From Bacteroidota bacterium (lineage in GTDB: Bacteria > Bacteroidota > Ignavibacteria > Kryptoniales > JAKASW01), in the NCBI GenBank assembly GCA_021845665.1, contig JAJZVO010000012.1, positions 1-64,000 on the forward strand: a DNA stretch of 64,000 nt. The letters run 5' to 3'. Positions within the stretch are counted from its first letter, which is position 1, and the number at the start of each line of letters is the position of its first letter. The notes below the pieces were generated by a model. That model saw only the letters and a program-made list of their open reading frames with translations, was not told where the DNA came from and made no database searches. Made by a program: the position numbers and the translations under genes. Positions 1-64,000 of this stretch are shown here, piece after piece.

Positions 1-102
1 GTCTTAACCTTGATTTGCCTGATTTATGGATTTCCATGATTGTGATCCATGCGAATTCTGTTTCTCTAATCAAGTTCATCCTTTAATCCGACGAATCATG
101 GG

Positions 103-347
103 CTAGACATTCTCCACGATCTTTATCTCCTCTTCCGTCAGTCCGTAAAGCTGGTACACAAGCTCATCTATCTTCTTATCAGTCGCGGCGATCTGGCGCT
201 CGATTGGCTTGCGCTCGCTGCCCATAAATCCTTGAGCTGCTGGCGCGCCTGAGTCTCGTTGAAATTGGGAGATTTGAATTCGTAGATATTATCGCCGAAG
301 AAGGTTACAAGCTTTTCAATTTTTCCGCGAGCGTCTTGCCTGTTCAT
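103..347 (-). pseudogene. Frameshifted remnant of a restriction-methylase C-terminus
   Basis: Read on the minus strand from an ATG at 347, one frame gives a fragment starting MNRQDARGKIEKLV and containing SPNFNETQARQQLKDLW. A second frame, joined by an apparent one-base indel near 216-224, continues as ERQIAATDKKIDELVYQLYG and LTEEEIKIVENV and then stops. The TDKKIDELVYQLYGLTEEEIKIVE ending is familiar from C-termini of Eco57I/type IIG-like restriction-modification enzymes. Nothing resembling the methylase core lies in the window. I infer a decayed tail or relocated fragment. It could alternatively be a small stand-alone protein broken by a sequencing error. Confidence 0.5.
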
Positions 348-653
348 ATACCTTCGGTAGTTCCTGAGTAAGGTGAAACAGGATAATTAGAAAAAGCACT
401 TACCAACCGGGAGAGTCCAGCTATGCTCTTGCTAATAAGTATCATCTTAGGCCGTAGTAGCCATATTTTCCGTTTGCTGCCTCAGCCGAGTAAGTCCCTG
501 TTGTTGTTTGAAATGTAAAAGATAATAGCGGGAGATTCAATAAGACTGTCTTCCGTATGTCCATCTTACTTCCGTGCCAGCGACTCGGCCGGTCTCTTTC
601 CCCTCCGCCCCGTTCTGCGGGATGAACTCCCGCGGATGGTGTGCCTTCCTTTG
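348..653. other. Non-coding gap
   Basis: About 300 bases between the restriction remnant and the GIY-YIG gene. The one open frame (minus strand, 442-657) has a composition with no recognisable domain and overlaps the GIY-YIG stop. I see no RNA gene, promoter or hairpin I would defend. Confidence 0.4.
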
Positions 654-959
654 TCATTTCCTGGCAGCTACCTCATCGTACAAATCCTTCCATCCGGGAT
701 TCCTTGATTCGATCAGGCCGATCTTCCATTTCCGCAGCCATTTCCTGATTTGCGACTCCTGTGTTATGGCATCCGTTATATTTCTTGCCCGCTCAAAATA
801 CACAAGCCTGTCCACCCTGCACTTCCTGGCGATATAGTCCCCGGTCCCCAACCTGTATCGTTCCATACTGCCGATAAGGTCATTCGTAATACTGACAAGC
901 AGCGTGCCATAAGGCCTGTCGGCGACCATATAGACATAGTATTCACTTTGCCATACCAT
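654..959 (-). CDS. GIY-YIG domain protein, degenerate active site
   Basis: Single-domain GIY-YIG protein of about 101 residues, the small YhbQ-like class. The start is YYVYMVADRPYGTLLVSITN, followed by CRVDRLVYFERARNITDAI, then QESQIRKWLRKWKIGLIE and NPGWKDLYDEV, which match the family end to end. In the family the second half of the signature is normally LYIGVTNDL. Here it reads LLVSITNDL, so the YIG tripeptide is lost, and the usual arginine-rich stretch after it reads IGSMERY. The catalytic glutamate of the QESQ segment is kept. I chose the ATG at 959 rather than an upstream TTG at 965; neither has a good Shine-Dalgarno. The protein is probably a non-catalytic or decaying copy. Confidence 0.7.
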   Translation of the reverse strand: MVWQSEYYVYMVADRPYGTLLVSITNDLIGSMERYRLGTGDYIARKCRVDRLVYFERARNITDAITQESQIRKWLRKWKIGLIESRNPGWKDLYDEVAARK

Positions 960-1252
960 AAGCAATCGGCTGCCGGCGGATGCCTTTCAGCTCCCGCCAA
1001 CCCATCACTGCTCAATCCTTACTACCTGCTTCTTACTTCTGCGCCGGCGCAGATTCATCCGCATCGGAAATCACCTCTAAATCATTCATCCCCAGTAGAG
1101 CCTTTTGAGTAAAGAAGAAGGAGGCATCAAGACGACGGAAATCCCCTTTAGTCCGATCCCGTAAGGAAGTCAGTACCATAATCGACTGCGCAATCATCGA
1201 TTCAAGATCCGAAGTACTTTCGAGGACCGTTTCGCTCCTATTGAATCTATCG

Positions 1253-3322
1253 CTATTTTCTCCAATGGTCTGTTTTGAATGTCGAAGCCGGAAGTCCCGC
1301 CTTGTTGAAAAGAGTGGCCTCTTCGGCATTCCCCCAGGCATACCTCACTGCCAGCGGATGCTTTACTTGTGAGCTATAGACTTCGAGAGTGGTCCCTTCA
1401 ACTTTAACTTTCGCTTTGACAAAAACACTATCCTTCCCGGCGATGATGAAGTTCGATCTTCCATCAAACGGTTTGAACACCAGACCGCCGTCCGCAAAGT
1501 TGAAAGAGATTATCACTTTCCCGTCACGGACCTTCATCGAGCGATAAAGCGGACCCGAGTACGCCACATGTTTCCCGTATTGTTTTGCCAAAGCCCAGAG
1601 CGCGAGCCGCAGACCCACATCCTGTTTGTCAGGCGGATGAATCCTATCCGGAGTACCAATGTCAAGCGTTACTGCCATACCGGTGTTCGGCAGTGACAGC
1701 GTCTCGCGCTGTGCGTTCCGAATCACCGCCGAGTTTGCACCATTTCCGTAATGATAAGGCGCTATCTGTACCCAATAGAACGGAAAGTTGCCTTCCCCCC
1801 ACGCCGCTCTCCAGTTCTTTATCATGAGCGGGAAGAGATATTTGTAATCGTCGGGTTTATTGGTGTTCGATTCTCCCTGATACCAGACCACACCCCTTAT
1901 GCCATAAGGGATCAGCGGTGCAATCATGCCGTTGTAAAGGACCGTAGGGGTGTTCTCACTGTAGGCAAACGGGAGTTTCGGGCGGAAATATATTTCACCG
2001 TCAGGGCTAAAGACATAGTACTTCCCGCCCAGATATTGAGCGACAGGCATGTATTTCCACTCGCCCGATAGAGGAACTGTGTCAATGGAATCGAATTTCG
2101 GATGGACTTCCATCTTCACTCCATTCCCCCAAATGCCACCCCAGGAGCTTATACGTGGCACCCTGATCGCGATCGTCAAAACCGTATCGCTCACGGCGCT
2201 TCCCGGTACGTTGTACACTCTGGAAGAAGCGTCATAACCTTCCTCCGTTATCCCGCCTACTTTCACCCCGTTAACCCATGTCTCATCCATTCCACCGATC
2301 GGACCGAGGTCCACCACCAGCGAGGAATCAACCCAACTCTTCGGTATATCTACTTTCTTCCTGAACCAGACGGCACCGATGAAACGTCCGTCGCGAACTT
2401 CATAATTGTAGATCCAGTAATTGGGAAGTTTGCACGTACGCCATAGTGAGTCGTTGTAATTTGCTTCCGGGCAGCGGCTATCGTCGAAGTCCAGGCCCTT
2501 CCACCGAACATTTTCTGGTTTCGAGGCTACGTCGAGAACCGGATGAGATGTGATCCATTGCATCCGGGCCGCTATCAATTCTCCCGAGCGCTCAATCGTT
2601 TGGACTTTATCTCTGTATGCTGGCATCTTTGAAAGGTACTTCGCACCGATCCATGGTTGTATTTCCGTACCTCCCCATATTGACCATATCAATCCGATAG
2701 GTACATGCAGCTCATCGTAGAGCTTTCTTCCGAAAAAGTACCCGACGGCACTGAACTCGGCAGCAGTTTTAGGAGTACACTCTATCCATTCTCCCGAGCA
2801 GCTGGAATCCGGAGTAGCAGAGTAGTTCAACGACACGGTAAAGAGCCTGATATTCGGGTACTCCGCTTTCCTGATCTCTTCCGCGGAATTGTTGAGAGGA
2901 AAAAGAGGGGGCCATCCGGCAAGCGGCATCTGCATGTTTGACTGCCCCGAGCAGACCCATACTTCTCCGAGCATAACATTCGTGTACGTAATTGTGGAAT
3001 CGCCCACGGTAATTGTCAAAGAATACGGCCCTCCCGCTTTAACAGTCCTGAGGTGTACTTCCCACGAGCTGTCGGCTCCGGCCACCGTCCTTGATTCTGC
3101 TCCCCAGCTTCCTCTTACAAATACTTCCCTGCCGGGCCCGGTCTTTCCCCAGACCGCCACGTTCGACTTCTGTTGCAGCACCATGTTGTCCGAAAAGAGT
3201 GACGGCATGAGTACAAACCGTGAAGCGGCGGCCTCGGCTTCTGTCACCGACAGAATCAAAAGCGCGGAAAGGAGAACTAATATCGTCTTCACTGCGAAGT
3301 GCAAATGATAATTCTTTTCCAT
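1253..3322 (-). CDS. Secreted sialate O-acetylesterase (SGNH/GDSL family)
   Basis: Predicted to remove O-acetyl groups from sialic acid or other acetylated glycans outside the cytoplasm. From the ATG at 3322 the 689-residue product starts with a signal peptide (MEKNYHLHFAVKTILVLLSA, cleavage near residue 30). The nucleophile block is GEVWVCSGQSNMQM with Ser128. A middle block reads GVVWYQGESN. The acid/base pair sits in DIGTPDRIHPPDK (Asp559, His562). Residues of about 280-420 form a galactose-binding-like beta-sandwich insert (FIGAVWFRKKVDIP, DETWVNGVKVGG), usual for this family. An upstream in-frame start at 3394 would put 24 residues before the signal peptide, so I reject it. Its neighbours are a 250-bp gap and then the ABC operon on the same strand. 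Confidence 0.88.
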   Translation of the reverse strand: MEKNYHLHFAVKTILVLLSALLILSVTEAEAAASRFVLMPSLFSDNMVLQQKSNVAVWGKTGPGREVFVRGSWGAESRTVAGADSSWEVHLRTVKAGGPYSLTITVGDSTITYTNVMLGEVWVCSGQSNMQMPLAGWPPLFPLNNSAEEIRKAEYPNIRLFTVSLNYSATPDSSCSGEWIECTPKTAAEFSAVGYFFGRKLYDELHVPIGLIWSIWGGTEIQPWIGAKYLSKMPAYRDKVQTIERSGELIAARMQWITSHPVLDVASKPENVRWKGLDFDDSRCPEANYNDSLWRTCKLPNYWIYNYEVRDGRFIGAVWFRKKVDIPKSWVDSSLVVDLGPIGGMDETWVNGVKVGGITEEGYDASSRVYNVPGSAVSDTVLTIAIRVPRISSWGGIWGNGVKMEVHPKFDSIDTVPLSGEWKYMPVAQYLGGKYYVFSPDGEIYFRPKLPFAYSENTPTVLYNGMIAPLIPYGIRGVVWYQGESNTNKPDDYKYLFPLMIKNWRAAWGEGNFPFYWVQIAPYHYGNGANSAVIRNAQRETLSLPNTGMAVTLDIGTPDRIHPPDKQDVGLRLALWALAKQYGKHVAYSGPLYRSMKVRDGKVIISFNFADGGLVFKPFDGRSNFIIAGKDSVFVKAKVKVEGTTLEVYSSQVKHPLAVRYAWGNAEEATLFNKAGLPASTFKTDHWRK

Positions 3323-3573
3323 CCGGCTCACATCCATATGTTGTTTAAACTGTTTCGCGCACGACGGCCTGCCCCACCAGTAACTCCGACACAAAATTAG
3401 CCATCCCGATAAGGATTAGCAAACATGACATGGACTGAAAGTGATTTTCGGCAAATTCACGGTCAGCCATCTGCCGCCGCAAGATTTGCCATCAGGTGAA
3501 TCATACTGCGGCAAACAGAGCATCCCGGGAGCTGACTCTTCGCCTCAGAGTGAAAGCCACGTCGAGACTCTCA

Positions 3574-4284
3574 TTACCTCAGCGTACGATCCATGCTTAG
3601 CTGTCCGTCGAGGATATGCAGTATCCGTTTCGTTTCTGACGCAAAGTGTTCATCATGCGTGACGACGACTATTGTTTGTCCCGTTTCACTGTTCAGCTCC
3701 GAAAACAGTTTGTAAATCGTCTCGGCGCTCTTCGAGTCGAGATTGCCTGTCGGTTCATCGGCAAGGAGGACGCCGGGGTTGTTTGCAAGAGCTCTTGCAA
3801 TAGCCACTCTTTGTTGCTGGCCCCCGGAGAGCTGGTTCGGCTTATTACGCAGCTTGTCCGATAAGCCAAGACGTGAAAGGAGTTCGGCGGCACGCGTTCT
3901 AGCGCCGCCCATTGAACACCTCCCCCTGGCAAGCATCGGCATCATTACGTTTTCGAGTGCATTGAATTCCGGCAGGAGGAAATGGAATTGATACACGAAG
4001 CCCAGTTTTCGATTTCTCATCTCCGCGAGATCTTCCTCAGCTAGTGCACTTATTTCCTGACCGTCGAGAATCACACTGCCGGAGGTCGGCCTGTCGAGCC
4101 CGCCCATGAGGTACAACAAAGTGGTCTTGCCGGAGCCGCTCGGCCCCGTTATGGCAGCAAAGTCACCCCGCTTTATCTCGAAACTAATGTCAGGAAGTAT
4201 TACGCTGACAATCTCTTCGCCGCCGCTCTTCATCGCCAGTTCCTTCCTGACGTGTTCGACCCTTATGATCGCTTCATTATTCAT
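3574..4284 (-). CDS. LolD/MacB-type ABC transporter ATP-binding protein
   Basis: Cytoplasmic ATPase of 236 residues that would power the two FtsX-like permeases upstream. Walker A is GPSGSGKTT (residues 48-56), the Q-loop lies in [19 protein letters not shown], the signature is LSGGQQQR (152-159), Walker B is [13 protein letters not shown] and the H-loop is [10 protein letters not shown]. The [18 protein letters not shown] block is typical of LolD-type ATPases. Its start codon overlaps the stop of the preceding permease by four bases (ATGA), so it is translationally coupled as the last gene of the operon. Family knowledge suggests lipoprotein release or MacB-like efflux; which of these cannot be decided from sequence alone. 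Confidence 0.9.
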
Positions 4285-5546
4285 CTTTCACCGCGCAGAA
4301 TTTCCACTGGGTTTACTTTTGCGGCGTTTCGCGACGGTCCCACGGCAGCCACCAGGCTGACTAAGACCGCAAACAGCGAAGCCAGGACGAAATACATGGG
4401 GCTCTTCCCCATCATAAGATGGTTCGAGCTCACGAAACTTTGACTCGACGAAGCCATCGGAATGGACGACATGATCTCAATGAGTATGAACCCCAGCAGG
4501 CATCCGATCGCCGCCCCGACCAGCGCGACTATCAGTCCCTGCGCCATGTATATGAGAGTAATCTCGCCTCTTTTGAATCCAAGTGATTTGAGGATTGCGA
4601 TATCCCTCGCTTTCTCCAGAACGTTAGTGATCAGGACATTGGCCACACCGAAGCCCGCAACCATTATGACAAAGAAGACAAGGAAGTAAACAATTCCTGA
4701 GATCATTTTGAACAACGCAACCACGCTGGCGGCTTTCTGTTCCCATGTTATCGCTTTGTAGTTTGTTTCCCGTTCGATCATCTTCGCGACTGTGCCGTCC
4801 TTCGGCAAATTATTTACACGGATGTACAGATCGCTCGCTTCGTCAGGTGGAAATCCCCCGATGATTTGTCCGAGTCGCATGTTAACGTAGCAGTTATCGT
4901 CGATGTCGTTGATACCGGTCCTGAATATTCCGACTACCCTGACGCTGTATATATCGCCCGATTGTGAGACTATTCGCATCCTGTCGCCTGCCCGAGCTGT
5001 GAAGTCCTTCGCGACGGACGTGCCGAGTATGATGCCGTCCGGAGTCCTGCCGAGTTCATCGAAACTTCCGCTCACCATGCTTCTGGAAAATTTCTCTATT
5101 TCGTTCTCCGTGGATGGAACGATGCCGAACAATTGGACCGGCTGCGAAATCGTTCCGAACATTCCGATGACGTCCATCGACACCAGCGGTGTCACCAGTT
5201 CGACGAGGGAATCGTTTCTGATAAGGCTTTCCACTCTCGGGTAATTTTTAATCACATCCTGCCTCTCTCGGCTGACATCTTTGACGAAGTCGACGTAGTT
5301 CCCGTCGCCCGAGACAACGAGCTGATCGGGAACCGGCTGCTTCACTCGTTCCCCTGAGACTATGACGTGCGGAGCTATACCCACTATCTTCTGAATGAAA
5401 CTCTGGAGGAGACCATCCATAAGTGAAACGGCCGTGATCAGGACCATTACGCCGACGCTGATACCGAGGAGCGTCAGGAGAGTTTGGCGCTTCCTGTTCT
5501 GGAGCTGCCTGTAGGCGATAGTCGCAAGGTGATAGTTGATTCTCAT
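4281..5546 (-). CDS. FtsX-like ABC permease (LolC/E-MacB type), second copy
   Basis: Inner-membrane permease of 421 residues. An N-terminal membrane segment follows [19 protein letters not shown] large periplasmic MacB-PCD domain (about residues 50-260) comes next. The C-terminal FtsX domain has three membrane segments (around [40 protein letters not shown] and [18 protein letters not shown]). It ends [18 protein letters not shown], the usual coupling/tail motif. It lies two bases downstream of a paralogous permease and overlaps the ATPase by four bases. Two different permeases with one ATPase resemble the LolC-LolE-LolD arrangement. Confidence 0.88.
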
Positions 5547-5548
5547 GA

Positions 5549-6820
5549 TCAGGCTCTGAGGATATCAACCGGCTTGAGGCGTGCCGCGCGGCGAGCCGGT
5601 CCGAATGCCGATATCGCACTGACGACGATTGCAAACAGCGATGTTACAATGAAATATACCGGCTTCTGGACTGTAACTATGTGGTTTCCCCTGACCACGG
5701 CGCTGGGCCCGTATGAGATCGGAAGTGCAGAAATGAGACTTGTAAGATAATGCCCCGCCGCGCAGCCGAGGAGCGCACCGGTAATCCCCAGCAACATTCC
5801 CTCTGCGAGAAAAACCATTTCGAGAGACCTTATGCCGACCCCGATCGACTTCAGCACGGCAATGTCCCTCTGCTTCTGAAGGACAATAGTGATCAGGACG
5901 TTCGCGATCCCGAAGCCCGCAACGACGAACACGAAGATTACAAGGAAGAATGTGATGTTGTTGTTCCTCTGGAAAAGAGAAAGTAGGTTCGCGTTCGCTT
6001 CCTCCCATGTCTGCGTTTTGTAACCTGTGAGTCGGCTGATCTCAACGGAGAGGCGGTTGACTATCGTCGGCGAAGTGGTATGTATTCCGACGGCTGAGAC
6101 CGCGTTTTGAGGCAGGCCGTTTATGATCTGGGCAAGGCGAAGATTGACAAAAGCATCGTTGTCGTCCACGGTCCCAAACCCGCTGGCAAACGTGCCGACG
6201 ACCAGCAGATCATAAACTTTTCCGTTCTCACCGGTGAATCTGACGAGATCGTGATAACCGGTTCTTAATTTCCGCGCCAGACCATCGCCAAGCAGAATAC
6301 CGTTTTTTGTATATGCCAGCTCGCTGAGGCTTCCCGAAACCACGTTCTGCTTCAGCTTTCCAATCAGCGCTTCCCTATCCGGGATGACACCTTTCACGAA
6401 ACAAGGCCGTGTCAGCGTTGAATAACGGAGCACGCCGCGGGTAGCTACAAAAGGGGAGACAGCATCTATTCCAGCAAGCTTCTCCACAAGTGAAACAACT
6501 TCAGTGTAAGGTTTGACCTCTTTCCTATCATCGGGAATTATCCTCGAGACGATTTCGTAATGGTCAGACGAAGCAGTTGAGGACCCGAATAGGAGTCTCT
6601 GCTTTTCATGTACCTTCTCACCCTTGATGGTTATGAGCGGGGAGATATCGATAATTTTCTCTTCGATCTCCGTCATAATCCCTTCGGCAAGACCGAAAGT
6701 AAGAATCATAACCATGGAACCTACTGCAACGCCAGCAATGACCAGCCCGGTCTGGCGCTTCTTCCCCGTTAAATGCCTGAAAGCGATTTCAAATATGAAC
6801 CTGATTTTGTCCAGCATCAA
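5549..6820 (-). CDS. FtsX-like ABC permease (LolC/E-MacB type), first copy
   Basis: Paralogue of the next gene, 423 residues and the same architecture: membrane segment after FRHLTGKKRQTGLVIAGVAV, periplasmic domain of about 200 residues, then FtsX segments (FFLVIFVFVVAGFGIANVLI, MVFLAEGMLLGITGALLGCA, YFIVTSLFAIVVSAISAFGP) and the ending PARRAARLKPVDILRA. Both permeases carry the ANVLI...[12 protein letters not shown] or ...QRDIAVLKSIG cytoplasmic loop thought to contact the ATPase. The start overlaps the adaptor gene stop by four bases. I infer a heterodimeric channel with the second copy. Confidence 0.88.
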   Translation of the reverse strand: MMLDKIRFIFEIAFRHLTGKKRQTGLVIAGVAVGSMVMILTFGLAEGIMTEIEEKIIDISPLITIKGEKVHEKQRLLFGSSTASSDHYEIVSRIIPDDRKEVKPYTEVVSLVEKLAGIDAVSPFVATRGVLRYSTLTRPCFVKGVIPDREALIGKLKQNVVSGSLSELAYTKNGILLGDGLARKLRTGYHDLVRFTGENGKVYDLLVVGTFASGFGTVDDNDAFVNLRLAQIINGLPQNAVSAVGIHTTSPTIVNRLSVEISRLTGYKTQTWEEANANLLSLFQRNNNITFFLVIFVFVVAGFGIANVLITIVLQKQRDIAVLKSIGVGIRSLEMVFLAEGMLLGITGALLGCAAGHYLTSLISALPISYGPSAVVRGNHIVTVQKPVYFIVTSLFAIVVSAISAFGPARRAARLKPVDILRA

Positions 6821-7875
6821 TTCGCCGCTTCCACGCGCATGCCATTCCTGATGTCTGAGCCAGGCTCCGATACAATCTCCAATCCAGGACGAAGATTACC
6901 GCCCAGAATTTCTGAAAACTTGCCATCTGTCGCCCCCAGGTCGACTCTCATTGCCCTCACTATTCCCCCCTCAACCGCGTAGATCAAGTTCGATTCCGGC
7001 AATTGCATCACGGCCGTCCGCGGCACTAGAAGCACATCGTGAAGTTCGGCGGCTACTATATTCACAGTCGCGGTCATTCCAACATTGAGATTAGACGGCG
7101 GGTCCGTCAACTTGATAAACACTTTGGAAGTCTTCGTCGACTCGTTAGTCTTCGGTACGATCCTGTAGACGAACCCATCGAACCTGCGGTCGCTGAATGC
7201 ATCGAAGGCAACGACGCACTTTTCCCCATTTTTCACATTCGCGAAGTCCTGCTCGTCAACCTCGGCCTCCACGAGTATCGATCTCGGTGCTATCATCTGG
7301 AAGCACACTGCGTCAGGCAAAAGATAATCGCCGAGCTTCGCGCCCGAAAAGATAATGACGCCGGAAAAAGGCGCCGTCACTCTCGTCTTCGATAATTCTT
7401 CTTCCGATATCTTCAGGGCAATTTTGCTCTGCTGGAGCGAGATCTCTGCAAGGTCCGACTGCGTCTTCGCGTCATCGAGCTGCTTTCTGGTCACACTTCT
7501 ACTCTCGTATAGAGTCTCCATACGTTTCAGATTCTCGAGCTTATCCTGCAGATCGACCTGCGCAGAACGAAGGTCGGTCTTTGCCTGTTCCACTCTGAGC
7601 ATGTCGTCGCTGTCGTCGGTCTTAAGGAGCATTTGTCCGCGTTTCACGCTCATCCCCTCATGGGTTCCGATATAGGTTACAATTCCACCTGACTCTGACC
7701 GCAATGTAGCGGTTGAATCCGCTGTAACGTTTCCTGTGGCGTATATAACCTTCAGGAGGTTGCCTCGCTGAACCGTGGTCACGCCGACCTTTGGGTGGAC
7801 AAACAACGACCGATAGAGCACGAAGGCAATGAGTACACCCACCAGGGATCCAAATACGATGACTTTCTTTTTCAT
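6817..7875 (-). CDS. HlyD/MacA-like periplasmic adaptor (membrane fusion protein)
   Basis: Adaptor of 352 residues anchored by an N-terminal membrane helix (VIVFGSLVGVLIAFVLYRSL). It has a lipoyl half-motif (GIVTYIGTHEGMSVKRGQML) followed by a coiled-coil hairpin (about residues 90-155, rich in E/K/L/Q). The second lipoyl half is TRVTAPFSGVIIFSGAKLGD, and beta-barrel and membrane-proximal domains end the protein. The partner is the FtsX/ATPase complex encoded directly downstream. It overlaps the TetR gene stop by four bases, so regulator and transporter form one transcript. A MacA-type role in tripartite export is more likely than pure lipoprotein sorting, because LolCDE operons normally lack an adaptor. 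Confidence 0.88.
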   Translation of the reverse strand: MKKKVIVFGSLVGVLIAFVLYRSLFVHPKVGVTTVQRGNLLKVIYATGNVTADSTATLRSESGGIVTYIGTHEGMSVKRGQMLLKTDDSDDMLRVEQAKTDLRSAQVDLQDKLENLKRMETLYESRSVTRKQLDDAKTQSDLAEISLQQSKIALKISEEELSKTRVTAPFSGVIIFSGAKLGDYLLPDAVCFQMIAPRSILVEAEVDEQDFANVKNGEKCVVAFDAFSDRRFDGFVYRIVPKTNESTKTSKVFIKLTDPPSNLNVGMTATVNIVAAELHDVLLVPRTAVMQLPESNLIYAVEGGIVRAMRVDLGATDGKFSEILGGNLRPGLEIVSEPGSDIRNGMRVEAAN

Positions 7876-8489
7876 TTCTTTCCCTCTCTTGACCCGATCC
7901 CGTCGAAGAACACGGTGACGAGAAAATCCACCGCTTCATTCTTCATTCTTTCATCGTGCTCGTGGAACAAGTTGTTCATGTGGTAAGCATAAACCATATG
8001 ATTAAATACCTGGGCGGCACGAAGAGTATCTATCCTTCTTACCTGCCTGAGCTTTATTCCGCGGTCCAATTCGGCAGCCAGTATTTCGTTCAGTTTCTCG
8101 TGAATGAGCGCATGAGGGCTTCCCTTCCAGCCGGCCATATTTACCCGCCCCATCTCCCTCATCAGAAGACGGAAGAAGTCCGCGTGGTCTGAAAAATGCG
8201 TTATCAGCCTCCGGACAAACAAACCGAACTTCTCCCTCACCGGAAGATTCTCATGCATCGCTCCTTCGGCGATTTCATTGATCTCGACGAACACATCCTC
8301 AACGACGCTCATGTAGAGCTCTTCTTTCGTTCTGAAGAATTTATACAGCGTCGCTTTCGCAAATTCGGACTTTGCGGCCACGCTATCGATCGTGGTACCG
8401 TTGTACCCGTTCTCGGAGAACACCTCCCTGGCGGCATCTACGATCGCCTTCCGGCGAAACTCCATTTCCCGTTCTTTTCTCGATGTCAT
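7872..8489 (-). CDS. TetR-family transcriptional repressor of the export operon
   Basis: Repressor of 205 residues from the ATG at 8489. The N-terminal DNA-binding part is canonical: RKAIVDAAREVFSENGYNGT then TIDSVAAKSEFAKATLYKFF and RTKEELYMSVVED. The C-terminal ligand domain (residues 70-205) is helical and not assignable to a ligand. An in-frame start 129 bases further upstream exists, but the promoter and operator at 8511-8555 fall inside that extension, so the shorter product is preferred. It is the first gene of the operon and overlaps the adaptor by four bases, the usual autoregulated layout for a TetR repressor controlling an efflux system. Confidence 0.88.
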   Translation of the reverse strand: MTSRKEREMEFRRKAIVDAAREVFSENGYNGTTIDSVAAKSEFAKATLYKFFRTKEELYMSVVEDVFVEINEIAEGAMHENLPVREKFGLFVRRLITHFSDHADFFRLLMREMGRVNMAGWKGSPHALIHEKLNEILAAELDRGIKLRQVRRIDTLRAAQVFNHMVYAYHMNNLFHEHDERMKNEAVDFLVTVFFDGIGSREGKK

Positions 8490-8510
8490 AATACCAGCCG
8501 TTCTATTGCG

Positions 8511-8555
8511 TGAACTCACTGGTTCAAATTTACCACCGACCGGTTCGCATGTCAA
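8511..8555 (-). promoter_or_regulatory. Promoter and TetR operator of the export operon
   Basis: On the minus strand TTGACA (8550-8555) and TAAATTTG (8525-8532) are separated by 17 bases between hexamers. This fits both a sigma70-like -35 and the Bacteroidota pattern TTG-N20-TAnnTTTG. Overlapping the end of the -7 box is an imperfect palindrome, TGAACTCACTGGTTCA (8511-8526), whose TGAAC/GTTCA arms flank six bases. Repressor bound there would block polymerase. The predicted transcript starts about 20-30 bases before the TetR start codon at 8489. Confidence 0.7.
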
Positions 8556-9124
8556 GTCAGGATATAGAATATTTCGGGACGTCATGATCCCGTTCGCCGG
8601 CAGGATTATTTGCAGCACTGGCCCATCCGCGCAGATTTGCGGGAACCCGGTAATTGACTAACGCATGTTACGACGCTCCACACGCGCCCCAGGAAATCGT
8701 TAAAGCAAACACGCGAGAGATTCTTCGCAGATATATGAGTAATTCGATTTGCCCTGACGCCGGATCGGGTCCACCGCGTGTATTTGTCGCCCGCACCTTG
8801 ATGGAATAAATTCTTCCGCAGGAGGATGTCCCCAATTTGGCAACGATTGAAATCGACGGCTATTAAAATACGTCCCGATAAGCTGGACCCAGCTTATCGG
8901 GATGCGCTGTTGTCAGCAGCCCGATTCATCGGATGGCCGTGCTTGGGACGGCCTCCAGAAAGCCAACATTAACGACAGGCACTGTGATCGACACAAACGG
9001 ACAGATCGTCCTCACTTTGAATCCGGATCACCAAAGAGGCCCCGTCCGGAACCTCGTTTCCCCGGAACCCCATCGAAAGGCTCCCTTCGAAATGCAGCAA
9101 AGCCGTATCCGCAAAGAGTATCTT
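8556..9124. other. Intergenic stretch upstream of TetR and downstream of chitinase
   Basis: About 570 bases with no supportable gene. It holds the 14-bp perfect palindrome listed separately. Open frames on the plus strand here run into the antisense of the chitinase gene and show no protein-family signal. Confidence 0.4.
8873..8902. repeat. Perfect 14-bp inverted repeat
   Basis: TCCCGATAAGCTGG (8873-8886) and its exact complement CCAGCTTATCGGGA (8889-8902) are separated by only two bases. There is no T-run on either side, so it is a poor intrinsic terminator. It lies about 220 bases past the chitinase stop. It may be a dispersed palindromic repeat or a protein-binding site. Confidence 0.7.
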
Positions 9125-10261
9125 TCATCTCAATTCATCATACAGAGTCCGCAGGAGCGTCGATCCGTAGTCCGAGCTGAGGGACCAGAACATGACTCCT
9201 CCGAGGCCGCGGGCTTTGATGTATTCACATTTGTCGCGCAGCGACTGTGGATCGTCGTACGAAATAAAGACACTGTCAGCCCTATTGAAAAGATAAGGGA
9301 CACAAGAAGTGGAGTCCCAATAACGGACAAAGCCGTTCTTGTTTATATAGTTCTCGACGAGATTAGCGTAAGTCGCGTTGATCGGCGGTACTGTCGGCCG
9401 GCCGGGTTCGTAGAGACCGTTGAAGGCGGTCGAGTCGACGTGCCATGCATGTCCGTAGAACGGAACGCCGAGCACTAACTTCGACGGCGGCACGCCCGCG
9501 GCTTCGAATTCCTCGACAGCTTTGTCGTCAGAGCTCGGATGCGCATCTCGTGGATTTGTGAAGAGTGGTGCGTTGTTCCCCGCAAGCGAGTCGCCCCCGG
9601 GGACGCTCATGTCGTACGTCATGAGGTTTATGAAATCAAGATATTTTGAATCTTCCGACATGTCTGTATGCTTAAGGTAATCCCCGAAAGCGCCGGCAGC
9701 TATAGTAACGAGATAATGCTTGCCGGTCTTCATCCCGAGGTCATCGAGTGCCACACGCAGTCCTGCAAGAAGGGCCGTGAAATTTTGTCTGTCTTCGGGA
9801 CAATGCGGATTACCGGCTCCCGGCAATCCTGGATATTCCCAATCGATGTCGATACCGTCCAGATTGTTCTTTTGAATGAACCTGACCGCACTCTCGATGA
9901 ACTTTGCCCTTGTTTCGCCGGTCAGGCACATATTCGAGAATCCCCGAGACCATTCCCAGCCGCCTACTGAAATGAGAATCTTAAGATTCGGGTACTTTCG
10001 TTTGGCCTCGTTGAGTACCCTGAAATTCTCCGTATCGTTCCTGAAACCTTCTACGATTGTGTCCCCCTTGATATTCGCGAATGCGTACAATAGATCCGTC
10101 ACCATTCCCAGGTGCAGCGAATCTGGATTAACGATACTATCTCCTTCGAACAGATAGCCTACAACACGTTTCCTGGTTTCAGCTTTCTTTTCCAGTTCAG
10201 GTGTACTCGCGCACGAAGCGAGAATTAGCCCCAGCAGGGCCACAGCGATAGCGATCCGCAT
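9125..10261 (-). CDS. GH18 chitinase-like lipoprotein
   Basis: Glycoside hydrolase family 18 enzyme predicted to cut beta-1,4-GlcNAc chains at the cell surface. The 378-residue product starts at the ATG at 10261, preceded by GGAG. The signal reads MRIAIAVALLGLILASCAST with the lipobox cysteine at residue 17. The SxGG strand motif is ILISVGGWEW (Ser98). The catalytic motif is DGIDIDWE with acid Glu142. The later barrel motif is FINLMTYDM, and MFWSLSSDYG lies near the C-terminus, all in family order. An upstream in-frame start at 10381 adds 40 residues before the signal and is rejected. NagA (30852-32060) could process the resulting GlcNAc-6-phosphate. Confidence 0.92.
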   Translation of the reverse strand: MRIAIAVALLGLILASCASTPELEKKAETRKRVVGYLFEGDSIVNPDSLHLGMVTDLLYAFANIKGDTIVEGFRNDTENFRVLNEAKRKYPNLKILISVGGWEWSRGFSNMCLTGETRAKFIESAVRFIQKNNLDGIDIDWEYPGLPGAGNPHCPEDRQNFTALLAGLRVALDDLGMKTGKHYLVTIAAGAFGDYLKHTDMSEDSKYLDFINLMTYDMSVPGGDSLAGNNAPLFTNPRDAHPSSDDKAVEEFEAAGVPPSKLVLGVPFYGHAWHVDSTAFNGLYEPGRPTVPPINATYANLVENYINKNGFVRYWDSTSCVPYLFNRADSVFISYDDPQSLRDKCEYIKARGLGGVMFWSLSSDYGSTLLRTLYDELR

Positions 10262-10842
10262 GTCAACTCCATTTTGAATTCTCAATCGAGAACAATCTAT
10301 CATGCAAGCGGCGCTTTCACAAGAAAGTCTATCTGGAGACAAAAGAAAGCGGAGGACTGAAGAGCGACAACCCCTTGTCACTCCGTCCTCCGCGTATATG
10401 GCTTTATGATATTATGCTTAGGGAGAAGCACTCTTAGCCAAAAAGTCTCGACTGTATGTCAATTGACCCTGGGGATCATAAAGGCTCTCACTCTTCGAAC
10501 GAACCTTATGCCGCTCCCGGGTCATTACTTATTTTTATGTATTACTACCTTCAACAGCCATGCCGATTTCCACATGGGCCTGTTTCACCGGATATTCCGG
10601 CTTCTGACGAATCTACTCACCCCCAAACGGTGCCACATTCGTGCCCATTGATTCGCGTGGGAATACGTAACGAGTTGAGGCGGCAACAGTTGGAATCGAC
10701 TCATTGATGTGGCTACTTGCAGAAGCGTGGCACCCCTCTTCGCATCAACCTATCATAAGCACATTCGGAACCACAGAAGCAAGCATGGCCCACTATCGAC
10801 AATGGTTGGACTATCGAGCTCTTCGCGCGCCACACATTGCCT
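10262..10842. other. Intergenic stretch between TonB receptor and chitinase
   Basis: About 580 bases without a convincing gene. A 9-bp inverted repeat, GCGGAGGAC (10349-10357) and GTCCTCCGC (10385-10393) with a 27-base spacer, lies upstream of the chitinase start. It may be a weak hairpin. Short plus-strand frames here lack any family signal. Confidence 0.4.
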
Positions 10843-13221
10843 TCAGAAGTCGACGCGGGCGCCGATGTTGAAGTATCTCGTCGAAAGCAGGTCGGGTATT
10901 GGGACCGGCTGAGGGCTTTCCTGAGGTATGAAGTACCACGAATATGTCACGACGTTCCTGTTGTCGAACACATTGAATACGTCCGCCGTCAGTACCAAGT
11001 TGGTCGCGATGGCAAGCGGGAGTTTGTATGTCAATCCCATGTCGACCCGGTAATACCATGGATAAACTTGGACCTGGCTGAAGTCGGTAACCATTTGTGG
11101 GTTGTTTGTCGGAGAAGTACCTGGAGCATCGATCATAGGATGGTACAGGTAGCCCGTTCCGAAGAGGAGTCGCACGTGTGCCTCGGAGTTTCTCAACTGA
11201 GGCATGGCGTCCTGCAGAAAAATCTGTATCGTACTCGTTTGATCGAGGAGGCTTCTTTGGTATGCCGATCCGGGTGCGATGTTTCTTTGCTGGGCATTGA
11301 GGTAGTTGTAGCCTATGTACGTGTCCATCCCTTCGCTGAGCTTCCCCTCATATTCCAAATCCAAACCGTAAGCATATCCTTCGTAATTATTCGAATCGCC
11401 GTAGGAAAGCTGAAGCTGGTTGGTGAAAGTATACGGTATCAGGTCGCTGAGTTTTTCATAAAATATCTCAGCCATGAGGCTCGAGTTATCATGAAGCGTG
11501 TTATCGTACCTCACTACATAATGTATAGCCTTTTGCGCCATGAGATTTCTTGCGACCGCCGGGCTCTTGTCTCTCGTTTCATAGAAAGATGGAGGCTGAT
11601 AATAGTACCCCCATCCGACGCTTATCGAGTTAGAGGCGTTGGGCTGAAACAGAGCGCTTGCACGAGGAGAGAGAAGAAATTGGCCGTTGAAATAATCCTT
11701 CAGGGCCCTGATGCCTGCATTAACATTCAGTCCGCGGGTCAACTCCACTTCCTCACTCAGGTAGGACGAAACGGTATTGAAGACAAAATTCTGTTTCGAA
11801 ATCGCCAACTGAGGGGGGCCGGTAAGTCCCGTGTATGAGGTCAGCTCATCCAGCGAGTTATTCATCCCGGAAGACTTCACGGTAATGCCTGCCATGGTCT
11901 TGCGAGTCCCGTAATTGGATACATAGTCGGTTTTGAATTCGATCCGGTTCATCAATAGAGAGTTGTCAGCGAAGTTATAGCCGGATTCGAGGAAACTCAT
12001 CGCCTGCGGATTGTAAGCGTCGGGGATGTAATATACGCTCGAAGTGAGATTCTCGTTGTAATCTTCTCTGTCCGAATACAGTCCCAGCGATGTGGATATA
12101 CTCGAATGCGAATCGAATCGAGATGTTAATCTCAACCCCAGAAGGTTCGAGTTGTATGTATAGTTGTTCCCGCCATTAAACTGGAGATAGATTTGCTGGA
12201 AGTTGAACCATTCGCCGTACTGGAAGTTTCCCGTCCAGTCCTGCGGTGTCAGGTCGAAGCTGTTCTTCGCAGTTATGAAAAGGAGATCCATCCTGACTTT
12301 ATTCGGGAGAGTATATGAGCCGAAGATCTGAAAATCGCTGTACCGCGGCATATAATTTCCTTTTGTCTGGAGCACTCCAGTAAACGAGGTGGGATAAGCG
12401 TATCGAAAGCCGGCTATCCAGTTAAATCTCCCTATCCGGTCATGAAGCGTGATCCCTGTATTCAGAAGACCGGCATTCACTTCCCCGCCGAGGACGGAAT
12501 CTTCATTGTTCCTGTAATTGACCTCCAGAACTGAAGACATTTTGTCACCGTATTGCACCGGAAAGGCAGCGTTGTAAAACTTGAAATTCCTGACCATGTG
12601 CTCATTTATCAACGACTCGCTCTCCTGTATCCCTTTCTGCGCAAGATATGGCTGGTAAATCTCGAAGCCGTCCAGGTATATGAGATTGTCGTTGAAGTTC
12701 TGGCCGTTAACGTTATATGTACTTGTCAACTCATTATTTGAACTAACTCCCGGCAGTATCGTCACGCTCCTCAGCACATCTGAGAACAGGTTCGGCATGT
12801 ACTTGAGGTCTTTTTCTCTCACCATGTAAATGCTCGGGGAAGTCGTAAAGCGATCGGCTTTCACGATGACTTCGCTTGCAGTATACACACTCTGCACAAG
12901 CGCAACTTTCAACGCAGATGGTCCGACTTCCCTGTCAACGTGAACTTCCACGGACTCCGCTTTGTACCCGACGTAGTCAAATCTGAATTCATACTTACCC
13001 GGGTTCAGATAGATGACGAAATTGCCAAGACTATCCGTTACAGCACCGTTAGAGGAATTTTCTACGAGTACATTCACACCATAAAGCGGCGCCTTCGTGG
13101 CGCGATCATAGACATGTCCCCTGACCGCGACCAGGTTTGTTTGTGCGTCAGCCGCTAACGAATTCAATCCGATGAGTAAAGCGATCATTACGATCAGCTT
13201 TCTCAACCAAGTATCCCTCAT
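10843..13221 (-). CDS. TonB-dependent receptor with carboxypeptidase-like N-domain
   Basis: Outer-membrane, TonB-driven importer of 792 residues. The ATG at 13221 has a strong AAGGAG four bases upstream; a start 16 codons earlier is possible but lies before the signal peptide (MRDTWLRKLIVMIALLIGLN). Order: signal, CarboxypepD_reg-like beta-sandwich (VRGHVYDRATKAPLYGVNVL ... GNFVIYLNPGKYEFRFDYVG), plug (MPNLFSDVLRSVTILPGVSS, NLIYLDGFEIYQP), then a 22-strand-type barrel. It ends in aromatic TRYFNIGARVDF, typical for barrel insertion. The substrate is unknown; it precedes the chitinase on the same strand with a 580-bp gap, so coupling is uncertain. Confidence 0.9.
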   Translation of the reverse strand: MRDTWLRKLIVMIALLIGLNSLAADAQTNLVAVRGHVYDRATKAPLYGVNVLVENSSNGAVTDSLGNFVIYLNPGKYEFRFDYVGYKAESVEVHVDREVGPSALKVALVQSVYTASEVIVKADRFTTSPSIYMVREKDLKYMPNLFSDVLRSVTILPGVSSNNELTSTYNVNGQNFNDNLIYLDGFEIYQPYLAQKGIQESESLINEHMVRNFKFYNAAFPVQYGDKMSSVLEVNYRNNEDSVLGGEVNAGLLNTGITLHDRIGRFNWIAGFRYAYPTSFTGVLQTKGNYMPRYSDFQIFGSYTLPNKVRMDLLFITAKNSFDLTPQDWTGNFQYGEWFNFQQIYLQFNGGNNYTYNSNLLGLRLTSRFDSHSSISTSLGLYSDREDYNENLTSSVYYIPDAYNPQAMSFLESGYNFADNSLLMNRIEFKTDYVSNYGTRKTMAGITVKSSGMNNSLDELTSYTGLTGPPQLAISKQNFVFNTVSSYLSEEVELTRGLNVNAGIRALKDYFNGQFLLSPRASALFQPNASNSISVGWGYYYQPPSFYETRDKSPAVARNLMAQKAIHYVVRYDNTLHDNSSLMAEIFYEKLSDLIPYTFTNQLQLSYGDSNNYEGYAYGLDLEYEGKLSEGMDTYIGYNYLNAQQRNIAPGSAYQRSLLDQTSTIQIFLQDAMPQLRNSEAHVRLLFGTGYLYHPMIDAPGTSPTNNPQMVTDFSQVQVYPWYYRVDMGLTYKLPLAIATNLVLTADVFNVFDNRNVVTYSWYFIPQESPQPVPIPDLLSTRYFNIGARVDF

Positions 13222-13598
13222 AGTCTCCTTGTTCTCGAGAGTTCGGACCACTTCACTTTTAGGAATCACAACAAAAAACGCGTAACAAAGAGACGGGCTA
13301 TTCAGACCTCTGGAAGGATTTGATTAATGGTCACAACGCAACGACGGCACGTTGTCGATGAATCACGATTGCCCACGGAACCGGTCGGGCGGGGGCGAAT
13401 TCCGAGAATTCCGCTGTTTCTATCCAATTCTGTTCGTGCTTCACGTATCATTTGTATCGAAAGCTATTCAATCGCCATCGAAGAAACAATGTCGGACAAC
13501 TATGCAAAATCAGGACAGACTTGACTGGCTTCCAATATGTTTCGACTCACGACTTTTCTTATCTTGTCTCTACCACACACTCACGGAGACGACCGATC
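13222..13598. other. Divergent intergenic region
   Basis: About 375 bases between the divergently read TonB receptor and the DUF2835 gene. I see no promoter box that meets the TAnnTTTG pattern and no RNA gene. Short overlapping frames on the plus strand only become protein-like at 13599. Confidence 0.4.
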
Positions 13599-13823
13599 AT
13601 GAAGAGTTACAAGTTCCATCTTGACATTTCCTCCGACAAATGCCTGGAGTATTATCGCGGAACAATCCGGAATGTCAGGGTGCAGCTCCCAGACGGTTTT
13701 ACAATACAGATACCAGTGTCGCTTCTCAAACGATACATCGGTTCAAGCGGCATACAGGGGGAATTTGTCATGACGTGCGACGATGACCTGGGAAACGCCA
13801 AACTCCGAAGATCGACGGAGTAA
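13599..13823 (+). CDS. DUF2835-family small protein
   Basis: Small soluble protein of 74 residues, MKSYKFHLDISSDKCLEYYR onward, followed by LPDGFTIQIPVSLLKRYIGS and GIQGEFVMTCDDDLGNAKLR. The pattern (aromatic beta-strand, YYRGxxxxVxVxxxDGxxIQxPxxxLxxxI, GIxGxFxMTxDxxxxxxxLxR) matches DUF2835, a family of about 70-80 residues of unknown function best known from Gammaproteobacteria. The start is preceded by GGAG twelve bases upstream; longer frames from 13452 add an unrelated-looking extension. It stands alone, convergent with glpD. Confidence 0.7.
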   Translation: MKSYKFHLDISSDKCLEYYRGTIRNVRVQLPDGFTIQIPVSLLKRYIGSSGIQGEFVMTCDDDLGNAKLRRSTE

Positions 13824-13881
13824 GCCACGATCATAGACTACCGGAGTCGTTCTGAAACGCTTGGTCAACCGGATTTGACTT

Positions 13882-15501
13882 TCAACTGACCAGGTAATCT
13901 CTTGCAAGATTTACGTAAGCCGAGATCTGATGGACTTTCCACTCTTTTCCGTAGCCGAGTTCATCCGCGACAAGATCGGCGACAACCGGTGCCATCTCGA
14001 TACTCGCCTTTGCATCGAGGAGAAGCGCACGGGTTCTCCGGGCAAGGACATCTTCGACACTCCTGGCCATCTCGTGGCGCACGTGCCATACAACTTCTCC
14101 CTTTAGATACGGCAGGACCGGATGGATACGCTCCCCGAGATACGGTCTCTGGGAAATCAGCCTTTCAATCTCAGCACCATCTGAACCGTAAACGTAGAGA
14201 ATACCTTCCTGTTTCGCACCGGTGATTCCGCCATGAATTATGAGATTCTCAGTGACGCTCGCGCGTTCCTCCAGCCCGGCTACAAGCACGGCCTGATCGA
14301 CCGTATCCTGCCCCATTTTTCGATAGGTGGTCCATTTACCGCCAGCGATCGTAACGAGTCCTGAATCCGACACGAGCAATACGTGGTCGCGTGAGATATC
14401 CGAAGTCTTTTTCTTGACGTCGCTCTTTGCGAGCGGGCGAAGCCCGGCAAACACACTCTTGATGTCCGAGCGTTTCGGATCTTTCGCCATGTACTTCGCT
14501 GCATGGCGAAGTATGAATTCTATTTCTTCGTCAAGCGGCTTCGGCTCGAGAGACGCAGTCTTCATCGGTGTGTCGGTCGTCCCGACCAGAACGCGATCGT
14601 GCCACGGGACGGCAAAAAGCACTCTGCCATCTTCGGTCTGGGGAACCATGATGGCTGATTCTCCGGGAAGGAACTCTTTGCCGAGAATGATGTGGACCCC
14701 CTGACTGATAGCCACCATCTCGGGAATCTGCGGTTCGTCAAGCCTTCTTATCCGGTCGGCGAACACACCCGTAGCATTCACAGCGACGCGCGCGCTTATC
14801 TTGTACTCTCTTCCGGTTTCGCGGTCCACGGCAATCACTCCGTTTATCATGCCGCCCGATTTCGTCAGCGCAGTCACAGCCATATAGTTAACAGCCATTC
14901 CGCTCAAATCATACACAGTTTGGGCGAGATTAACTGCCAACCGCGAGTCATCGAATTGCCCATCATGGTATGTCACTCCTCCACGAAGACCGTCCGGTTC
15001 CACATTTGGGATGCGGTCGATGGTCTCCTCCCTGGAGATGAATCTCGATGGACCGAGGCCGAGTTTTCCAGCGAGACGGTCGTAGACTTTGAGCCCCGCG
15101 CCGTATAAAGGCTCATGCCACCAATCATAATTTGGAACCACAAACGACCTGTTCAGGACCAGATGAGGTGCGTTCTGCTTCATCAAGCCCCGTTCTCTCA
15201 GCGCTTCGATAACTAACGAAACATTCCCCTGCTGAAGATATCTTACTCCGCCGTGAACCAGCTTGGTGCTCCGGCTGGATGTCCCTTTCGCAAAGTCATG
15301 TTGTTCCAGAAGCAGCGTCTTGTATCCTCTCGATGCCGACTCGACGGCGGTGCCGAGCCCGGTCGCGCCTCCACCGATGATCACGATCTCCCATTCCTTC
15401 CGTTCGGACTCCAACCTTGATATAATGTCTTCACGCCGCAAAATCATTTTTCGCTTCTCTTCCATCCATTCCCTCGCTCTGTCCACGGCTTGGTCCTGCA
15501 T
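13882..15501 (-). CDS. glpD: Aerobic glycerol-3-phosphate dehydrogenase
   Basis: FAD-dependent, membrane-associated oxidation of sn-glycerol-3-phosphate to dihydroxyacetone phosphate, passing electrons to quinone. The dinucleotide fold is EIVIIGGGATGLGTAVESAS (FAD-binding GGGATGLG at about 43-50), followed by the family block GTSSRSTKLVHGGVRYLQQG. A conserved FAD-region motif GGKWTTYRKMGQD lies near residue 390, and a C-terminal GlpD helical domain follows. The length of about 539 fits the family (B. subtilis GlpD is about 555). The start is uncertain: ATG at 15501 is chosen, a TTG at 15510 and an internal ATG at 15447 are possible, and none has a clear ribosome site. I see no glycerol kinase or GlpF gene nearby. 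Confidence 0.9.
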   Translation of the reverse strand: MQDQAVDRAREWMEEKRKMILRREDIISRLESERKEWEIVIIGGGATGLGTAVESASRGYKTLLLEQHDFAKGTSSRSTKLVHGGVRYLQQGNVSLVIEALRERGLMKQNAPHLVLNRSFVVPNYDWWHEPLYGAGLKVYDRLAGKLGLGPSRFISREETIDRIPNVEPDGLRGGVTYHDGQFDDSRLAVNLAQTVYDLSGMAVNYMAVTALTKSGGMINGVIAVDRETGREYKISARVAVNATGVFADRIRRLDEPQIPEMVAISQGVHIILGKEFLPGESAIMVPQTEDGRVLFAVPWHDRVLVGTTDTPMKTASLEPKPLDEEIEFILRHAAKYMAKDPKRSDIKSVFAGLRPLAKSDVKKKTSDISRDHVLLVSDSGLVTIAGGKWTTYRKMGQDTVDQAVLVAGLEERASVTENLIIHGGITGAKQEGILYVYGSDGAEIERLISQRPYLGERIHPVLPYLKGEVVWHVRHEMARSVEDVLARRTRALLLDAKASIEMAPVVADLVADELGYGKEWKVHQISAYVNLARDYLVS

Positions 15502-15841
15502 TGCCGTCAATCACTTCGCTCACTCGATCGCCATCTCAGGCAAGAACTGTCCCGCAACCTCACAGTGCTCCCCAGACTCGTTGATTCTACTCCTATATAA
15601 GATTACGACTCCTTTCAGGATATGCCCCGCCGGATACGCCCGATTCCGCATTCAATACAAATTGTGCGCCATAACGACTATGTCCGGAATTGTATACCCT
15701 CTGAATGTCGACACGGGAACCAAACATCGTGATGAACGTTAACGACTTACGACTCCGAAGTTAACCATTATTTAATTTGCTTAAACTGCCGATATACTTC
15801 ATTATTCATCAAATAAAAACATTCACCTAACAGGAACTGTC
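15502..15841. other. Divergent promoter region, glpD / phosphoesterase
   Basis: About 340 bases between two divergent genes. The half next to the phosphoesterase is AT-rich (15750-15835) and is the likely promoter zone. I find only near-matches to TAnnTTTG (for example TTTAATTTG near 15773), so no box is assigned. Confidence 0.4.
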
Positions 15842-16828
15842 ATGAACAAAGTCTTGCCTTTGATCCTCGTCGCGATTGTTTCGTTCGGATTTTCCGGAAA
15901 ACGCGCGACCGGGACCTGGATTCCGAAATCTGTTTACCTCCCGAAATACTCTCACATAGTGCTGGTGATTGAGGAAAATAAATATTACTCAAGAGTGATC
16001 GGGAATAAGGACGCACCTTACATCAGCAACGTACTGGTGAAACGCGGAGCAAACCTGACACGCATGTTTGCCGACGAGCATAACAGCGAAGGGAACTATT
16101 TCTGGATATTCTCCGGCTCGAATCAGAACGTAGGCCATCACGACATGACTCCAACTCGGCTGAACAATCCGAAGTACCCATTCATGGCACCTAACCTGGG
16201 CGAACAGCTAATGAAGGCAGGATATACCTTCAAGGGTTACGCCGAAAGCCTCCCTGCGATCGGAGACACAGTATCGTGGGCCGGCAAATACGCCAGGAAG
16301 CATGTGCCATGGATAAGCTTCGGAAATCTCCCCCAGGGGAAAACCGAAGCCACGTCGTGCAATCTTCAATTCAAACAATTCCCGGGGGACTTCAACAAAC
16401 TCCCGACTGTTGCCATCGTGATTCCCAACCTGATCGACGACATGCATAGTGGAAAGCGCTCGATGCGTGTCAAGGACGGGGACACATGGCTGAAAGACAA
16501 CATCGGGAAGTATTACGAGTGGGCAAAGACTCATAACAGCCTTCTCATCATCACCTGGGATGAAAACAGCGACTGGTCACATTTCAGCGGCCTGACGAAC
16601 CCGGCCAGCAAAGACCGGGATATTCGTAACAGGATACCCACAATATTCGCAGGCGCGCACATCAAGCATGGGAATTACCGGGAAGGTAAAGGCGTCACGC
16701 ACGTAAATCTTCTTCGAACGATCGAGGCAATATACGGTTTGCCTAGGGCCGGATACCAGCAGAAGTACGCCCTTAAGGACGGGATCTCGAACGACCGCAT
16801 AATCAGCGACATCTTCAGCCGAAAGTGA
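15842..16828 (+). CDS. Secreted phosphoesterase (PF04185, acid phosphatase/phospholipase C-like)
   Basis: Exported phosphoesterase of 328 residues with signal peptide MNKVLPLILVAIVSFGFSG. Family motifs in order: SHIVLVIEENKYYSRVIG (metal-ligand EEN), FADEHNSEGNYFWIFSGSNQ (His/Ser-rich active-site region), LLIITWDENSDWSHF (metal-ligand DE) and a C-terminal THVNLLRTIEAIYGLPRAGY. PF04185 members hydrolyse phosphomonoesters or phospholipids; the substrate here is not determinable. A ribosome site AGGA lies upstream of the ATG. A second PF04185 domain occurs in the propeller fusion at 19063-21444. Confidence 0.87.
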   Translation: MNKVLPLILVAIVSFGFSGKRATGTWIPKSVYLPKYSHIVLVIEENKYYSRVIGNKDAPYISNVLVKRGANLTRMFADEHNSEGNYFWIFSGSNQNVGHHDMTPTRLNNPKYPFMAPNLGEQLMKAGYTFKGYAESLPAIGDTVSWAGKYARKHVPWISFGNLPQGKTEATSCNLQFKQFPGDFNKLPTVAIVIPNLIDDMHSGKRSMRVKDGDTWLKDNIGKYYEWAKTHNSLLIITWDENSDWSHFSGLTNPASKDRDIRNRIPTIFAGAHIKHGNYREGKGVTHVNLLRTIEAIYGLPRAGYQQKYALKDGISNDRIISDIFSRK

Positions 16829-17084
16829 AGTGAGAGAGCATTAACCCGGCGCCCCGCTCTGCGAAGACTTAGCCTTCACTTAAGTTGTTCGTCGCAACTC
16901 TACGAAGTCTCTGACGACACCCGGATACGCTTTAGGAGACATTCACTTTACATCTCGTTTGGCGGGGCGGCGACACATCGCGAAAGAAAGACTCGATGTT
17001 TGCCTGAACGAGCACGGATCACTAACTTGGACTCGGTTGACAAGAACTTAAGCAAAGTCTATCACAGTTTCAGAGGAGTAGAGG

Positions 17085-18074
17085 ATGAAGAAACTCGCAT
17101 GGGGAATTCTAAGCACTTCCAAATTTGCGGCAAGAGCGACCATACCCGCGACCCAGAAGAGCAAATATTCGGAAGTCGTGGGCATCGCTTCCCGTGACAA
17201 AGAGCGTGCGGCCCGGCTGGCGGCGCAGTTGGGCATACCAAAGACGTACGGCTCCTACGAGGCTCTACTATCCGACCCCGGCATAGACATTATTTACAAC
17301 CCCCTCCCGAATCACCTTCATGTCGATTGGACACTTAAAGCTTTAGGTGCAGGCAAACACGTACTGTGTGAAAAGCCCATTGGCCTTAACTATGCCGATG
17401 CTCGTCGCCTCGAAAACGTGGCAAAAGAATTTCCGAAGCTGAAGGTGATGGAAGCATTCATGTACCGTCATCATCCGCAGTGGAAGAAAGTGAAAGAGAT
17501 CGTGGAGGAAGGGACGATAGGTCAAGTAAAGGGAGTGCATGCGCTCTACTCTTACTACAATGACGATATCTCGAATATCAGAAACAAGGCCGATATCGGC
17601 GGAGGTGGGATGCTCGACATCGGATGCTACTGCGTGTCGCTTTCGAGGTTCGTGTTCGGGCGCGAACCCGAACGGGTACTGGGGCGTCTAGAACGGGATC
17701 CAAGAACGCGGATTGACCGGTTCGCCGCAGGAACGCTCGACTTCGGAAATGGAGTCGCCACCTTCTCCTGCGGGACTCAGCTTCAGCCGTATCAACGCGT
17801 CAATATACTCGGCACAAAAGGAAGAATAGATCTCGAGATACCATTTAATGCGCCGAACGACCGGCCGGCGAGGATCAGGCTTCAAAGAGGCGGCCCAGTC
17901 GAGGATATGCAGTTTGAAGTCTGTGATCAGTACACGATCCAGGCCGACCTTTTCGCGGAAGCGATCATCAACGACACGGATGTCCCCACCCCGATAAGCG
18001 ACGGGATAGCGAACATGAAGGTCATCGACGCGGTATTTGAAAGCGCCGACAAGAACAGCTGGGTGAACATCTAA
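17085..18074 (+). CDS. Gfo/Idh/MocA-family NAD(P)-dependent oxidoreductase
   Basis: Cytoplasmic sugar or cyclitol dehydrogenase of 329 residues. The Rossmann N-domain starts WGILSTSKFAARATIPAT, with IDIIYNPLPNHLHVDWTLKA and the catalytic-lysine motif GKHVLCEKPIGLNYADARR. The C-domain has VMEAFMYRHHPQWKKVKEIV, GGGGMLDIGCYCVSLSRFVF and the sheet segment RVNILGTKGRIDLEIPF. This pattern resembles D-xylose/glucose-fructose oxidoreductase-like members. The ATG follows AGAGGAGTAGAGG. Location next to phosphoesterases and glycan genes fits sugar metabolism, but the substrate is unknown. Confidence 0.9.
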   Translation: MKKLAWGILSTSKFAARATIPATQKSKYSEVVGIASRDKERAARLAAQLGIPKTYGSYEALLSDPGIDIIYNPLPNHLHVDWTLKALGAGKHVLCEKPIGLNYADARRLENVAKEFPKLKVMEAFMYRHHPQWKKVKEIVEEGTIGQVKGVHALYSYYNDDISNIRNKADIGGGGMLDIGCYCVSLSRFVFGREPERVLGRLERDPRTRIDRFAAGTLDFGNGVATFSCGTQLQPYQRVNILGTKGRIDLEIPFNAPNDRPARIRLQRGGPVEDMQFEVCDQYTIQADLFAEAIINDTDVPTPISDGIANMKVIDAVFESADKNSWVNI

Positions 18075-18091
18075 AGCGATTTCACCCCGCC

Positions 18092-18298
18092 TCACTTCAA
18101 AGTCATCATCTTACGTGTTGCAGCGTAATCACCCGCCCTGATAACGTAGAAATAAACTCCGCTGGCGAATCGGTCCGCATCGAAATTAACCTCGTAATAT
18201 CCGGCGCTCTGCTGTCGGTGCACAAGCGTCGCCACTTCCTGACCTATCGCGTTGCAAACGTTCAGGCTTACAAGCTCTGCTTTCGGAATGCTGTACAT
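18092..18298 (-). pseudogene. Orphan T9SS C-terminal sorting domain
   Basis: The 68-residue product is only the tail of a secreted protein: SIPKAELVSLNVCNAIGQEV, then ATLVHRQQSAGYYEV, then NFDADRFASGVYFYVIRAGD and ending RKMMTLK. This is the type A T9SS sorting domain seen in full on neighbouring glycan enzymes, lacking the conserved NYPNPFNPTT entry strand and any cargo. Upstream in frame is unrelated sequence. I infer the 3' stub of a deleted secreted gene. It lies 18 bases past the convergent oxidoreductase stop. Confidence 0.7.
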
Positions 18299-18432
18299 TA
18301 AGACAAAACCGCGGCCGAAATCCGCATGGAGTCTCCTTTCCCAGGATAAACACTAACCTTAGCTTTGAAAGAGTTTATGCAGGGTCTGTCCGAATCGCAA
18401 CCAGTACCGCATTTTGTTCACAGGGCCCGGGT

Positions 18433-18843
18433 CTATCTGATGGATTGTTCCCTCCCAAGTATCCAGCATCTCTCATTATTCGTGAAACCGATATGACGAT
18501 AATACTCGTTGGCGGCAGGTGCGGCGACCAAAATGAGTTTACATTTTTCCCCAAGCCTGTTTTGAGTCTCTGCAATCAAACGTTTGCCTATACCTTGCTT
18601 CTGATAATCGCTGTCCACCGCCAGGTCTGAAAGGTAGCAGCAATAGTAGAAATCAGTGACGCTTCTTGCCACTCCGACCAGCTTCTCCCCTTCCCATGCT
18701 GTCACGATCAGGTTGGAATTGTCCAACATCCCTTCGAGGCACTCAAGATCGTCGATAGGTCTTCTTTCACCCAGGGTGGAAGCGACCAACAGGCTCCTGA
18801 ACTGTTTGACGGTGATTTTCCGGTTTGTTATGTATTCTATCAC
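18433..18843 (-). CDS. GNAT-family N-acetyltransferase
   Basis: Acetyl-CoA-dependent acyltransferase of 136 residues. The acetyl-CoA-binding motif is SDYQKQGIGKRLI (Q/RxxGxG/A), preceded by YLSDLAVD and followed by ILVAAPAANEYYRHIGFTNN, a standard GNAT layout. The open frame extends to 18999, but the GTG at 18843 is preceded by GGAG and gives a normal-length protein starting VIEYITNRKITVKQF, so I chose it. The acceptor substrate is unknown. Confidence 0.8.
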   Translation of the reverse strand: MIEYITNRKITVKQFRSLLVASTLGERRPIDDLECLEGMLDNSNLIVTAWEGEKLVGVARSVTDFYYCCYLSDLAVDSDYQKQGIGKRLIAETQNRLGEKCKLILVAAPAANEYYRHIGFTNNERCWILGREQSIR

Positions 18844-19062
18844 TCCCTGGCTCCATGAAATAACTTTGGCGATACGTACGCCCGCTGCCGCCCCGCGGTC
18901 TGGCGTCGATTCAACAAAACAGAATCTCGCCCCGGAGACTTCAAACCGAGGCGGGCCCTTACCGAAGGAGAACAGAAACTTCTGTCTGCTGTCCCACAAA
19001 TGCGCGATTAAATCCGGTGACCACCTCAGCCGCCGGCGAAGATTTACAAGCCCGGAATTATC

Positions 19063-21444
19063 TTAATCTCCCAGCTTACTTGAAATTATCGAGTACCTTG
19101 GAGCAGGCATGTTCGTCCCTTTGATATATCTCCAGAGGATTTCGTTGAACTCTCTCGGAGGCACCGCATCCTCTACGCTGAAATTCCAATGGTCCATTAT
19201 GCTTTGGCCGTACGCACCGTTGGGATTCCTGGCATGTATGTTTATCATCGGCTCCACTGCTTCGTAAGGAGCGTCATCCGGCTTCATCGTGAACGAGTTG
19301 TACATAGGTGTAGCGGCTGCATCGTACTGGCTCATCGGCGGCAATCCGAGAATGAGCTCGATTGTTCGAAGCATCGACGCAGTGCTGTACATCGTTTTAT
19401 CGACGTAATGACGTTTGCAGTATGGACTTATTACCATCGCTTCGGTGCGATGGGCATCTACATGATCGGCCCCGGCCTGGGCGTCATCCTCTATAGAAAA
19501 GATCGCGGTATGTGGCCAAATCTTGCTGTGCGAGATCCGGTCCACAAATAAACCGAATGCGTAATCGTTCTGTGCCACCATGGCTTGCGGAGTATGAGCT
19601 CCCTTCTTCGTTCCCCATGTGTGGTCGTTCGGGAGCCATATGATGCTGAGCTGCGGAACTCTATTCTCCGCAAGAAGCTTTGTGAAATCCTTATTCCATG
19701 CCTCATAGCGTCGGACATCCGAGTAGGCCAGATCCCAGGCGCGGTACCATGGATCGATGTGACCAATAAGTGCCTTTTCTCCCGGCACGTCCGGCTTGTT
19801 AGTATCCGGACTGCTTTCGCAAAACTCCCCATAGTCCCTGAAATAGATGTTGTGCCTCAGGCAGAGGTTCCAGATAAAGCCTTCCGCAGGTGAAGAAACC
19901 GGCTGGCCTCCCTGAAAATCGTACTTCGCACCTCTGTTTGCATAGTTTGACGGCCAGCTTTTGACAACGTAGTCGGTGGCATAAGCGCCGTCGGACCAGT
20001 TATGGCCATCGGCGCTGACCTCGGCGTTGCAGTAAAGGTTGTCGAGAAGCACAAAGTTGCGAACAATCTTATGCAGATTGGGCGTGACCTTCTCTCCGAA
20101 AAGTGTCAGATTGGGATCGCCGTTTCCCCTCTTGATGTCGCCGAATACCTGGTCGTAAGTTCTGTTCTCCTTGATAAAATAGAAAACGTACTTGATCGGG
20201 GATTTACCTCCGACCCTGTCGGGAATCGGATTATCGCCGTTGTAGGGAGCCTGCTTCAGCTGATCGGGACGGTAGGGGACGTCGGCATAAACTTCCTTTG
20301 TGTACTTGTCGAGAGTCTTTGCGCCGGGAAATTTAATAAATGAGAGCGTGCCCTTCAGGAGGTTGCCGATGTATTCGGGTCCATGACTGTTCAGCGGATA
20401 ATTCGGATTGGGAAAAGACCTGCTTCCCTTTCCATTTAATACGAGGATCGTCCCGTTATTCAATTCTTTGGCCGTAGTCGGATACCATTCCACCGGGATG
20501 AAGCCGATCGGAATGGGTTTATCGATGTTAGAAATATTTACCACCGTCACCATATTGTTGTCCGCGTTCGCAGCAAGCAGGACTTTTCCGTTGGGCGAAA
20601 CACAAACCGAGTTGGTTGTAGAACCTTCGGGAGCGTCGGGATAAATCGCCGTCGAGATTGTCGCGACGACAGTGCGGTCTTCGAGATTCAACTCAGTTAC
20701 GCTGTTCGCATTGGCGTTTGCCACGAAAGCGTAATGACCCCGCACTGCAATGTCGGTGGGATGGGGTCCGGTCGGCAGCTCATACAGCAGGCGGGTCCCT
20801 TTGAATGCTTCGACCTTCCTGGAACTCCACATTGAAACAAGGAGTGTCCCATCCTTGAGAAATCTGCAATAGTAAGGCATCCCGTTAAGTTTCTTAACTG
20901 TAATCTTCTTTGTAGTGAAGTTGTAATACCGTAGGGTACTATCTCCCCTGAAGACCACGGCGAGACATTTGCTGTTCACAGCAAGGCCGGCCGCCCAGTC
21001 GTAAGGTCCCCTGGCACGATGATCCACCATTCGCGGCGGGGCAAAGTGAATTGTCTGCATTGGCACCAGCTTCCCGTTTGTCAGGTCAAAAGTATACACA
21101 CAGTTTGCGTTTCCACCTGAGACATAAAGTTTTGAGCCGTAGAACTGGATGCCAAGCCAACTATCCTTGAGAACGATTCGCTGAACCACCTTGCGCTCTT
21201 TCAGATTCACGAGTTGGACGCCGGGCTCAGAAAACCCCGACTCCTCGACGGCAAGATACTTCTGGTCTGGAGACATCGCGGCGTTCAACGGAAGTTCTCC
21301 GAGCCTGATCGATGTGCCGGCCGGCGAAAGCCACCAGCCATTAGGAAGAAGCACCCTATTGCCGTGCGGGCCGGGAAGGCCGGCAAAAGCGGCAGTGCAA
21401 GTAATAGCTACAATTCCAACAATTATTCCGATTCGGTTGATCAT
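19063..21444 (-). CDS. Secreted beta-propeller/phosphoesterase fusion (YncE-like + PF04185)
   Basis: Exported two-domain protein of 793 residues with signal peptide MINRIGIIVGIVAITCTAAF. Residues of about 40-370 are YncE-like propeller repeats (AAMSPDQKYLAVEESG, IAVRGHYAFVANANANSVTE, SVCVSPNGKVLLAANADNN). From about 405 a PF04185 phosphoesterase domain follows: KYVFYFIKENRTYDQVFGDI, CNAEVSADGHNWSDGAYATD, PHTAIFSIEDDAQAGADHVD and the end motif STASMLRTIELILGLPPMSQ. The ATG has AAAGGAG nine bases upstream. It is the last gene of a co-directional series with GH76 and a TonB receptor. The propeller may target or regulate the esterase; that is inference. Confidence 0.88.
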   Translation of the reverse strand: MINRIGIIVGIVAITCTAAFAGLPGPHGNRVLLPNGWWLSPAGTSIRLGELPLNAAMSPDQKYLAVEESGFSEPGVQLVNLKERKVVQRIVLKDSWLGIQFYGSKLYVSGGNANCVYTFDLTNGKLVPMQTIHFAPPRMVDHRARGPYDWAAGLAVNSKCLAVVFRGDSTLRYYNFTTKKITVKKLNGMPYYCRFLKDGTLLVSMWSSRKVEAFKGTRLLYELPTGPHPTDIAVRGHYAFVANANANSVTELNLEDRTVVATISTAIYPDAPEGSTTNSVCVSPNGKVLLAANADNNMVTVVNISNIDKPIPIGFIPVEWYPTTAKELNNGTILVLNGKGSRSFPNPNYPLNSHGPEYIGNLLKGTLSFIKFPGAKTLDKYTKEVYADVPYRPDQLKQAPYNGDNPIPDRVGGKSPIKYVFYFIKENRTYDQVFGDIKRGNGDPNLTLFGEKVTPNLHKIVRNFVLLDNLYCNAEVSADGHNWSDGAYATDYVVKSWPSNYANRGAKYDFQGGQPVSSPAEGFIWNLCLRHNIYFRDYGEFCESSPDTNKPDVPGEKALIGHIDPWYRAWDLAYSDVRRYEAWNKDFTKLLAENRVPQLSIIWLPNDHTWGTKKGAHTPQAMVAQNDYAFGLFVDRISHSKIWPHTAIFSIEDDAQAGADHVDAHRTEAMVISPYCKRHYVDKTMYSTASMLRTIELILGLPPMSQYDAAATPMYNSFTMKPDDAPYEAVEPMINIHARNPNGAYGQSIMDHWNFSVEDAVPPREFNEILWRYIKGTNMPAPRYSIISSKLGD

Positions 21445-21641
21445 TTACTTGGTTCTCCTTTATAACTTAACCGCATGCTAAATGTTAGCTCTCCTGCCGT
21501 GCATTGGCAAGGTCCCACTACCCAAAAGTTCCATATCTTCTGACAAGGAAGGGGGCAGTTGCACGTCAATGTCAATTGGGATAGACGTCGGTGCCACCGA
21601 TCCGCACCGGCGGCACCGCTCCTGTGGTGGGGAAGCACCAC

Positions 21642-23078
21642 TCATTTAAGAAGAAGCATTTTTCTTGTAATCTCACTCCTGCCTTCTCTAAGCGTATAGA
21701 AGTAGACTCCACTCGCATATCTGTCCATGTCGACATCGAATGCGTACTCCCCCGCAGGCTTATACCCATCCGCAACAACTTTGACGAGTTGACCCAGGAC
21801 GTTGTAAATATCGAGGCTCATCGCTCCGGGCCGGTTCAAAGTCACCTCAATATCAGTAGATGGGTTACACGGATTGGGATAATTCTGGTATAAATCAAAC
21901 TTATGCGGCACATCGGGTCCCACCTGATTGATTGCCGTAACTGCGCTGTCACCTAATACATACGCAGCCGACTCGATGAGCGTAACTCCGCTCAGCTCCA
22001 CCGATAGACTGATGCTTCCTGATGGAGTCTGTTGCCAGTTGTCGTTGAATAGCCCGGTCCCCGGTTGGCGCCCATATTCCCAAAGTGTATCGGCATTATT
22101 CAGCATGAAGTCGTAGTAACGTGCACCCAAAGAATCGTTGGGCGTAAGCTGGTGAATCAGTTTAGCTAGATAATACACATAGATGCCGTTAAATAATCCG
22201 CCGTCGCCGGTGCCTTCTGACCGCAGGATGCCATCAGGTGTGGCAAATAGTGTGTCGGCTACATCTGCTTCCCTCTCCGCCTCCTGCAAATAAGTTGTGT
22301 CTCCTGTGATTTGGTAGAGATAGAGCGATGCGCCGAGATATGTGCCGTAATTATACGAATAAGACCCGTAGTTAGGTGTGCCCACGGAGTCTTGATAAGA
22401 AATGCCATCAAGTATTATACCTGTTTGGGGATCGACAAGGTTCGACGCAATCCAGGCATGGATCTTTTCGGCCCAGGACAGATCGGCAGTATCACCGGTA
22501 TCTTCGTATAGCTTGCACGCCAATATGCAGGCCGGCGCATTGGCAGGAACATTTTTGTACAACACTTTTGTGCTCCACCGAAAGCCTCCCCCGCCGGGAA
22601 AATCGCTCCAGCCACCCTGAATCGTTTGCCAAAGCGAATTCGTTTCATACATATAGTACGCATCGTGCGTCACCTCGTATGCTCTCAGGAACGACACTGC
22701 CATCCACTCCATGTCGTCGTAGTAGCTGTCTGTAAATCCGCCTGAATGATACACACCCTGGTACAAAGAACTCATCCTGGTAGAATAGAAGGAGCTTCCG
22801 GTCCGGCGATATCCCATCACCAGAGCATCCATTGCGTGCGCCTGCCACCAATAATTCCTCGTCTCGCTGTGAGCGGAACTTGAGAAATAGATATCTCCCA
22901 GTGGAAACCAGAAATCCTTGTCAAGTGTCGCCTGCGCGCTGTCCGCTCTTTCGGACCAAAGCCCACCGGCACCTATGGAACTGTCTGGCACCATCACACT
23001 CCCGGCCACCGCGTACGTTGAACTTGCCAAGATAACGATTATAAAAATTCCAACCTGGTGCAATTTGAACATTTTCAT
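21642..23078 (-). CDS. T9SS-exported GH76 endo-alpha-1,6-mannanase-like enzyme
   Basis: Secreted glycosidase of about 478 residues. The signal peptide is within KLHQVGIFIIVILASSTYAV. An (alpha/alpha)6 GH76 fold is indicated by YWWQAHAMDALVMGYRRTG, the paired catalytic aspartates in SYYDDMEWMAVSFLRAYE (Asp121-Asp122), GGFRWSTKVLYKNVPANAPA, and SYNYGTYLGASLYLYQITGD. The C-terminal 85 residues are a T9SS sorting domain (KFDLYQNYPNPCNPSTDIEV to RKMLLLK). GH76 enzymes cut alpha-1,6-mannan such as the yeast backbone. Several in-frame starts exist (23093 GTG, 23090, 23078, 23072); 23078 is a compromise. A small hairpin (21624-21641) follows the stop. Confidence 0.88.
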   Translation of the reverse strand: MKMFKLHQVGIFIIVILASSTYAVAGSVMVPDSSIGAGGLWSERADSAQATLDKDFWFPLGDIYFSSSAHSETRNYWWQAHAMDALVMGYRRTGSSFYSTRMSSLYQGVYHSGGFTDSYYDDMEWMAVSFLRAYEVTHDAYYMYETNSLWQTIQGGWSDFPGGGGFRWSTKVLYKNVPANAPACILACKLYEDTGDTADLSWAEKIHAWIASNLVDPQTGIILDGISYQDSVGTPNYGSYSYNYGTYLGASLYLYQITGDTTYLQEAEREADVADTLFATPDGILRSEGTGDGGLFNGIYVYYLAKLIHQLTPNDSLGARYYDFMLNNADTLWEYGRQPGTGLFNDNWQQTPSGSISLSVELSGVTLIESAAYVLGDSAVTAINQVGPDVPHKFDLYQNYPNPCNPSTDIEVTLNRPGAMSLDIYNVLGQLVKVVADGYKPAGEYAFDVDMDRYASGVYFYTLREGRSEITRKMLLLK

Positions 23079-23193
23079 CCCTGCTCTCATCACAAGTCGT
23101 CCTGTTTAATCCTGGTTTGCCGTTTCGATAATATAGCCAGGCGACCGGGATGGCCTCAAGTCATCGCAGGCCATTCCGGTCTTCCTGACAATT

Positions 23194-24909
23194 CTACTTA
23201 AGAAGGAGCATTTTCCTGGTGATAGAGGATGAACCCTCGCGCAACGTGTAGAAGTAAACTCCGCTCGCGAATCTGTCCATATTCACATTGAACGTGTACT
23301 CACCCGAGGCTTTATAGCCTTGGCTTACGACATCGACTAATTCACCGAGGACGTTGTACACCTTAAGACTCATCGTCCCGGGCCGATTGAGTGTCACTTT
23401 AATCTCAGTCGTCGGGTTGAACGGGTTCGGATAATTCTGGCTAAGCGCAAACCTGTTCGGTACATCGCTGTGAATCTGGTACACCGGTGTCGCAGTAGGA
23501 TACCAGTTGAGATCACCGAGCGGTTTCCCGTCAGTCCCTGCCGTCAGAAGGGCCTTGTCCGAGTAGGTGAGATTCTCGGGAACCGGGTAACCCTGTGTCT
23601 GCGCCCAGTTCTTCGGAACGCCGGCGAAGAGATTGCCGGGATACGTCGGAAGCTGAGTCCAGAAGTAATCGCTCGCATCGTTGTTTGACCAGATAAGCTC
23701 TTCGTATTTGACGAGATCCGCGAGAGCCGGAGTGGTTAGAGTCGAAGAGAAGCCCGGGTTGACGCTATCGTTATTCGCAGCTACCAGGTGCGAGCCACCC
23801 GGTTCGTGTGCAAAGAGGTACTGCGTGGTTGAATCCATGAACACCGGCGGCGTGAGCGGATCGTGTGTCGTATCGTTATAGGAAGTCCAGAAATTAAGGA
23901 GCGCCGAGGGCCAGCAGTATACATTATTCATCACATTCACATGCCTGTCAGCCTCGGTAAGATTGAATGGAGGCTGAGTCAGAGCGCCGAGCGTATCGAG
24001 AACCACTATGTTCGGATAGTCGACCTTGCCGCCGAACTGATTCGTCGTGTCCTGCGTCATGTCGCCGGCATGCGCTATGAGTCCGTAGAAGATATTGTTC
24101 TCAATATCCTCGTTGACTGCCTGCTGGACTTTCATTGGCGGGCCGCTGCCGAGGAAACACGTGTTGTGATCGAAGCGAATGTATTCTGCGTACCAGTTCG
24201 AACCGAAATAGCTTCCGTTGACGCTGAAGAATGTATTGTTTTCGTACCAGAGAGTGTCGACAGGACCTTTAGTCATCTCCCAGTAGAGGGCTCCCTTCGC
24301 CCACATGTAACTCTGTACATTTCTGAACTCGCAATTTGTGACGTAGAGGTTGTCGTAAACGCCCTCGTGATACGTGAGGTTCGTGTTACCTCCATAGAAG
24401 TTATCGACTATGCAATGGTTCAAGCGAATCGTGGTGTAATTTCCGGTAGAGCTGATGAGTGTGCTTGTTATAGCGACGCTATCAGGACGTTCCCCGAGCA
24501 AATACACGCCATCCAATGACACGTTGCCGGTATCGCAGGCGATAAATGGATCCGGGGTGGTGTTGTCAGCGTTGACTATCGGCTCAATCACAGGGGGATG
24601 GCCGGTCACCGGATTTATTTCTCCGACGATGTTAAGGTTATAGAACTGGTTCATCGTTATAGTGTTGTCGAGATAATACACCGTGTCGACGGGACCATCT
24701 TCATACAAGACGTAAACACGGTTGGGATCTTTCCTCAGTCCGGTCGACGTAGTATCGCCGGAAATTATTTCGAACAGATCAGGCTGACCCTGCGCATTGA
24801 GTGGCGGGACGTACATCGTGTCCGCTGCGGTTTGAGCGAACGACCTCCTCGGAACCGCAAACAGCATCCCTATCGCTGCTATTAGCAAGGCGATTCGTAC
24901 AGATTTCAT
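23194..24909 (-). CDS. T9SS-exported protein, probable parallel beta-helix
   Basis: Secreted protein of 571 residues, preceded by AGAGGAG. Signal: MKSVRIALLIAAIGMLFAVP. The central part (about 90-330) has repeating short strands and N/D-rich turns typical of right-handed beta-helices (NCEFRNVQSYMWAKGALYWE, EYIRFDHNTCFLGSG, VNEDIENNIFYGLI), as in pectate-lyase-like proteins, but I see no catalytic signature. The last 85 residues are the same sorting domain as GH76 (RFALSQNYPNPFNPTTEIKV to RKMLLLK). It sits between a TonB receptor and GH76, so a glycan-binding or -cleaving surface role is likely. Function unassigned. Confidence 0.8.
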   Translation of the reverse strand: MKSVRIALLIAAIGMLFAVPRRSFAQTAADTMYVPPLNAQGQPDLFEIISGDTTSTGLRKDPNRVYVLYEDGPVDTVYYLDNTITMNQFYNLNIVGEINPVTGHPPVIEPIVNADNTTPDPFIACDTGNVSLDGVYLLGERPDSVAITSTLISSTGNYTTIRLNHCIVDNFYGGNTNLTYHEGVYDNLYVTNCEFRNVQSYMWAKGALYWEMTKGPVDTLWYENNTFFSVNGSYFGSNWYAEYIRFDHNTCFLGSGPPMKVQQAVNEDIENNIFYGLIAHAGDMTQDTTNQFGGKVDYPNIVVLDTLGALTQPPFNLTEADRHVNVMNNVYCWPSALLNFWTSYNDTTHDPLTPPVFMDSTTQYLFAHEPGGSHLVAANNDSVNPGFSSTLTTPALADLVKYEELIWSNNDASDYFWTQLPTYPGNLFAGVPKNWAQTQGYPVPENLTYSDKALLTAGTDGKPLGDLNWYPTATPVYQIHSDVPNRFALSQNYPNPFNPTTEIKVTLNRPGTMSLKVYNVLGELVDVVSQGYKASGEYTFNVNMDRFASGVYFYTLREGSSSITRKMLLLK

Positions 24910-25073
24910 TATTTTTCTCCTCTTGTTTGACTGTTTTGTTGTGATACACTCGGGAACAAGCGTCCCGGGTTTTCAGGGCAACTCCACCCCTGGTATGCAT
25001 TTTTCATCTGAATAAGCCTCTCATCACCTCCAATCATTCGCTCTTTCATAAACTTGCAGATGTTAAATCGTAA

Positions 25074-28031
25074 TCAGAGACTCCACCGCAATCCAAGATC
25101 CGCAGTCATCCCGTATGACGATTGAGACGTGGGAAACCCGTTGGCCTGAACTACATAGATGTCGCTCGCACCGTTCAGATCGTTCAGATCCATGTAAACC
25201 TGAATGTTGTACCAGGGTAGGTCTTGCTTGATGACCGCGTCCCAGCGGAGATAGCTGCTCTTGTACGAACGAAGTTCTGGCCAGAAGTTCGTCCCGTTGA
25301 AAACGTTCGACTGGTAGATCATCGAAGCGACGGCTGAAAATCCCTGGTAATCGTAGCCTACCGACAGGTTGACAATATCGTCCGGCTGATCAAGGAGCCT
25401 GTCGGTGTAAAACGTATCCACGTATGAGGGTTGGAATGTCGGATAGACACCTCGGCGGGTAATGGTATACGGATATTTAGCTCCGGAAAAAATGTGGGTA
25501 TAGTTAACGTTCAGGACCAGACCGCTCAACACAGAGGGGAGGTACCAGAAATGAGTCTGCCAATCTACTTCTGTTCCCCAAAGATTCACACGGTGAGGAT
25601 CGTTAACGTCTGTCGAGATCTGGTATGCTTTCGCGCTTGCAGGAACGCCCGGATACAATGCCGGGTTCGAGATGTGACTTGTTCGCGGGAAGATGAAATT
25701 GTCGATCTGCTTCAGGAAGCCATCGACCGAGAAGAGTCCCATGGTATTGTTGTAGATTGAAAATGCCAGGTCGTAATTTTGAGAGTGCGCCGGCTTCAGA
25801 GCATAATTGTTCCATGTCACCGAAGTCGAACCGACGAAGACGTCGATCATTGGGATGATATCGCTGAAACTGGGATAGGCAAGCGTGTTCGTATACGATG
25901 CCTTGGCCTGGAACCATGACAAGGGTTTGTATGTCAGGATCGCGTCAGGCAGCCAGAAACCGTGATATTCCGTGAACGTGGTATCGGTGTGCTGCAACGG
26001 CCTTGGGTAGGGATTGGGCACACTCGCATCGTAATAACGCGATCCTGTATATGATGTCTCAAGATCCTGGTAGCGGACGCCCGGTATGAACGTCAGCTGT
26101 GGCCCGATATGAACAGTGGCCATCACGTATCCCGCGCTCCTGTATTCATTTCCCTTATAATTGCTTGCGCCGCTTTGATATGGATCCGGGCTGAAGGCTC
26201 CCGCCAGGACGTATCCCCGCGAGAGCATGTAATTGACAACGGTACTGACTGTCTGTGACATCAAGCTCAAATTAGTCGGAACTCCCATCGGGTAAGTTCC
26301 CCCCAGAAATTTCCCGTAACTGAATGCCGGATCCTCATAGGCCGTGAAATTGAGGGGAGAGTTGTTGGTGAAATTGTAGGGAGGCTTAGTCATCCACGGA
26401 AATTCATTTAGCACCTGCTGAATCGCGCTCCCCGGTCCAAAAGAAGGACTGGCGTCGAGGACACCGTTTCCGTAATTGTATCCATAATACCGGCTCGTTG
26501 TCCTGTACATACCTCCGAATTTCAGCTGGCCCGAAACCAGATCCGACAGTGTGAAATCCCTGTCTAAATCCAGTGAAGCGGAGTATTCATTTGATTTATT
26601 GAAACTGCTTGAAGCGGTGATTGAGTGGAAGTCCATATTGGACGGCTGTACAAGGCCGATCGCATCCTGAGCGACGAGGGCTGGGTCCACGCTGCTGGAA
26701 TTGACGGGAAATCCGACGGAACTTTGTGTGAGGCCTGCGCTCCAGCTTCCAGTATTGTTGTCATCCGAGTAAGAGTGTGAAAGTTTCAGATCGATATTCA
26801 CCAGATTGAAATCCTGTTTGAACTCCAGCAAATTTGTGGCAACATCCCTCCTGTCAGGCGAATACGAGGCGCCGTAGGTAATCTCATTGCTTCCCACCGG
26901 AGGGATACTGTAGCTCTGAGTGCGGTCCACGGTTCTTGTCAAACCCCTGCTTAAGAAGTTCATGAAATCGATCTTGCCATTTGGAAGCCTGTAATCCATG
27001 ACAACGGTAGCATCGAGTAGCTGCTGTTCACTCGGAGCGTATGTCAGTGTAAAATTGTCGAGCGATATCGCGTTCGGCACGCCGATGTTTTTCGTCAACA
27101 TGCTGTAGCTGCCGCCGAACTGATCCGAGGTAAGGTCTATTCTCTGTGTTATGATTTGTGCGAGGATTCCGAATTTCTTGGCGAAGAACCTGTCCCCTAC
27201 AGTTCCACTCAGCTTGTAATTATTGTAGGAATTCTGAAGGTTGTCGTAGCTGCCCTGCACGTTCAGCCCAACTTCAGGTCCGCCTTCAGGATTCTGCTTG
27301 GCCTCCCTGAGCTGAAAATTTACTACGCCGCCAAGGAATGCCGCGTCCATATCGGGAGTGGCTGTTTTGTACAGCTCTATGCCGCTGAGAGAGCTCGACG
27401 AGATCATTGACAAATTGACGCTGCGTTCGCTGGAACTAGTGGGCGCCATCTGCACGCCGTCAATCATAATCTCGTTGTACTGCGGGGCCAATCCACGTAC
27501 AGCAAGCTCGGTACCTTCCCCTCCCTGCCTCACGAGGTAGACTCCAGGAAGCCTTCCCACCGATTCTGCGGCGTTCGCGTCCGGCAGCTGTCTGATCCTG
27601 GCAGCTGAGACTGCGTTCATAATCCTTGTGGATGACAGCTCTTCGTTGATTGCTGCATTCTGACCACTTGCCTGTGCAGTGACGACGACAGTCTTCCCTT
27701 TAACTGCTACAGCTTCAAGTTTGAAATCGAGTCTCAGCGATTCGCCGCTGGTAATTTGCATCTCCTCTTTCAGGGTTCTGTAACCTACATAAGTCACGCG
27801 AACGGCGTAGGAACCGGGGGGAACGCCTGGGATGACATACCGGCCGTTTAAATTTGTAGCCGCGCCCAGGCTGGTCCCTTCGACCAGTACATTTGCTCCC
27901 GGCAACGATTCACCGGTCTGGGCATCGGCAACTTTGCCGTACATTCTTCCTTTGGTACGGCATAATGCATATGTAGGGACGAAAGCTATCATCAAAGCTG
28001 CGTAAAAAGCCGTAAGCTTCTTATTCCTCAT
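25074..28031 (-). CDS. TonB-dependent receptor (Caulobacter/Xanthomonas carbohydrate type)
   Basis: Outer-membrane importer of about 985 residues. Order: signal (KKLTAFYAALMIAFVPTYAL), CarboxypepD_reg-like domain (GKVADAQTGESLPGANVLVE to GYRTLKEEM), a plug with RIRQLPDANAAESVGRLPGV, EGTELAVRGLAPQYNEIMID and ELYKTATPDMDAAFLGGVVN, then a large barrel ending QSSYGMTADLGLRWSL. The plug signatures resemble the TIGR01782 class often used for oligosaccharides. The ATG at 28031 has AAGGAAGAAGG upstream; an earlier in-frame start at 28097 would place 22 residues before the signal. It is the first gene of the GH76 locus, with a promoter about 300 bases upstream. Confidence 0.9.
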   Translation of the reverse strand: MRNKKLTAFYAALMIAFVPTYALCRTKGRMYGKVADAQTGESLPGANVLVEGTSLGAATNLNGRYVIPGVPPGSYAVRVTYVGYRTLKEEMQITSGESLRLDFKLEAVAVKGKTVVVTAQASGQNAAINEELSSTRIMNAVSAARIRQLPDANAAESVGRLPGVYLVRQGGEGTELAVRGLAPQYNEIMIDGVQMAPTSSSERSVNLSMISSSSLSGIELYKTATPDMDAAFLGGVVNFQLREAKQNPEGGPEVGLNVQGSYDNLQNSYNNYKLSGTVGDRFFAKKFGILAQIITQRIDLTSDQFGGSYSMLTKNIGVPNAISLDNFTLTYAPSEQQLLDATVVMDYRLPNGKIDFMNFLSRGLTRTVDRTQSYSIPPVGSNEITYGASYSPDRRDVATNLLEFKQDFNLVNIDLKLSHSYSDDNNTGSWSAGLTQSSVGFPVNSSSVDPALVAQDAIGLVQPSNMDFHSITASSSFNKSNEYSASLDLDRDFTLSDLVSGQLKFGGMYRTTSRYYGYNYGNGVLDASPSFGPGSAIQQVLNEFPWMTKPPYNFTNNSPLNFTAYEDPAFSYGKFLGGTYPMGVPTNLSLMSQTVSTVVNYMLSRGYVLAGAFSPDPYQSGASNYKGNEYRSAGYVMATVHIGPQLTFIPGVRYQDLETSYTGSRYYDASVPNPYPRPLQHTDTTFTEYHGFWLPDAILTYKPLSWFQAKASYTNTLAYPSFSDIIPMIDVFVGSTSVTWNNYALKPAHSQNYDLAFSIYNNTMGLFSVDGFLKQIDNFIFPRTSHISNPALYPGVPASAKAYQISTDVNDPHRVNLWGTEVDWQTHFWYLPSVLSGLVLNVNYTHIFSGAKYPYTITRRGVYPTFQPSYVDTFYTDRLLDQPDDIVNLSVGYDYQGFSAVASMIYQSNVFNGTNFWPELRSYKSSYLRWDAVIKQDLPWYNIQVYMDLNDLNGASDIYVVQANGFPTSQSSYGMTADLGLRWSL

Positions 28032-28329
28032 ACCTTCTTCCTTTTTGCATGGTGCAAATTCCATCCAATTCAGACACACAAGCTTCGGCGACGACACAAA
28101 GCTTCGCTACCTCAATCCCATAGATTCTTCCCGGCAAATCGGTTGCCGCTTCCATGAAATTGACACTTCAGAATTCTGTGCCGGTTGTTTTCCGGGCAAA
28201 GCTCTTATCCGCCGTGCCGTTCTGCCTGCGCCTGCCACCGTTCTGAGACGCATTACAGTTCCGTGAGCCTCACTTTTCCAGGCAGATAACCTGTCAAATT
28301 TGTTCGGCACATTGTATACGATTTCACCT

Positions 28330-28359
28330 CAAATTTAGTGTACACGTTTTAAGTGCCAA
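28330..28359 (-). promoter_or_regulatory. Bacteroidota-type promoter of the mannan locus
   Basis: On the minus strand TTGGCA (TTG at 28357-28359) is followed after 19 bases by TAAATTTG (28330-28337), an exact TAnnTTTG -7 box identical to the one of the TetR operon. It points toward the TonB receptor at 28031, leaving a leader of about 290 bases that could carry regulation. No operator palindrome is evident. Confidence 0.6.
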
Positions 28360-28727
28360 GCGAATCCCGGTTAAGTCTGCGTTAAGACTTTTCTCGGGAG
28401 GTATGAATACTGAATTGGCATGCGTGTCCGCTCATACCGCGAGGCTGCAGATGACTCGTTCACATTCCTCCTTTCAGCGCGGGGTGAAATTGATTGCGCC
28501 GGTACTCGACATCACACTCAGCAGGCCGAAGGTCGTTCCCGAAAAAGACTGTCTTGCACGAATCAGAGTATCGGCGAACAATCGTGAGACAAGTGCGCGA
28601 AAGGTTAACTAAGAAATAATTTGCGAAATGCGCGCGTGTAGATTAGAATGCTTGGACGAGTTCCTGTGAACGCGATGACACAACCCGGGCAACCCGTGAA
28701 CAAACTATAATCAGGAGCAGCACCAAA
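28360..28727. other. Divergent intergenic region
   Basis: About 370 bases between the promoter of the mannan locus and the MFS gene. A plus-strand open frame at 28403-28612 shows no family signal. An AATAATTTG near 28617 is one base short of the Bacteroidota -7 consensus and may serve the MFS gene. Confidence 0.35.
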
Positions 28728-30086
28728 ATGTCCGAGACATCATACGCCGCGCTCGACGGCTCGCAAATCAGAAAGATCCACTACAAGATAACCGCCCTCT
28801 CGGCCGTGGGAGTCTTTCTGGACGGTTTCGATATCTCCATCATCGGGGTCGCTTTGACGATCATTACCGCACTCCCTTCCTTCGTTTACGCGCGGACCCC
28901 TCTCGGCAAGGGCCTTATGGCCGCATCGACAACCATCGGCATGCTCGTCGGAGCTTTAGTCTTCGGTTACGTGACCGACAAGCGAGGCCGGAAATTCATG
29001 TACCTTTGGGACATGATCGTCTTTGTGGTCTTCACAGCGGCGATCGCCCTTGCAAACAACTACTGGTCGCTTCTTACGTTCAGGATCATCCTGGGACTGG
29101 CAATCGGAGCAGACTACAGCATAAGTACTACGATAATTTCGGAGTTCTCTCCCAAGGAGTCTCGGGGAAAACTCCTTGCGGTAAACGTGTCGGCGTGGTG
29201 GGTCGGCTCGGCCGTCGCGTTCATGGTTGGATACCTCCTTCTGCCGCTCGGTGTGAATTCATGGAGGTGGATGTTCGCAATTGGAATGATACCTGCTCTT
29301 GTCGTACTCTTCCTCAGAAGGTCTGTTCCTGAATCGCCAAGGTGGCTTGCCAATGCTGGTCGCACTGAAGAGGCAAAATTTGTTTTGAAGGAAATAACCG
29401 GGGAAGAAGGCGACGTCGGAAAATCATCAGGGAGGAAAGCATCGATCTCCACTCTGTTCGATAAACGATATATCCGGTCGACGCTGTTCGTCGCGCTGTT
29501 CTGGTTTTCATACGATGTCGCGTTTTACGGTATCGGCCTCTTCACGCCGACGATCCTCACCATCTTCGGACTCAGCCACAGCAATGCAATCCTCGGATCA
29601 GCCGTATTCGCTTCGGTAGCCGTTATCGGAAGTCTCCTTTGTATCGCTACTGTAGACAGTTGGGGACGAAAGGCGGTCACGATTCTCGGCTTCGTGGGGA
29701 TGAGCGTGTCGCTCCTTGTGCTCTCGATTGTCGCCATCGACGTACCTAAATCGGCATTCACCGCGGGCGGCTTCGCGCTTATAATTGCCTCGATGTATAT
29801 ATTGTTCCAGTTGACCCAAACTTGGGGCCCGGGCGGGACGGATTTTATTTATCCTCAGGAGCTTTTTCCCACTTCGATACGTGCAACAGGACAGGGGTGG
29901 GGAACTTCCGTGAGCCGGGTCGGCGCAATTCTCGGGCTGGTCGGTTTTCCGCAGATAGTCGCGTACGCCGGGCTCGGTTACGGACTTCTGTTCTTTTTCG
30001 CTTTCACCGTCATCGGACTCCTTGCGACAATTTTCCTCGGTACAGAGACAAAGGGCCGAACTCTCGAGGAGATATCCGGAGAGTAG
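28728..30086 (+). CDS. MFS transporter, sugar-porter-like
   Basis: Inner-membrane secondary carrier of 452 residues with 12 hydrophobic segments. Signatures: cytoplasmic loop 2-3 FGYVTDKRGRKFMYLWDMIV, loop 6 PESPRWLANAGRTEEA, second-half loop ATVDSWGRKAVTILGFVG, and QELFPTSIRATGQGWGTSVS followed by the end motif ETKGRTLEEIS. These match the sugar-porter/organic-acid MFS branch. CAGGAG lies upstream of the ATG. The next gene starts 35 bases downstream, so they may be co-transcribed. The substrate is unproven; sugars or aromatic acids are both known for this branch. Confidence 0.88.
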   Translation: MSETSYAALDGSQIRKIHYKITALSAVGVFLDGFDISIIGVALTIITALPSFVYARTPLGKGLMAASTTIGMLVGALVFGYVTDKRGRKFMYLWDMIVFVVFTAAIALANNYWSLLTFRIILGLAIGADYSISTTIISEFSPKESRGKLLAVNVSAWWVGSAVAFMVGYLLLPLGVNSWRWMFAIGMIPALVVLFLRRSVPESPRWLANAGRTEEAKFVLKEITGEEGDVGKSSGRKASISTLFDKRYIRSTLFVALFWFSYDVAFYGIGLFTPTILTIFGLSHSNAILGSAVFASVAVIGSLLCIATVDSWGRKAVTILGFVGMSVSLLVLSIVAIDVPKSAFTAGGFALIIASMYILFQLTQTWGPGGTDFIYPQELFPTSIRATGQGWGTSVSRVGAILGLVGFPQIVAYAGLGYGLLFFFAFTVIGLLATIFLGTETKGRTLEEISGE

Positions 30087-30121
30087 TTTAAATTTAGTCC
30101 GCAACTAATCGGAAATACCAT

Positions 30122-30847
30122 ATGGACATAACATTCCTTGGCAAGTGGAGCTCGAACCTGATACCCGGCGAGAGGAACGTCTCATTCGTTCTCGACGATA
30201 AATTTGTTTTCGATTTCGGACCCCACTCGCTCGAGTCCCTACTGGAAAGGAAACTTGACCCGAACAGGATCAGGACTGTCTTCATCACACACATGCACCT
30301 CGACCACTACGCGGGCGTGGCCGAACTACTGTGGTACAGGTCGATCTACAGGGCGAAGAACCGGCTAACGATCGTCGGCCCCAAAGGAATCAGAAAGAAC
30401 ACTCAAAGTTTAGCACGCCTTCTCAACACACCCCCGCAATGGTATTCAGAGCAGATCGATGTGAACACCGATTACGTGGAGGACAGCGATACGGATTTCG
30501 TCAAAGTGTACCACTCGCGTCATACAATACCGTGCACGTCCTATAGAATTGAATACCGCGGGCGAACTATCTTCTACAGTGGTGATACCGGATACTCTGA
30601 CGAAGTTGTCGAGGGTGCGAAAGGAGTGGATTACCTGATCCACGAACTGACGTACACTGACAAGGACAGGAAGTCCGCCGATCACTGGGGACATTCTACC
30701 TGGGGTGACGTGATGAGGGTCTTTGAAGAGAGCGGCGCCAAACATTTGCTGCCGGTCCATTTGACGAAGTCTTCGAGCGCACTGGTACGGAAGAATGCCG
30801 GAAGGATCAAAGGCCTGATTTACCCCCCGGACACTCTGGAACTCTAG
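30122..30847 (+). CDS. Metallo-beta-lactamase-fold hydrolase (RNase Z-like)
   Basis: Cytoplasmic metallo-hydrolase of 241 residues. The zinc motif is FITHMHLDHYAGVAELLWYR (HxHxDH), with later ligands in IFYSGDTGYSDEVVEGAKG (Asp) and KHLLPVHLTKSS (His). The helix-strand order fits the RNase Z/arylsulfatase-like branch rather than beta-lactamases. It follows the MFS gene by 35 bases on the same strand and converges with nagA across five bases. The actual substrate cannot be inferred. Confidence 0.83.
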   Translation: MDITFLGKWSSNLIPGERNVSFVLDDKFVFDFGPHSLESLLERKLDPNRIRTVFITHMHLDHYAGVAELLWYRSIYRAKNRLTIVGPKGIRKNTQSLARLLNTPPQWYSEQIDVNTDYVEDSDTDFVKVYHSRHTIPCTSYRIEYRGRTIFYSGDTGYSDEVVEGAKGVDYLIHELTYTDKDRKSADHWGHSTWGDVMRVFEESGAKHLLPVHLTKSSSALVRKNAGRIKGLIYPPDTLEL

Positions 30848-30851
30848 GATA

Positions 30852-32060
30852 TCACAATTCCATTATTCCATCGTTCCGCAATTCCGTTACTCCCCCCTGG
30901 AACCTCACCTCTCCCCTCTTCATTGTCAAAGACACTTTGAAGTCCTTGTCCAGTACAACGATATCAGCTTCCTTTCCTTCCTCGAGGCTCCCGGCGCGGT
31001 AGTCAGTCCCGATCGATCGCGCCGCGTTAGTCGACGCCATTCGAGATAGCTCCGGAAGATCGACGCCATTGAAACCCGCCACGAGCGCCACTCCTTTTTC
31101 GAACGCCAGCGTGCTCCCGGCAAGCGTTCCGTCAGGCATCCGCGAAATGCCGCCGACCACTCTGACGGCGTTCCCGGCGGAATCGTACACTCCATCCGGC
31201 AGGCCGGATGCGCGCATGGAATCAGTAATAAGAAGTATACGGTCAGGAGATTTTACCTTCACTGCGAGCCTAATGAAATCAGGGTGAACATGTATCCCAT
31301 CAGCGATAATTTGAGCGTCTATCGCATCCGACAGAAGCATCGCCGAGGTAATACCCTGTTTCCGGTGATGCAGGCCCGGCATGGCGTTAAATAGGTGTGT
31401 CACCTGGCTTGCGCCGAGTTCGATAGCCTTCGTCGCCGTCCGCGAGTCCGCATTTGAGTGCCCAAGGGCGACCACGACGCCAGCCGTCAGCGCTTCCGAT
31501 ATTACATCATCTATGCCGTCTAGTTCAGGGGCAACCGTGATCAATTTTATGAATCCCTCCCCGGCATCCAGGACTTTTCTAAACTCGAGAAGATCGGGCT
31601 CTTCTATGTACTCTTTCTTGTTCCCGCCGCTCATCGTCCTGTTGATATATGGTCCCTCAAGATGAATACCGACAATGTTTGAAGCGCTGCCTTGACGCTT
31701 CAGATATGCCGCCAGTCTTCGAACTGCGGGACCCAGCAGCTCGTGCGGCAACGGAGCGAGAGTGGCAAGTACCGATGTAACGCCGTGGCTGAAATAATAC
31801 TCCGAAAGCGCCTCGTATGCGCGCTCGTCTTCGTCACCGAAATCGAACCCTGCGCCACCATGGGTGTGAACGTCAATGAATCCCGGGAACACCGACTTCC
31901 CTCGACAATCGATTGTCGAAATCTCTGGATGAGTTTCAGCGGCATCTCTCTCTGAAATGCTTTTGATGATCCCATCTTCGATCAGGACATTTGAAGATTT
32001 AAGGACCATCCGGGGAGTAACGATGTCTCCTCCTCTTAAAATGATTTTTCCTCTTTTCAT
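30852..32060 (-). CDS. nagA: N-acetylglucosamine-6-phosphate deacetylase
   Basis: Converts GlcNAc-6-phosphate to glucosamine-6-phosphate and acetate in amino-sugar catabolism and cell-wall recycling. The 402-residue amidohydrolase shows FPGFIDVHTHGGAGFDFGD (His65, His67), IVGIHLEGPYINRTMSGGNK (metal Glu134), VVVALGHSNADSR (His200), VTHLFNAMPGLHHR (His221) and catalytic ILLITDSMRASGLPDG (Asp279). All expected positions are present. No clear ribosome site precedes the ATG. Together with the GH18 enzyme it suggests use of chitin-type oligosaccharides. Confidence 0.93.
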   Translation of the reverse strand: MKRGKIILRGGDIVTPRMVLKSSNVLIEDGIIKSISERDAAETHPEISTIDCRGKSVFPGFIDVHTHGGAGFDFGDEDERAYEALSEYYFSHGVTSVLATLAPLPHELLGPAVRRLAAYLKRQGSASNIVGIHLEGPYINRTMSGGNKKEYIEEPDLLEFRKVLDAGEGFIKLITVAPELDGIDDVISEALTAGVVVALGHSNADSRTATKAIELGASQVTHLFNAMPGLHHRKQGITSAMLLSDAIDAQIIADGIHVHPDFIRLAVKVKSPDRILLITDSMRASGLPDGVYDSAGNAVRVVGGISRMPDGTLAGSTLAFEKGVALVAGFNGVDLPELSRMASTNAARSIGTDYRAGSLEEGKEADIVVLDKDFKVSLTMKRGEVRFQGGVTELRNDGIMEL

Positions 32061-32204
32061 AGTGTTTCGATAATAAGTCGCTCCCCCGTCAGAGTCAAAT
32101 TTCGGCCCGGTGAAGCCGCCGAGTTTTCATCCGAGTCCTGTCAGCAACCCGACCCCGCTACCCATTAGCCACTACTTACTCCCAGCTACATATTCGTCTC
32201 TCAT

Positions 32205-32816
32205 TCACCACAGCCCTCTCCATCTCTCAGCCCCGGCGCTTATAAGGCTTTCGTTTTCTTTAAGATCAAACGTGGAGATGTCCCTTCCCTCCTGCAGTAG
32301 CTCGCATGCAAGAGCCAACGTCCTACTGTTCTGGGAAGCATGGAGGACAAATAACCTGTCAGCCGCAGCGGCCACAAACCGGTTCCTCAATTCAGCGACG
32401 GATTTCGTCGCTCGTTTCTGTCTCGCGGCAAATGGCGATACAATGAGCATTCTCCCATCCTCAATCGCGACTTTCCACTCCGGAGTGAGCCGCATCCCTT
32501 CTATGCCTCGCGCCGGGCAAACCACGACGGGCTGAGCACCCTTCATAAGCACTTCGAGACACATCTTCTCGACCGGAGTTTGAAAACCACAGACCACCGG
32601 AATTCCCTTCGCACGCAAGTCTTCGGCAAGCTCGTGGCTCTTCCTGATTACTTTCCCCGGGCATTTCCTTGAACAGAAAAGAGCGAACAGGTCTCCCTTG
32701 AGAAGCCCTGCGTCGCCCATAGCCCACACAGTCGGAAATTTCTCAAGGCTCCAGCTTTCGGCAAAATGCATAAAGAGCCGAGGCTCTCTCGAACACTCGA
32801 TTTCAACTATATCCAT
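32205..32816 (-). CDS. Short DprA-like Rossmann protein
   Basis: Cytoplasmic protein of 203 residues resembling the Rossmann core of DprA/Smf. Visible are LLKGDLFALFCSRKCPGKVI (where DprA has a GSR loop), HELAEDLRAKGIPVVCGFQT, GAQPVVVCPARGIEGMRL, ARQKRATKSVAELRNRFVAA and ADRLFVLHASQNSRTLALAC. Canonical DprA is about 360-380 residues with an N-terminal SAM-like and C-terminal winged-helix domain; both are absent, and GSR reads CSR. AAGGG lies nine bases before the ATG. It follows nagA upstream on the same strand. It could handle DNA or be a nucleotide-binding relative of the LOG family. Confidence 0.7.
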   Translation of the reverse strand: MDIVEIECSREPRLFMHFAESWSLEKFPTVWAMGDAGLLKGDLFALFCSRKCPGKVIRKSHELAEDLRAKGIPVVCGFQTPVEKMCLEVLMKGAQPVVVCPARGIEGMRLTPEWKVAIEDGRMLIVSPFAARQKRATKSVAELRNRFVAAAADRLFVLHASQNSRTLALACELLQEGRDISTFDLKENESLISAGAERWRGLW

Positions 32817-32952
32817 CTCGCATACCCTTGCCCGTTAAGAAATGTCGCACCAACCGGCACCAGCATACGCCGGGCGGTCGGCAAAGTCCTCTTTCAATTC
32901 CCCGGCAAGCTGCACATTTGCGCAATGCCTGCCTGGAAAGGATTACCTTCTC

Positions 32953-34554
32953 TCACTTCATAAGGATCATCTTTCCACTGACAGCCTTGCCGTCATATTC
33001 CAGCCTGTCGAAATAAACACCGCTCGCGAGACCCGCGCCGTCGAATTGCACTTCGTGAGTTCCGGGGTTCTCGAATCCACTCACGAGAGTCCTTACTTTT
33101 CTCCCGAGGACATCATAAACAATCAGCGTCAGCCATCCTCGTTTCGGGATGGAAAAACTGATCACCGTGGTCGGGTTGAACGGATTCGGATAGTTGTCCA
33201 GCAGCTTGAAAGAAACCGGATTGTTAACCTCAGTGACGGCTGTTATTAATGAGTCTTTCAGCATGATCGGATATGATTGCATGACCGTAGAGTCCTTCGT
33301 CTTTACGCTCAGCCGGTAGTAGTATGTCGATCCAAGCGATATGCTGTCATCGGTGAAAGTGGAATCAGTCGGTCCAAGCATTTTGTAATCGATGAAGCTG
33401 ACGCCGGCAATTCCTTTTTGCGGAGGACCTCCAACCGCACGCTGAACGTCGATACTGTCGCTCCCCGTGTTCCTGTTGTCCCACCGCAACAGGATTGAAC
33501 CGTTCGGATTCTCGGAGATATTCAGATTGGTCGGCGACTGCGGATAAGTATGAACGATTATGTCCTTTATCTCGTTGAATGTGCCGGTTCTCCTGTTGAA
33601 TATCGTAAAGCTCCCCCCATCGTCCCATGCGAACGGGGCCACCCCCTGCTGCTGTGCCTGATCGACAACCGTGGCATAAGCGTACATCCGCGGGTTATAC
33701 GCGCACGTGTTTATGAAACCGTACTCGCCGAGTATTACGGGTATGCCGGTCCTCTTCGACCAGGTGGTCGCCTGGTTCATTTCCGATTCTATCGTGGTCA
33801 GTATGTTTGTGTTTGACGTGGTGCCCCCGTTGAGTCCGAAGGGCCACGGATCGTACGAATGATAATACGCGATGAGATATTTATCCGAGGAATCGGGGAT
33901 CTGGGCCGAGACCATTTGCGCGACGCCCGACCACATGTAGCCGGAATACGAGACAAGACGCGTCGGGTTGGTACGCCGGATTATCTTCAGCACTCGCGCG
34001 TTGAGCTGATTCACGGCGGCTTCCGGCGCTGGATTAGGTTCATTCAGGATTTCGAATATCAGGCTGTCGGACTTGTTCCTGAAATGTGTGGCAATCTGGC
34101 TCCATATACTATCGAATCGGGCGATCGCCGAATCGGCGTACGCTGTATCCGCCGGAGCGGTGATCGCGAGCGTATCTTTCAGCCACATCTCATGGTGGGC
34201 ATTGATAATAACGAACAGGCCGTTATCCAGCGCCCATGTTACCACCGAATCGACGCGTGCCATGAAAGCACTTTCAATCGTATAGGGCGGTTCCGACATT
34301 GTCCGATTATCATAGCCCCATGTAATCGGTACCCTGACGGCATTGAAACCGGCATTCCTCAAATCGGTGAATAAGCTTTCTTGCATCGGCGGGTTGCCCC
34401 ATGACGTCCAGCCTCCGGGGTATGCATCCAGGGAATTTCCTAAGTTGATCCCCCTTGTCATTTCTTTAACGGCTTCCTGTGCCGTCAACTGTGCCCTTGC
34501 GCTGACCGACGCGGCAATCAAAAGTGATAACGCAAACAGTAGCTTTTTCGCCAT
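32953..34554 (-). CDS. T9SS-exported GH5 endoglucanase-like enzyme
   Basis: Secreted beta-glycanase of 533 residues. Signal: MAKKLLFALSLLIAASVSAR. GH5 core: TRGINLGNSLDAYPGGW, FNAVRVPITWGYDN, LFVIINAHHEMWLKD, acid FEILNEPNPAP (Glu172) and nucleophile GIPVILGEYGF (Glu277). A fibronectin-III-like domain spans about 340-440, and the C-terminus is a T9SS sorting domain (NYPNPFNPTTVISFSIP to ASGVYFDRLEYDGKAVSGKM). The ATG has AAGGA upstream. The likely substrates are beta-1,4-glucan or mannan. Confidence 0.9.
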   Translation of the reverse strand: MAKKLLFALSLLIAASVSARAQLTAQEAVKEMTRGINLGNSLDAYPGGWTSWGNPPMQESLFTDLRNAGFNAVRVPITWGYDNRTMSEPPYTIESAFMARVDSVVTWALDNGLFVIINAHHEMWLKDTLAITAPADTAYADSAIARFDSIWSQIATHFRNKSDSLIFEILNEPNPAPEAAVNQLNARVLKIIRRTNPTRLVSYSGYMWSGVAQMVSAQIPDSSDKYLIAYYHSYDPWPFGLNGGTTSNTNILTTIESEMNQATTWSKRTGIPVILGEYGFINTCAYNPRMYAYATVVDQAQQQGVAPFAWDDGGSFTIFNRRTGTFNEIKDIIVHTYPQSPTNLNISENPNGSILLRWDNRNTGSDSIDVQRAVGGPPQKGIAGVSFIDYKMLGPTDSTFTDDSISLGSTYYYRLSVKTKDSTVMQSYPIMLKDSLITAVTEVNNPVSFKLLDNYPNPFNPTTVISFSIPKRGWLTLIVYDVLGRKVRTLVSGFENPGTHEVQFDGAGLASGVYFDRLEYDGKAVSGKMILMK

Positions 34555-34762
34555 GACTCGTGTCCTTTCCCTCTGTCTGAGAACTCACAGTGAAGTTAGC
34601 TACAGCTTCGTGAATTGCCAAATGGATCGACATTCTTTCGGCCAGGGTTCTTATTCCCACAGAACCGGCCTTTCTTCGTCCTTAGGAATCGATCGTCGAA
34701 TTGACTCAGTCAGGGAACCACTCGCTCAGCCGGAAATTCCTAAGAACGATAAATCGAAAAAG

Positions 34763-36913
34763 CTATCTTATGCCGTTGACCGCAGAGGTGACTATCCCGG
34801 GGGTGATAAGCTCCGGAAGTATCACCGGCCTCGAATCGGCACCCGGAGGATAAAGGACATATAGTGGCACGCTTTCCCGTCCGAATGCGGCGAGGGCTTT
34901 CGCTATCACGGGATCCTGGTTGGTCCAGTCTGCCATGACCGCAACTATCCCCTTCCTCCTGAACGCTTCCGCCACCTCTGGTGAACTTAGAGCAACTCTC
35001 TGGTTAACCTGGCAACTCAGGCACCACGCCGCAGTGAAGTCGATGAACACCGGCTTCTGTTCTTTTCTGAGAGAGGCTACTAGTTCCGGACTAAACGGTT
35101 TCCAAACGATACCGCCAGTGGACGATTCTCCCGATCCCGCCGTCGGCGCATTCGGCGAAATGTTTTGAAGCGAAAATGCCAGACCACCGGCAAGAGTGAG
35201 AATCGCGAGAGCCTGTGCTATTCTTCTTGTAACCTTGGATCTGTAAAGGGTACCCCACCTTCCGTATATCCATGCACCGAGACCGACAATGAGCAGGCTC
35301 ACCAGGAGGAGCATCACTCCCTGCGCGCCGGCCTGCTGGCTCAGCACCCACAGGAGCCAAAGCACCGTGGCCATCAAAAAGAATCCCATCAACTGCTTCA
35401 AGGTTTCCATCCATGCACCCGGCTTCGGCACGAATCGAAGAAGCGCCGGTGAAGTCGTCAGAACAAGATACGGTGTCGCCATCCCGAGCCCGAGGAACGT
35501 AAATATGAGTATCGACCAATAAGCGGGCTGGCTCAGGGCGAAACCTAGTGCGGAACCCATGAAAGGAGCCGTGCAGGGAGTCGCAACAACCGTCGCGAGA
35601 ACGCCACTGATGAAAGATCCCAAATAGCTCGACCTTCCCTGGACATTCTGCCCGACCGTCGTCAGCGATACGCCTATCTCGAAGACCCCGAACATGCTGA
35701 GTCCGAATAAGAAGAGGAAGACAGAGAGTATCGTAACGAAACCTATGGACTGCAGTTGAAATCCCCAACCGAGCGACTGGCCTCCCGCACGGAGCACGAG
35801 CAGCAGTCCCGCGAGTATCCAGAAAGAAACGACAACCCCTCCTGTAAATGCGGCCCCGTGCCTGACAATTTTCCCCTTCTCTTCACCCGCCTGCTTCACG
35901 AAGCCGAGGATTTTCAGAGAAAGGACAGGGAGTACACATGGCATTAGGTTCAGTATGGCTCCGCCTACAAACGCAAAAGCCAGCATCAACAGGAGCTCGC
36001 CCACACCTGAAGAAGACTTAACGATAGGAGTACCAATCCGAGGCCCGACAGAAAGCCGGGAAGTAAAGGAGACCGCCCTTTCAGATCCGCTCCCACGCCA
36101 TCCGGCATCGGAGAGAAGGACTCCGCTTATACTGTCCTGGCCGTGATAATTCGACGAGTCGAGCGGCATCGACAGGACGAATCCGCCTGTTGTGTTGGAA
36201 AGGATTTGCGCCGAATCGGGTTGAATGAAGAAGGACGATTTGTCAGGAAAGAATGTAATATGCCTGATTTCACCTTTATACCAACCCGGCTTGAGCGCTT
36301 TGATCTGCAGCATGCCGTCGTGCGTGGTCGCATCGAACTTCCAACCGGAATTGTCGACGGGTAACATGGCACGGGCCTGTGAGATCAACTTTGAACCAAC
36401 GGCACTCGGCTGCGCCGGCCCGGATTCTACTTTCATTGAAAGCGATGCACTTGCGTGCCCAGGCATACAGACATCCTTACAAACCAGCCAACCCACATCC
36501 GCATTCAGCGCAATCACCGTTCCGGGTTTGACATCTTTCGGCGGAGCGATTTGAGTCAGTAGATAAGAGGTCCCTTCGTAGCCGTAGTTGACGAGACCTT
36601 CAAACTCGAATTTCTCCGGGTAGGGCCATTGAAGCGGTCCGGCTTTGTATCCCTCCGGAAGTTTCCATGTGACCGACGTAGCGTACCCGGAGTTACCGGG
36701 GTTCTTCCAGTAAATATGCCAGCCAGGTGTTACCTCGAGACGAACGGCGACCCAGAACGGCTTGCCAGGTTCTATTGTGGTTACTCCCGGAATCAAATTC
36801 ACCTTGACGTGATTATCGTTCAGCCCGAACGCAAATGAATTCCCGCATAGGAGAAGCAACATGACCAGATATTTCAACAGACTTTTCACAACCGATCCTG
36901 ATTTTGTTAGCAT
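34763..36913 (-). CDS. DsbD-like thiol:disulfide reductase
   Basis: Inner-membrane protein of 716 residues that moves reducing power from cytoplasmic thioredoxin to the periplasm. The N-terminal periplasmic beta-domain carries LVCKDVCMPGHA. The membrane core has eight or so segments including LNLMPCVLPVLSLKILGFV and TVVATPCTAPFMGSALGFAL, each with a conserved cysteine. The C-terminal thioredoxin domain has FIDFTAAWCLSCQVNQRVA (Cys631, Cys634). No cytochrome-biogenesis partner is adjacent. The N-domain resembles the ScsB/DsbD-alpha variant rather than E. coli DsbD. Confidence 0.88.
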   Translation of the reverse strand: MLTKSGSVVKSLLKYLVMLLLLCGNSFAFGLNDNHVKVNLIPGVTTIEPGKPFWVAVRLEVTPGWHIYWKNPGNSGYATSVTWKLPEGYKAGPLQWPYPEKFEFEGLVNYGYEGTSYLLTQIAPPKDVKPGTVIALNADVGWLVCKDVCMPGHASASLSMKVESGPAQPSAVGSKLISQARAMLPVDNSGWKFDATTHDGMLQIKALKPGWYKGEIRHITFFPDKSSFFIQPDSAQILSNTTGGFVLSMPLDSSNYHGQDSISGVLLSDAGWRGSGSERAVSFTSRLSVGPRIGTPIVKSSSGVGELLLMLAFAFVGGAILNLMPCVLPVLSLKILGFVKQAGEEKGKIVRHGAAFTGGVVVSFWILAGLLLVLRAGGQSLGWGFQLQSIGFVTILSVFLFLFGLSMFGVFEIGVSLTTVGQNVQGRSSYLGSFISGVLATVVATPCTAPFMGSALGFALSQPAYWSILIFTFLGLGMATPYLVLTTSPALLRFVPKPGAWMETLKQLMGFFLMATVLWLLWVLSQQAGAQGVMLLLVSLLIVGLGAWIYGRWGTLYRSKVTRRIAQALAILTLAGGLAFSLQNISPNAPTAGSGESSTGGIVWKPFSPELVASLRKEQKPVFIDFTAAWCLSCQVNQRVALSSPEVAEAFRRKGIVAVMADWTNQDPVIAKALAAFGRESVPLYVLYPPGADSRPVILPELITPGIVTSAVNGIR

Positions 36914-37497
36914 GAAAACGTCACCGCGATTTTGCCCTGAGAGTTAGATGCTTAACCGGTACATGCGATGCACATTTCGCGCACGACTTTCGATGCACGG
37001 TGCCGTTCAATAAGATTCCCATTGCTTAATATGCTCATACTTGTTCGAAAGGAAAAACATCGTTACCGGGTCTCATCGCTATTAACGCCCATTAGGACAT
37101 TGACGTTCGTCAACACATTCGTGAATGATTTAGAAAGATCTACCGGGGGGCAAAGTAATTCTTCCGGAAATTATTCCTTCAGAGATGAATTCGATAGATA
37201 TTCGAAGAGTAACCTGAATGTTTGCGCCAACGCCGGATCGCGGCGACTGGCGGGAAGCTTTCAATGCATTACCCTTTCATCTCGTGTAGGAGCGTATGAG
37301 ACCCGGCCGCCAACACTAAACATCAGGCAGGTAGCAAACGTATAAGTCATCTAAAATTTCATATTTTATAATAATCCTTAAATAGACTATATTACTAAAT
37401 AAAGCGATGTTCCAGTCTATTTATAGACGTGATATCGGGCTTCGATGACAAACTTTTTATCATTTAATTTGTTTAGTAATACAAAGAGGGGATGATC
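36914..37497. promoter_or_regulatory. AT-rich control region upstream of hipBA
   Basis: About 580 bases with no gene; the last 120 are AT-rich. ATTACTAAA (37390-37398) and TTTAGTAAT (37472-37480) are exact inverted copies about 73 bases apart, and GTCTATTTATAGAC (37415-37428) is a near-palindrome with GTCTA/TAGAC arms. These are plausible HipB operators. No exact TAnnTTTG box was found. Confidence 0.45.
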
Positions 37498-37827
37498 ATG
37501 GAATTCAGCGCGATGAGCGATTCGGCTGTCCTTGCGGAGTTCGGTGAAAGAGTGAGGCGGGAAAGACTGAACCAGAATCGAACGCAGGCTGAATTAGCTT
37601 CTGCCGCGAGGGTCGGATTGAATGTCATCAAAAGATTAGAAACCGGAAATGGGTGCAACCTGTCAAGTTTTGTGCGAATTGCCCGGGCGCTCGGAAAGAT
37701 CGACGCATTAGATACGCTCCTTCCCCAACCGGGAGTGAGCCCGATCCAGCTCGCCCGACTCGCCGGCCGGGAACGCAAACAAGCATCGGGCGGTCGTGGA
37801 CGGAGGAAAGACACCGAAAATGGCTAA
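37498..37827 (+). CDS. hipB: HipB-like antitoxin, XRE-family repressor
   Basis: DNA-binding antitoxin of 109 residues. The helix-turn-helix spans VRRERLNQNRTQAELASAAR and VGLNVIKRLETGNGCNLSSF. The C-terminus is basic (GRERKQASGGRGRRKD). The second ATG (37498) is chosen because AGAGGGG lies six bases before it, while it abuts the first ATG (37492). The stop overlaps hipA by eight bases. HipB family members bind their own promoter and neutralise HipA. Confidence 0.85.
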   Translation: MEFSAMSDSAVLAEFGERVRRERLNQNRTQAELASAARVGLNVIKRLETGNGCNLSSFVRIARALGKIDALDTLLPQPGVSPIQLARLAGRERKQASGGRGRRKDTENG

Positions 37828-39118
37828 GACATCTCGACCATCGGCTGCAAATGTCTTCCTTTGGGAAATGAAAGTCGGGGCGGTCGCCTGGAATCCTGAC
37901 CGGCAGATCGCCGAGTTCGAGTACGCACCGTCTTTCATCGAAAGCGGCCCCGATCTTTCTCCTCTGACACTTCCGCGACAAAGGGGCATATTTTCATTCC
38001 CGGGACTCAATCCGGAAACCTTCCGAGGCCTCCCCGGTCTCCTTGCCGACTCTCTCCCCGATAGATTCGGCAACGCATTGATCGACGTGTGGCTGGCTCG
38101 CCAGGGTCGATCTCCTGATGACTTCAGTCCCGTAGAGAGGCTTTGTTACATCGGATCGAGAGGAATGGGAGCACTCGAGTTCAAGCCTGCGCTTGTTAGA
38201 CAAGCAACCAGGTCGGCTCCCGTCGATATAGCAGAGCTCACAAGCCTGGCTAACAGGGTACTGAACGACAGGAAGGCACTCGAACTACATCTCGACAAAG
38301 ATGAGGAACAGGCACTGAACACGATCTTAAGGGTCGGAACTTCAGCCGGAGGTGCGCGCGCAAAGGCACTGATAGCATGGAATCCCGCGACCGGCGAAGT
38401 CAGATCGGGACAGGTCGCATCTCCTCCCGGTTTTGAGCAGTGGTTGCTGAAGTTCGATGGCGTAAGCGATACGATGCTCGCAGACCCGCAGGGCTACGGA
38501 CGAATCGAACACGCTTACCACCTCATGGCACTCGAAGCTGGGATCGAGATGATGGAATCCCGCCTTCTCGAAGAAGGATGCCGCGCACACTTCATGACAA
38601 AGCGCTTCGACCGCAACCCGGACGGGTCCAAGCTGCACATACAGTCGCTCTGCGGTCTCGCCCATTACGACTACAACATCGCCGGGGCACATGGCTATGA
38701 ACAGGTGTTTGCCATAATACACAAGCTCCAGTTAGGATACCCGGCATTGGATGAAATGTTCAGACGAATGACCTTCAACGTCGTAGCGAGAAACCAGGAC
38801 GATCACACGAGGAACATTGCTTTCATCATGGATAAAAATGGGAGATGGTCGCTAGCCCCCGCCTTCGATCTGACATGGGCGTACAACCGCAGCAGCCGCT
38901 GGACAAATCTCCACCAGATGAGCATCAACGGGAAACGCGACGATATTACCCGCGCGGATATCATGACGGTGGCTAAGCAGTATAGGATAAGAAGAGCGGA
39001 GCAAATTATCGGCAAGGTCGTCTCCGCCGTGAAAAGCTGGCCGGACCTTGCCGCTCGCGCTGGAGTAGATAAGAAAAGATCTGAGTACATATCCTCCACC
39101 CACAGAACGAAAATCTAA
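37820..39118 (+). CDS. hipA: HipA-like serine/threonine kinase toxin
   Basis: Toxin kinase of 432 residues, close to the family length (about 440). Coupling domain: FPGLNPETFRGLPGLLADSL and SPVERLCYIGSRGMGALEF. Gly/Ser-rich P-loop-like segment: RVGTSAGGARAKALIAW. ATP lysine: FEQWLLKFDG (Lys211). Catalytic motif: FNVVARNQDDHTRNIAF (Asp327). Metal Asp350 lies in APAFDLTWAYN. All key residues are kept, so it looks active. Family members phosphorylate glutamyl-tRNA synthetase and induce dormancy. GGAGGAAAG precedes the ATG at 37820; an earlier in-frame start at 37796 lies inside hipB. Confidence 0.9.
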   Translation: MAKTSRPSAANVFLWEMKVGAVAWNPDRQIAEFEYAPSFIESGPDLSPLTLPRQRGIFSFPGLNPETFRGLPGLLADSLPDRFGNALIDVWLARQGRSPDDFSPVERLCYIGSRGMGALEFKPALVRQATRSAPVDIAELTSLANRVLNDRKALELHLDKDEEQALNTILRVGTSAGGARAKALIAWNPATGEVRSGQVASPPGFEQWLLKFDGVSDTMLADPQGYGRIEHAYHLMALEAGIEMMESRLLEEGCRAHFMTKRFDRNPDGSKLHIQSLCGLAHYDYNIAGAHGYEQVFAIIHKLQLGYPALDEMFRRMTFNVVARNQDDHTRNIAFIMDKNGRWSLAPAFDLTWAYNRSSRWTNLHQMSINGKRDDITRADIMTVAKQYRIRRAEQIIGKVVSAVKSWPDLAARAGVDKKRSEYISSTHRTKI

Positions 39119-39254
39119 GTCTCCACAAGAAGTACCCCAAAGTAATAAGCCGTCAGCGCCGAAGACCGCGGTGCGTTCCCTGATCGCACCCCGATCGAGT
39201 CATCAAAACAACATCCGTTATGGAAACAAATTCAACCCTATCCACCACTGGAAA

Positions 39255-40384
39255 TTACTGACAGCCATGCTGGAGAAACTGGCCCTTACCTTCGGGGAAA
39301 AGAAGAAGCCTCACGTTGAATTTTCCAGCCGGTGAGACGGTAAGCCCCGCGAGAAATGTCGTATTCACTTCACTGATGCTCTGGTCCGGTGCCGCATAAA
39401 GCTCAGCATAGTTGGTTTTGTTGCTCGGCCCGCCGGAGCTGCTGTTCTCAAAGTCGCTGTTGCATACCACAAGAGTCCGGTCGGTCAGGTTCTGTGTGGC
39501 CTTCCCCCATAGGTAACCTCCGGTGACACCAACGGTCGTTTGAAGGTTCACATCGTACTGAATTCCTCCGGATAGATTCCAATGGTTGTAGCCCTGGTCC
39601 CTGCTCTCCACGTTGTAATACAGTGAAGTTCCCGAGCCGTAAGTATAATGGTCCCAGTAGTTCTGTTGCCGTAAGACCCGTCACCGTTGAATACGGCTCT
39701 CCCCGCGTTCAGCCCGAGCTTCACATTTGGCAACAGCCCATAACCTGCATAAAGAGAGAACAGATTGCCGGTATAGTGCATCTCGTCTTCACCCGACGAG
39801 ACAGTGGTTACCGGAATCAACGAGCTGCTCGCGATAGTAGTCCCCCTGTAGTCGTACCCGAGATTTGACTGATAAATATCGAATGGGATCGTGTAATACT
39901 TTGTATCCTGCATTATCCCCTGATAAGTGAAACCGAGGTGAAGTCCCGACAGAGTTGATGGTAGCGGGTCTGTGAGGAATGCCGCAGATATGATGGGTTC
40001 GATGATTGGGCGTGAATTCACGAGATAGTACGGATACATAATCGGCGGCATATACACGGCCACATTCGTCGAGTACATCGGATAAATCCGCGGCTGGTAA
40101 AAAGTGGCAGTCTGCCGGTAGTTGCGGAAGTCCACGTAGAGCTGATTCGTACCAGCACAGTCTGAATTGAACCAGGCGGGGTTGATTTGCAGGTTCAACA
40201 ACGGATACTCGATCAGTCCGGGGGTCGCCCGTGCAGATGCTCCGATTCCGTAAGGGTTGATGTATCTTGGCCGATAGTACCCTTCTCCGGTAATCGCATC
40301 TGGGAACCTCAACACTCGAATCGGTGGGGCCACATAAAATCCCCCCCTTGGCTGACCCACCGATATGTTCCGGCTAAAACACAA
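39255..40384 (-). pseudogene. Frameshifted outer-membrane beta-barrel gene
   Basis: Two overlapping frames (40384-39548 and 39611-39255) form one protein: after SYGNRT the reading shifts by one base near 39662 to YWDHYTYGSGTSLYYNVESR and runs to the stop. Alternating aromatic strands (LGFTYQGIMQDTKYYTIPFD, NLFSLYAGYGLLPNVKLGLN, GGIQYDVNLQTTVGVTGGYL) indicate a barrel. The first codon is TTG and no signal peptide exists; the N-terminus abuts the SCO1 stop within 11 bases, and a G7 run lies near 40341. I infer an N-terminally truncated, frameshifted pseudogene. A sequencing error could explain the internal shift but not the missing signal. Confidence 0.65.
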
Positions 40385-40394
40385 CCTGGCGAAT

Positions 40395-41081
40395 CTAGTC
40401 CTTGAGTCTTTTTATGTCCCTGATTATCTCGACGAAATTTAGTTTGCTGCAGACATAAAGTCCTCGAACCCTTCCCTTCCCATCGACCAGCGCGCACTCA
40501 TCAGGATGATGGACGAAGTAGACCAGCTTCCCCTTAACATAAGATGAGTCGATAAAATTGTACTTGATCTTGACGCGATCCAGGACAGAATCGATGTCCG
40601 TCTTCGAGCCGGTGAGGAAGTCCCAGTCCGAAAGATTGATCCCTCGATTCAGGGCATAGTTCTTTAAGACCGGCGGGGTGTCGCGGTTCGGGTCGTAAGT
40701 GACAGAGACGAACTTCACCCCCTTGATTCCCAGATCGGCCAGCGAATCCTGAAGCGTATGTAAATTCTGCGTGGTCAACGGACATACATTAGGGCAATGG
40801 GCATAGATGAACGACATTACGAATACGCTTCCGGTATACCTCTGAGGGAAGTCCACCTTCGCGCTGTCTTCATTGATGAAGGTCGTATGCAGGCCCTGAA
40901 AACTGTAAATGACGGGAAGCTCTTTTGCCGAATTCGAACAGGCGGAAACGGCAAACGAAAGGACCACGGTAGCCGCGATTGCAGTGATCAGTCTCGTTGA
41001 AGCATTGCCGGTTGAGACTCCACGAGAGAGGCTTTCTGGATTAAAAAAAAGGCGGGAGGGATTTTTCATTTTAGTACGCAT
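40395..41081 (-). CDS. SCO1/SenC-like copper-binding lipoprotein
   Basis: Membrane-anchored thioredoxin-fold protein of 228 residues that delivers copper to or reduces the CuA site of cytochrome oxidase. The lipobox is VVLSFAVSACSN (Cys48). The copper/redox motif CPNVCP is in MSFIYAHCPNVCPLTTQNL (Cys96, Cys100), and the third ligand lies in VYFVHHPDECALVDGKGRV (His191/192). The strand VKFVSVTYDPNRDTP is the usual SCO1 segment. It follows a TonB receptor by about 115 bases on the same strand, suggesting a copper or respiratory link. No oxidase gene is in view. Confidence 0.87.
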   Translation of the reverse strand: MRTKMKNPSRLFFNPESLSRGVSTGNASTRLITAIAATVVLSFAVSACSNSAKELPVIYSFQGLHTTFINEDSAKVDFPQRYTGSVFVMSFIYAHCPNVCPLTTQNLHTLQDSLADLGIKGVKFVSVTYDPNRDTPPVLKNYALNRGINLSDWDFLTGSKTDIDSVLDRVKIKYNFIDSSYVKGKLVYFVHHPDECALVDGKGRVRGLYVCSKLNFVEIIRDIKRLKD

Positions 41082-41195
41082 GCTCTACTTGAATTGAAAA
41101 ATTATGGCGCGACGGGACAGTACAAAAGTCACCGGCCGCGCATTAGATTCAACAGAGTGAATCGGATATAGTTCCTTAGGAACGTTTCGGAGTAA

Positions 41196-43511
41196 TCAGA
41201 ACATCAGGTCATAAGACAACCTGAAGCCCCGTCCGGGCATCGGGATAAAATCTTTGATGACCGAGAGATTATCGCGGTAGACCTGGTTGAGAAGGTTATC
41301 GCAGCTGAGGCTTATGTTGTTCACCAGTCCGCCTGAGACGAGTCTTACGCCGAAGCTGATGTTCACGATACCGTACCCCGCTGTATATGTATCGCCTTGC
41401 CCGAGTCTCGTTTGTGCGGCCGCAAGACGCCACTCGATTATGCCGGTGTATGTATTGTCCTGGTAAGTCATCCTGAGAAAACCATGAAGCGGCGGGATGA
41501 ACGGCAATGGAACGTGGTTCTTCGTATCCTCTGCATTCACGTAGCTGGCGCTTGCCTCCAGAGCTATATCCGACAGAGGCTCGACGGTAGCGGATGCTTC
41601 GTAACCGTACAGCCGTGCATTGGTGGCGGAGAACTGCCTGACAGGAAGGTTCTGAATCGTATCGCCGGTCAGGTAAGCATAGATGTAGTTGTTGATGTAA
41701 TTGACGAATGGCGTCACTTCAATTGAGAAGTTCCTGTAGCGAGCTTTCAGTGACGCGTTTAATTCCACGGCGGTTTCAGGAGTAAGACCCGCATCTCCTA
41801 TCGAGTAAGTGTTGCTTGCCGCGTCTGACCCCTGCGCGAAGAGCTCCTGTACCGTCGGTGCGCGGAAGGATCTTCCAATGCTTAGCGATCCGATAATGTG
41901 TCGTGAGAAGTTCTGTACCGCACCGAGCGACGCAGTCAGCGCGTTGTGGGTTCTGGAGACATCGAGCGTCCGGAAGACGGGGTCTAACGACGCTGCGTAG
42001 GGCTGCGTCTGAATATTGTTGAAATCATATCTTACTGCGCCTTCGAACCGCGTATCCGCCCCTAGAAGGTACTCTTCGTATATGTACGCGGCGAAGTCCG
42101 AAGAAATAGAATTTGGCCCGAGCGGCTGTTGTCCCTCGATCTTGAGATTGTCGATTTCGGTCCACAGTCCGACCGTTCCGCGGAATGAGCCGAATTGTTG
42201 ATGCATTAACTGGAGTGAAGCGTTGAACGTTTCCTTGCTGAAGAAATTTGCCTGTGGATTTGACACGCCTGTCGAGTCCTGGGCTGTCGGATACTCCGCA
42301 TGCTGGTAATTCACTATATCCGCATTCAGCCTTACCTGTTTGAGAAGAGAACCGTCGACGGCCCATAACCCGCGCATCTCATACATGTTCTGTTGCTGCG
42401 TAATGAGCGAAGTCGTCGGCGGGTCAATTTGCCAATCGGAATTCGGAGGCGTCCCGGGAATTCCGTAAGTCATCTGGAAGTGCTTGTAGCCCACGCCGAT
42501 CATCCCGAAATCTCCGGTGTAGGAATAGCCCAAACCTTCCTGCTGATTGTGATAAAATGACTGTGGTATTTTGTTCAACTCGAAACTTCGGATCCCATTG
42601 AAATAGCTTCCCTGCGGTATTTGGGTATCCTGTGCGTGCGATCCGCCGAACGAAACGCTGAGAGCGTTCCCGCTGTTGCTGTAAACGCCATTGAAGTATC
42701 CCGAGTAAAGGTCGCTGACTGTGTTCCCCACAAGCGATAGAGAGCCTGATAAGGGCCGGCTCGAAGGAGCCGGGACGGTATTCGTAATAATGTTGATGAG
42801 ACCGCCGATCGCGTTCGGGCCGTACATTATGCTCGCCGGGCCTCTCACGACATCGACCTGCGAAATACTCAGCGGGAATATCGGGACGGCGTGTGCGGGA
42901 TCGTATGTGGAGACGTCTCCCATCCGAAGCCCGTCCTGGAGTACAAGCACTTCATTGCCACCGAGGCCTCTTATCATCGGTCTCTCCGGGGCCGCCCCAT
43001 TATAACGGACACTCACGCCCGGCATGTCCGAGATTTCCTGGGAGAAGTTTTGTCCGGGCGCCATTAAAAGCTGCGTCCTGGACATCGATTCGGCAGGCTG
43101 TGCCAATTCGTTGGCGGGGCGGGCGAAGGGCGACGCGGACACTACAACCTCCTCAGATTGGATTGCCGTCTGTCTCAGTGAAAAGGATAGACCCACTTCG
43201 TTGTGATCCACCTTGACCTCTTTCGTATCGGATGCATACCCGATGCAGCGAACGAATATCCTATATGTTCCCGCAGGCACATCTGAGAAAGAAAACTCCC
43301 CACCACCGCCTGTAGAAGTGGCACGGTCAAGTCCAAGCAGCCTAACGGTAGCACCCACGACGGGTTTCCCTCCGCTGAGGACCTTGCCCCTTACGGAACC
43401 GCCGGGACCGGACGAAGGAGTCACCGCCTGAGAGAAACTCGCGGTGGCTGCGCTGAGCACGAACGACAGTGAAAGAAAGAAGGAAAAGAAACGGTAGGTT
43501 ACAAATCTCAT
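41196..43511 (-). CDS. TonB-dependent receptor, upstream of SCO1
   Basis: Outer-membrane importer of 771 residues. The ATG at 43511 has GGAGAAAG upstream; the open frame begins 15 codons earlier. Signal: FFSFFLSLSFVLSAATASFS. The N-terminal carboxypeptidase-like domain spans VRGKVLSGGKPVVGATVRLL to GYASDTKEVKV. The plug includes EISDMPGVSVRYNGAAPERP and IRGLGGNEVLVLQDGLRMGD, with DVVRGPASIMYGPNAIGGLI. The barrel ends MPGRGFRLSYDLMF. This plug type occurs in siderophore, cobalamin and metal receptors. SCO1 downstream makes copper or a copper chelate a candidate substrate. Confidence 0.9.
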   Translation of the reverse strand: MRFVTYRFFSFFLSLSFVLSAATASFSQAVTPSSGPGGSVRGKVLSGGKPVVGATVRLLGLDRATSTGGGGEFSFSDVPAGTYRIFVRCIGYASDTKEVKVDHNEVGLSFSLRQTAIQSEEVVVSASPFARPANELAQPAESMSRTQLLMAPGQNFSQEISDMPGVSVRYNGAAPERPMIRGLGGNEVLVLQDGLRMGDVSTYDPAHAVPIFPLSISQVDVVRGPASIMYGPNAIGGLINIITNTVPAPSSRPLSGSLSLVGNTVSDLYSGYFNGVYSNSGNALSVSFGGSHAQDTQIPQGSYFNGIRSFELNKIPQSFYHNQQEGLGYSYTGDFGMIGVGYKHFQMTYGIPGTPPNSDWQIDPPTTSLITQQQNMYEMRGLWAVDGSLLKQVRLNADIVNYQHAEYPTAQDSTGVSNPQANFFSKETFNASLQLMHQQFGSFRGTVGLWTEIDNLKIEGQQPLGPNSISSDFAAYIYEEYLLGADTRFEGAVRYDFNNIQTQPYAASLDPVFRTLDVSRTHNALTASLGAVQNFSRHIIGSLSIGRSFRAPTVQELFAQGSDAASNTYSIGDAGLTPETAVELNASLKARYRNFSIEVTPFVNYINNYIYAYLTGDTIQNLPVRQFSATNARLYGYEASATVEPLSDIALEASASYVNAEDTKNHVPLPFIPPLHGFLRMTYQDNTYTGIIEWRLAAAQTRLGQGDTYTAGYGIVNISFGVRLVSGGLVNNISLSCDNLLNQVYRDNLSVIKDFIPMPGRGFRLSYDLMF

Positions 43512-43643
43512 AATCTTTCTCCAGTTGAAAAGAAATATTCTGAGGACAAAAATCAAATGTTATCATAGGAGCAAGAACGGTTGAATAGACGAATGGAACG
43601 GCAGAAGAGTTCGGGCGTATCCATGGCTGAGGCGGAAAATGGA

Positions 43644-43670
43644 GCGGCGGATCGAAACACGATCCGCCGC
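43644..43670 (-). terminator. rho-independent-like terminator after rpsA
   Basis: An exact 11-bp stem, GCGGCGGATCG (43644-43654) and CGATCCGCCGC (43660-43670), with a five-base loop lies about 30 bases past the rpsA stop. On the minus strand it is followed by CTCCATTTTCC, a short T-tract only. The stem strength and position make it the likely end of the cmk-ispH-rpsA transcript. Confidence 0.75.
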
Positions 43671-43700
43671 AGTACTACTTTGTTAAATTTACGGGAATGT

Positions 43701-45581
43701 TTACTGAGCTTCGGGATTATCCTGTGGCTTCCCCTCTGCCGGCGAGGGCTCAGAGGTTTCGACAGCTTCCTTCTGCTCCTTAGGCTTCCGCTCTCCGGTA
43801 CGAGGTTTACGCTCGCGCTTCTCATTCGGATCGATGCTGTGAGCGGTCAGGAATTCGTAGTACAGCGCCTGGTCCTTGTCTTTGAAGTACTCGGCCACGC
43901 TGAGGACAATTCGCTTTCCGTCCTTATCGAACTCGATGACCTTTAGGTTCAACACTTCACCGGTCGGAAAATGCGCCGAGAAGTTCTTCAGGTTCGAGGG
44001 CGACATGTGCGAATGAGGCACGAATCCGTCGACTTCGCCGGGAAGCTCCACGATGGCGCCCTTCTCGATGTGGCGCACAATTTTCCCTTCGACTTCGCTG
44101 CCGACCTTGAACTGCTCCTCGAATTTATCCCACGGATTCTCAAGTGCCTGCTTGTGTCCGAGAGATATCCTTCTCTGCTCCTTGTCCACCGCAAGCACGA
44201 CGACTTCGATCTCATCGCCGCGCTTCACAAGCTCTCCGGGGTGCCGGACCTTCTTTGTCCACGACAAATCGGAGATGTGGATAAGACCGTCGACTCCGGA
44301 CTCCAGCTCGACGAACACGCCGAAGTTGGTCAGGTTGCGGACGATTCCCTTGTGCTTCGAGTCCACAGGGTATTTCTCGATCAGCTGTTCCCATGGATCC
44401 GGCTCCAGCTGCTTCAGGCCGAGAGAAAGTTTCTTGTTATCCTTGTCGAGACTGAGAATTACCGCTTCAACCGTCTGCCCCATCGAGACCTTCTGAGAAG
44501 GATGCTTCACATGCTCCGTCCAGCTCATTTCGGAAATATGGATCAAGCCTTCTATGCCTTTTTCGATTTCCACGAACGCGCCGTACTCGGTCAGCGATAC
44601 GACCCTTCCGCTCACCTTCTGTCCAACCTGGTATTTGTCTTCGATGTTCTTCCACGGTTCAGGTTGGAGCGCCTTCAGAGAGAGAGAGATGCGCTTCTTC
44701 TCTTCATCGAAGTCGGTCACGACGACCTGTATCTTCTGGTCGAGTTTGACAATTTCAGAGGGGTGGTTGACTCTCCCCCAGGAGAGATCTGTAATGTGTA
44801 TGAGGCCGTCAACTCCGCCGAGATCGACGAACACACCGAACTCGGTGATAGCCTTCACGGTTCCTTCGAGGATAAGACCCTTCTCGAGCTTCGAGAGGAT
44901 TTTCTTCCTCTGTTCCTCGAGTTCTGCTTCGAGCAGCGCTTTGTGACTGACGACAACGTTCTCCGCGGCTTCATTGATCTTCACGACCCTGAAGTCCATC
45001 GTTCTTCCGACGTATGCGTCGAAATCTCGCACAGGTCTGACATCGACCTGCGATCCCGGCAGGAACGCTTCGAGTCCCATGAGGTTCACCATGAGTCCGC
45101 CCTTGACGCGGCGCAAAACCGTGCCCTGGAGAACACTCTGGTTGTCATGTGCACCGACGATCCGGTCCCATATCCTTATGAAATCCGCCCGCCGTCTTGA
45201 GAGCACTATCTGCCCATCCTGGTCTTCAACGCTGTCGAGAAATACCTCTACCTCATCTCCAGCTTTCAGTTCATTAAGATTCGGGAATTCGATCTTCGGC
45301 ACGAGCCCGGACGACTTGAACCCGATGTCGACAATGACATCATTTTCTGTCAGTCCTATAATTCTACCTTTTACGATCTCACCTGCGTCGAACTGCTTCA
45401 GGCTCCTGTCGTATAGGTCGACCATCTCCTTAAGTTCCAATTCGCTGTAAGGCGAATCTTCGCCTGCAAGGAGCTTCACTTTGCTGGGTTGTTTCTTCTT
45501 AGGCGTCGCCTCTTCCACGTTCTGTCCATCTGATCCGGTTGTCATTACCATCGTGTCTGCGGCCTTTTCTTCTTCCGCCAT
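43701..45581 (-). CDS. rpsA: 30S ribosomal protein S1
   Basis: Binds mRNA and helps unfold it on the 30S subunit. The 626-residue product has six S1 repeats: [100 protein letters not shown], and [20 protein letters not shown]. Repeats 3-5 share the GLIHI(T/S)(D/E)(L/M)SW signature. The C-terminal tail (about 60 residues) is acidic/basic and low complexity. A strong AAGGAGAG site precedes the ATG. It ends the cmk-ispH-rpsA series. Confidence 0.95.
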
Positions 45582-45699
45582 TAAGTCTCTCCTTATTCAG
45601 CCGAAAGCGAAACGCTCACGGCCATGTTGTGTTGATCACCTCGCGCCAGGCCCAAGCCGCCGCAAAGTCCGATGCGAAGTGTGTTGGTTTTGTTTGACA

Positions 45700-46611
45700 T
45701 TAGTTTGATTGTGCGGCTTTCTGTAAGACCTCATTGCCCATGTTTGCTATGGCAGTTCCGATTTTCTCCATCAGCCATTGAGGGGTCGAAGTCGCGCCGG
45801 TCACTCCGACGCTTTCCGCGCCCTCAAACCATTGCGACTGGATTTCGTTCTCGTTCTCCACAAAGTACGACGAAGGATTCTCTTCCTTGCAAATCTCGTA
45901 CAGCACCTTACCGTTCGAGCTCGTCCTCCCTGCGACGAACACGATCACGCTGTTTTGAGCGGCAAACTCCCTGAGTTTCTTGTCCCTTCCCGACACCTGC
46001 CCGCAAATCGTGTCCTTGGCCAGGAACGTCTTCGCGATCTCTTCCATCGTGCCGACGACGAGATCCTTCACCTTGTTGGACAGGGCCTCTTTGATCGCGT
46101 AGAAAGTCGGCTTGTCCATGGTGGTCTGTGAAAAGAGAACCGTCTTGCGGCCGAAGTCCACCTTGCTGAGCGCCTCTTCAACGGACTTGACTACAACGGC
46201 TTCATCGTTGCAAACGCCGCGCAGGCCGATCACCTCTGCATGATCCTTCTTCCCGAATATCACAACCTGGTAACCGTCCTCATAGAACTTCTTGATGCGT
46301 TCCTGCAGCTTCGTGACCACAGGGCACGTGGCATCCACGATCTCAAGATTGTATCTTTTCGCGAGTTCGTAAGTCGAAGGGGGCTCACCGTGCGCCCTGA
46401 TGAGCACCTTCGCATCGCTTATGTTTTCAAGGTCCTTGTGCGAAATCGTCTTCAGCCCTTTATCGGCCAGCCTGTCGATCTCCTGCGGGTTATGTATTAT
46501 GTCGCCGAGAGAATACAGTTTACCCGCTTCCCCGAGCTCTTCCTCGGCAAAATCGATCGCTCTCACCACGCCCCAGCAGAAGCCGCTGTTCTTATCTATG
46601 TTCACTTTCAT
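45700..46611 (-). CDS. ispH: 4-hydroxy-3-methylbut-2-enyl diphosphate reductase
   Basis: Last enzyme of the MEP isoprenoid pathway; an iron-sulfur reductase producing IPP and DMAPP. The 303-residue length is normal. Cluster cysteines: NSGFCWGVVRAID (Cys12), VDATCPVVTKL (Cys96) and AKDTICGQVSGRD (Cys203). The substrate loop near the end is VGVTGATSTPQWLMEKI. The start overlaps cmk by four bases (ATGA), and rpsA follows after 118 bases, an order seen in many bacteria. Confidence 0.95.
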   Translation of the reverse strand: MKVNIDKNSGFCWGVVRAIDFAEEELGEAGKLYSLGDIIHNPQEIDRLADKGLKTISHKDLENISDAKVLIRAHGEPPSTYELAKRYNLEIVDATCPVVTKLQERIKKFYEDGYQVVIFGKKDHAEVIGLRGVCNDEAVVVKSVEEALSKVDFGRKTVLFSQTTMDKPTFYAIKEALSNKVKDLVVGTMEEIAKTFLAKDTICGQVSGRDKKLREFAAQNSVIVFVAGRTSSNGKVLYEICKEENPSSYFVENENEIQSQWFEGAESVGVTGATSTPQWLMEKIGTAIANMGNEVLQKAAQSN

Positions 46612-47318
46612 TTTCTCTGCATCTCCTCTTTTCCAACGGATCCTTCGGATCCCACAATAATATCCTGCACATAATTCAAAACTATCTCTACCTGCTCTTC
46701 TATGGTCAACTTCGTCGTGTCAAGTTCGATCGCGTCATCCGCCTTCCTCAGCGGGCTGCTGCTCCGCGTGGAGTCCTTGCGATCCCTTTCCTTGAGATCC
46801 TTCACAACCTGGTGAATCGGCAACTCAACACCGTTGTCCGATAGTTCCTCCTGCCTGCGCCGGGCCCGCTCCATGATGTCGGCAACTATGTAAAACTTCA
46901 GCTCCGCTTCGGGAAACACGACGGTTCCGATGTCTCTCCCGTCCATCACGCATCCCTTCGCCGAACCGATCTCCCGCTGCCTGGCGACCATCAGTTCACG
47001 AACGGTGGCATACGAACTGACCAGACTTACATTGCGCGTCACATCCTCCGACCTGATAGCGTCCGTTACGTCCGCCCCGTCGAGAATGACCCTCAATTCC
47101 CCGCCGTCCACAAGAGAGATCTTCGTGGCTTTTGTGAGTTCGACTACTGCCGTCTCGTCGGCGGCGTCTATTCCGCAAGAAAGGACTTTCAGAGTCACTG
47201 CACGATACATAGCCCCCGTGTCTATGTACACATACCCAAGTCTCCGCGCCACGAGTTTTGCCGTCGTGCTCTTTCCGGAGCCTGCGGGGCCGTCAATTGC
47301 AATGAGTATTTTTCTCAC
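46608..47318 (-). CDS. cmk: Cytidylate kinase
   Basis: Phosphorylates CMP/dCMP for pyrimidine nucleotide supply. The 236-residue protein has Walker A IAIDGPAGSGKSTTAKLVAR (residues 7-26), RRLGYVYIDTGAMYRAVTLK, and the lid/specificity segment CVMDGRDIGTVVFPEAELKF. The start is a GTG at 47318, with AAGGAAAGG upstream. It is the first gene of cmk-ispH-rpsA with a four-base overlap to ispH. Confidence 0.94.
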   Translation of the reverse strand: MRKILIAIDGPAGSGKSTTAKLVARRLGYVYIDTGAMYRAVTLKVLSCGIDAADETAVVELTKATKISLVDGGELRVILDGADVTDAIRSEDVTRNVSLVSSYATVRELMVARQREIGSAKGCVMDGRDIGTVVFPEAELKFYIVADIMERARRRQEELSDNGVELPIHQVVKDLKERDRKDSTRSSSPLRKADDAIELDTTKLTIEEQVEIVLNYVQDIIVGSEGSVGKEEMQRK

Positions 47319-47706
47319 ACCTTTCCTTTTGAGTCCTCTTCCGGGGCATACGGCTGCGACCGGGGCTTTAAATTTAGCTTTTTGGCGTCAAACAAGCAAT
47401 GCAGATAGGGTCGGTGTGTTCGGCTGTGCTACTGCTTCAGCCGGTATCGATACAACGCCAGATCGGTCTCAAAGGACGCCTCAAGTCGCCAAACGGAGAT
47501 ATGTAGATCGGGATATTGCGTGTTTGTGTTGGCGATCTTTGTCCGTCCACGCTGACACGTGATCGGACGCCGAAAAACGGCAAAGTACGCTGGAAATCGT
47601 GGCACATCCTTTTCGCTTCGCAGACGATGCAAGCGGATTCGGCGGAACCAGCAGACTCGCTATGCTGCCCGGAATCCGATAGAGATTCCCTATGGCCTCT
47701 CAGAAT
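47319..47706. other. Intergenic region upstream of cmk
   Basis: About 390 bases between the ABC exporter and cmk. It should hold the promoter of the cmk-ispH-rpsA unit. I see no exact TAnnTTTG box, no RNA gene and no supported reading frame. Confidence 0.35.
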
Positions 47707-48951
47707 TCAACTTCTGCGGATCGCCCAGTGAAACAGCTCCTTGACGGTAGGCCGCTTGCCGTAAACCAGTATCCCGATCTTGAAAATTCTTCCGGCGGCG
47801 ATCATGCAGAAATACGTCGAGGCAAGTAGGATGACCGATCCCGTAACCAGCTCCCACAAATCGGGGGTCTGAATCGGAATCCTGAACGCCATCATCGTGG
47901 GGGTAAGAAGCGGTATTAGTGTCAGTATCTTTATGTACGAGGCGCTCGGGTTCTGTGCGACAAGTGTTGCCAGAATGATGGGCAGGAACAAAAGCATCGA
48001 CACATACGAAGTCGCCTGCTGCGCCTCCTGCTCGGTTGTGACCGGCGCTCCCGCCATGACAAATATCGAAGAGTAAAAAAGAAATCCCAGGATGAAAAAC
48101 ACCCCTTCCCACCAGATGCTTCCAGGGACGGTCACGAACGCCGCCATCTGTCCCCCGAAAGCAAACGCGATCAATCCCCACACCGCAAGCTGTGTCAGAC
48201 CGAGTAGGCTCAACCCGAGTATCTTACCCGTCATTATCTCGTCTGCCGTCGTCGAAGACAGAAGGACTTCGACGATCCGGTTGGATTTTTCTTCCACGAC
48301 ACTTCTCACAAGGAGTTGACCGGAAGTAAGAACGAAAACAGCAAGAATGATTATGAAAATATACCCCAGTATAAATCCGGAACCGGCGTGCGCCTTTTCC
48401 TCTTTTCCCTCCTTCGAGAGTTTGACGGTTTCCATCTCCACCGGCTTGGAAACTTCTGCGACTATCTTCGGACTGACGCCGCGCTGTTCAAGCTCGTTTG
48501 TCATGAGAATGTCTTTAACGGCCGACTGCAGTCTGGAAATATCCTTGAAGTTCGACACGTTCTCTGACACATATTCGAACTTCCTGGAATTAATCAGGCC
48601 GGTGTCGACGACGATGTACGATGAAATGTCCTTCTGCAATACCATCCGGTTCGCTTCCTCACGCGTGCTGTCGCCTGGAGGGATCGTCACCACGTTATAG
48701 TTCGGCAGGCCGTCCGGCAATTTATATTTCTCATTGAGACTCTCGTTGAGTTGCGGCGCTATCTTCCCCGTTTCATCAATGATGCCAATGTTCACCACCG
48801 TTGTGTCCGGTTTGTTCATAAGGAGCGACGGTACGACTGCCATCACCATGATAAATACCGGCATTATTATCAGGGAAATGATGAACGCCTTTGTTTTGAC
48901 CTTCTCGATGAACTCCCAACGAGCGACAACGAGTGCTTTCTTAAGCGACAT
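47707..48951 (-). CDS. ABC-2 type exporter permease (NatB-like)
   Basis: Inner-membrane permease of 414 residues. One N-terminal membrane helix (FIISLIIMPVFIMVMAVVPS) is followed by a periplasmic domain of about 130 residues, then five to six helices clustered at 190-400 (FILGYIFIIILAVFVLTSGQ, GLTQLAVWGLIAFAFGGQMA). The motif VVEEKSNRIVEVLLSSTTAD between helices is diagnostic of NatB/ABC-2 membrane proteins. It overlaps its ATPase by 11 bases. The exported substrate is unknown; Na+ export is known for Bacillus NatAB. Confidence 0.88.
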   Translation of the reverse strand: MSLKKALVVARWEFIEKVKTKAFIISLIIMPVFIMVMAVVPSLLMNKPDTTVVNIGIIDETGKIAPQLNESLNEKYKLPDGLPNYNVVTIPPGDSTREEANRMVLQKDISSYIVVDTGLINSRKFEYVSENVSNFKDISRLQSAVKDILMTNELEQRGVSPKIVAEVSKPVEMETVKLSKEGKEEKAHAGSGFILGYIFIIILAVFVLTSGQLLVRSVVEEKSNRIVEVLLSSTTADEIMTGKILGLSLLGLTQLAVWGLIAFAFGGQMAAFVTVPGSIWWEGVFFILGFLFYSSIFVMAGAPVTTEQEAQQATSYVSMLLFLPIILATLVAQNPSASYIKILTLIPLLTPTMMAFRIPIQTPDLWELVTGSVILLASTYFCMIAAGRIFKIGILVYGKRPTVKELFHWAIRRS

Positions 48952-49855
48952 TACGGCCTCCGGTTTTGTCCCCCTTTACCGCTTCGATGAATATCGAGTT
49001 CAGTGACGCTTCTTCCACCGAGAATTTCGTGACGTCAACGAGTGAGATCGCCTGTCTGAGGAATTCCTGCCTGCTGATTCCCTCCCTTGTCCGTAACTCG
49101 GCGTAGTTCTCGTACACTTCCATTGTAGCCATATTCTCCAATTTTCTGAGACTCGAAGAGTCGCCTTCAAATTCCATATGGATCGTGTCGTCTCCGTGAT
49201 TCCTCTTGATCTCACCGAGGCTGCCGTACAGGACCACTTTCCCCTCGTTGATCAGGCAAATCCGGTCGCAGAGCTTCTCGGCCTGTTCCATCTGATGTGT
49301 CGAAAAGATGATCGTCTTTCCCTGCGACTTCATGTCACGGATAATATCCTTCATCACGATTTGATTGACGGGATCGAGTCCGGAAAAAGGCTCGTCGAGA
49401 ATCAGAAGGTCGGGCTCATGCAGCAGACATGAAATGAATTGCACCTTCTGTTGCATGCCTTTTGAGAGCTCGTCGACTTTCCGGTTTGACACGGCGGCGA
49501 GCTCCAGTCTCTTCAGCCACCGCATCGCGCGTTCCCTCGCCTCGGCAGGTGGTATGCTTCTCAACCCGCCGAAGTATACCAGCACATCTATGACTTTGCT
49601 CTTCCGGTAGAGCCCTCTCTCCTCCGGAAGGTAGGCGAGTGAATCCTTCATCCCAACATTCAAAGGCTTTCCACCGAAGAGAACGGTACCAGAGTCGGGA
49701 TCGATTATCCCGAGAGCAATTCGTATCGTCGTCGTCTTTCCAGCACCGTTCGGCCCCAATAAGCCGAAGATCTCTCCTGGGTTCACGTCGAACGAGACAC
49801 CATCGAGCGCTTTCGTGGAGCCGTAATCCTTTCTCAGTTCGCTAACGGACAGCAT
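48941..49855 (-). CDS. ABC transporter ATP-binding protein (NatA-like)
   Basis: Cytoplasmic ATPase of 304 residues. Walker A: LLGPNGAGKTTTIRIALGII. Q-loop: LAYLPEERGLYRKSKVIDVL. Signature: VDELSKGMQQKVQFISCLLH (LSKGMQQK). Walker B: LLILDEPFSGLDPVNQ, then IFSTHQMEQAEKL. The C-terminal 85 residues are the regulatory extension typical of ABC-2 ATPases. GGAGGAC precedes the ATG. It is the upstream partner of the overlapping permease. Confidence 0.92.
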   Translation of the reverse strand: MLSVSELRKDYGSTKALDGVSFDVNPGEIFGLLGPNGAGKTTTIRIALGIIDPDSGTVLFGGKPLNVGMKDSLAYLPEERGLYRKSKVIDVLVYFGGLRSIPPAEARERAMRWLKRLELAAVSNRKVDELSKGMQQKVQFISCLLHEPDLLILDEPFSGLDPVNQIVMKDIIRDMKSQGKTIIFSTHQMEQAEKLCDRICLINEGKVVLYGSLGEIKRNHGDDTIHMEFEGDSSSLRKLENMATMEVYENYAELRTREGISRQEFLRQAISLVDVTKFSVEEASLNSIFIEAVKGDKTGGRNVA

Positions 49856-49999
49856 CAGTCCTCCGATCGTGTGGAATTTACAGAGTAAAAGAGTGACAAA
49901 GTATAAGGGTTGCAGGATATTGAGTCTTGCGGAGCAGCGATTCGGTCACTTAATTCATGATCCGTGATCCTGCTCCACAAACACTCTGTCACCTTCTTC

Positions 50000-51319
50000 T
50001 CACGGCGTATTTCTATATATCATCCTTGGAAACGGTATTGTCTCTCTGACGTGATCGAGTCCGCAGATCCACGCCACAGTCCTTTCAATCCCCAGTCCAA
50101 ATCCGGAGTGCGGGACGGAGCCGTATTTCCTGAGATCGAGGTACCACTCGAATGGCTCCCTCGGAAGTTTGAATTCCTCCAGCCTCTTGACAAGCGTATC
50201 GTAGTCGTCCTCACGCTGGCTACCCCCTATGATTTCGCCGTATCCTTCAGGCGCAAGCACGTCGACCGAGAGCGTCAGCTCGGGTCTCTCAGGATCGCGC
50301 TTCATGTAAAAAGCCTTGCATGCAGCCGGATAATGGTGCACCATCACAGGCCTGTCATACTGCTGGGAAACGATCGTCTCGTCGGTACCGCCGAGATCGT
50401 TACCGTACTCGAAGTTCACACCGTTCTTCTTAAGTATCTCGACCGCCTCGTCATAATGGAGACGCGGGAACGGCCTTCTCACCGGCTGGAGCTTCGTGAC
50501 ATCCCTTTCGAGCAGCTTCAATTCTTCGGGAGAATTTTTTAAAACCGTCTGAACCACGTGCTCGATGAATTCCTCCGCAAGATCCATATCGTCGTTAAGA
50601 TCCGCCCAGGCAACCTCAGGCTCGACCATCCAAAATTCCGTTAGATGCCTCCTGGTCTTCGATTTCTCCGCACGGAAAGTCGGCCCGAAACAATAAACCT
50701 TTCCAAAAGCCATCGCCGATGCCTCGGCATACAATTGACCGCTCTGCGTAAGGTAAGCTTTGCCCAGATCGAAATATTCCGTTTCAAAGAGCGTGCTCGT
50801 TCCCTCTACAGAGGCAGGCGTCAATATCGGAGAATCCACCAGCGTAAAACCTTTGTTGTCGAAGAACTCGCGAACTGCCTTTATGATCTGATGCCGGATC
50901 CTGAGTATCGCATGCTGCCTTGAAGACCTCAGCCATAGATGCCTGTGATCCATAAGGAATTCAGTCCCGTGTTCTTTCGGCGTTATGGGATATTCCGTGG
51001 CAATGTGGACCGTCTTCATGTCCTCGACCTGGAGCTCAAAACCTCCCGGTGCGCGGTCGTCCTTATGGACCTTGCCCGTGACAGCAACGGAACTTTCCTG
51101 CGTCAACAGGTCGAACATCCCGAATACATCAGGGGTCAGCTGGTTCTTCACCGCTACGCATTGCGCTATGCCTGAGCCGTCCCTTACAAGTATGAAATGT
51201 ATCTTCCCGCTTGACCTCTTGTTATAGACCCAGCCGCGGATCGTCACGGTCTTGTCGTCGAAGCTGGAGAGATGATCGATACTGGTTACAGGATTGTTGC
51301 CTACCGGACCTTCTGACAT
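50000..51319 (-). CDS. asnS: Asparaginyl-tRNA synthetase
   Basis: Charges tRNA-Asn; class IIb synthetase of 439 residues. The N-terminal OB anticodon domain is [20 protein letters not shown] and [14 protein letters not shown]. Motif 2 appears as [20 protein letters not shown] followed by [14 protein letters not shown], and motif 3 as [32 protein letters not shown] and [14 protein letters not shown] complete the catalytic core; the pattern fits AsnRS rather than AspRS. GGAG precedes the ATG. Divergent from the epimerase gene. Confidence 0.93.
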
Positions 51320-51482
51320 CTGCTACTCCATCATTGTTGTTCAGTCTGATGAACCAATATAAGTGGTGAGATTTACGCGTTCAATCTCGGCAGCACATCG
51401 CCGGACCAAGGGTTTTCAACAAATCAACTTTTATGATGGATGTCTCCGTCTTAAATTAGATGCCAGAAAGGGACTGCGCGAA

Positions 51483-52466
51483 ATGAAAGCACTTGTCACA
51501 GGTTCAACGGGCTTCATCGGAAGCCATCTTGTCGAAAAGCTTCTCCACCGGGATTACAAAGTATCATGCCTCATCAGGAAAGCTACGAAGCTCGAGTACA
51601 TCGACAAACTTCCCGTCGACCTCGTACAGGCCGATTACGAGAATATCGACTTGCTGCGTGCCGCCATTGAGGACGCAGACTACGTGTTTCACGTAGGAGG
51701 GGTGACCAAAGCCAAAGACAAGCGTGCCTACTTCGCAGGCAACCATGAAACCACCAGGAATCTTCTCGCCGCGGTCGGCAAGTACAACCCGGGTCTGAAA
51801 AGATTCGTCCTTGCGAGCAGCCTTACCGCCGTCGGACCCGGCACCGGAACTGAGGCGGTAGACGAGACGACTCCATACCACCCGATCACGACCTACGGTA
51901 GGAGCAAGATGGAAGCCGAGAAGGAGTGTCTGGCAAATATGTCCTCGCTTCCGATAACCATAATCAGGCCGCCTGCCGTTTACGGTCCGCGGGACCGTGA
52001 CATCTTCGCGTTCTTTGATTCCGTGAAGAAGCATATCATACCTTTATCCGGATTCGGCAGAAAGGTTTTAAGCTTCGTCCATGCTTATGATCTCGTTGAC
52101 GGGATCATCGCAGCTGCGGAACATCCCAAAGCGGCCAGCCAGGTGTACTTCATATCGAACGAGGATGTTTACGATTGGGGAATGCTCGGCGAGTTTGCGG
52201 CAAAGAGCATGAACACCTGGGCAATTAAGGCAAGAGTCCCGCACGCCGTGCTATTTACGATTGCCGGCATCGGTGAGTTCGCCGCAGGACTGCAGGGAAA
52301 GCCCGCTTTGGTGAATATCGAAAAAGCGCGCGACGGGGTGCAAAAGAACTGGCTCTGCAGTCCCAAGAAGGCGTTTTCCGAGCTTGGCTTCAGGACTAAG
52401 TTGTCCCTTGAAGAAGGGGTGGCAATTACAGTCGATTGGTACAAGAAAAATGGTTGGATGAAATAA
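51483..52466 (+). CDS. NAD-dependent epimerase/dehydratase (extended SDR)
   Basis: Cytoplasmic nucleotide-sugar or steroid-like SDR of 327 residues. The Rossmann motif is MKALVTGSTGFIGSHLVEKL (TGxxGxxG). The active-site Ser and Tyr appear in FVLASSLTAVGPGTG and PITTYGRSKMEAEKECL (YxxxK). IIRPPAVYGPRDRDIFAFFD is the expected downstream strand. The open frame reaches back to 51363, but the ATG at 51483 gives the correct N-terminus and has AAGGGA upstream. No sugar-nucleotide genes are adjacent, so the substrate is open. Confidence 0.87.
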   Translation: MKALVTGSTGFIGSHLVEKLLHRDYKVSCLIRKATKLEYIDKLPVDLVQADYENIDLLRAAIEDADYVFHVGGVTKAKDKRAYFAGNHETTRNLLAAVGKYNPGLKRFVLASSLTAVGPGTGTEAVDETTPYHPITTYGRSKMEAEKECLANMSSLPITIIRPPAVYGPRDRDIFAFFDSVKKHIIPLSGFGRKVLSFVHAYDLVDGIIAAAEHPKAASQVYFISNEDVYDWGMLGEFAAKSMNTWAIKARVPHAVLFTIAGIGEFAAGLQGKPALVNIEKARDGVQKNWLCSPKKAFSELGFRTKLSLEEGVAITVDWYKKNGWMK

Positions 52467-52500
52467 GTACCTTGCGAAGATTCCGAAGCTGATTCTTAAG

Positions 52501-52517
52501 CTACCTTTGCAAGGTAG
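52501..52517 (+). terminator. Possible terminator hairpin after the epimerase gene
   Basis: CTACCTTTGCAAGGTAG is a palindrome with seven-base arms around a three-base centre, about 35 bases past the epimerase stop. There is no T-run, so termination is uncertain. Confidence 0.3.
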
Positions 52518-52599
52518 CGACACCTCTAACTTACGCTGGATTCGCAAGTGCATACTCTTGCATAGAGATTTTGCTTTCTCGTAATGGCTGCTCACATGA

Positions 52600-52671
52600 C
52601 TACAATTGCGACTCACCTTGAAATGGGAGTGTTAATGACGGAAGACCTGTAAAGGTGAGTTACAATTTGTA
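52600..52671. repeat. Imperfect inverted repeat pair
   Basis: ACAATTGCGACTCACCTT (52602-52619) is largely the inverse of AAGGTGAGTTACAATTTGT (52652-52670); the inner nine bases ACTCACCTT/AAGGTGAGT are exact. About 32 bases lie between. This may be a small folded RNA element or a miniature insertion remnant. Confidence 0.5.
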
Positions 52672-52825
52672 TCGGCTTCCATTTTGAAGGGGCGACACTT
52701 GCAGTGCCCCTGCTGAAAACCTCAATTCACTATCGTCGCGGCTCAGGAACGTTGCACCGGGGGTTTCCGACCCGCTTCTCGGGTTAAGTCCCTAGAGACG
52801 CGACCCAAAAGTCCAACTACGAGAG

Positions 52826-52923
52826 CACGAAGATTTTTCACGAAGGACACGAAGGGATCTATTCATTTATCGTTCTTTCTTTGTGCTCTTTGCGCCCTTT
52901 CTTCGTGACCTTTGTGGTTAAAT
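52826..52923. repeat. Dispersed palindromic repeat (CACGAAGG type)
   Basis: The left part has CACGAAGATTTTTCACGAAG and GACACGAAGGG; the right part has CCCTTTCTTCGTGACCTTTG and TGGTTAAAT. The right half is close to the inverse of the left, forming a long imperfect hairpin. Similar CTTTGTG/CTTCGTG stretches recur between genes in many environmental genomes. A related element lies at 59489-59568. Confidence 0.6.
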
Positions 52924-52975
52924 AGTTTTGCAGCGGGTTTTCGGCCACGTCCCTAGCGACTGCGGGGCACGACCT

Positions 52976-54538
52976 TTACAGCGGTATATTCCCGTGCTTC
53001 TTCTTTGGATTCGTATCCACTTTAGACTCGAGCATTTCGAATGCACGAATAAGCCTGGCTCGCGTCTTCGCCGGCTCAATTACCTCGTCGATGTAGCCGC
53101 GTTCGGCTGCAATATACGGATTGGCAAACTTCGCGGTGTAGTCCGAAACGAGTTTCGCTTCTACTTCGTCGCGGTTGGGAGCGTTTTCAATCTCTTTCTT
53201 GAAAATAATCTCGACGGCGCCTTTGGGACCCATGACGGCGATCTCGGCAGACGGCCAGGCGAAGTTCATGTCGCCGCGGATATGTTTCGAGTTCATCACA
53301 TCGTAGGCACCGCCGTATGCTTTCCTGGTTATCACAGTAATTTTCGGGACGGTCGCTTCGCTGAAGGCATAGAGGAGCTTCGCGCCATTCTTGATAATCC
53401 CCCGCCATTCCTGGTCGGTGCCGGGGAGAAAGCCGGGGACATCTTCGAGAACGAGGAGAGGTATACTGAAGGCGTCGCAGAAGCGGACAAACCTTGCCGC
53501 CTTCGTTGAAGCATCTATATCGAGAACACCCGCGAGCACTGCAGGCTGGTTGGCCACGACTCCGATCGATCTCCCGTCCAATCTTCCGAATCCGACGATT
53601 ATGTTCTGTGCAAAGAGCTCATGGACCTCGATGAACGCGCCTTCGTCTAAGATAAGCCTGATGGCTTCCTTCATATCGTAAGGTTTAGTCGGTGTATCGG
53701 GGACGAGTGTGTTGAGTTCTGCCTCCTCTCTGTCCGGCTTGTCGTTCGTCCTCAGACGTGGCGGGTACTCACGATAATTCTGAGGTAAATAAGAGAGAAG
53801 ATTTCTAATTCCGATGAGACACTCCGCCTCGCTGTCGCAAGCGAAATGGGCAACGCCGCTTTTCGTGGCATGCGTCACTGCACCCCCGAGTTCCTCGAAT
53901 GATACATCCTCGTGTGTCACCGTCTTGACGACGTTCGGACCCGTGACGAACATGTAGCTCGTGTTCTTCACCATGAAAATGAAATCGGTGATTGCCGGCG
54001 AGTAGACGGCCCCGCCCGCAGAAGGGCCCATGATCGCAGAGATCTGCGGTACTACGCCGCTCGCGAGAGTATTTCTCAGGAAGATATCGGCATATCCGCC
54101 GAGCGAGACAACCCCTTCCTGTATCCTGGCTCCGCCCGAGTCGTTAAGACCAATGATCGGCGCCCCCATCTTCATCGCCATATCCATAACCTTGCAGATC
54201 TTCTCGGCATGCGCCTCCGAAAGCGATCCGCCGAACACTGTGAAGTCCTGGCTGTAGGCGAAAACCAGCCTCCCGTCGACCTTACCGTACCCCGTTATGA
54301 CGCCGTCCCCCGGAAACCGCTGCTTCTCCAGACCGAAGTCGTGGGAACGGTGCTTGACGAACATATCAAGCTCGGTGAACGACCCTTCGTCGAGAAGGAT
54401 CTCGAGCCGTTCGCGCGCAGTAAGTTTCCCCTTCTTGTGCTGCTCCTCCACGCGCTTCTCGCCGCCGCCGGCTTTCGCCTCTTTAATGAGTCTGCTGAGT
54501 TCCTCGAGCCTCGGCGATTCTTCTGATTTGTCTTTCAT
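52976..54538 (-). CDS. Acyl-CoA carboxylase carboxyltransferase (propionyl-CoA carboxylase beta-like)
   Basis: Transfers the carboxyl group from biotin to acyl-CoA, typically propionyl- or methylmalonyl-CoA. The 520-residue protein has the two crotonase-like halves: [38 protein letters not shown] and [19 protein letters not shown] in the first, and [40 protein letters not shown] and [20 protein letters not shown] in the second. The layout and length match the PccB/MmdA group. No biotin-carboxylase or BCCP gene is adjacent, so its complex partners lie elsewhere. Confidence 0.92.
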
Positions 54539-54653
54539 GTCTTAGCCATCCTCACGGTTTGGGTTGCTTCCTCTGCGAAACCAGCCGCGGAGAAAGGGAG
54601 TTATTCACATGAACAACGCAGCGATGTCAGCTTAATCACTATATAGGTGCGAA

Positions 54654-56312
54654 TCAATTGAAAAGGAGATTCTTAGTAAAGTCATAATAGATCGTGAAGA
54701 GGAATGAAAACTGGCCTTTGTTAAGTCCAGGTACGTATGAGTAATTATGGCTTTGCGAATAATATAGCTTCAGCTTGCCGTAAAAATCTGGCCGAGGCTG
54801 ACAGATCACTGAGACGTCGAAGAGATTTGTCGACTGGACAATCCCGTAAGGAAAAGGCTCAATATAGCCGGTGGCCACTGTAATGTTCGGATCGGTAAGC
54901 CATGGCATCGTGTACGGGCCGTATAGATTTTGGCTTCCGTGCTCGAGATGCAACGCCTCGAAGCCGAGTCTCCACGAAGACGTAAGCCAGTGAGAGAGAC
55001 GCAGGTCGAGGTTCCAGAAGTCGTCACCGTAAGGGCTCGCCACGGGGTAGTTCCACAAAAGGAGTTTCTCAAAGCTGGACCAGTTGTACTCGTTGTAGAC
55101 GCGATTACGAACCATGGTGTACTAAATGTTTGCGTCCGTTCCGCTCAATCCGAAGTACGATAAAATATTCGCCGCATGAAACCCGAGATCGAAAGCATAC
55201 AGGTTCGGTTTGAGATCGCCCTTCGTCTTGTGGTCAACCTGCCAGTCATCGACCATGAGATCGCCATAGAAATTGAAATTCTTCGGCCAGAAGACGCTGA
55301 TATCGGCGCCGAGATATGCGTTAACATCCTTCTGATTGTTCACCTCTGTTTCATAAGTAACGCGCAGCGGATTTATAAGCTCCATATCGAGCGGAGCGTT
55401 CGGTCCGCCGAAAACACCCGCCTGGTAGGCTCCAAGAAATACTTTGTTATCGATGTTGAATTCAAATCTCGACCCGGTAAGATACCTGTTAGCGAGTGGA
55501 TCGGGTAGTCCGGCCGTCGGCCCGGGTCCGTTTGGAGCATAGTTGTTGGTGTCCGGCGTAAACTCAAGCATAGGGTTGAGCTGCGCCACAAACCAGTTGA
55601 ACTTAACCACGTTCGTGTGCACGAACAAAGACGCCATATCGAACGCACCGGGTGTCGTCGACACGAGCAAGGTCCCGTTGTTTCCGTACCCCCACGAGAG
55701 ATAATCCCTTCCAAAAGTGAAATAGAAATTCGGATCAGAATAGCGCGCGTAAGCCTGCTGATGGACCGCGTCGAGTCCGAATTTCGTCGACCCGGTGTAT
55801 AATGTATCGTCCTTCAAAGTCTGATCGATCGTGGCATCGGTGTACAAAATAAGATGATTCCCCACCTGGAACCCGAACTCACTTCTCAGCAACGGTCTGA
55901 ACTCGACTTTGCCCGCATACTTGAATGTTTGGTAATCTCCTTTTGCGACATTACCGAATGCCTCCTCCGCGAATCTCGCTCCGACGAAAGACGTATCAGC
56001 ATTAGAATCCTTCGCAGTGACTATTCGGATGTCGTACGAAAACTCACGCTCCAGCTTCTCGATAAGCCACCTGTCTGTCTTCGGGATCCTCGATAAATCG
56101 ACGTGCCTTTCAAGTTTTACGAGAGCCTTCGCAACTTCGCTTCGTGTATATGGTTTGAAGCCGGGACTAAGAACGAACAAATATCCCCTGTTCTGCAGCT
56201 GTTGTATCACATCATATGTCCAGTTATCAACCGGTATACTGTATTCATCCTGTGCGTAAGTGAAGGAGGCGGTTGTTAGTGCCACGACGCAAACGATAAT
56301 TCCTAGCTTCAT
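54654..56312 (-). pseudogene. Wzi-like outer-membrane protein interrupted by an in-frame TAG
   Basis: One continuous frame of about 553 codons with a single TAG at 55122-55124. Before it: signal MKLGIIVCVVALTTASFTYA, an SLH-like N-domain (NWTYDVIQQLQNRGYLFVLS, TRSEVAKALVKLER), then barrel strands (FYFTFGRDYLSWGYGNNGTL, SRFEFNIDNKVFLGAYQAGV) up to GLSGTDANI. After it, unbroken: YTMVRNRVYNEYNWSSFEKL, WRLGFEALHLEHGSQNLYGP and the end FLFTIYYDFTKNLLFN. The layout matches capsule-assembly Wzi-type proteins. The missing residue is probably glutamate (GAG to TAG). Either a nonsense mutation, suppression or a sequence error. Confidence 0.75.
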
Positions 56313-56478
56313 CTATTTCCTTAGAATGGTAAAAGCAAGCCCGGCCGAATCGGAAGATACAGATCGGACACACGAAGTTATTTCAGCCAGCCCTGCAATC
56401 TTTTATTAGGTAAGTGAATGGATTTCCGAGAAACGGACACCCGATAATGACAAATCCGTAAGGTACTTGGCAGGCCGA

Positions 56479-57078
56479 TCAGCGGTATATGATTACGTCA
56501 GTACGGCGGTTATCCGCTCTGCCGGCTGCGGTGGTGTTAGGCGCGATCGGCTTACTGGATCCGTTTGCAACGAGCGTAATTTCGTTCAGCGGTACACCGA
56601 GACGAGCCGAGAGAGAGTCGGCAACGTGCGCTGCCCTTTGCCTCGAAAGCTTCACGTTATACCAGGGTGCGCCTATCGAATCGGCATTACCTTCCACGAC
56701 AATGTGAATGCCGCCCGCCCCACGCCGCCTCAACAGGCTCTGGATCCTGTCGAAAATACAGTAGACGTTTTTATTGACATGAGATTTGTTGAATGCAAAG
56801 TAAATCCGAACGGGAGAATTGCGTAGCCCTGCTTCTGAAGATTGCGCCCTTGACACCGGTGCTACCGGCTTAGCCGCCACAACTTCTGAGCGAGTGCCTG
56901 CCCCCTCGTTCTTTTCCGTCGCCGGAGCAGAAGCCGACACCGAAGGCAATTTGGAGGGGACATTGTAATGTGGTTTCTTGGCGGCAGGCTTAAACTCGAA
57001 GAAAAGAAAGAGCAAGGCACCAAGAACGACTAAACCAATCAGCACCTTGCCACCGGGTTGAATTTTTACACGCGCCAT
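56479..57078 (-). CDS. Inner-membrane-anchored OmpA-domain protein
   Basis: Membrane-tethered peptidoglycan-binding protein of 199 residues. A single N-terminal helix (GKVLIGLVVLGALLFLFFEF) is followed by a Pro/Ala-rich linker (residues 30-90). The OmpA C-terminal domain reads RIYFAFNKSHVNKNVYCIFD, HIVVEGNADSIGAPWYNVKL, SRQRAAHVADSLSARLGVPL and RADNRRTDVII. The NADSIGAPWYN...LSRQRA pattern is the meso-diaminopimelate-binding site. It follows the coiled-coil gene by about 70 bases and may act with it. Confidence 0.87.
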   Translation of the reverse strand: MARVKIQPGGKVLIGLVVLGALLFLFFEFKPAAKKPHYNVPSKLPSVSASAPATEKNEGAGTRSEVVAAKPVAPVSRAQSSEAGLRNSPVRIYFAFNKSHVNKNVYCIFDRIQSLLRRRGAGGIHIVVEGNADSIGAPWYNVKLSRQRAAHVADSLSARLGVPLNEITLVANGSSKPIAPNTTAAGRADNRRTDVIIYR

Positions 57079-57146
57079 ATATCAGAATTGTTTTGTGGGG
57101 CCGCACGTCAACACCTGCGGAGGAATCACGAATTCAAATCCGGAGA

Positions 57147-57815
57147 TCAGCTTTCGGAAGGAGTCGAAGGGGCTTTTCTCCGCTTCGGGCTGTGGGATTG
57201 CTCTGAGACGTCCTGCGGAACGAAATACTGCAGGACACCCGACAGCCGCTGCTCTTCTTTCTCCTTCTCTTCCTGCCATGCCTGGAACTTATCGCGAGCC
57301 TCCTTGACGGAATTATTGTTGTCTTCCATCTTCTCGCGGATCTCGTTGAATATTCTTTCCATCTCTTCCTGGAGGCGCTTGTTCTCTTCACTCTTCTTCT
57401 GTTCCATCTCGCGCAGCCTTCGCTCTTCGATCTTCTCGAATTGCGTCAGTGCCTTGTCTCGCTTGACGGCGTCCTGGATGACATCTTCCGCGGGTATGCG
57501 CAGGGCTTCCAGAGCGACCATAAGCGCGCTCCGTTTTATCTCGGTAGAGGCACCTTTGAGATGCGAACTTTTCAAGAGTTCTTCGGCACGGTACACCGTA
57601 AAAGCGTTCGCAGGCTCCTTGATTCCGAAGGCCTGATAAATCGCTTCGAAGCTCGGAAGTTCTTCGCCGACACGCGCGACGGGTTGTTCGAGCTGAGGCT
57701 CGCCGATCTCCACGCGCGAAGGTGGTTGCGACTGAGTGGGCTCTACGGCCAGCTCGGCTTTCTTCTCTTCGTCTTCAACCGATACGAATACGTTGTACCA
57801 TTTTTTTTCCGCCAT
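57147..57815 (-). CDS. Coiled-coil protein of unknown function
   Basis: Unrecognised 222-residue cytoplasmic protein. Residues of about 50-105 form a compact domain (LPSFEAIYQAFGIKEPANAF, TVYRAEELLKSSHLKGASTE, IKRSALMVALEALRIPAEDV). A long Glu/Lys/Arg-rich coiled coil follows (about 110-190, QFEKIEERRLREMEQKKSEE, EMERIFNEIREKMEDNNNSV) and a basic tail. GGAGG lies five bases before the ATG. It precedes the OmpA-domain gene on the same strand, so a cytoplasmic partner of an envelope complex is plausible. Confidence 0.78.
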   Translation of the reverse strand: MAEKKWYNVFVSVEDEEKKAELAVEPTQSQPPSRVEIGEPQLEQPVARVGEELPSFEAIYQAFGIKEPANAFTVYRAEELLKSSHLKGASTEIKRSALMVALEALRIPAEDVIQDAVKRDKALTQFEKIEERRLREMEQKKSEENKRLQEEMERIFNEIREKMEDNNNSVKEARDKFQAWQEEKEKEEQRLSGVLQYFVPQDVSEQSHSPKRRKAPSTPSES

Positions 57816-57989
57816 ATTACCTCCAGAAATTCAACCTAATTTAGAAGCGGGACGACACTTAATCAAGTTTCGTGAAGAAAAAAGTGTGGAAGGTCACTGC
57901 AACACAAACCGAACTTCTTCTCCCAGTTCTGGAGCCGGAAGTCTCCAGCATCCCCGCACTCGCCTCAGAGCACAAATCTCGCTTATTGT

Positions 57990-58400
57990 TCACCCACCGC
58001 CGGTGTTGCGCAGTATTTGCCTCGAAAATTCTTCGATATCCATCAGGTCATTCAGAGACCTGTAAACCAGTTCATCGTCGACGCCGAAATACTCATGCAC
58101 CAGAATGTTCCTGAGACCCACTGCTTTCACGATATGCTCAGTGAGTTGACCAGTCAAGAATCTCTCCCGTCCCAAGATCTCAATGCACTCCGCGTAGCTC
58201 TTTGGATTGCCAAGATTGTAATAACTCACAACCGCGCACGCCGTGTCTATGACAATCTGGAGACATTCCAACATTCCGTAACGCAACCCCCATAGAAGTT
58301 TCTTATCAGAGCGAATTTCATCAAAGGGATGCGACTTGAAATCCCGCAGAACACGCAGATTATCTTCGAGATCTTTCAATCTCGGCAGCAGGTCTTCCAT
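57990..58400 (-). CDS. hepT: HepT-like HEPN ribonuclease toxin
   Basis: Toxin of the MNT-HEPN module, 136 residues. The HEPN RNase motif RX4HXY is present as LRNILVHEYFG (Arg97, His102, Tyr104). Helices KLLWGLRYGMLECLQIVIDT and ILGRERFLTGQLTEHIVKAV fit the HepT bundle. The start overlaps mntA by about 40 bases; ATG 58400 with AAGGGAG just upstream is chosen over a TTG at 58415. Family toxins are silenced by AMPylation of the tyrosine by MntA. Confidence 0.85.
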   Translation of the reverse strand: MEDLLPRLKDLEDNLRVLRDFKSHPFDEIRSDKKLLWGLRYGMLECLQIVIDTACAVVSYYNLGNPKSYAECIEILGRERFLTGQLTEHIVKAVGLRNILVHEYFGVDDELVYRSLNDLMDIEEFSRQILRNTGGG

Positions 58401-58812
58401 ATCTCCCTTCTTCAATTCTCTTTTTCATGTCGTACATCATCCGTCTTCGCACACCCTCAAAATCAAGGTAACGAATCATAGACTGGAATTTGCAGCGGCG
58501 ATACAAGCCCTCTCCTTCGCCTGGCGACACGAATATTAACTCCCCTCCGGACAATATTTCGTAACAATCAAAAGAAGAAATCGATCTCAGGTTGACGAGG
58601 TCAATCTTCCTGCCGAAGAGCCCTCCGCTCAGTGAACCCGCGAGGTTAAGGAACCCGTCATGATCGGAGTACACGGCGATATCGATATCGCTCAAGGGTG
58701 TCTCCTGTTTCATAGCTACTGAACCGAACAGGACGGCGAACTTAACTCCGAATTTCGCAAACTCGGCCGACAGAGGATCCTTTATGATCTCAACTAGAGA
58801 TTCTTGCTCCAT
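58360..58812 (-). CDS. mntA: MntA-like nucleotidyltransferase antitoxin
   Basis: Minimal nucleotidyltransferase of 150 residues. The active-site motif GSx10DxD is FAVLFGSVAMKQETPLSDID (Gly30, Ser31, Asp42, Asp44), with IDLVNL as a further strand. I chose ATG 58812; the frame extends into the upstream transposase fragment. MntA enzymes add AMP to HepT. The tail is basic (ERSRR). The module sits directly downstream of a broken IS, suggesting recent reshuffling. Confidence 0.85.
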   Translation of the reverse strand: MEQESLVEIIKDPLSAEFAKFGVKFAVLFGSVAMKQETPLSDIDIAVYSDHDGFLNLAGSLSGGLFGRKIDLVNLRSISSFDCYEILSGGELIFVSPGEGEGLYRRCKFQSMIRYLDFEGVRRRMMYDMKKRIEEGRYGRPAAEIERSRR

Positions 58813-58868
58813 ATTCCATAAAAAATACGCGATATTTGCATGAACTCCTATTTGAATCAAGCACGAGT

Positions 58869-59366
58869 TTACCCAGTTTTTAGCCATAGATTGAGAGCGA
58901 AGGCAAAGCTTGATGCCATCTGGAGGGCGTCAAGCACCCTGTAGTAAATGAATCTTGCGGCGGGATCGAGTTCGGATTGTGTCGTGCATAGAATATGAAG
59001 GAGGCGTTTTCTCTTGGCACTGACATATTCGACGAATAGTACCAAGAAGGCAAAGGCAAGCATAACAGAGAGACAGACTCGTTCAATGGCTTTCCAATGT
59101 CGAACTCGAACATCCTCCAGATGGAGGCGGCGTTTGAGAAACTCCAATTCTTCCTCTACGGCCCAACGATCGGAATACCGACGCACCGTCTGTCGCAGTA
59201 TAAGGTCGTTGGTCAAGGGAATATTAGTATAGAAGAATACACGCTTCCCTTTATCACCGTAGCCCTCCACGACCAATAGCCACAACTCTTGACGGACATG
59301 CTGGCGTCGTGTTCCATCCCACCGTTCTGGAAAAACAACTCGGCATGAACCGTAACGAATTGTCAA
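58869..59366 (-). pseudogene. IS4-family transposase C-terminal fragment
   Basis: The 165-residue product keeps the third part of a DDE transposase: YSDRWAVEEELEFLKRRLHL matches the IS4 signature Y-x2-R-x3-E-x6-K, followed by LEDVRVRHWKAIERV. The upstream catalytic aspartates are absent, and the N-terminus reads through unrelated sequence. No terminal inverted repeats were identified. It is the remnant of an insertion. Confidence 0.75.
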
Positions 59367-59488
59367 TCGCCTCCCCCCTCACCTCACCTGCTAAATTTAG
59401 CCCCTTTCCCTAGAAATTGGGTAAACTCGTGTAAGAACGTGGGCGAGGCATTGCCCTGGTCATGTGTGGCAACATCGCCGGTGATTTC

Positions 59489-59568
59489 AACCGCCAAGGG
59501 CGCGAAGATTCGCCAAGTGTTTGTCTCGTTGATGGTAACTTTTGCGTGTCTTGGCGATCTCTGCGGTT
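59489..59568. repeat. Dispersed palindromic repeat (CGCCAAGG type)
   Basis: The left arm AACCGCCAAGGGCGCGAAG (59489-59507) and CGCCAAG (59511-59517) face CTTGGCGATCTCTGCGGTT (59550-59568), giving paired AACCGC/GCGGTT and CGCCAAG/CTTGGCG segments. It is a sister type of the element at 52826-52923. Confidence 0.6.
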
Positions 59569-59594
59569 ACATTCCACTTCGGGGTGAATCCCAC

Positions 59595-59628
59595 AAAAAA
59601 ATTCCCGTGCCGCGAGAGGCGGCACGGG
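59595..59628 (-). terminator. Intrinsic terminator after susD
   Basis: On the minus strand CCCGTGCCGC and GCGGCACGGG (59604-59613/59619-59628) form a 10-bp GC-rich stem with a five-base loop, followed after two bases by seven consecutive T (59601-59595). It lies about 35 bases past the SusD stop: a textbook rho-independent terminator. Confidence 0.9.
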
Positions 59629-59664
59629 ATTAATCCTAAGTCGGTAACACACCGAGCGTACTTC

Positions 59665-61077
59665 TCAGTATGTCGAAGTAAGTGCCGGATCGGGCACCGA
59701 GTTGACTGTGGTCTTCTTATACAAATCGCCGGAAGTTTGCGCCGGAGTGTTCGGATTGGCAGTGAGTTCGTTCGTCGGATAGAAGAACCGCTGCGGGAAA
59801 TCGGAACCGCGTGTCGGCGTTAGCTTAACGGTAGTTGCTCCCGATGTGTAAACGATCTGGTAGTTGATTCTTCTCAGGAAATTGAAGAGTTCAACCTGCG
59901 GGAAGAGAGCCATGTACTCTTCGTTCCAGATTGTCTGCAGGAGGGCGCTCTGAGTGGCAACCGCGGCTTCGGTACCCGTGAACGTTGCTGTTGAATCACC
60001 AAACGTGTTGTTATTGTAGGTGATCGCGGCGTTGAGGTAAGTAACAGCGTCCTTCTGGTCGTTCTCGCGTGCGTACGCTTCAGCAATCAACAAGTTCGTT
60101 TCAGAAGCCCTGAATATCGGGAACTGGGCAGTAGCCGAAAAGCCCTTGCTATAATTGAGATCAACGGGGCTTGCTGAAGTATCGAAGTAATAGTTCATCT
60201 GATTGCTCATGCCATAGGCCTCCAGCATGGGTATCATGAAGCTCTTACTTGCATCGATGTAGCCGCTTCTGTCATACACTCCGAATGAATACCAGAGGTT
60301 CATATCGCCGTTGTACGTCCCGCTTGTATGGAGGAACGTCAGATCCTCTGAACCGTCGGTAGCGATAATTCCCTTCTGGCCCCAAGCGATCACGTTGTTC
60401 AGATCTGCAGTGGAGTATTTATCGTAGCGCGCCATCTGCATCTCAAATTGGGCCTTTGCGGTATAAGCCGCCGCGAGCCATTCTGCGGGACTCCCCGCCG
60501 AGTTGAAGATATCGTCGGAAAGCTTCGCGTTGTTTGAGTTTAGCAGCGCAATGCCGGTATCCAATGTTGCCTGAACTTCGCTGTAAACCTGGATCTGGGG
60601 ATCGAACTTCGGCGTCGTAGTCACCTTCGGTTCTGCAGCCTGAGAGTACGGGACTGCTCCCCAGAGTGCAGTTATGTTCCCCATCTGAATTCCCTCGAGG
60701 ATTTTTGCTGCTCCCTCAAGGTTCTTCTGCCCATTGGCCGCTGCTTCCTGTTCACAAAGGCGAAGGTTATATATAACGCTGTTATAGGCATTTGCCCAAT
60801 CGTTGGCATAGTCCTGGGCCGACGTTGAGTAAACATAATAGCCCTGGAACTGTCTTGATGAACCTGTAGCTGCCTGTCCCCACAACGAGGCCAGTTGAGA
60901 AGGAAAGCCTTCCATGAATTCATCGAAGGTACCTTCCGATCCGGCGAATAGTTGTGGAGCAGGTGCACTCGTAGCGCCGTACGGGTTCGTGGAGTAGCCC
61001 TTCGTGAACGAAGTGCAACCGACGAGGGCCACGCCGAAAAACGCCAGTACTGCGACGTATGTTAAACTTTTCTTCAT
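59665..61077 (-). CDS. SusD/RagB-like nutrient-binding lipoprotein
   Basis: Surface lipoprotein of 470 residues acting as the lid of a SusC pore. Lipobox: FFGVALVGCTSF. TPR-like helical core: WANAYNSVIYNLRLCEQEAA, KILEGIQMGNITALWGAVPY, EWLAAAYTAKAQFEMQMARY. C-terminal region: FRASETNLLIAEAYARENDQ, IWNEEYMALFPQVELFNFLR and PTRGSDFPQRFFYPTNE. The pattern is closest to the SusD-like_2 branch. AAAGGGAGC precedes the ATG. It follows SusC by 13 bases and ends at the strong terminator. Confidence 0.92.
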   Translation of the reverse strand: MKKSLTYVAVLAFFGVALVGCTSFTKGYSTNPYGATSAPAPQLFAGSEGTFDEFMEGFPSQLASLWGQAATGSSRQFQGYYVYSTSAQDYANDWANAYNSVIYNLRLCEQEAAANGQKNLEGAAKILEGIQMGNITALWGAVPYSQAAEPKVTTTPKFDPQIQVYSEVQATLDTGIALLNSNNAKLSDDIFNSAGSPAEWLAAAYTAKAQFEMQMARYDKYSTADLNNVIAWGQKGIIATDGSEDLTFLHTSGTYNGDMNLWYSFGVYDRSGYIDASKSFMIPMLEAYGMSNQMNYYFDTSASPVDLNYSKGFSATAQFPIFRASETNLLIAEAYARENDQKDAVTYLNAAITYNNNTFGDSTATFTGTEAAVATQSALLQTIWNEEYMALFPQVELFNFLRRINYQIVYTSGATTVKLTPTRGSDFPQRFFYPTNELTANPNTPAQTSGDLYKKTTVNSVPDPALTSTY

Positions 61078-61090
61078 ATTGCTCCCTTTC

Positions 61091-64000
61091 TTAGTAATTC
61101 AGCGCGATTGAGAATATCCAAGACCGGACGCTTGGGTTGTTGAAGTAATCCAGACCCTGTCCATTCGTGGGACCGGTCAGGTTGGCCAGCGGATCTACGC
61201 CGCCATACTTAGTCCAAAGCGCCAGGTTGCGGCCGATAACGCTGAGCTGCAAGCTCTGCATTCCGATCGCCTTCAATGGCACGGTGTAAGAGAGAGACAC
61301 CTGCGCAAGTCGGACAAAACCACCCGGCTGAATATACTGCTCTGATGGACCGGTGAAACCGGAACCAGGACCGTCGTAGAAATAAGACTCGTCTACAATA
61401 ACGTTTCCGGCGCCGAAGTTATGCACGTATCCTCTGAAGGAGTAGGTGCCGTCGGCGTTCTTCCGGAATGCCGCGCTTGCCGGCATCTGATTCGCCGGGA
61501 TTCCCCAATCTTCGCCCTGAGCCATCTGAGCGACTGTGTAACCGTCATAGTTCTTGAGCGTGTTGGCCTGCTGCGCGGTGATCGTCGTCCACCAGTTCTG
61601 GAAAGCGGCTTTCCCGAAGTAGGAAAGAGCACCCTCGGTACCGTTCCAGACTTGACCGCCGACCTGGAAGTCAAATCTGAATCCAAATGTGAACCGGTTG
61701 AACCGGAAGGTGTTTGAAATGGACGCGATATACTTCGGATTTGGATCACCGATCACGCCAGGTGTGGCGGCATCTCCAACTGGGAAGCCGTATCCCGGAG
61801 CAGTTGAGTCGGTAACGTTTAGAGCCAGCGTGCCGTTCGGGTTTTGATCCCACCTCGTACCATAAAGGACACCGACCTGCTGACCGAGGATAGCCTCAGA
61901 CGCGGGGTCTGAAAATCCGGCGAGGAACACGCTCGTTACTCCGGAAAGATCGTAGACTATATTATGATTCGTTGTCCAGTTGCCGATAGTTTGCCAGGAG
62001 AATCCACCCGTCCTGATCCAGTTGACGGTGACTTGAGCTTCGTAACCAACGTTGCTCAGTTTTGCCGCGTTGGAGTTGATGAAGCTGTAGCCCGACGACG
62101 GCGCCACGTTAAGACCAAGGATAGCGTTAGTCGTCAAATCGTGGTAGCCGGTCAAGCTCAACTCCAGCCAATCTTTGAAGAGATTCACATCGAGACCATA
62201 TTCGAATTCGGTGGTCTTCTCGGGGGCCAGTGCGGCATTGCCGAGCGTTGTCGAAGCGACCACGCCGCCGCCGTAGTATTGCAGACCGATTGCAGGTCCG
62301 AAACCGTTGCCGATTACCGGGTTGGCAACTACATAATTTGCAGTCTCGTAAGCACCGGGCTGGACCGCCGCTGTTCCGAAAGCTGCTCTCAACTTGCCGT
62401 AGTTGATGATCGAATTATCCTTGAACATCGGGAGCTGTGTAAATTCCCACGCAGCGCTCACCGAGGGATAAAAGAAGAGTGAAGGGGCGCCGGGACCGTA
62501 GGTCGAAGAACTCTCGTCCCTGCCAGCAAATGAAAGGAACAACTGGCGGTAGAAGTTCAAGTTCAATTGGCCGTACATTGCGGCATCCCGAGTGATTATC
62601 TTCGACTCACCAGGTGCGTACGAGGCGGCATTGCCGAGCGTCGCAGGGGCCGTCGGGATAATGTAAGTGGTAGCGATGATGCCTTCGTTTTGCAGCTGCG
62701 TATCGTCCAGATGGAAACCGAGCAGCAGGGTCGAGGAGAAAGCATTGGAGAACTGATGCGTCGCCCGGCCAATCAGATCGGTGTTCACCATATATGACGT
62801 GTTGAAATTCTTGATCAACTGTCCGAGCGGTTGTGACGCGTCATACGGAGCCAAAACGCTGCTTTCGTGGTCCCCGATGTAGTCGACTCCTGCCCTGTAT
62901 GTGAAGTTCAACCAACTCATCGGCTGGTAACTCAGAGATCCTGAGCCGGTAAAATGATCGATCGCCACGTCTGTCGGGTTCATATAAATCGAGAAGAACG
63001 GATTGTCGTATCCCATTCCGAGGCTCGGATCTCCTGAACCGTTCCTATATGTCCTCTGCACTCCGGGAGTAACCGCGCCGGTGGGAGAAACATAGTTAAC
63101 AAGGTAAGGAAGATTATTGAAGTCCGGCGGCGTACGGTACGCACCGAGCAGCAAGCCTGAAATGTTAGAGCCTTGTTCGATACGGCTCGATGAACTGTTC
63201 ACGTAGGCCGCATTGATGTCTACTGTGAGATTCTGAGCAAAAGATCTTGTGAAGGAAGAACGAATCGAAGTCATGTCATATGAAGAGTTCGCCTTGACTA
63301 CGCCGTTCTGACCGAGTCTGTCAAGATCGAGATAGAAATTGCCGTTCTGATCTCCGCCGCTGATAGTTGCACCATATTCCTCGGAAACTGCTGGCGCAAA
63401 GATCTGGCCTGCCTGATCATAAACTGCTTTCGAGTTCTTCTGAGTGATCGGTGCATAGGGATAGTTGTACGAAAGGACGTCTGCACCGCCCGACCTCGCC
63501 GAGATCTGATCTCCCCAGCTGAAAGGCGAATTCCAGAGATAAGCACCGTTACCGCCTTGTCCGAACTGGTTTTGCAAAGGAAATTCTCTCAACAGATTGT
63601 CGACCTGTATATTGCTTCTGAGAGAAATATTGACTTTTCTGCCGGGGGAGTAGGAACCACTCTTCGTGGTTATCACGATGACGCCGTTGGCGCCCTGAGA
63701 TCCCCAGATAGCAGCGGCGGAAGGTCCCTGGTATATTTCGACGGACGCAATATCCTGAGGGTTAATGCTGCTCAAAACCGACATCGCAGAGGCACCTGCG
63801 ACATCGTTGGCTCCCATACCTTGTCCGTTCGAGTTGGTCATGTTGAGGCTGCCGATAGTTCCGCTGAATACGGGCTCGCCGTCAACTACGATCAGCGGCT
63901 GGTTATCGCCTTGGAGTGAACGAATACCACGAAGTACTATTCTCGTAGCCGATCCCGGGTCGCCGCTGGATGGTACGGCGAATACGCCTGGCGCTTGTCC
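61091..64000 (-). CDS. SusC/RagA-type TonB-dependent receptor, N-terminus outside the window
   Basis: Partial gene; the open frame continues past base 64000, so the signal and N-terminal domain are missing. Visible from the plug: RIVLRGIRSLQGDNQPLIVV, DGEPVFSGTIGSLNM, DIASVEIYQGPSAAAIWGSQ and GANGVIVITTKSG, the SusC signature. The barrel runs about 850 residues and ends NNPSVRSWIFSIALNY. Paired with SusD 13 bases downstream, it imports an oligosaccharide or peptide; the substrate is not evident. Confidence 0.93.
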   Translation of the reverse strand, partial: GQAPGVFAVPSSGDPGSATRIVLRGIRSLQGDNQPLIVVDGEPVFSGTIGSLNMTNSNGQGMGANDVAGASAMSVLSSINPQDIASVEIYQGPSAAAIWGSQGANGVIVITTKSGSYSPGRKVNISLRSNIQVDNLLREFPLQNQFGQGGNGAYLWNSPFSWGDQISARSGGADVLSYNYPYAPITQKNSKAVYDQAGQIFAPAVSEEYGATISGGDQNGNFYLDLDRLGQNGVVKANSSYDMTSIRSSFTRSFAQNLTVDINAAYVNSSSSRIEQGSNISGLLLGAYRTPPDFNNLPYLVNYVSPTGAVTPGVQRTYRNGSGDPSLGMGYDNPFFSIYMNPTDVAIDHFTGSGSLSYQPMSWLNFTYRAGVDYIGDHESSVLAPYDASQPLGQLIKNFNTSYMVNTDLIGRATHQFSNAFSSTLLLGFHLDDTQLQNEGIIATTYIIPTAPATLGNAASYAPGESKIITRDAAMYGQLNLNFYRQLFLSFAGRDESSSTYGPGAPSLFFYPSVSAAWEFTQLPMFKDNSIINYGKLRAAFGTAAVQPGAYETANYVVANPVIGNGFGPAIGLQYYGGGVVASTTLGNAALAPEKTTEFEYGLDVNLFKDWLELSLTGYHDLTTNAILGLNVAPSSGYSFINSNAAKLSNVGYEAQVTVNWIRTGGFSWQTIGNWTTNHNIVYDLSGVTSVFLAGFSDPASEAILGQQVGVLYGTRWDQNPNGTLALNVTDSTAPGYGFPVGDAATPGVIGDPNPKYIASISNTFRFNRFTFGFRFDFQVGGQVWNGTEGALSYFGKAAFQNWWTTITAQQANTLKNYDGYTVAQMAQGEDWGIPANQMPASAAFRKNADGTYSFRGYVHNFGAGNVIVDESYFYDGPGSGFTGPSEQYIQPGGFVRLAQVSLSYTVPLKAIGMQSLQLSVIGRNLALWTKYGGVDPLANLTGPTNGQGLDYFNNPSVRSWIFSIALNY

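Follow-up and report, generated by a model that had tools for sequence, protein, structure and literature searches.

The export operon headed by a TetR-family gene in the window (the whole stretch of DNA analyzed, 64,000 nucleotides) is very probably under ordinary autorepression by that TetR, acting through a putative operator, O1, and presumably released by a ligand. A 16-base palindrome overlaps the promoter of the regulator's own gene and is conserved with it, and the sequence evidence, as far as it reaches, favors autorepression. The site is of the ordinary TetR autorepression kind and the mechanism is textbook. The analysis provides a footprint-supported operator and promoter for a lineage whose orthologous loci here are all metagenome assemblies, and predicts that the export operon is regulated by the gene that heads it.

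The TetR-led export operon

A promoter just upstream of a TetR-led export operon had been proposed in the original prediction, and tetR indeed headed five genes of ABC-export type:

7872..8489, minus strand: TetR-family regulator gene, 205 aa, ATG at 8489 (PF00440 TetR_N, E 1.9e-14)
6817..7875, minus strand: periplasmic adaptor, HlyD/RND_mfp-like (TIGR01730, 209.3 bits, cut-off 94.9; PF16576), sharing 4 bases with the 3' end of tetR
5549..6820, minus strand: MacB/LolCE-like FtsX permease 1 (PF02687 and PF12704)
4281..5546, minus strand: MacB/LolCE-like FtsX permease 2 (PF02687 and PF12704)
3574..4284, minus strand: LolD/MacB-type ABC ATPase (PF00005; TIGR02211, 273.4 bits, below the cut-off of 307.75)

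Gene junctions after tetR consisted of 4-base overlaps plus one two-base gap. Scores for LolCDE membership stayed under the cut-offs for the two permeases (152.7 and 173.1 bits vs 362.45) as for the ATPase (values above). TetR orthologues (at least 69% identity) were present in 8 of the 13 genomes of the genus, including the window's own, with two copies in G005, and the next match in the genus was only 33% identical. The same four transporter genes stood behind tetR in seven of the eight orthologous loci, the contig of the remaining one (L059) ending within the adaptor gene. The tetR gene and the transporter permease co-occurred in the same 8 of 13 genomes (G009 was matched through the second of its permeases, which stands at the end of a contig), while the other five harbored neither at these thresholds. 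The metagenome-assembled genome (MAG) YP1.bin85 (L057, L061) carried two diverged tetR-transporter operons, their TetR proteins 85% and 69-70% identical to that of the window, which points either to a genuine paralogue or to a bin of mixed origin.

A GH18 gene lay upstream in the same orientation, ending at 9125, and the strongest of the three terminator-like sites of the stretch (0.8 expected) separated it from the tetR operon:

8873..8902, minus strand: terminator-like hairpin of 13 pairs with a T-rich tail, between the GH18 gene and the tetR promoter

On the 3' side of the operon, 3200-3700 contained no terminator-like site, and an Rfam search of 3000-10500 returned 0 matches.

The TetR_N helix-turn-helix was recognized at 53.6 bits (PF00440, cut-off 24). 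AlphaFold2 modeled the protein with nine helices (mean pLDDT 85.1 in the best of five models, 82.8 to 52.9 in the others), predicting an all-helical TetR fold with a C-terminal ligand-binding domain, and the best listed structure matches were of TetR type. The protein did not belong to the FadR family as defined by NCBIfam NF053878 (40.3 bits, cut-off 200).

The predicted start at 8489 was supported: the ATG was aligned in six of the eight other loci, and the remaining two started one codon later (ATG, G005) or with TTG (G005b). In G003 and G004 the open frame reached only some six codons further upstream, for totals of 211 and 209 aa, respectively, so a much longer TetR is excluded there. The longest mechanical ORF in the window (7872-8618, GTG at 8618, 248 aa) would cross both promoter and operator.

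Promoter and putative operator upstream of tetR

Four elements were located between the start codon and the hairpin:

8550..8555, minus strand: -35/-33 element TTGACA, its TTG kept in 9/9 loci
8535..8544, minus strand: putative weaker operator O2, core ACC-GGTC-GGT, centered 21 bp upstream of the O1 center
8525..8532, minus strand: -7/-10 element TAAATTTG, 17 bases after TTGACA
8511..8526, minus strand: putative operator O1, TGAACCAGTGAGTTCA, delineated by a nine-locus footprint, a dyad test and a leave-one-out position weight matrix (PWM)

The pair formed by TTGACA and TAAATTTG was confirmed in letters, coordinates, strand (minus) and spacer (17). Bacteroidota-type promoters have a spacing of about 20 bases between the -33 TTG and the -7 TAnnTTTG, and 20 bases separated TTG from TA in the window. 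TAnnTTTG is given as the Bacteroidetes promoter box in PMC6414381. A sigma-70-type scan also picked up the tetR promoter (10/12, spacer 17), as the one site in 900 bases, with 0.9 expected from shuffles. In a sample of 464 kb of the own genome (166 regions upstream of ATG-started ORFs of at least 150 aa), TTG-N19-21-TAnnTT was over-represented 5' of genes (22 sense vs 7 antisense, against 4.2 on average and 10 at most in 20 Markov sequence sets), while the exact box TAnnTTTG alone displayed no enrichment in these 166 regions (6 vs 4.85). The exact box was retained in 4/9 orthologous promoters, and TTG was offset by one base relative to O1 in G010 and G001. The promoter in the window itself fits the Bacteroidota type. 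From the position of the -7 box, the transcript would start near 8519-8521.

O1 is 16 bases long, with perfect 5-bp arms (TGAAC/GTTCA), a 6-bp middle and a non-complementary sixth pair, and 21 bases lie between it and the ATG at 8489. The palindrome had been described as lying across the -7 end; the overlap exists but amounts to two bases only, O1 being placed mostly over the presumed transcript start. Its exact form, TGAACYNNNNRGTTCA, had a single occurrence in the 4.64 Mb genome, against 0 for the reversed-pattern control. Inverted repeats of this geometry (5-bp arms around a 6-bp spacer) numbered 69 in the window, and the O1 palindrome by itself is no more than chance; its credibility comes from the footprint, taken across nine loci within one genus, not from the palindrome alone.

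Conservation of O1 across nine loci

The footprint compared the locus of the window with eight orthologous loci of the same genus (TetR protein identity 70-95%), seven from Bacteroidetes MAGs and one from a Candidatus Kryptoniota MAG. The nine sequences are not independent, all belonging to one genus and two to one MAG, and those of the window and G012 were alike further upstream. Absence of the palindrome from orthologues had been set beforehand as the refuting test, and no such absence was seen: the exact TGAACYNNNNRGTTCA was found before tetR in 6/9 loci, and a degenerate form keeping AC and GTTCA in the other 3/9. These letters of the O1 dyad, AC (-5, -4) and GTTCA (+4 to +8), were invariant in 9/9 loci, whereas upstream of the promoter, across the 31 columns between -68 and -38, no position was invariant. 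Beyond about -37 from the O1 center the sequences were mostly unlike, except for the closest pair (window and G012); promoter and O1 formed one conserved block in MAFFT alignments, which were not anchored on the motif. The distance from O1 to codon 1 was 21 bases in 8/9 loci and 20 in the ninth.

The family consensus of O1, TGAACT-N4-AGTTCA, was matched at 12/12 positions in three loci, 11/12 in four and 9/12 in two; O1 was considered degraded in three loci (9/12 in G005 and G005b, 11/12 in G010). At the O1 center, 44/54 cells were complementary, ranking first of 97 even centers, in a dyad test whose anchoring on the motif favors this center, the unanchored MAFFT alignments giving the same block. 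Runner-up centers reached 29/54 cells, and 0/5000 column shuffles reached 44 cells at any center. In the leave-one-out PWM, O1 scored 13.4 to 23.0, whereas no other position in these upstream regions exceeded 6.6. The left half of O1 is partly common to the TTTG of the promoter. Promoter constraint fails to explain the conservation of GTTCA, which is situated downstream of the boxes.

Further downstream, the leader TAGAAYGGNTGGTAAT before the start codon (8490-8505 in the window) was partly conserved as well, with eight columns at 7-9/9, and was poorly explained by an RNA stem or by a third operator. Such an operator at +21 was rejected, its dyad ranking just 25 of 97 centers.

A putative second site between the boxes

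O2 was absent from the earlier sequence-only reading of the promoter. Its core was ACT-N4-RGT in several orthologues; the ACC-GGTC-GGT form was restricted to the window among the nine loci, the rest displaying ACT-N4-RGT or less. The O2 center reached 29/54 dyad cells, equal to center +11 as runner-up, and was the sole other offset of 96 with a mean O1 PWM score above -4 (-1.72 vs 20.40 for O1), in a stretch that is also under promoter constraint and in related sequences. In G010, O2 was displaced by one base along with TTG. A role of O2 as a second TetR site is suggestive only.

The own genome harbored another TetR-led cluster, on contig C72, composed of a TetR, a 288-aa protein (by eye like outer-membrane lipoprotein-sorting proteins) and an FtsX-type permease. 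A perfect palindrome, AAACCGACCGGTCGGTTT, was located directly before its start (C72:38295-38312; L041:2296-2313), with a 10-base core in common with the O2 of the window. One could tentatively imagine two phased TetR sites, O1 and O2, holding two dimers on one DNA face and enclosing the core promoter, the O2 of the window having drifted to the core of the other TetR's operator (ACCGACCGGTCGGT type, contig C72) and allowing possible cross-talk; this extended scheme has perhaps one chance in a few of being right.

O1-like sites in the genome and the genus

The exact palindrome was found at 16 places in the 13 genomes of the genus, compared to 8 for the reversed control, and six of the 16 were tetR promoters. 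The ten places outside tetR promoters were thus near chance level (control 8); eight of them were scored within ORFs and two were intergenic, and those of L217, L219 and L225, at most 101 bases from a predicted ORF start, each occurred in one genome only. Few exact sites outside tetR promoters are as expected for a local repressor. Allowing one mismatch yielded 32 places in the own genome vs 16 in the control, and of 15 examined, 13 were assigned to an ORF and 2 to intergenic DNA. ORF scoring was rough, since the site of the window itself counts as inside through the long GTG-started frame. A looser pattern gave 417 rows in the 13 genomes vs 306 in the control, and the five genomes lacking this tetR likewise showed an excess. 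There is no clear sign of a wider regulon, and a small one is possible given the one-mismatch excess.

Alternative explanations

The true operator could instead be ACCGACCGGT, between the boxes at 8535-8544, with O1 as a secondary or chance palindrome. This site is perfect in the window, AAACCGACCGGTCGGTTT stands just before the start of the other TetR-led cluster of the own genome, and sites of ACCGACCGGT type gave 15 rows genome-wide (two being one palindrome) vs 6 in the control. However, its ACC-GGTC-GGT letters were confined to the window among the nine loci, the O2 PWM score was far under that of O1 in 9/9 loci, and the best-conserved dyad was O1. O2 was consequently rejected as main operator, its letters being unconserved across the nine loci, and we consider this arrangement improbable. 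Hardly more credible is a binding of the O1 dyad by another regulator of the genus rather than by the adjacent TetR. The own genome held 5 matches to the window TetR (itself included), which leaves paralogues as candidates, and one-mismatch O1 sites were twofold over control there; yet exact sites elsewhere in the genus were near chance, and of the five genomes lacking tetR and transporter four had no exact site, the three of G002 all being within predicted ORFs.

A conservation of GTTCA as part of a leader RNA hairpin (GUUC with GAAC at +16 to +19), and not of a DNA operator, appeared the least probable of all. The predicted leader fold does pair GUUC with GAAC (-7.6 kcal/mol), positions +15 to +26 were also partly conserved in the nine loci, and 80.3% of the cells were paired vs 22 to 63% in slid controls. 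Nevertheless, leader folding was no better than in shuffles (z -0.43), and such a hairpin would leave the conservation of the left half of O1 unexplained. The hairpin was rejected on the pairing test: no pair was altered on both sides, and pairing was level with that of control (a) (81.4%).

Proposed regulation and known systems

Autorepression through O1 would proceed as follows. The minus-strand promoter at 8555-8525 would drive tetR, the adaptor, the two FtsX/MacB-type permeases and the LolD-type ATPase. A TetR dimer on O1 (8511-8526) would overlap the -7 box at its downstream edge and lie over the presumed transcription start; RNA polymerase would thereby be kept off, and TetR would limit its own operon. 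A ligand, probably the pump substrate, would free the operon from TetR, and the weaker O2, two helical turns upstream, may accept a second dimer. We infer that O1 is bound by this TetR, that binding represses and does not activate, that the five genes form one transcript, and that a ligand is involved. According to PMC3511530, the TetR-family regulators studied are mostly repressors, many of them of efflux genes.

Among the literature matches listed for TetR operators of similar type or from this group, none dealt with the TetR of this lineage. The best listed fold matches to the TetR model (6azh, 3whb, 3vpr) were FadR-/PfmR-type TetR proteins from Bacillus, Clostridium and Thermus, with about 20-25% identity to the window TetR and a TM-score of 0.62-0.70 to the query; by way of the model, they give a weak hint of a hydrophobic ligand.

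The closest operators considered, alike in half-site or geometry, are those of TetR-family regulators of Corynebacterium glutamicum. The BioQ operator contains the TGAAC half-site of O1 (PMC9210681), with a different spacer. McbR, reported to bind TAGAC-N6-GTCTA (PMC9210681), has the 5-bp arms and N6 of O1, with different letters. REP1 of RolR, a TetR-family member (TGAAC-N4-GTTCA in the same article), has the half-sites of O1, TGAAC and GTTCA, whereas its spacer is N4 vs N6 and the second repeat of RolR has other letters. That second repeat lies near REP1 and a pair of dimers is bound, an arrangement to which O2, as putative second site, may be compared.

Follow-up and report, generated by a model that had tools for sequence, protein, structure and literature searches.

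SusC/SusD pairs, which occur in the polysaccharide utilization loci (PULs) of Bacteroidota, consist of a large TonB receptor with an N-terminal carboxypeptidase-regulatory domain, followed by a dedicated partner gene that encodes the SusD lipoprotein; a genome can hold many such paralogous pairs, which co-diverge and are coupled to glycoside hydrolases (PMC7782687). In the BtuB-BtuG system for vitamin B12 uptake, the TonB receptor works with a surface partner outside the SusD family, the lipoprotein BtuG, which acts as a lid, and the ligand is a small cofactor (PMC10404256). The alpha-mannan PULs of Salegentibacter and B. thetaiotaomicron use GH76, GH92 and GH125 enzymes, with an endo-cut at the surface followed by trimming in the periplasm (PMC9213526). 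LamH, a mycobacterial GH76, cleaves lipomannan near its phosphatidylinositol anchor (PMC11233589).

The locus described here lies in a 64,000-nucleotide stretch of Bacteroidota DNA (the window), and our main result is a tandem of a TonB receptor and a beta-helix protein with a type IX secretion (T9SS) tail. We would class this tandem as a variant form of TonB uptake with a lid, which would operate as SusCD and BtuBG do, while by sequence it is a member of neither. As in SusC/SusD pairs, a dedicated adjacent partner gene co-diverges with a large receptor carrying an N-terminal carboxypeptidase-regulatory domain, and many paralogous pairs per genome are coupled to glycoside hydrolases. However, the partner is a T9SS-tailed parallel beta-helix and not a SusD lipoprotein, the receptor belongs to TIGR01782 and not to TIGR04056, and the genomes contain little or no SusD. 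TIGR01782 carbohydrate receptors of Xanthomonas and Caulobacter belong to the same subfamily and take up sugars without SusD, and they are not known to have a T9SS beta-helix protein as partner. The resemblance to BtuB-BtuG lies in a non-SusD surface partner whose role as a lid we infer for the present protein by analogy, although this protein is T9SS-tailed and associated with sugar polymers, unlike BtuG.

As in the known alpha-mannan PULs, mannan-degrading enzymes are present (GH76 in the window, GH92 and GH125 in sister loci), and we propose a comparable surface endo-cut followed by periplasmic trimming. The window's locus differs in having GH76 alone, together with a phosphoesterase and no SusD, and in sister loci there are also genes for the catabolism of glycerol and inositol. 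LamH provides a precedent for the proposed substrate, as a GH76 acting on alpha-1,6-mannan joined to a phosphatidylinositol anchor, but it remodels its own cell envelope, whereas the GH76 of the window is secreted and presumably catabolic. A literature search, which covered mainly open-access journals, found no description of a receptor/T9SS beta-helix pair or of a PUL that degrades phosphatidylinositol mannosides (PIMs).

Genes of the locus

Four genes on the - strand make up the locus, and Pfam and NCBIfam searches agree with the names that the original prediction had given them. The TonB-dependent receptor (25074..28037, 987 amino acids), the SusC-like half of the module, has CarbopepD_reg_2, Plug and beta-barrel regions (PF00593, PF07715, PF13715). 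It is TIGR01782-like, scoring 313.9 bits against a cut-off of 310, and reaches only 59.1 bits with the SusC-like family TIGR04056, for which the cut-off is 368. Downstream of it is the right-handed beta-helix partner (23194..24909, - strand, 571 amino acids), with a signal peptide and a T9SS type A C-terminal tail; PF18962, corresponding to that tail, is its sole Pfam match, and the same search found no match to the SusD family (PF07980 / PF14322).

The third gene (21642..23093, - strand) encodes a T9SS-tailed GH76 endo-alpha-1,6-mannanase of 483 amino acids (PF03663, 142 bits), in which the catalytic Asp pair at 125-126 (DD motif) is intact and whose nearest solved relative is the alpha-1,6-mannanase 6shd (E 5e-70). 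The T9SS sorting domain (TIGR04183/PF18962) scores above cut-off in both this enzyme and the beta-helix protein. The last gene (19063..21444, - strand) is a fusion of a YncE-type propeller and a PF04185 phosphoesterase, 793 amino acids long, with a signal peptide and no T9SS tail, and is predicted to be periplasmic. The phosphoesterase domain scores 40.7 bits and the propeller matches are weak. The protein aligns with the acid phosphatase 2d1g, and the E-N and DD..H motifs are conserved, with metal-site motifs intact (KENRTYD at 425, EVSADGH at 475 and IEDDAQAGADHVDAHRT at 651); we take these residues to be the metal-binding E-N and D-D and the Ser/Thr nucleophile region.

The gaps between the four genes are 164, 100 and 197 bp, and contain no terminator-like sites on the coding strand. 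One promoter had been proposed for all four, and the window does hold a single promoter-like site of the Bacteroidota type, TTG-N19-TAAATTTG (pattern TTG-N19-TAnnTTTG; 28330..28359, - strand), about 290 bp 5' of the receptor start. Since 0.33 exact matches to the pattern are expected by chance in the window, we go only as far as calling co-transcription of the four genes plausible. No regulator or sensor was seen among the annotated neighbors in the window; a LacI-type regulator, recognized by sequence, is present in sister loci (L074 854-1876; L292).

A conserved receptor and beta-helix tandem

The conserved unit is the TonB receptor with the T9SS beta-helix protein encoded directly downstream. 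The beta-helix protein, as the constant partner of the receptor, is the most interesting feature of the locus, a point that the original prediction overlooked when it treated all four genes as the unit. Among the 13 genomes of the genus in our collection, two have that four-gene order, the window's species and G003, the G003 contig stopping within the phosphoesterase gene; in a third, G004, a contig break splits the set. GH76 occurs in six of the 13 genomes. We reject the four-gene unit because GH76 is exchanged for GH92 or lost in related loci, and because the phosphoesterase is distributed throughout the genus.

In 12 genomes of the genus, 88 of 124 receptor matches have a beta-helix homolog as the next gene downstream, and 88 of 105 beta-helix matches have a receptor upstream, the spacing in these 88 pairs being mostly 50-300 bp. 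Some of the 36 receptor matches without a detected partner lie at contig ends. Up to 15 pairs were detected per genome, 15 of them in the window's own, which holds about 15-20 copies of the module. SusD is represented in the genus by zero to two weak matches per genome, and the only genome without the beta-helix family, G008, has two. One member of the genus carries the label Candidatus Kryptoniota. In some pairs (L131, L156, L146 and L082) the gap between receptor and partner is ~1.2-1.6 kb, and in L082 it contains a GH125 gene.

In wider searches, a profile of the partner core has matches in 79 of 294 genomes of the class (39 of 152 genera) and in 50 of 395 genomes sampled from the phylum as a whole; named relatives include Ignavibacteria, Melioribacteraceae, one Calditrichota and one Bacteroidales MAG. 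In 20 other genomes of the class, selected by the beta-helix protein alone, a receptor lies upstream within 370 bp in all 20 loci. Another 18 loci, taken from genomes of the class and of other families, have the receptor immediately upstream of the partner in 14 cases, immediately downstream in two and at a non-adjacent position in two. In Latescibacteria, none of five loci has a receptor upstream of the partner.

Receptor and partner have also diverged together. Mirror-tree comparisons of their distances give r of 0.87 (13 pairs), 0.91 (12 pairs) and 0.89 (10 pairs), with p of 1e-4 each, and the correlation is lower for the T9SS tail (0.50-0.74). Each comparison was made within a single genome, so the species tree cannot create the correlation. 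A receptor and its capture protein would show such a relationship; co-duplication of adjacent genes could also give rise to it.

Pairs adjoin glycoside hydrolases, as in polysaccharide utilization loci: GH76 in the window and carbohydrate-active enzyme-rich neighborhoods elsewhere. In the genus, genes that follow other pairs include those for GH2, GH18, GH92, GH125, GH94, GH3, glucoamylase and RCC1-repeat proteins, whereas no GH family was among the 25 commonest families in a same-size set of control loci without pairs, a non-random set made up of phosphoesterase-paralogue and stray GH76 loci. If the tandem functions as we propose, Ignavibacteria, Kryptoniota-like lineages and some other Bacteroidota take up polymers through a receptor pair that would escape PUL finders based on SusC/SusD, and the tandem would be a simple marker for finding such loci.

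Sister loci and the candidate substrate

The receptor of the window belongs to a clade of seven loci (support 100/99), six of which contain alpha-mannan enzymes (GH76, GH92 or GH125), in agreement with the original assignment of the locus to alpha-mannan. GH76 is found in the loci of G000, G003 and G004, and GH92 takes its place in G002:C74 and G006:C166. The outgroup locus, G007:C42, has GH125, GH92, GH26 and two GH76 genes, with no phosphoesterase in the stretch read. At G006:C29, the position of GH76 or GH92 is occupied by a lone T9SS tail remnant of 101 amino acids (L063:6828-7133), which suggests loss of the enzyme.

The two GH92 sister loci (G002 and G006) run on into glpK-glpD-glpF and iolBCDAEG. 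In G002, GH92 and the phosphoesterase are followed by a 721-amino-acid protein, glpK, glpD, glpF, a LacI-type regulator, iolB, iolC, iolD, an iolA-type methylmalonate-semialdehyde dehydrogenase, iolE, iolG, a second GH92 and a sodium symporter. The extended operons of both genomes span contig breaks: that of G002 crosses a break inside GH92, both pieces of which are 95-96% identical to the G006 gene, and in G006 the same genes are spread over three contigs. In NCBIfam searches iolB, C, D, G and glpK score above their cut-offs, and IolE scores below (218.5 versus 290). Among the 13 genomes, glpK of this type occurs only in G002 and G006, and iolD only in these and G010, where another receptor/beta-helix pair heads the iol genes. 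The 721-amino-acid protein is exported, is encoded in each GH92 locus after the phosphoesterase and before glpK (L276:963-3128 and L074:5741-7906), and has no Pfam match and no convincing PDB match; possibly it is an unrecognized glycoside hydrolase.

The joint presence of genes for mannose, phosphate, glycerol and inositol favors mannosylated phosphatidylinositol-type molecules over plain phosphomannan. By analogy with the sister loci, we consider the probable natural substrate of the window's locus to be a mannosylated phospho-glycerol/inositol conjugate, as in lipomannan, phosphatidylinositol mannosides or GPI-type anchors. If this is right, the sister loci point to a concrete substrate class, with bacteria recycling mannosylated phospholipids. 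The phosphomannan originally predicted retains its two elements, mannan and a coupled phosphoesterase, but is probably too narrow given that two sister loci add glpK, glpD, a glycerol channel and an inositol pathway.

An ordinary alpha-mannan locus for fungal phosphomannan, in which the phosphoesterase removes mannosyl-phosphate and the beta-helix protein serves as an accessory that binds glycan and has no lid function, is the alternative that fares best, and we consider it rather unlikely. The GH76 is nearest to 6shd, a fungal-mannan enzyme of the kind described in PMC9213526, and the sister receptor in G007, with its GH125, GH92, GH26 and two GH76 genes and without a phosphoesterase in the stretch read, sits in a locus resembling known alpha-mannan PULs. 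This reading, however, would leave unexplained both the glpKDF genes and iol pathway of the two GH92 loci and the constancy of the beta-helix protein across loci whose enzymes differ.

The window's species and its two closest relatives are without iolD and the glpK of the GH92 loci, so use of inositol and free glycerol is not obvious there. A glpD-like glycerol-3-phosphate dehydrogenase gene, identified by homology among the loci and named from sequence inspection, lies nearby (13882..15510, - strand); it is syntenic in the GH76 species, and is linked to the phosphoesterase also in the GH92 loci and in G007. The window's species may therefore use only mannose, phosphate and, through this gene, glycerol 3-phosphate.

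Role of the beta-helix partner

An AlphaFold2 model of the partner core, made with an alignment of 85 sequences, is a parallel beta-helix (pLDDT 88, pTM 0.91), and the partner model also shows the T9SS tail domain. Because a fold search with the full-length model matched mainly T9SS tail and Ig-like domains, the search was repeated on the core, for which the closest PDB structure is 7dmk, a PL6 alginate lyase (E 4e-7, TM 0.51). No remote sequence relatives of the partner were found in PDB.

The PL6-like fold, and the conservation of some charged residues (D218, R196, H248 and R322), raise the question of whether the partner is itself a surface enzyme, such as a lyase, epimerase or hydrolase, with the tandem reflecting co-transcription of enzyme and transporter. 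We judge this unlikely. PL6 lyases require a catalytic Lys/Arg pair, but no lysine column is conserved above 55% among the 85 sequences, so the partner lacks this signature and a function as a polysaccharide lyase is disfavored. The most conserved residues (D218, T226, N272 and N329, then H248, R322, G465 and D466) look largely structural: the invariant positions are mainly Asn, Thr, Gly or aromatic residues, in repeating N-N-x-F/Y patterns that resemble helix stacking. Moreover, the same protein accompanies many unrelated enzyme sets. Of the full-length partners, 46 of 49 in the genus and 78 of 80 in a wider set carry a recognizable T9SS tail. The absence of a conserved lysine, the structural appearance of the conserved residues and the T9SS tails lead us to favor a binding or capture protein, which we propose as the functional counterpart of SusD.

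On this basis, the T9SS would carry the partner to the cell surface, where it may form a complex with the receptor and capture ligand over it, and the receptor would import the ligand with TonB energy. Paralogous copies of the pair would be coupled to different sets of catabolic enzymes, and the copy in the window would handle chains of alpha-1,6-mannosyl units joined to a phosphate ester. Surface GH76 could cut the mannan, the pair could take in the fragments, and the periplasmic propeller-phosphoesterase could then strip phosphate from them. We place slightly better than even confidence in this model as a whole, namely a SusC/SusD-like pair with a T9SS partner whose copy in the window acts on a mannosylated phosphate-ester substrate. 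The bolder combination, that the T9SS beta-helix family replaces SusD across several Bacteroidota classes and that the window copy and its sisters are dedicated to mannosylated lipids of the phosphatidylinositol type (lipomannan, PIMs or GPI anchors), which they would degrade as far as mannose, phosphate, glycerol and inositol, is more tentative, and we hold it to be somewhat short of an even chance.

The phosphoesterases

The coupling to a phosphoesterase that had been predicted is seen in at least four of the six core loci of the receptor clade (G000, G003, G006:C29 and G006:C166), and the enzyme is inferred to be present at the G004 and G002 loci too, across contig breaks. Its tree does not match that of the receptor. 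Phosphoesterases of the GH92 loci cluster with some of the copies in the genus (100/99), and those of the window type with a different set (98/100). These groupings mean that the enzyme was recruited twice or replaced once, and in either case its presence has been maintained.

All 13 genomes of the genus have one to three close copies of the phosphoesterase, including genomes without GH76. Copies commonly adjoin dap genes, at a long distance from any mannanase, which indicates that the enzyme is not mannan-specific. Lengths of the genes beside these paralogues had led to a guess of a Ugp-type ABC transporter, which was rejected because the genes are dap, methylmalonyl-CoA mutase and PALP.

A second exported PF04185 phosphoesterase (328 amino acids, 128.5 bits) is encoded in the window at 15842..16828 on the + strand. 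Its orthologues are 91% identical in G004 and 87% in G003, and among the loci compared it is confined to the three species whose version of the locus has GH76; possibly it is an accessory enzyme. Phosphate scavenging, with the receptor importing organic phosphorus and the mannanase incidental, is quite unlikely, for although two PF04185 enzymes lie near the receptor and no genome of the genus lacks the phosphoesterase, which often occurs apart from sugar enzymes, the sister loci hold carbon catabolism (glp, iol and GH92) and the closest outgroup relative of the receptor adjoins mannosidases, with the phosphoesterase absent from the stretch read.

PF04185 phosphoesterase genes also lie downstream of further receptor/beta-helix pairs (L127:18-935 and L140:1-1206). 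A protein of ~790 amino acids without a Pfam match, 77% identical between L292:6240-8606 and L147:17397-19801, lies near other pairs, once ahead of an inositol operon.

Other genes in the window

The four-gene locus is without SusD, as had been stated, but the window as a whole is not: a SusC-like receptor gene adjoins a weak SusD (PF07980, 21.5 bits) at 59665-63841 on the - strand. A second such pair lies on the same contig at about C86:65740-70520, and these two weak PF07980 matches are the only SusD matches of the window's genome. An MFS transporter gene (PF00083; 28728-30086, + strand) is divergent from the receptor gene and shares its intergenic region, an arrangement in which the transporter is retained in G004 and G006:C29.
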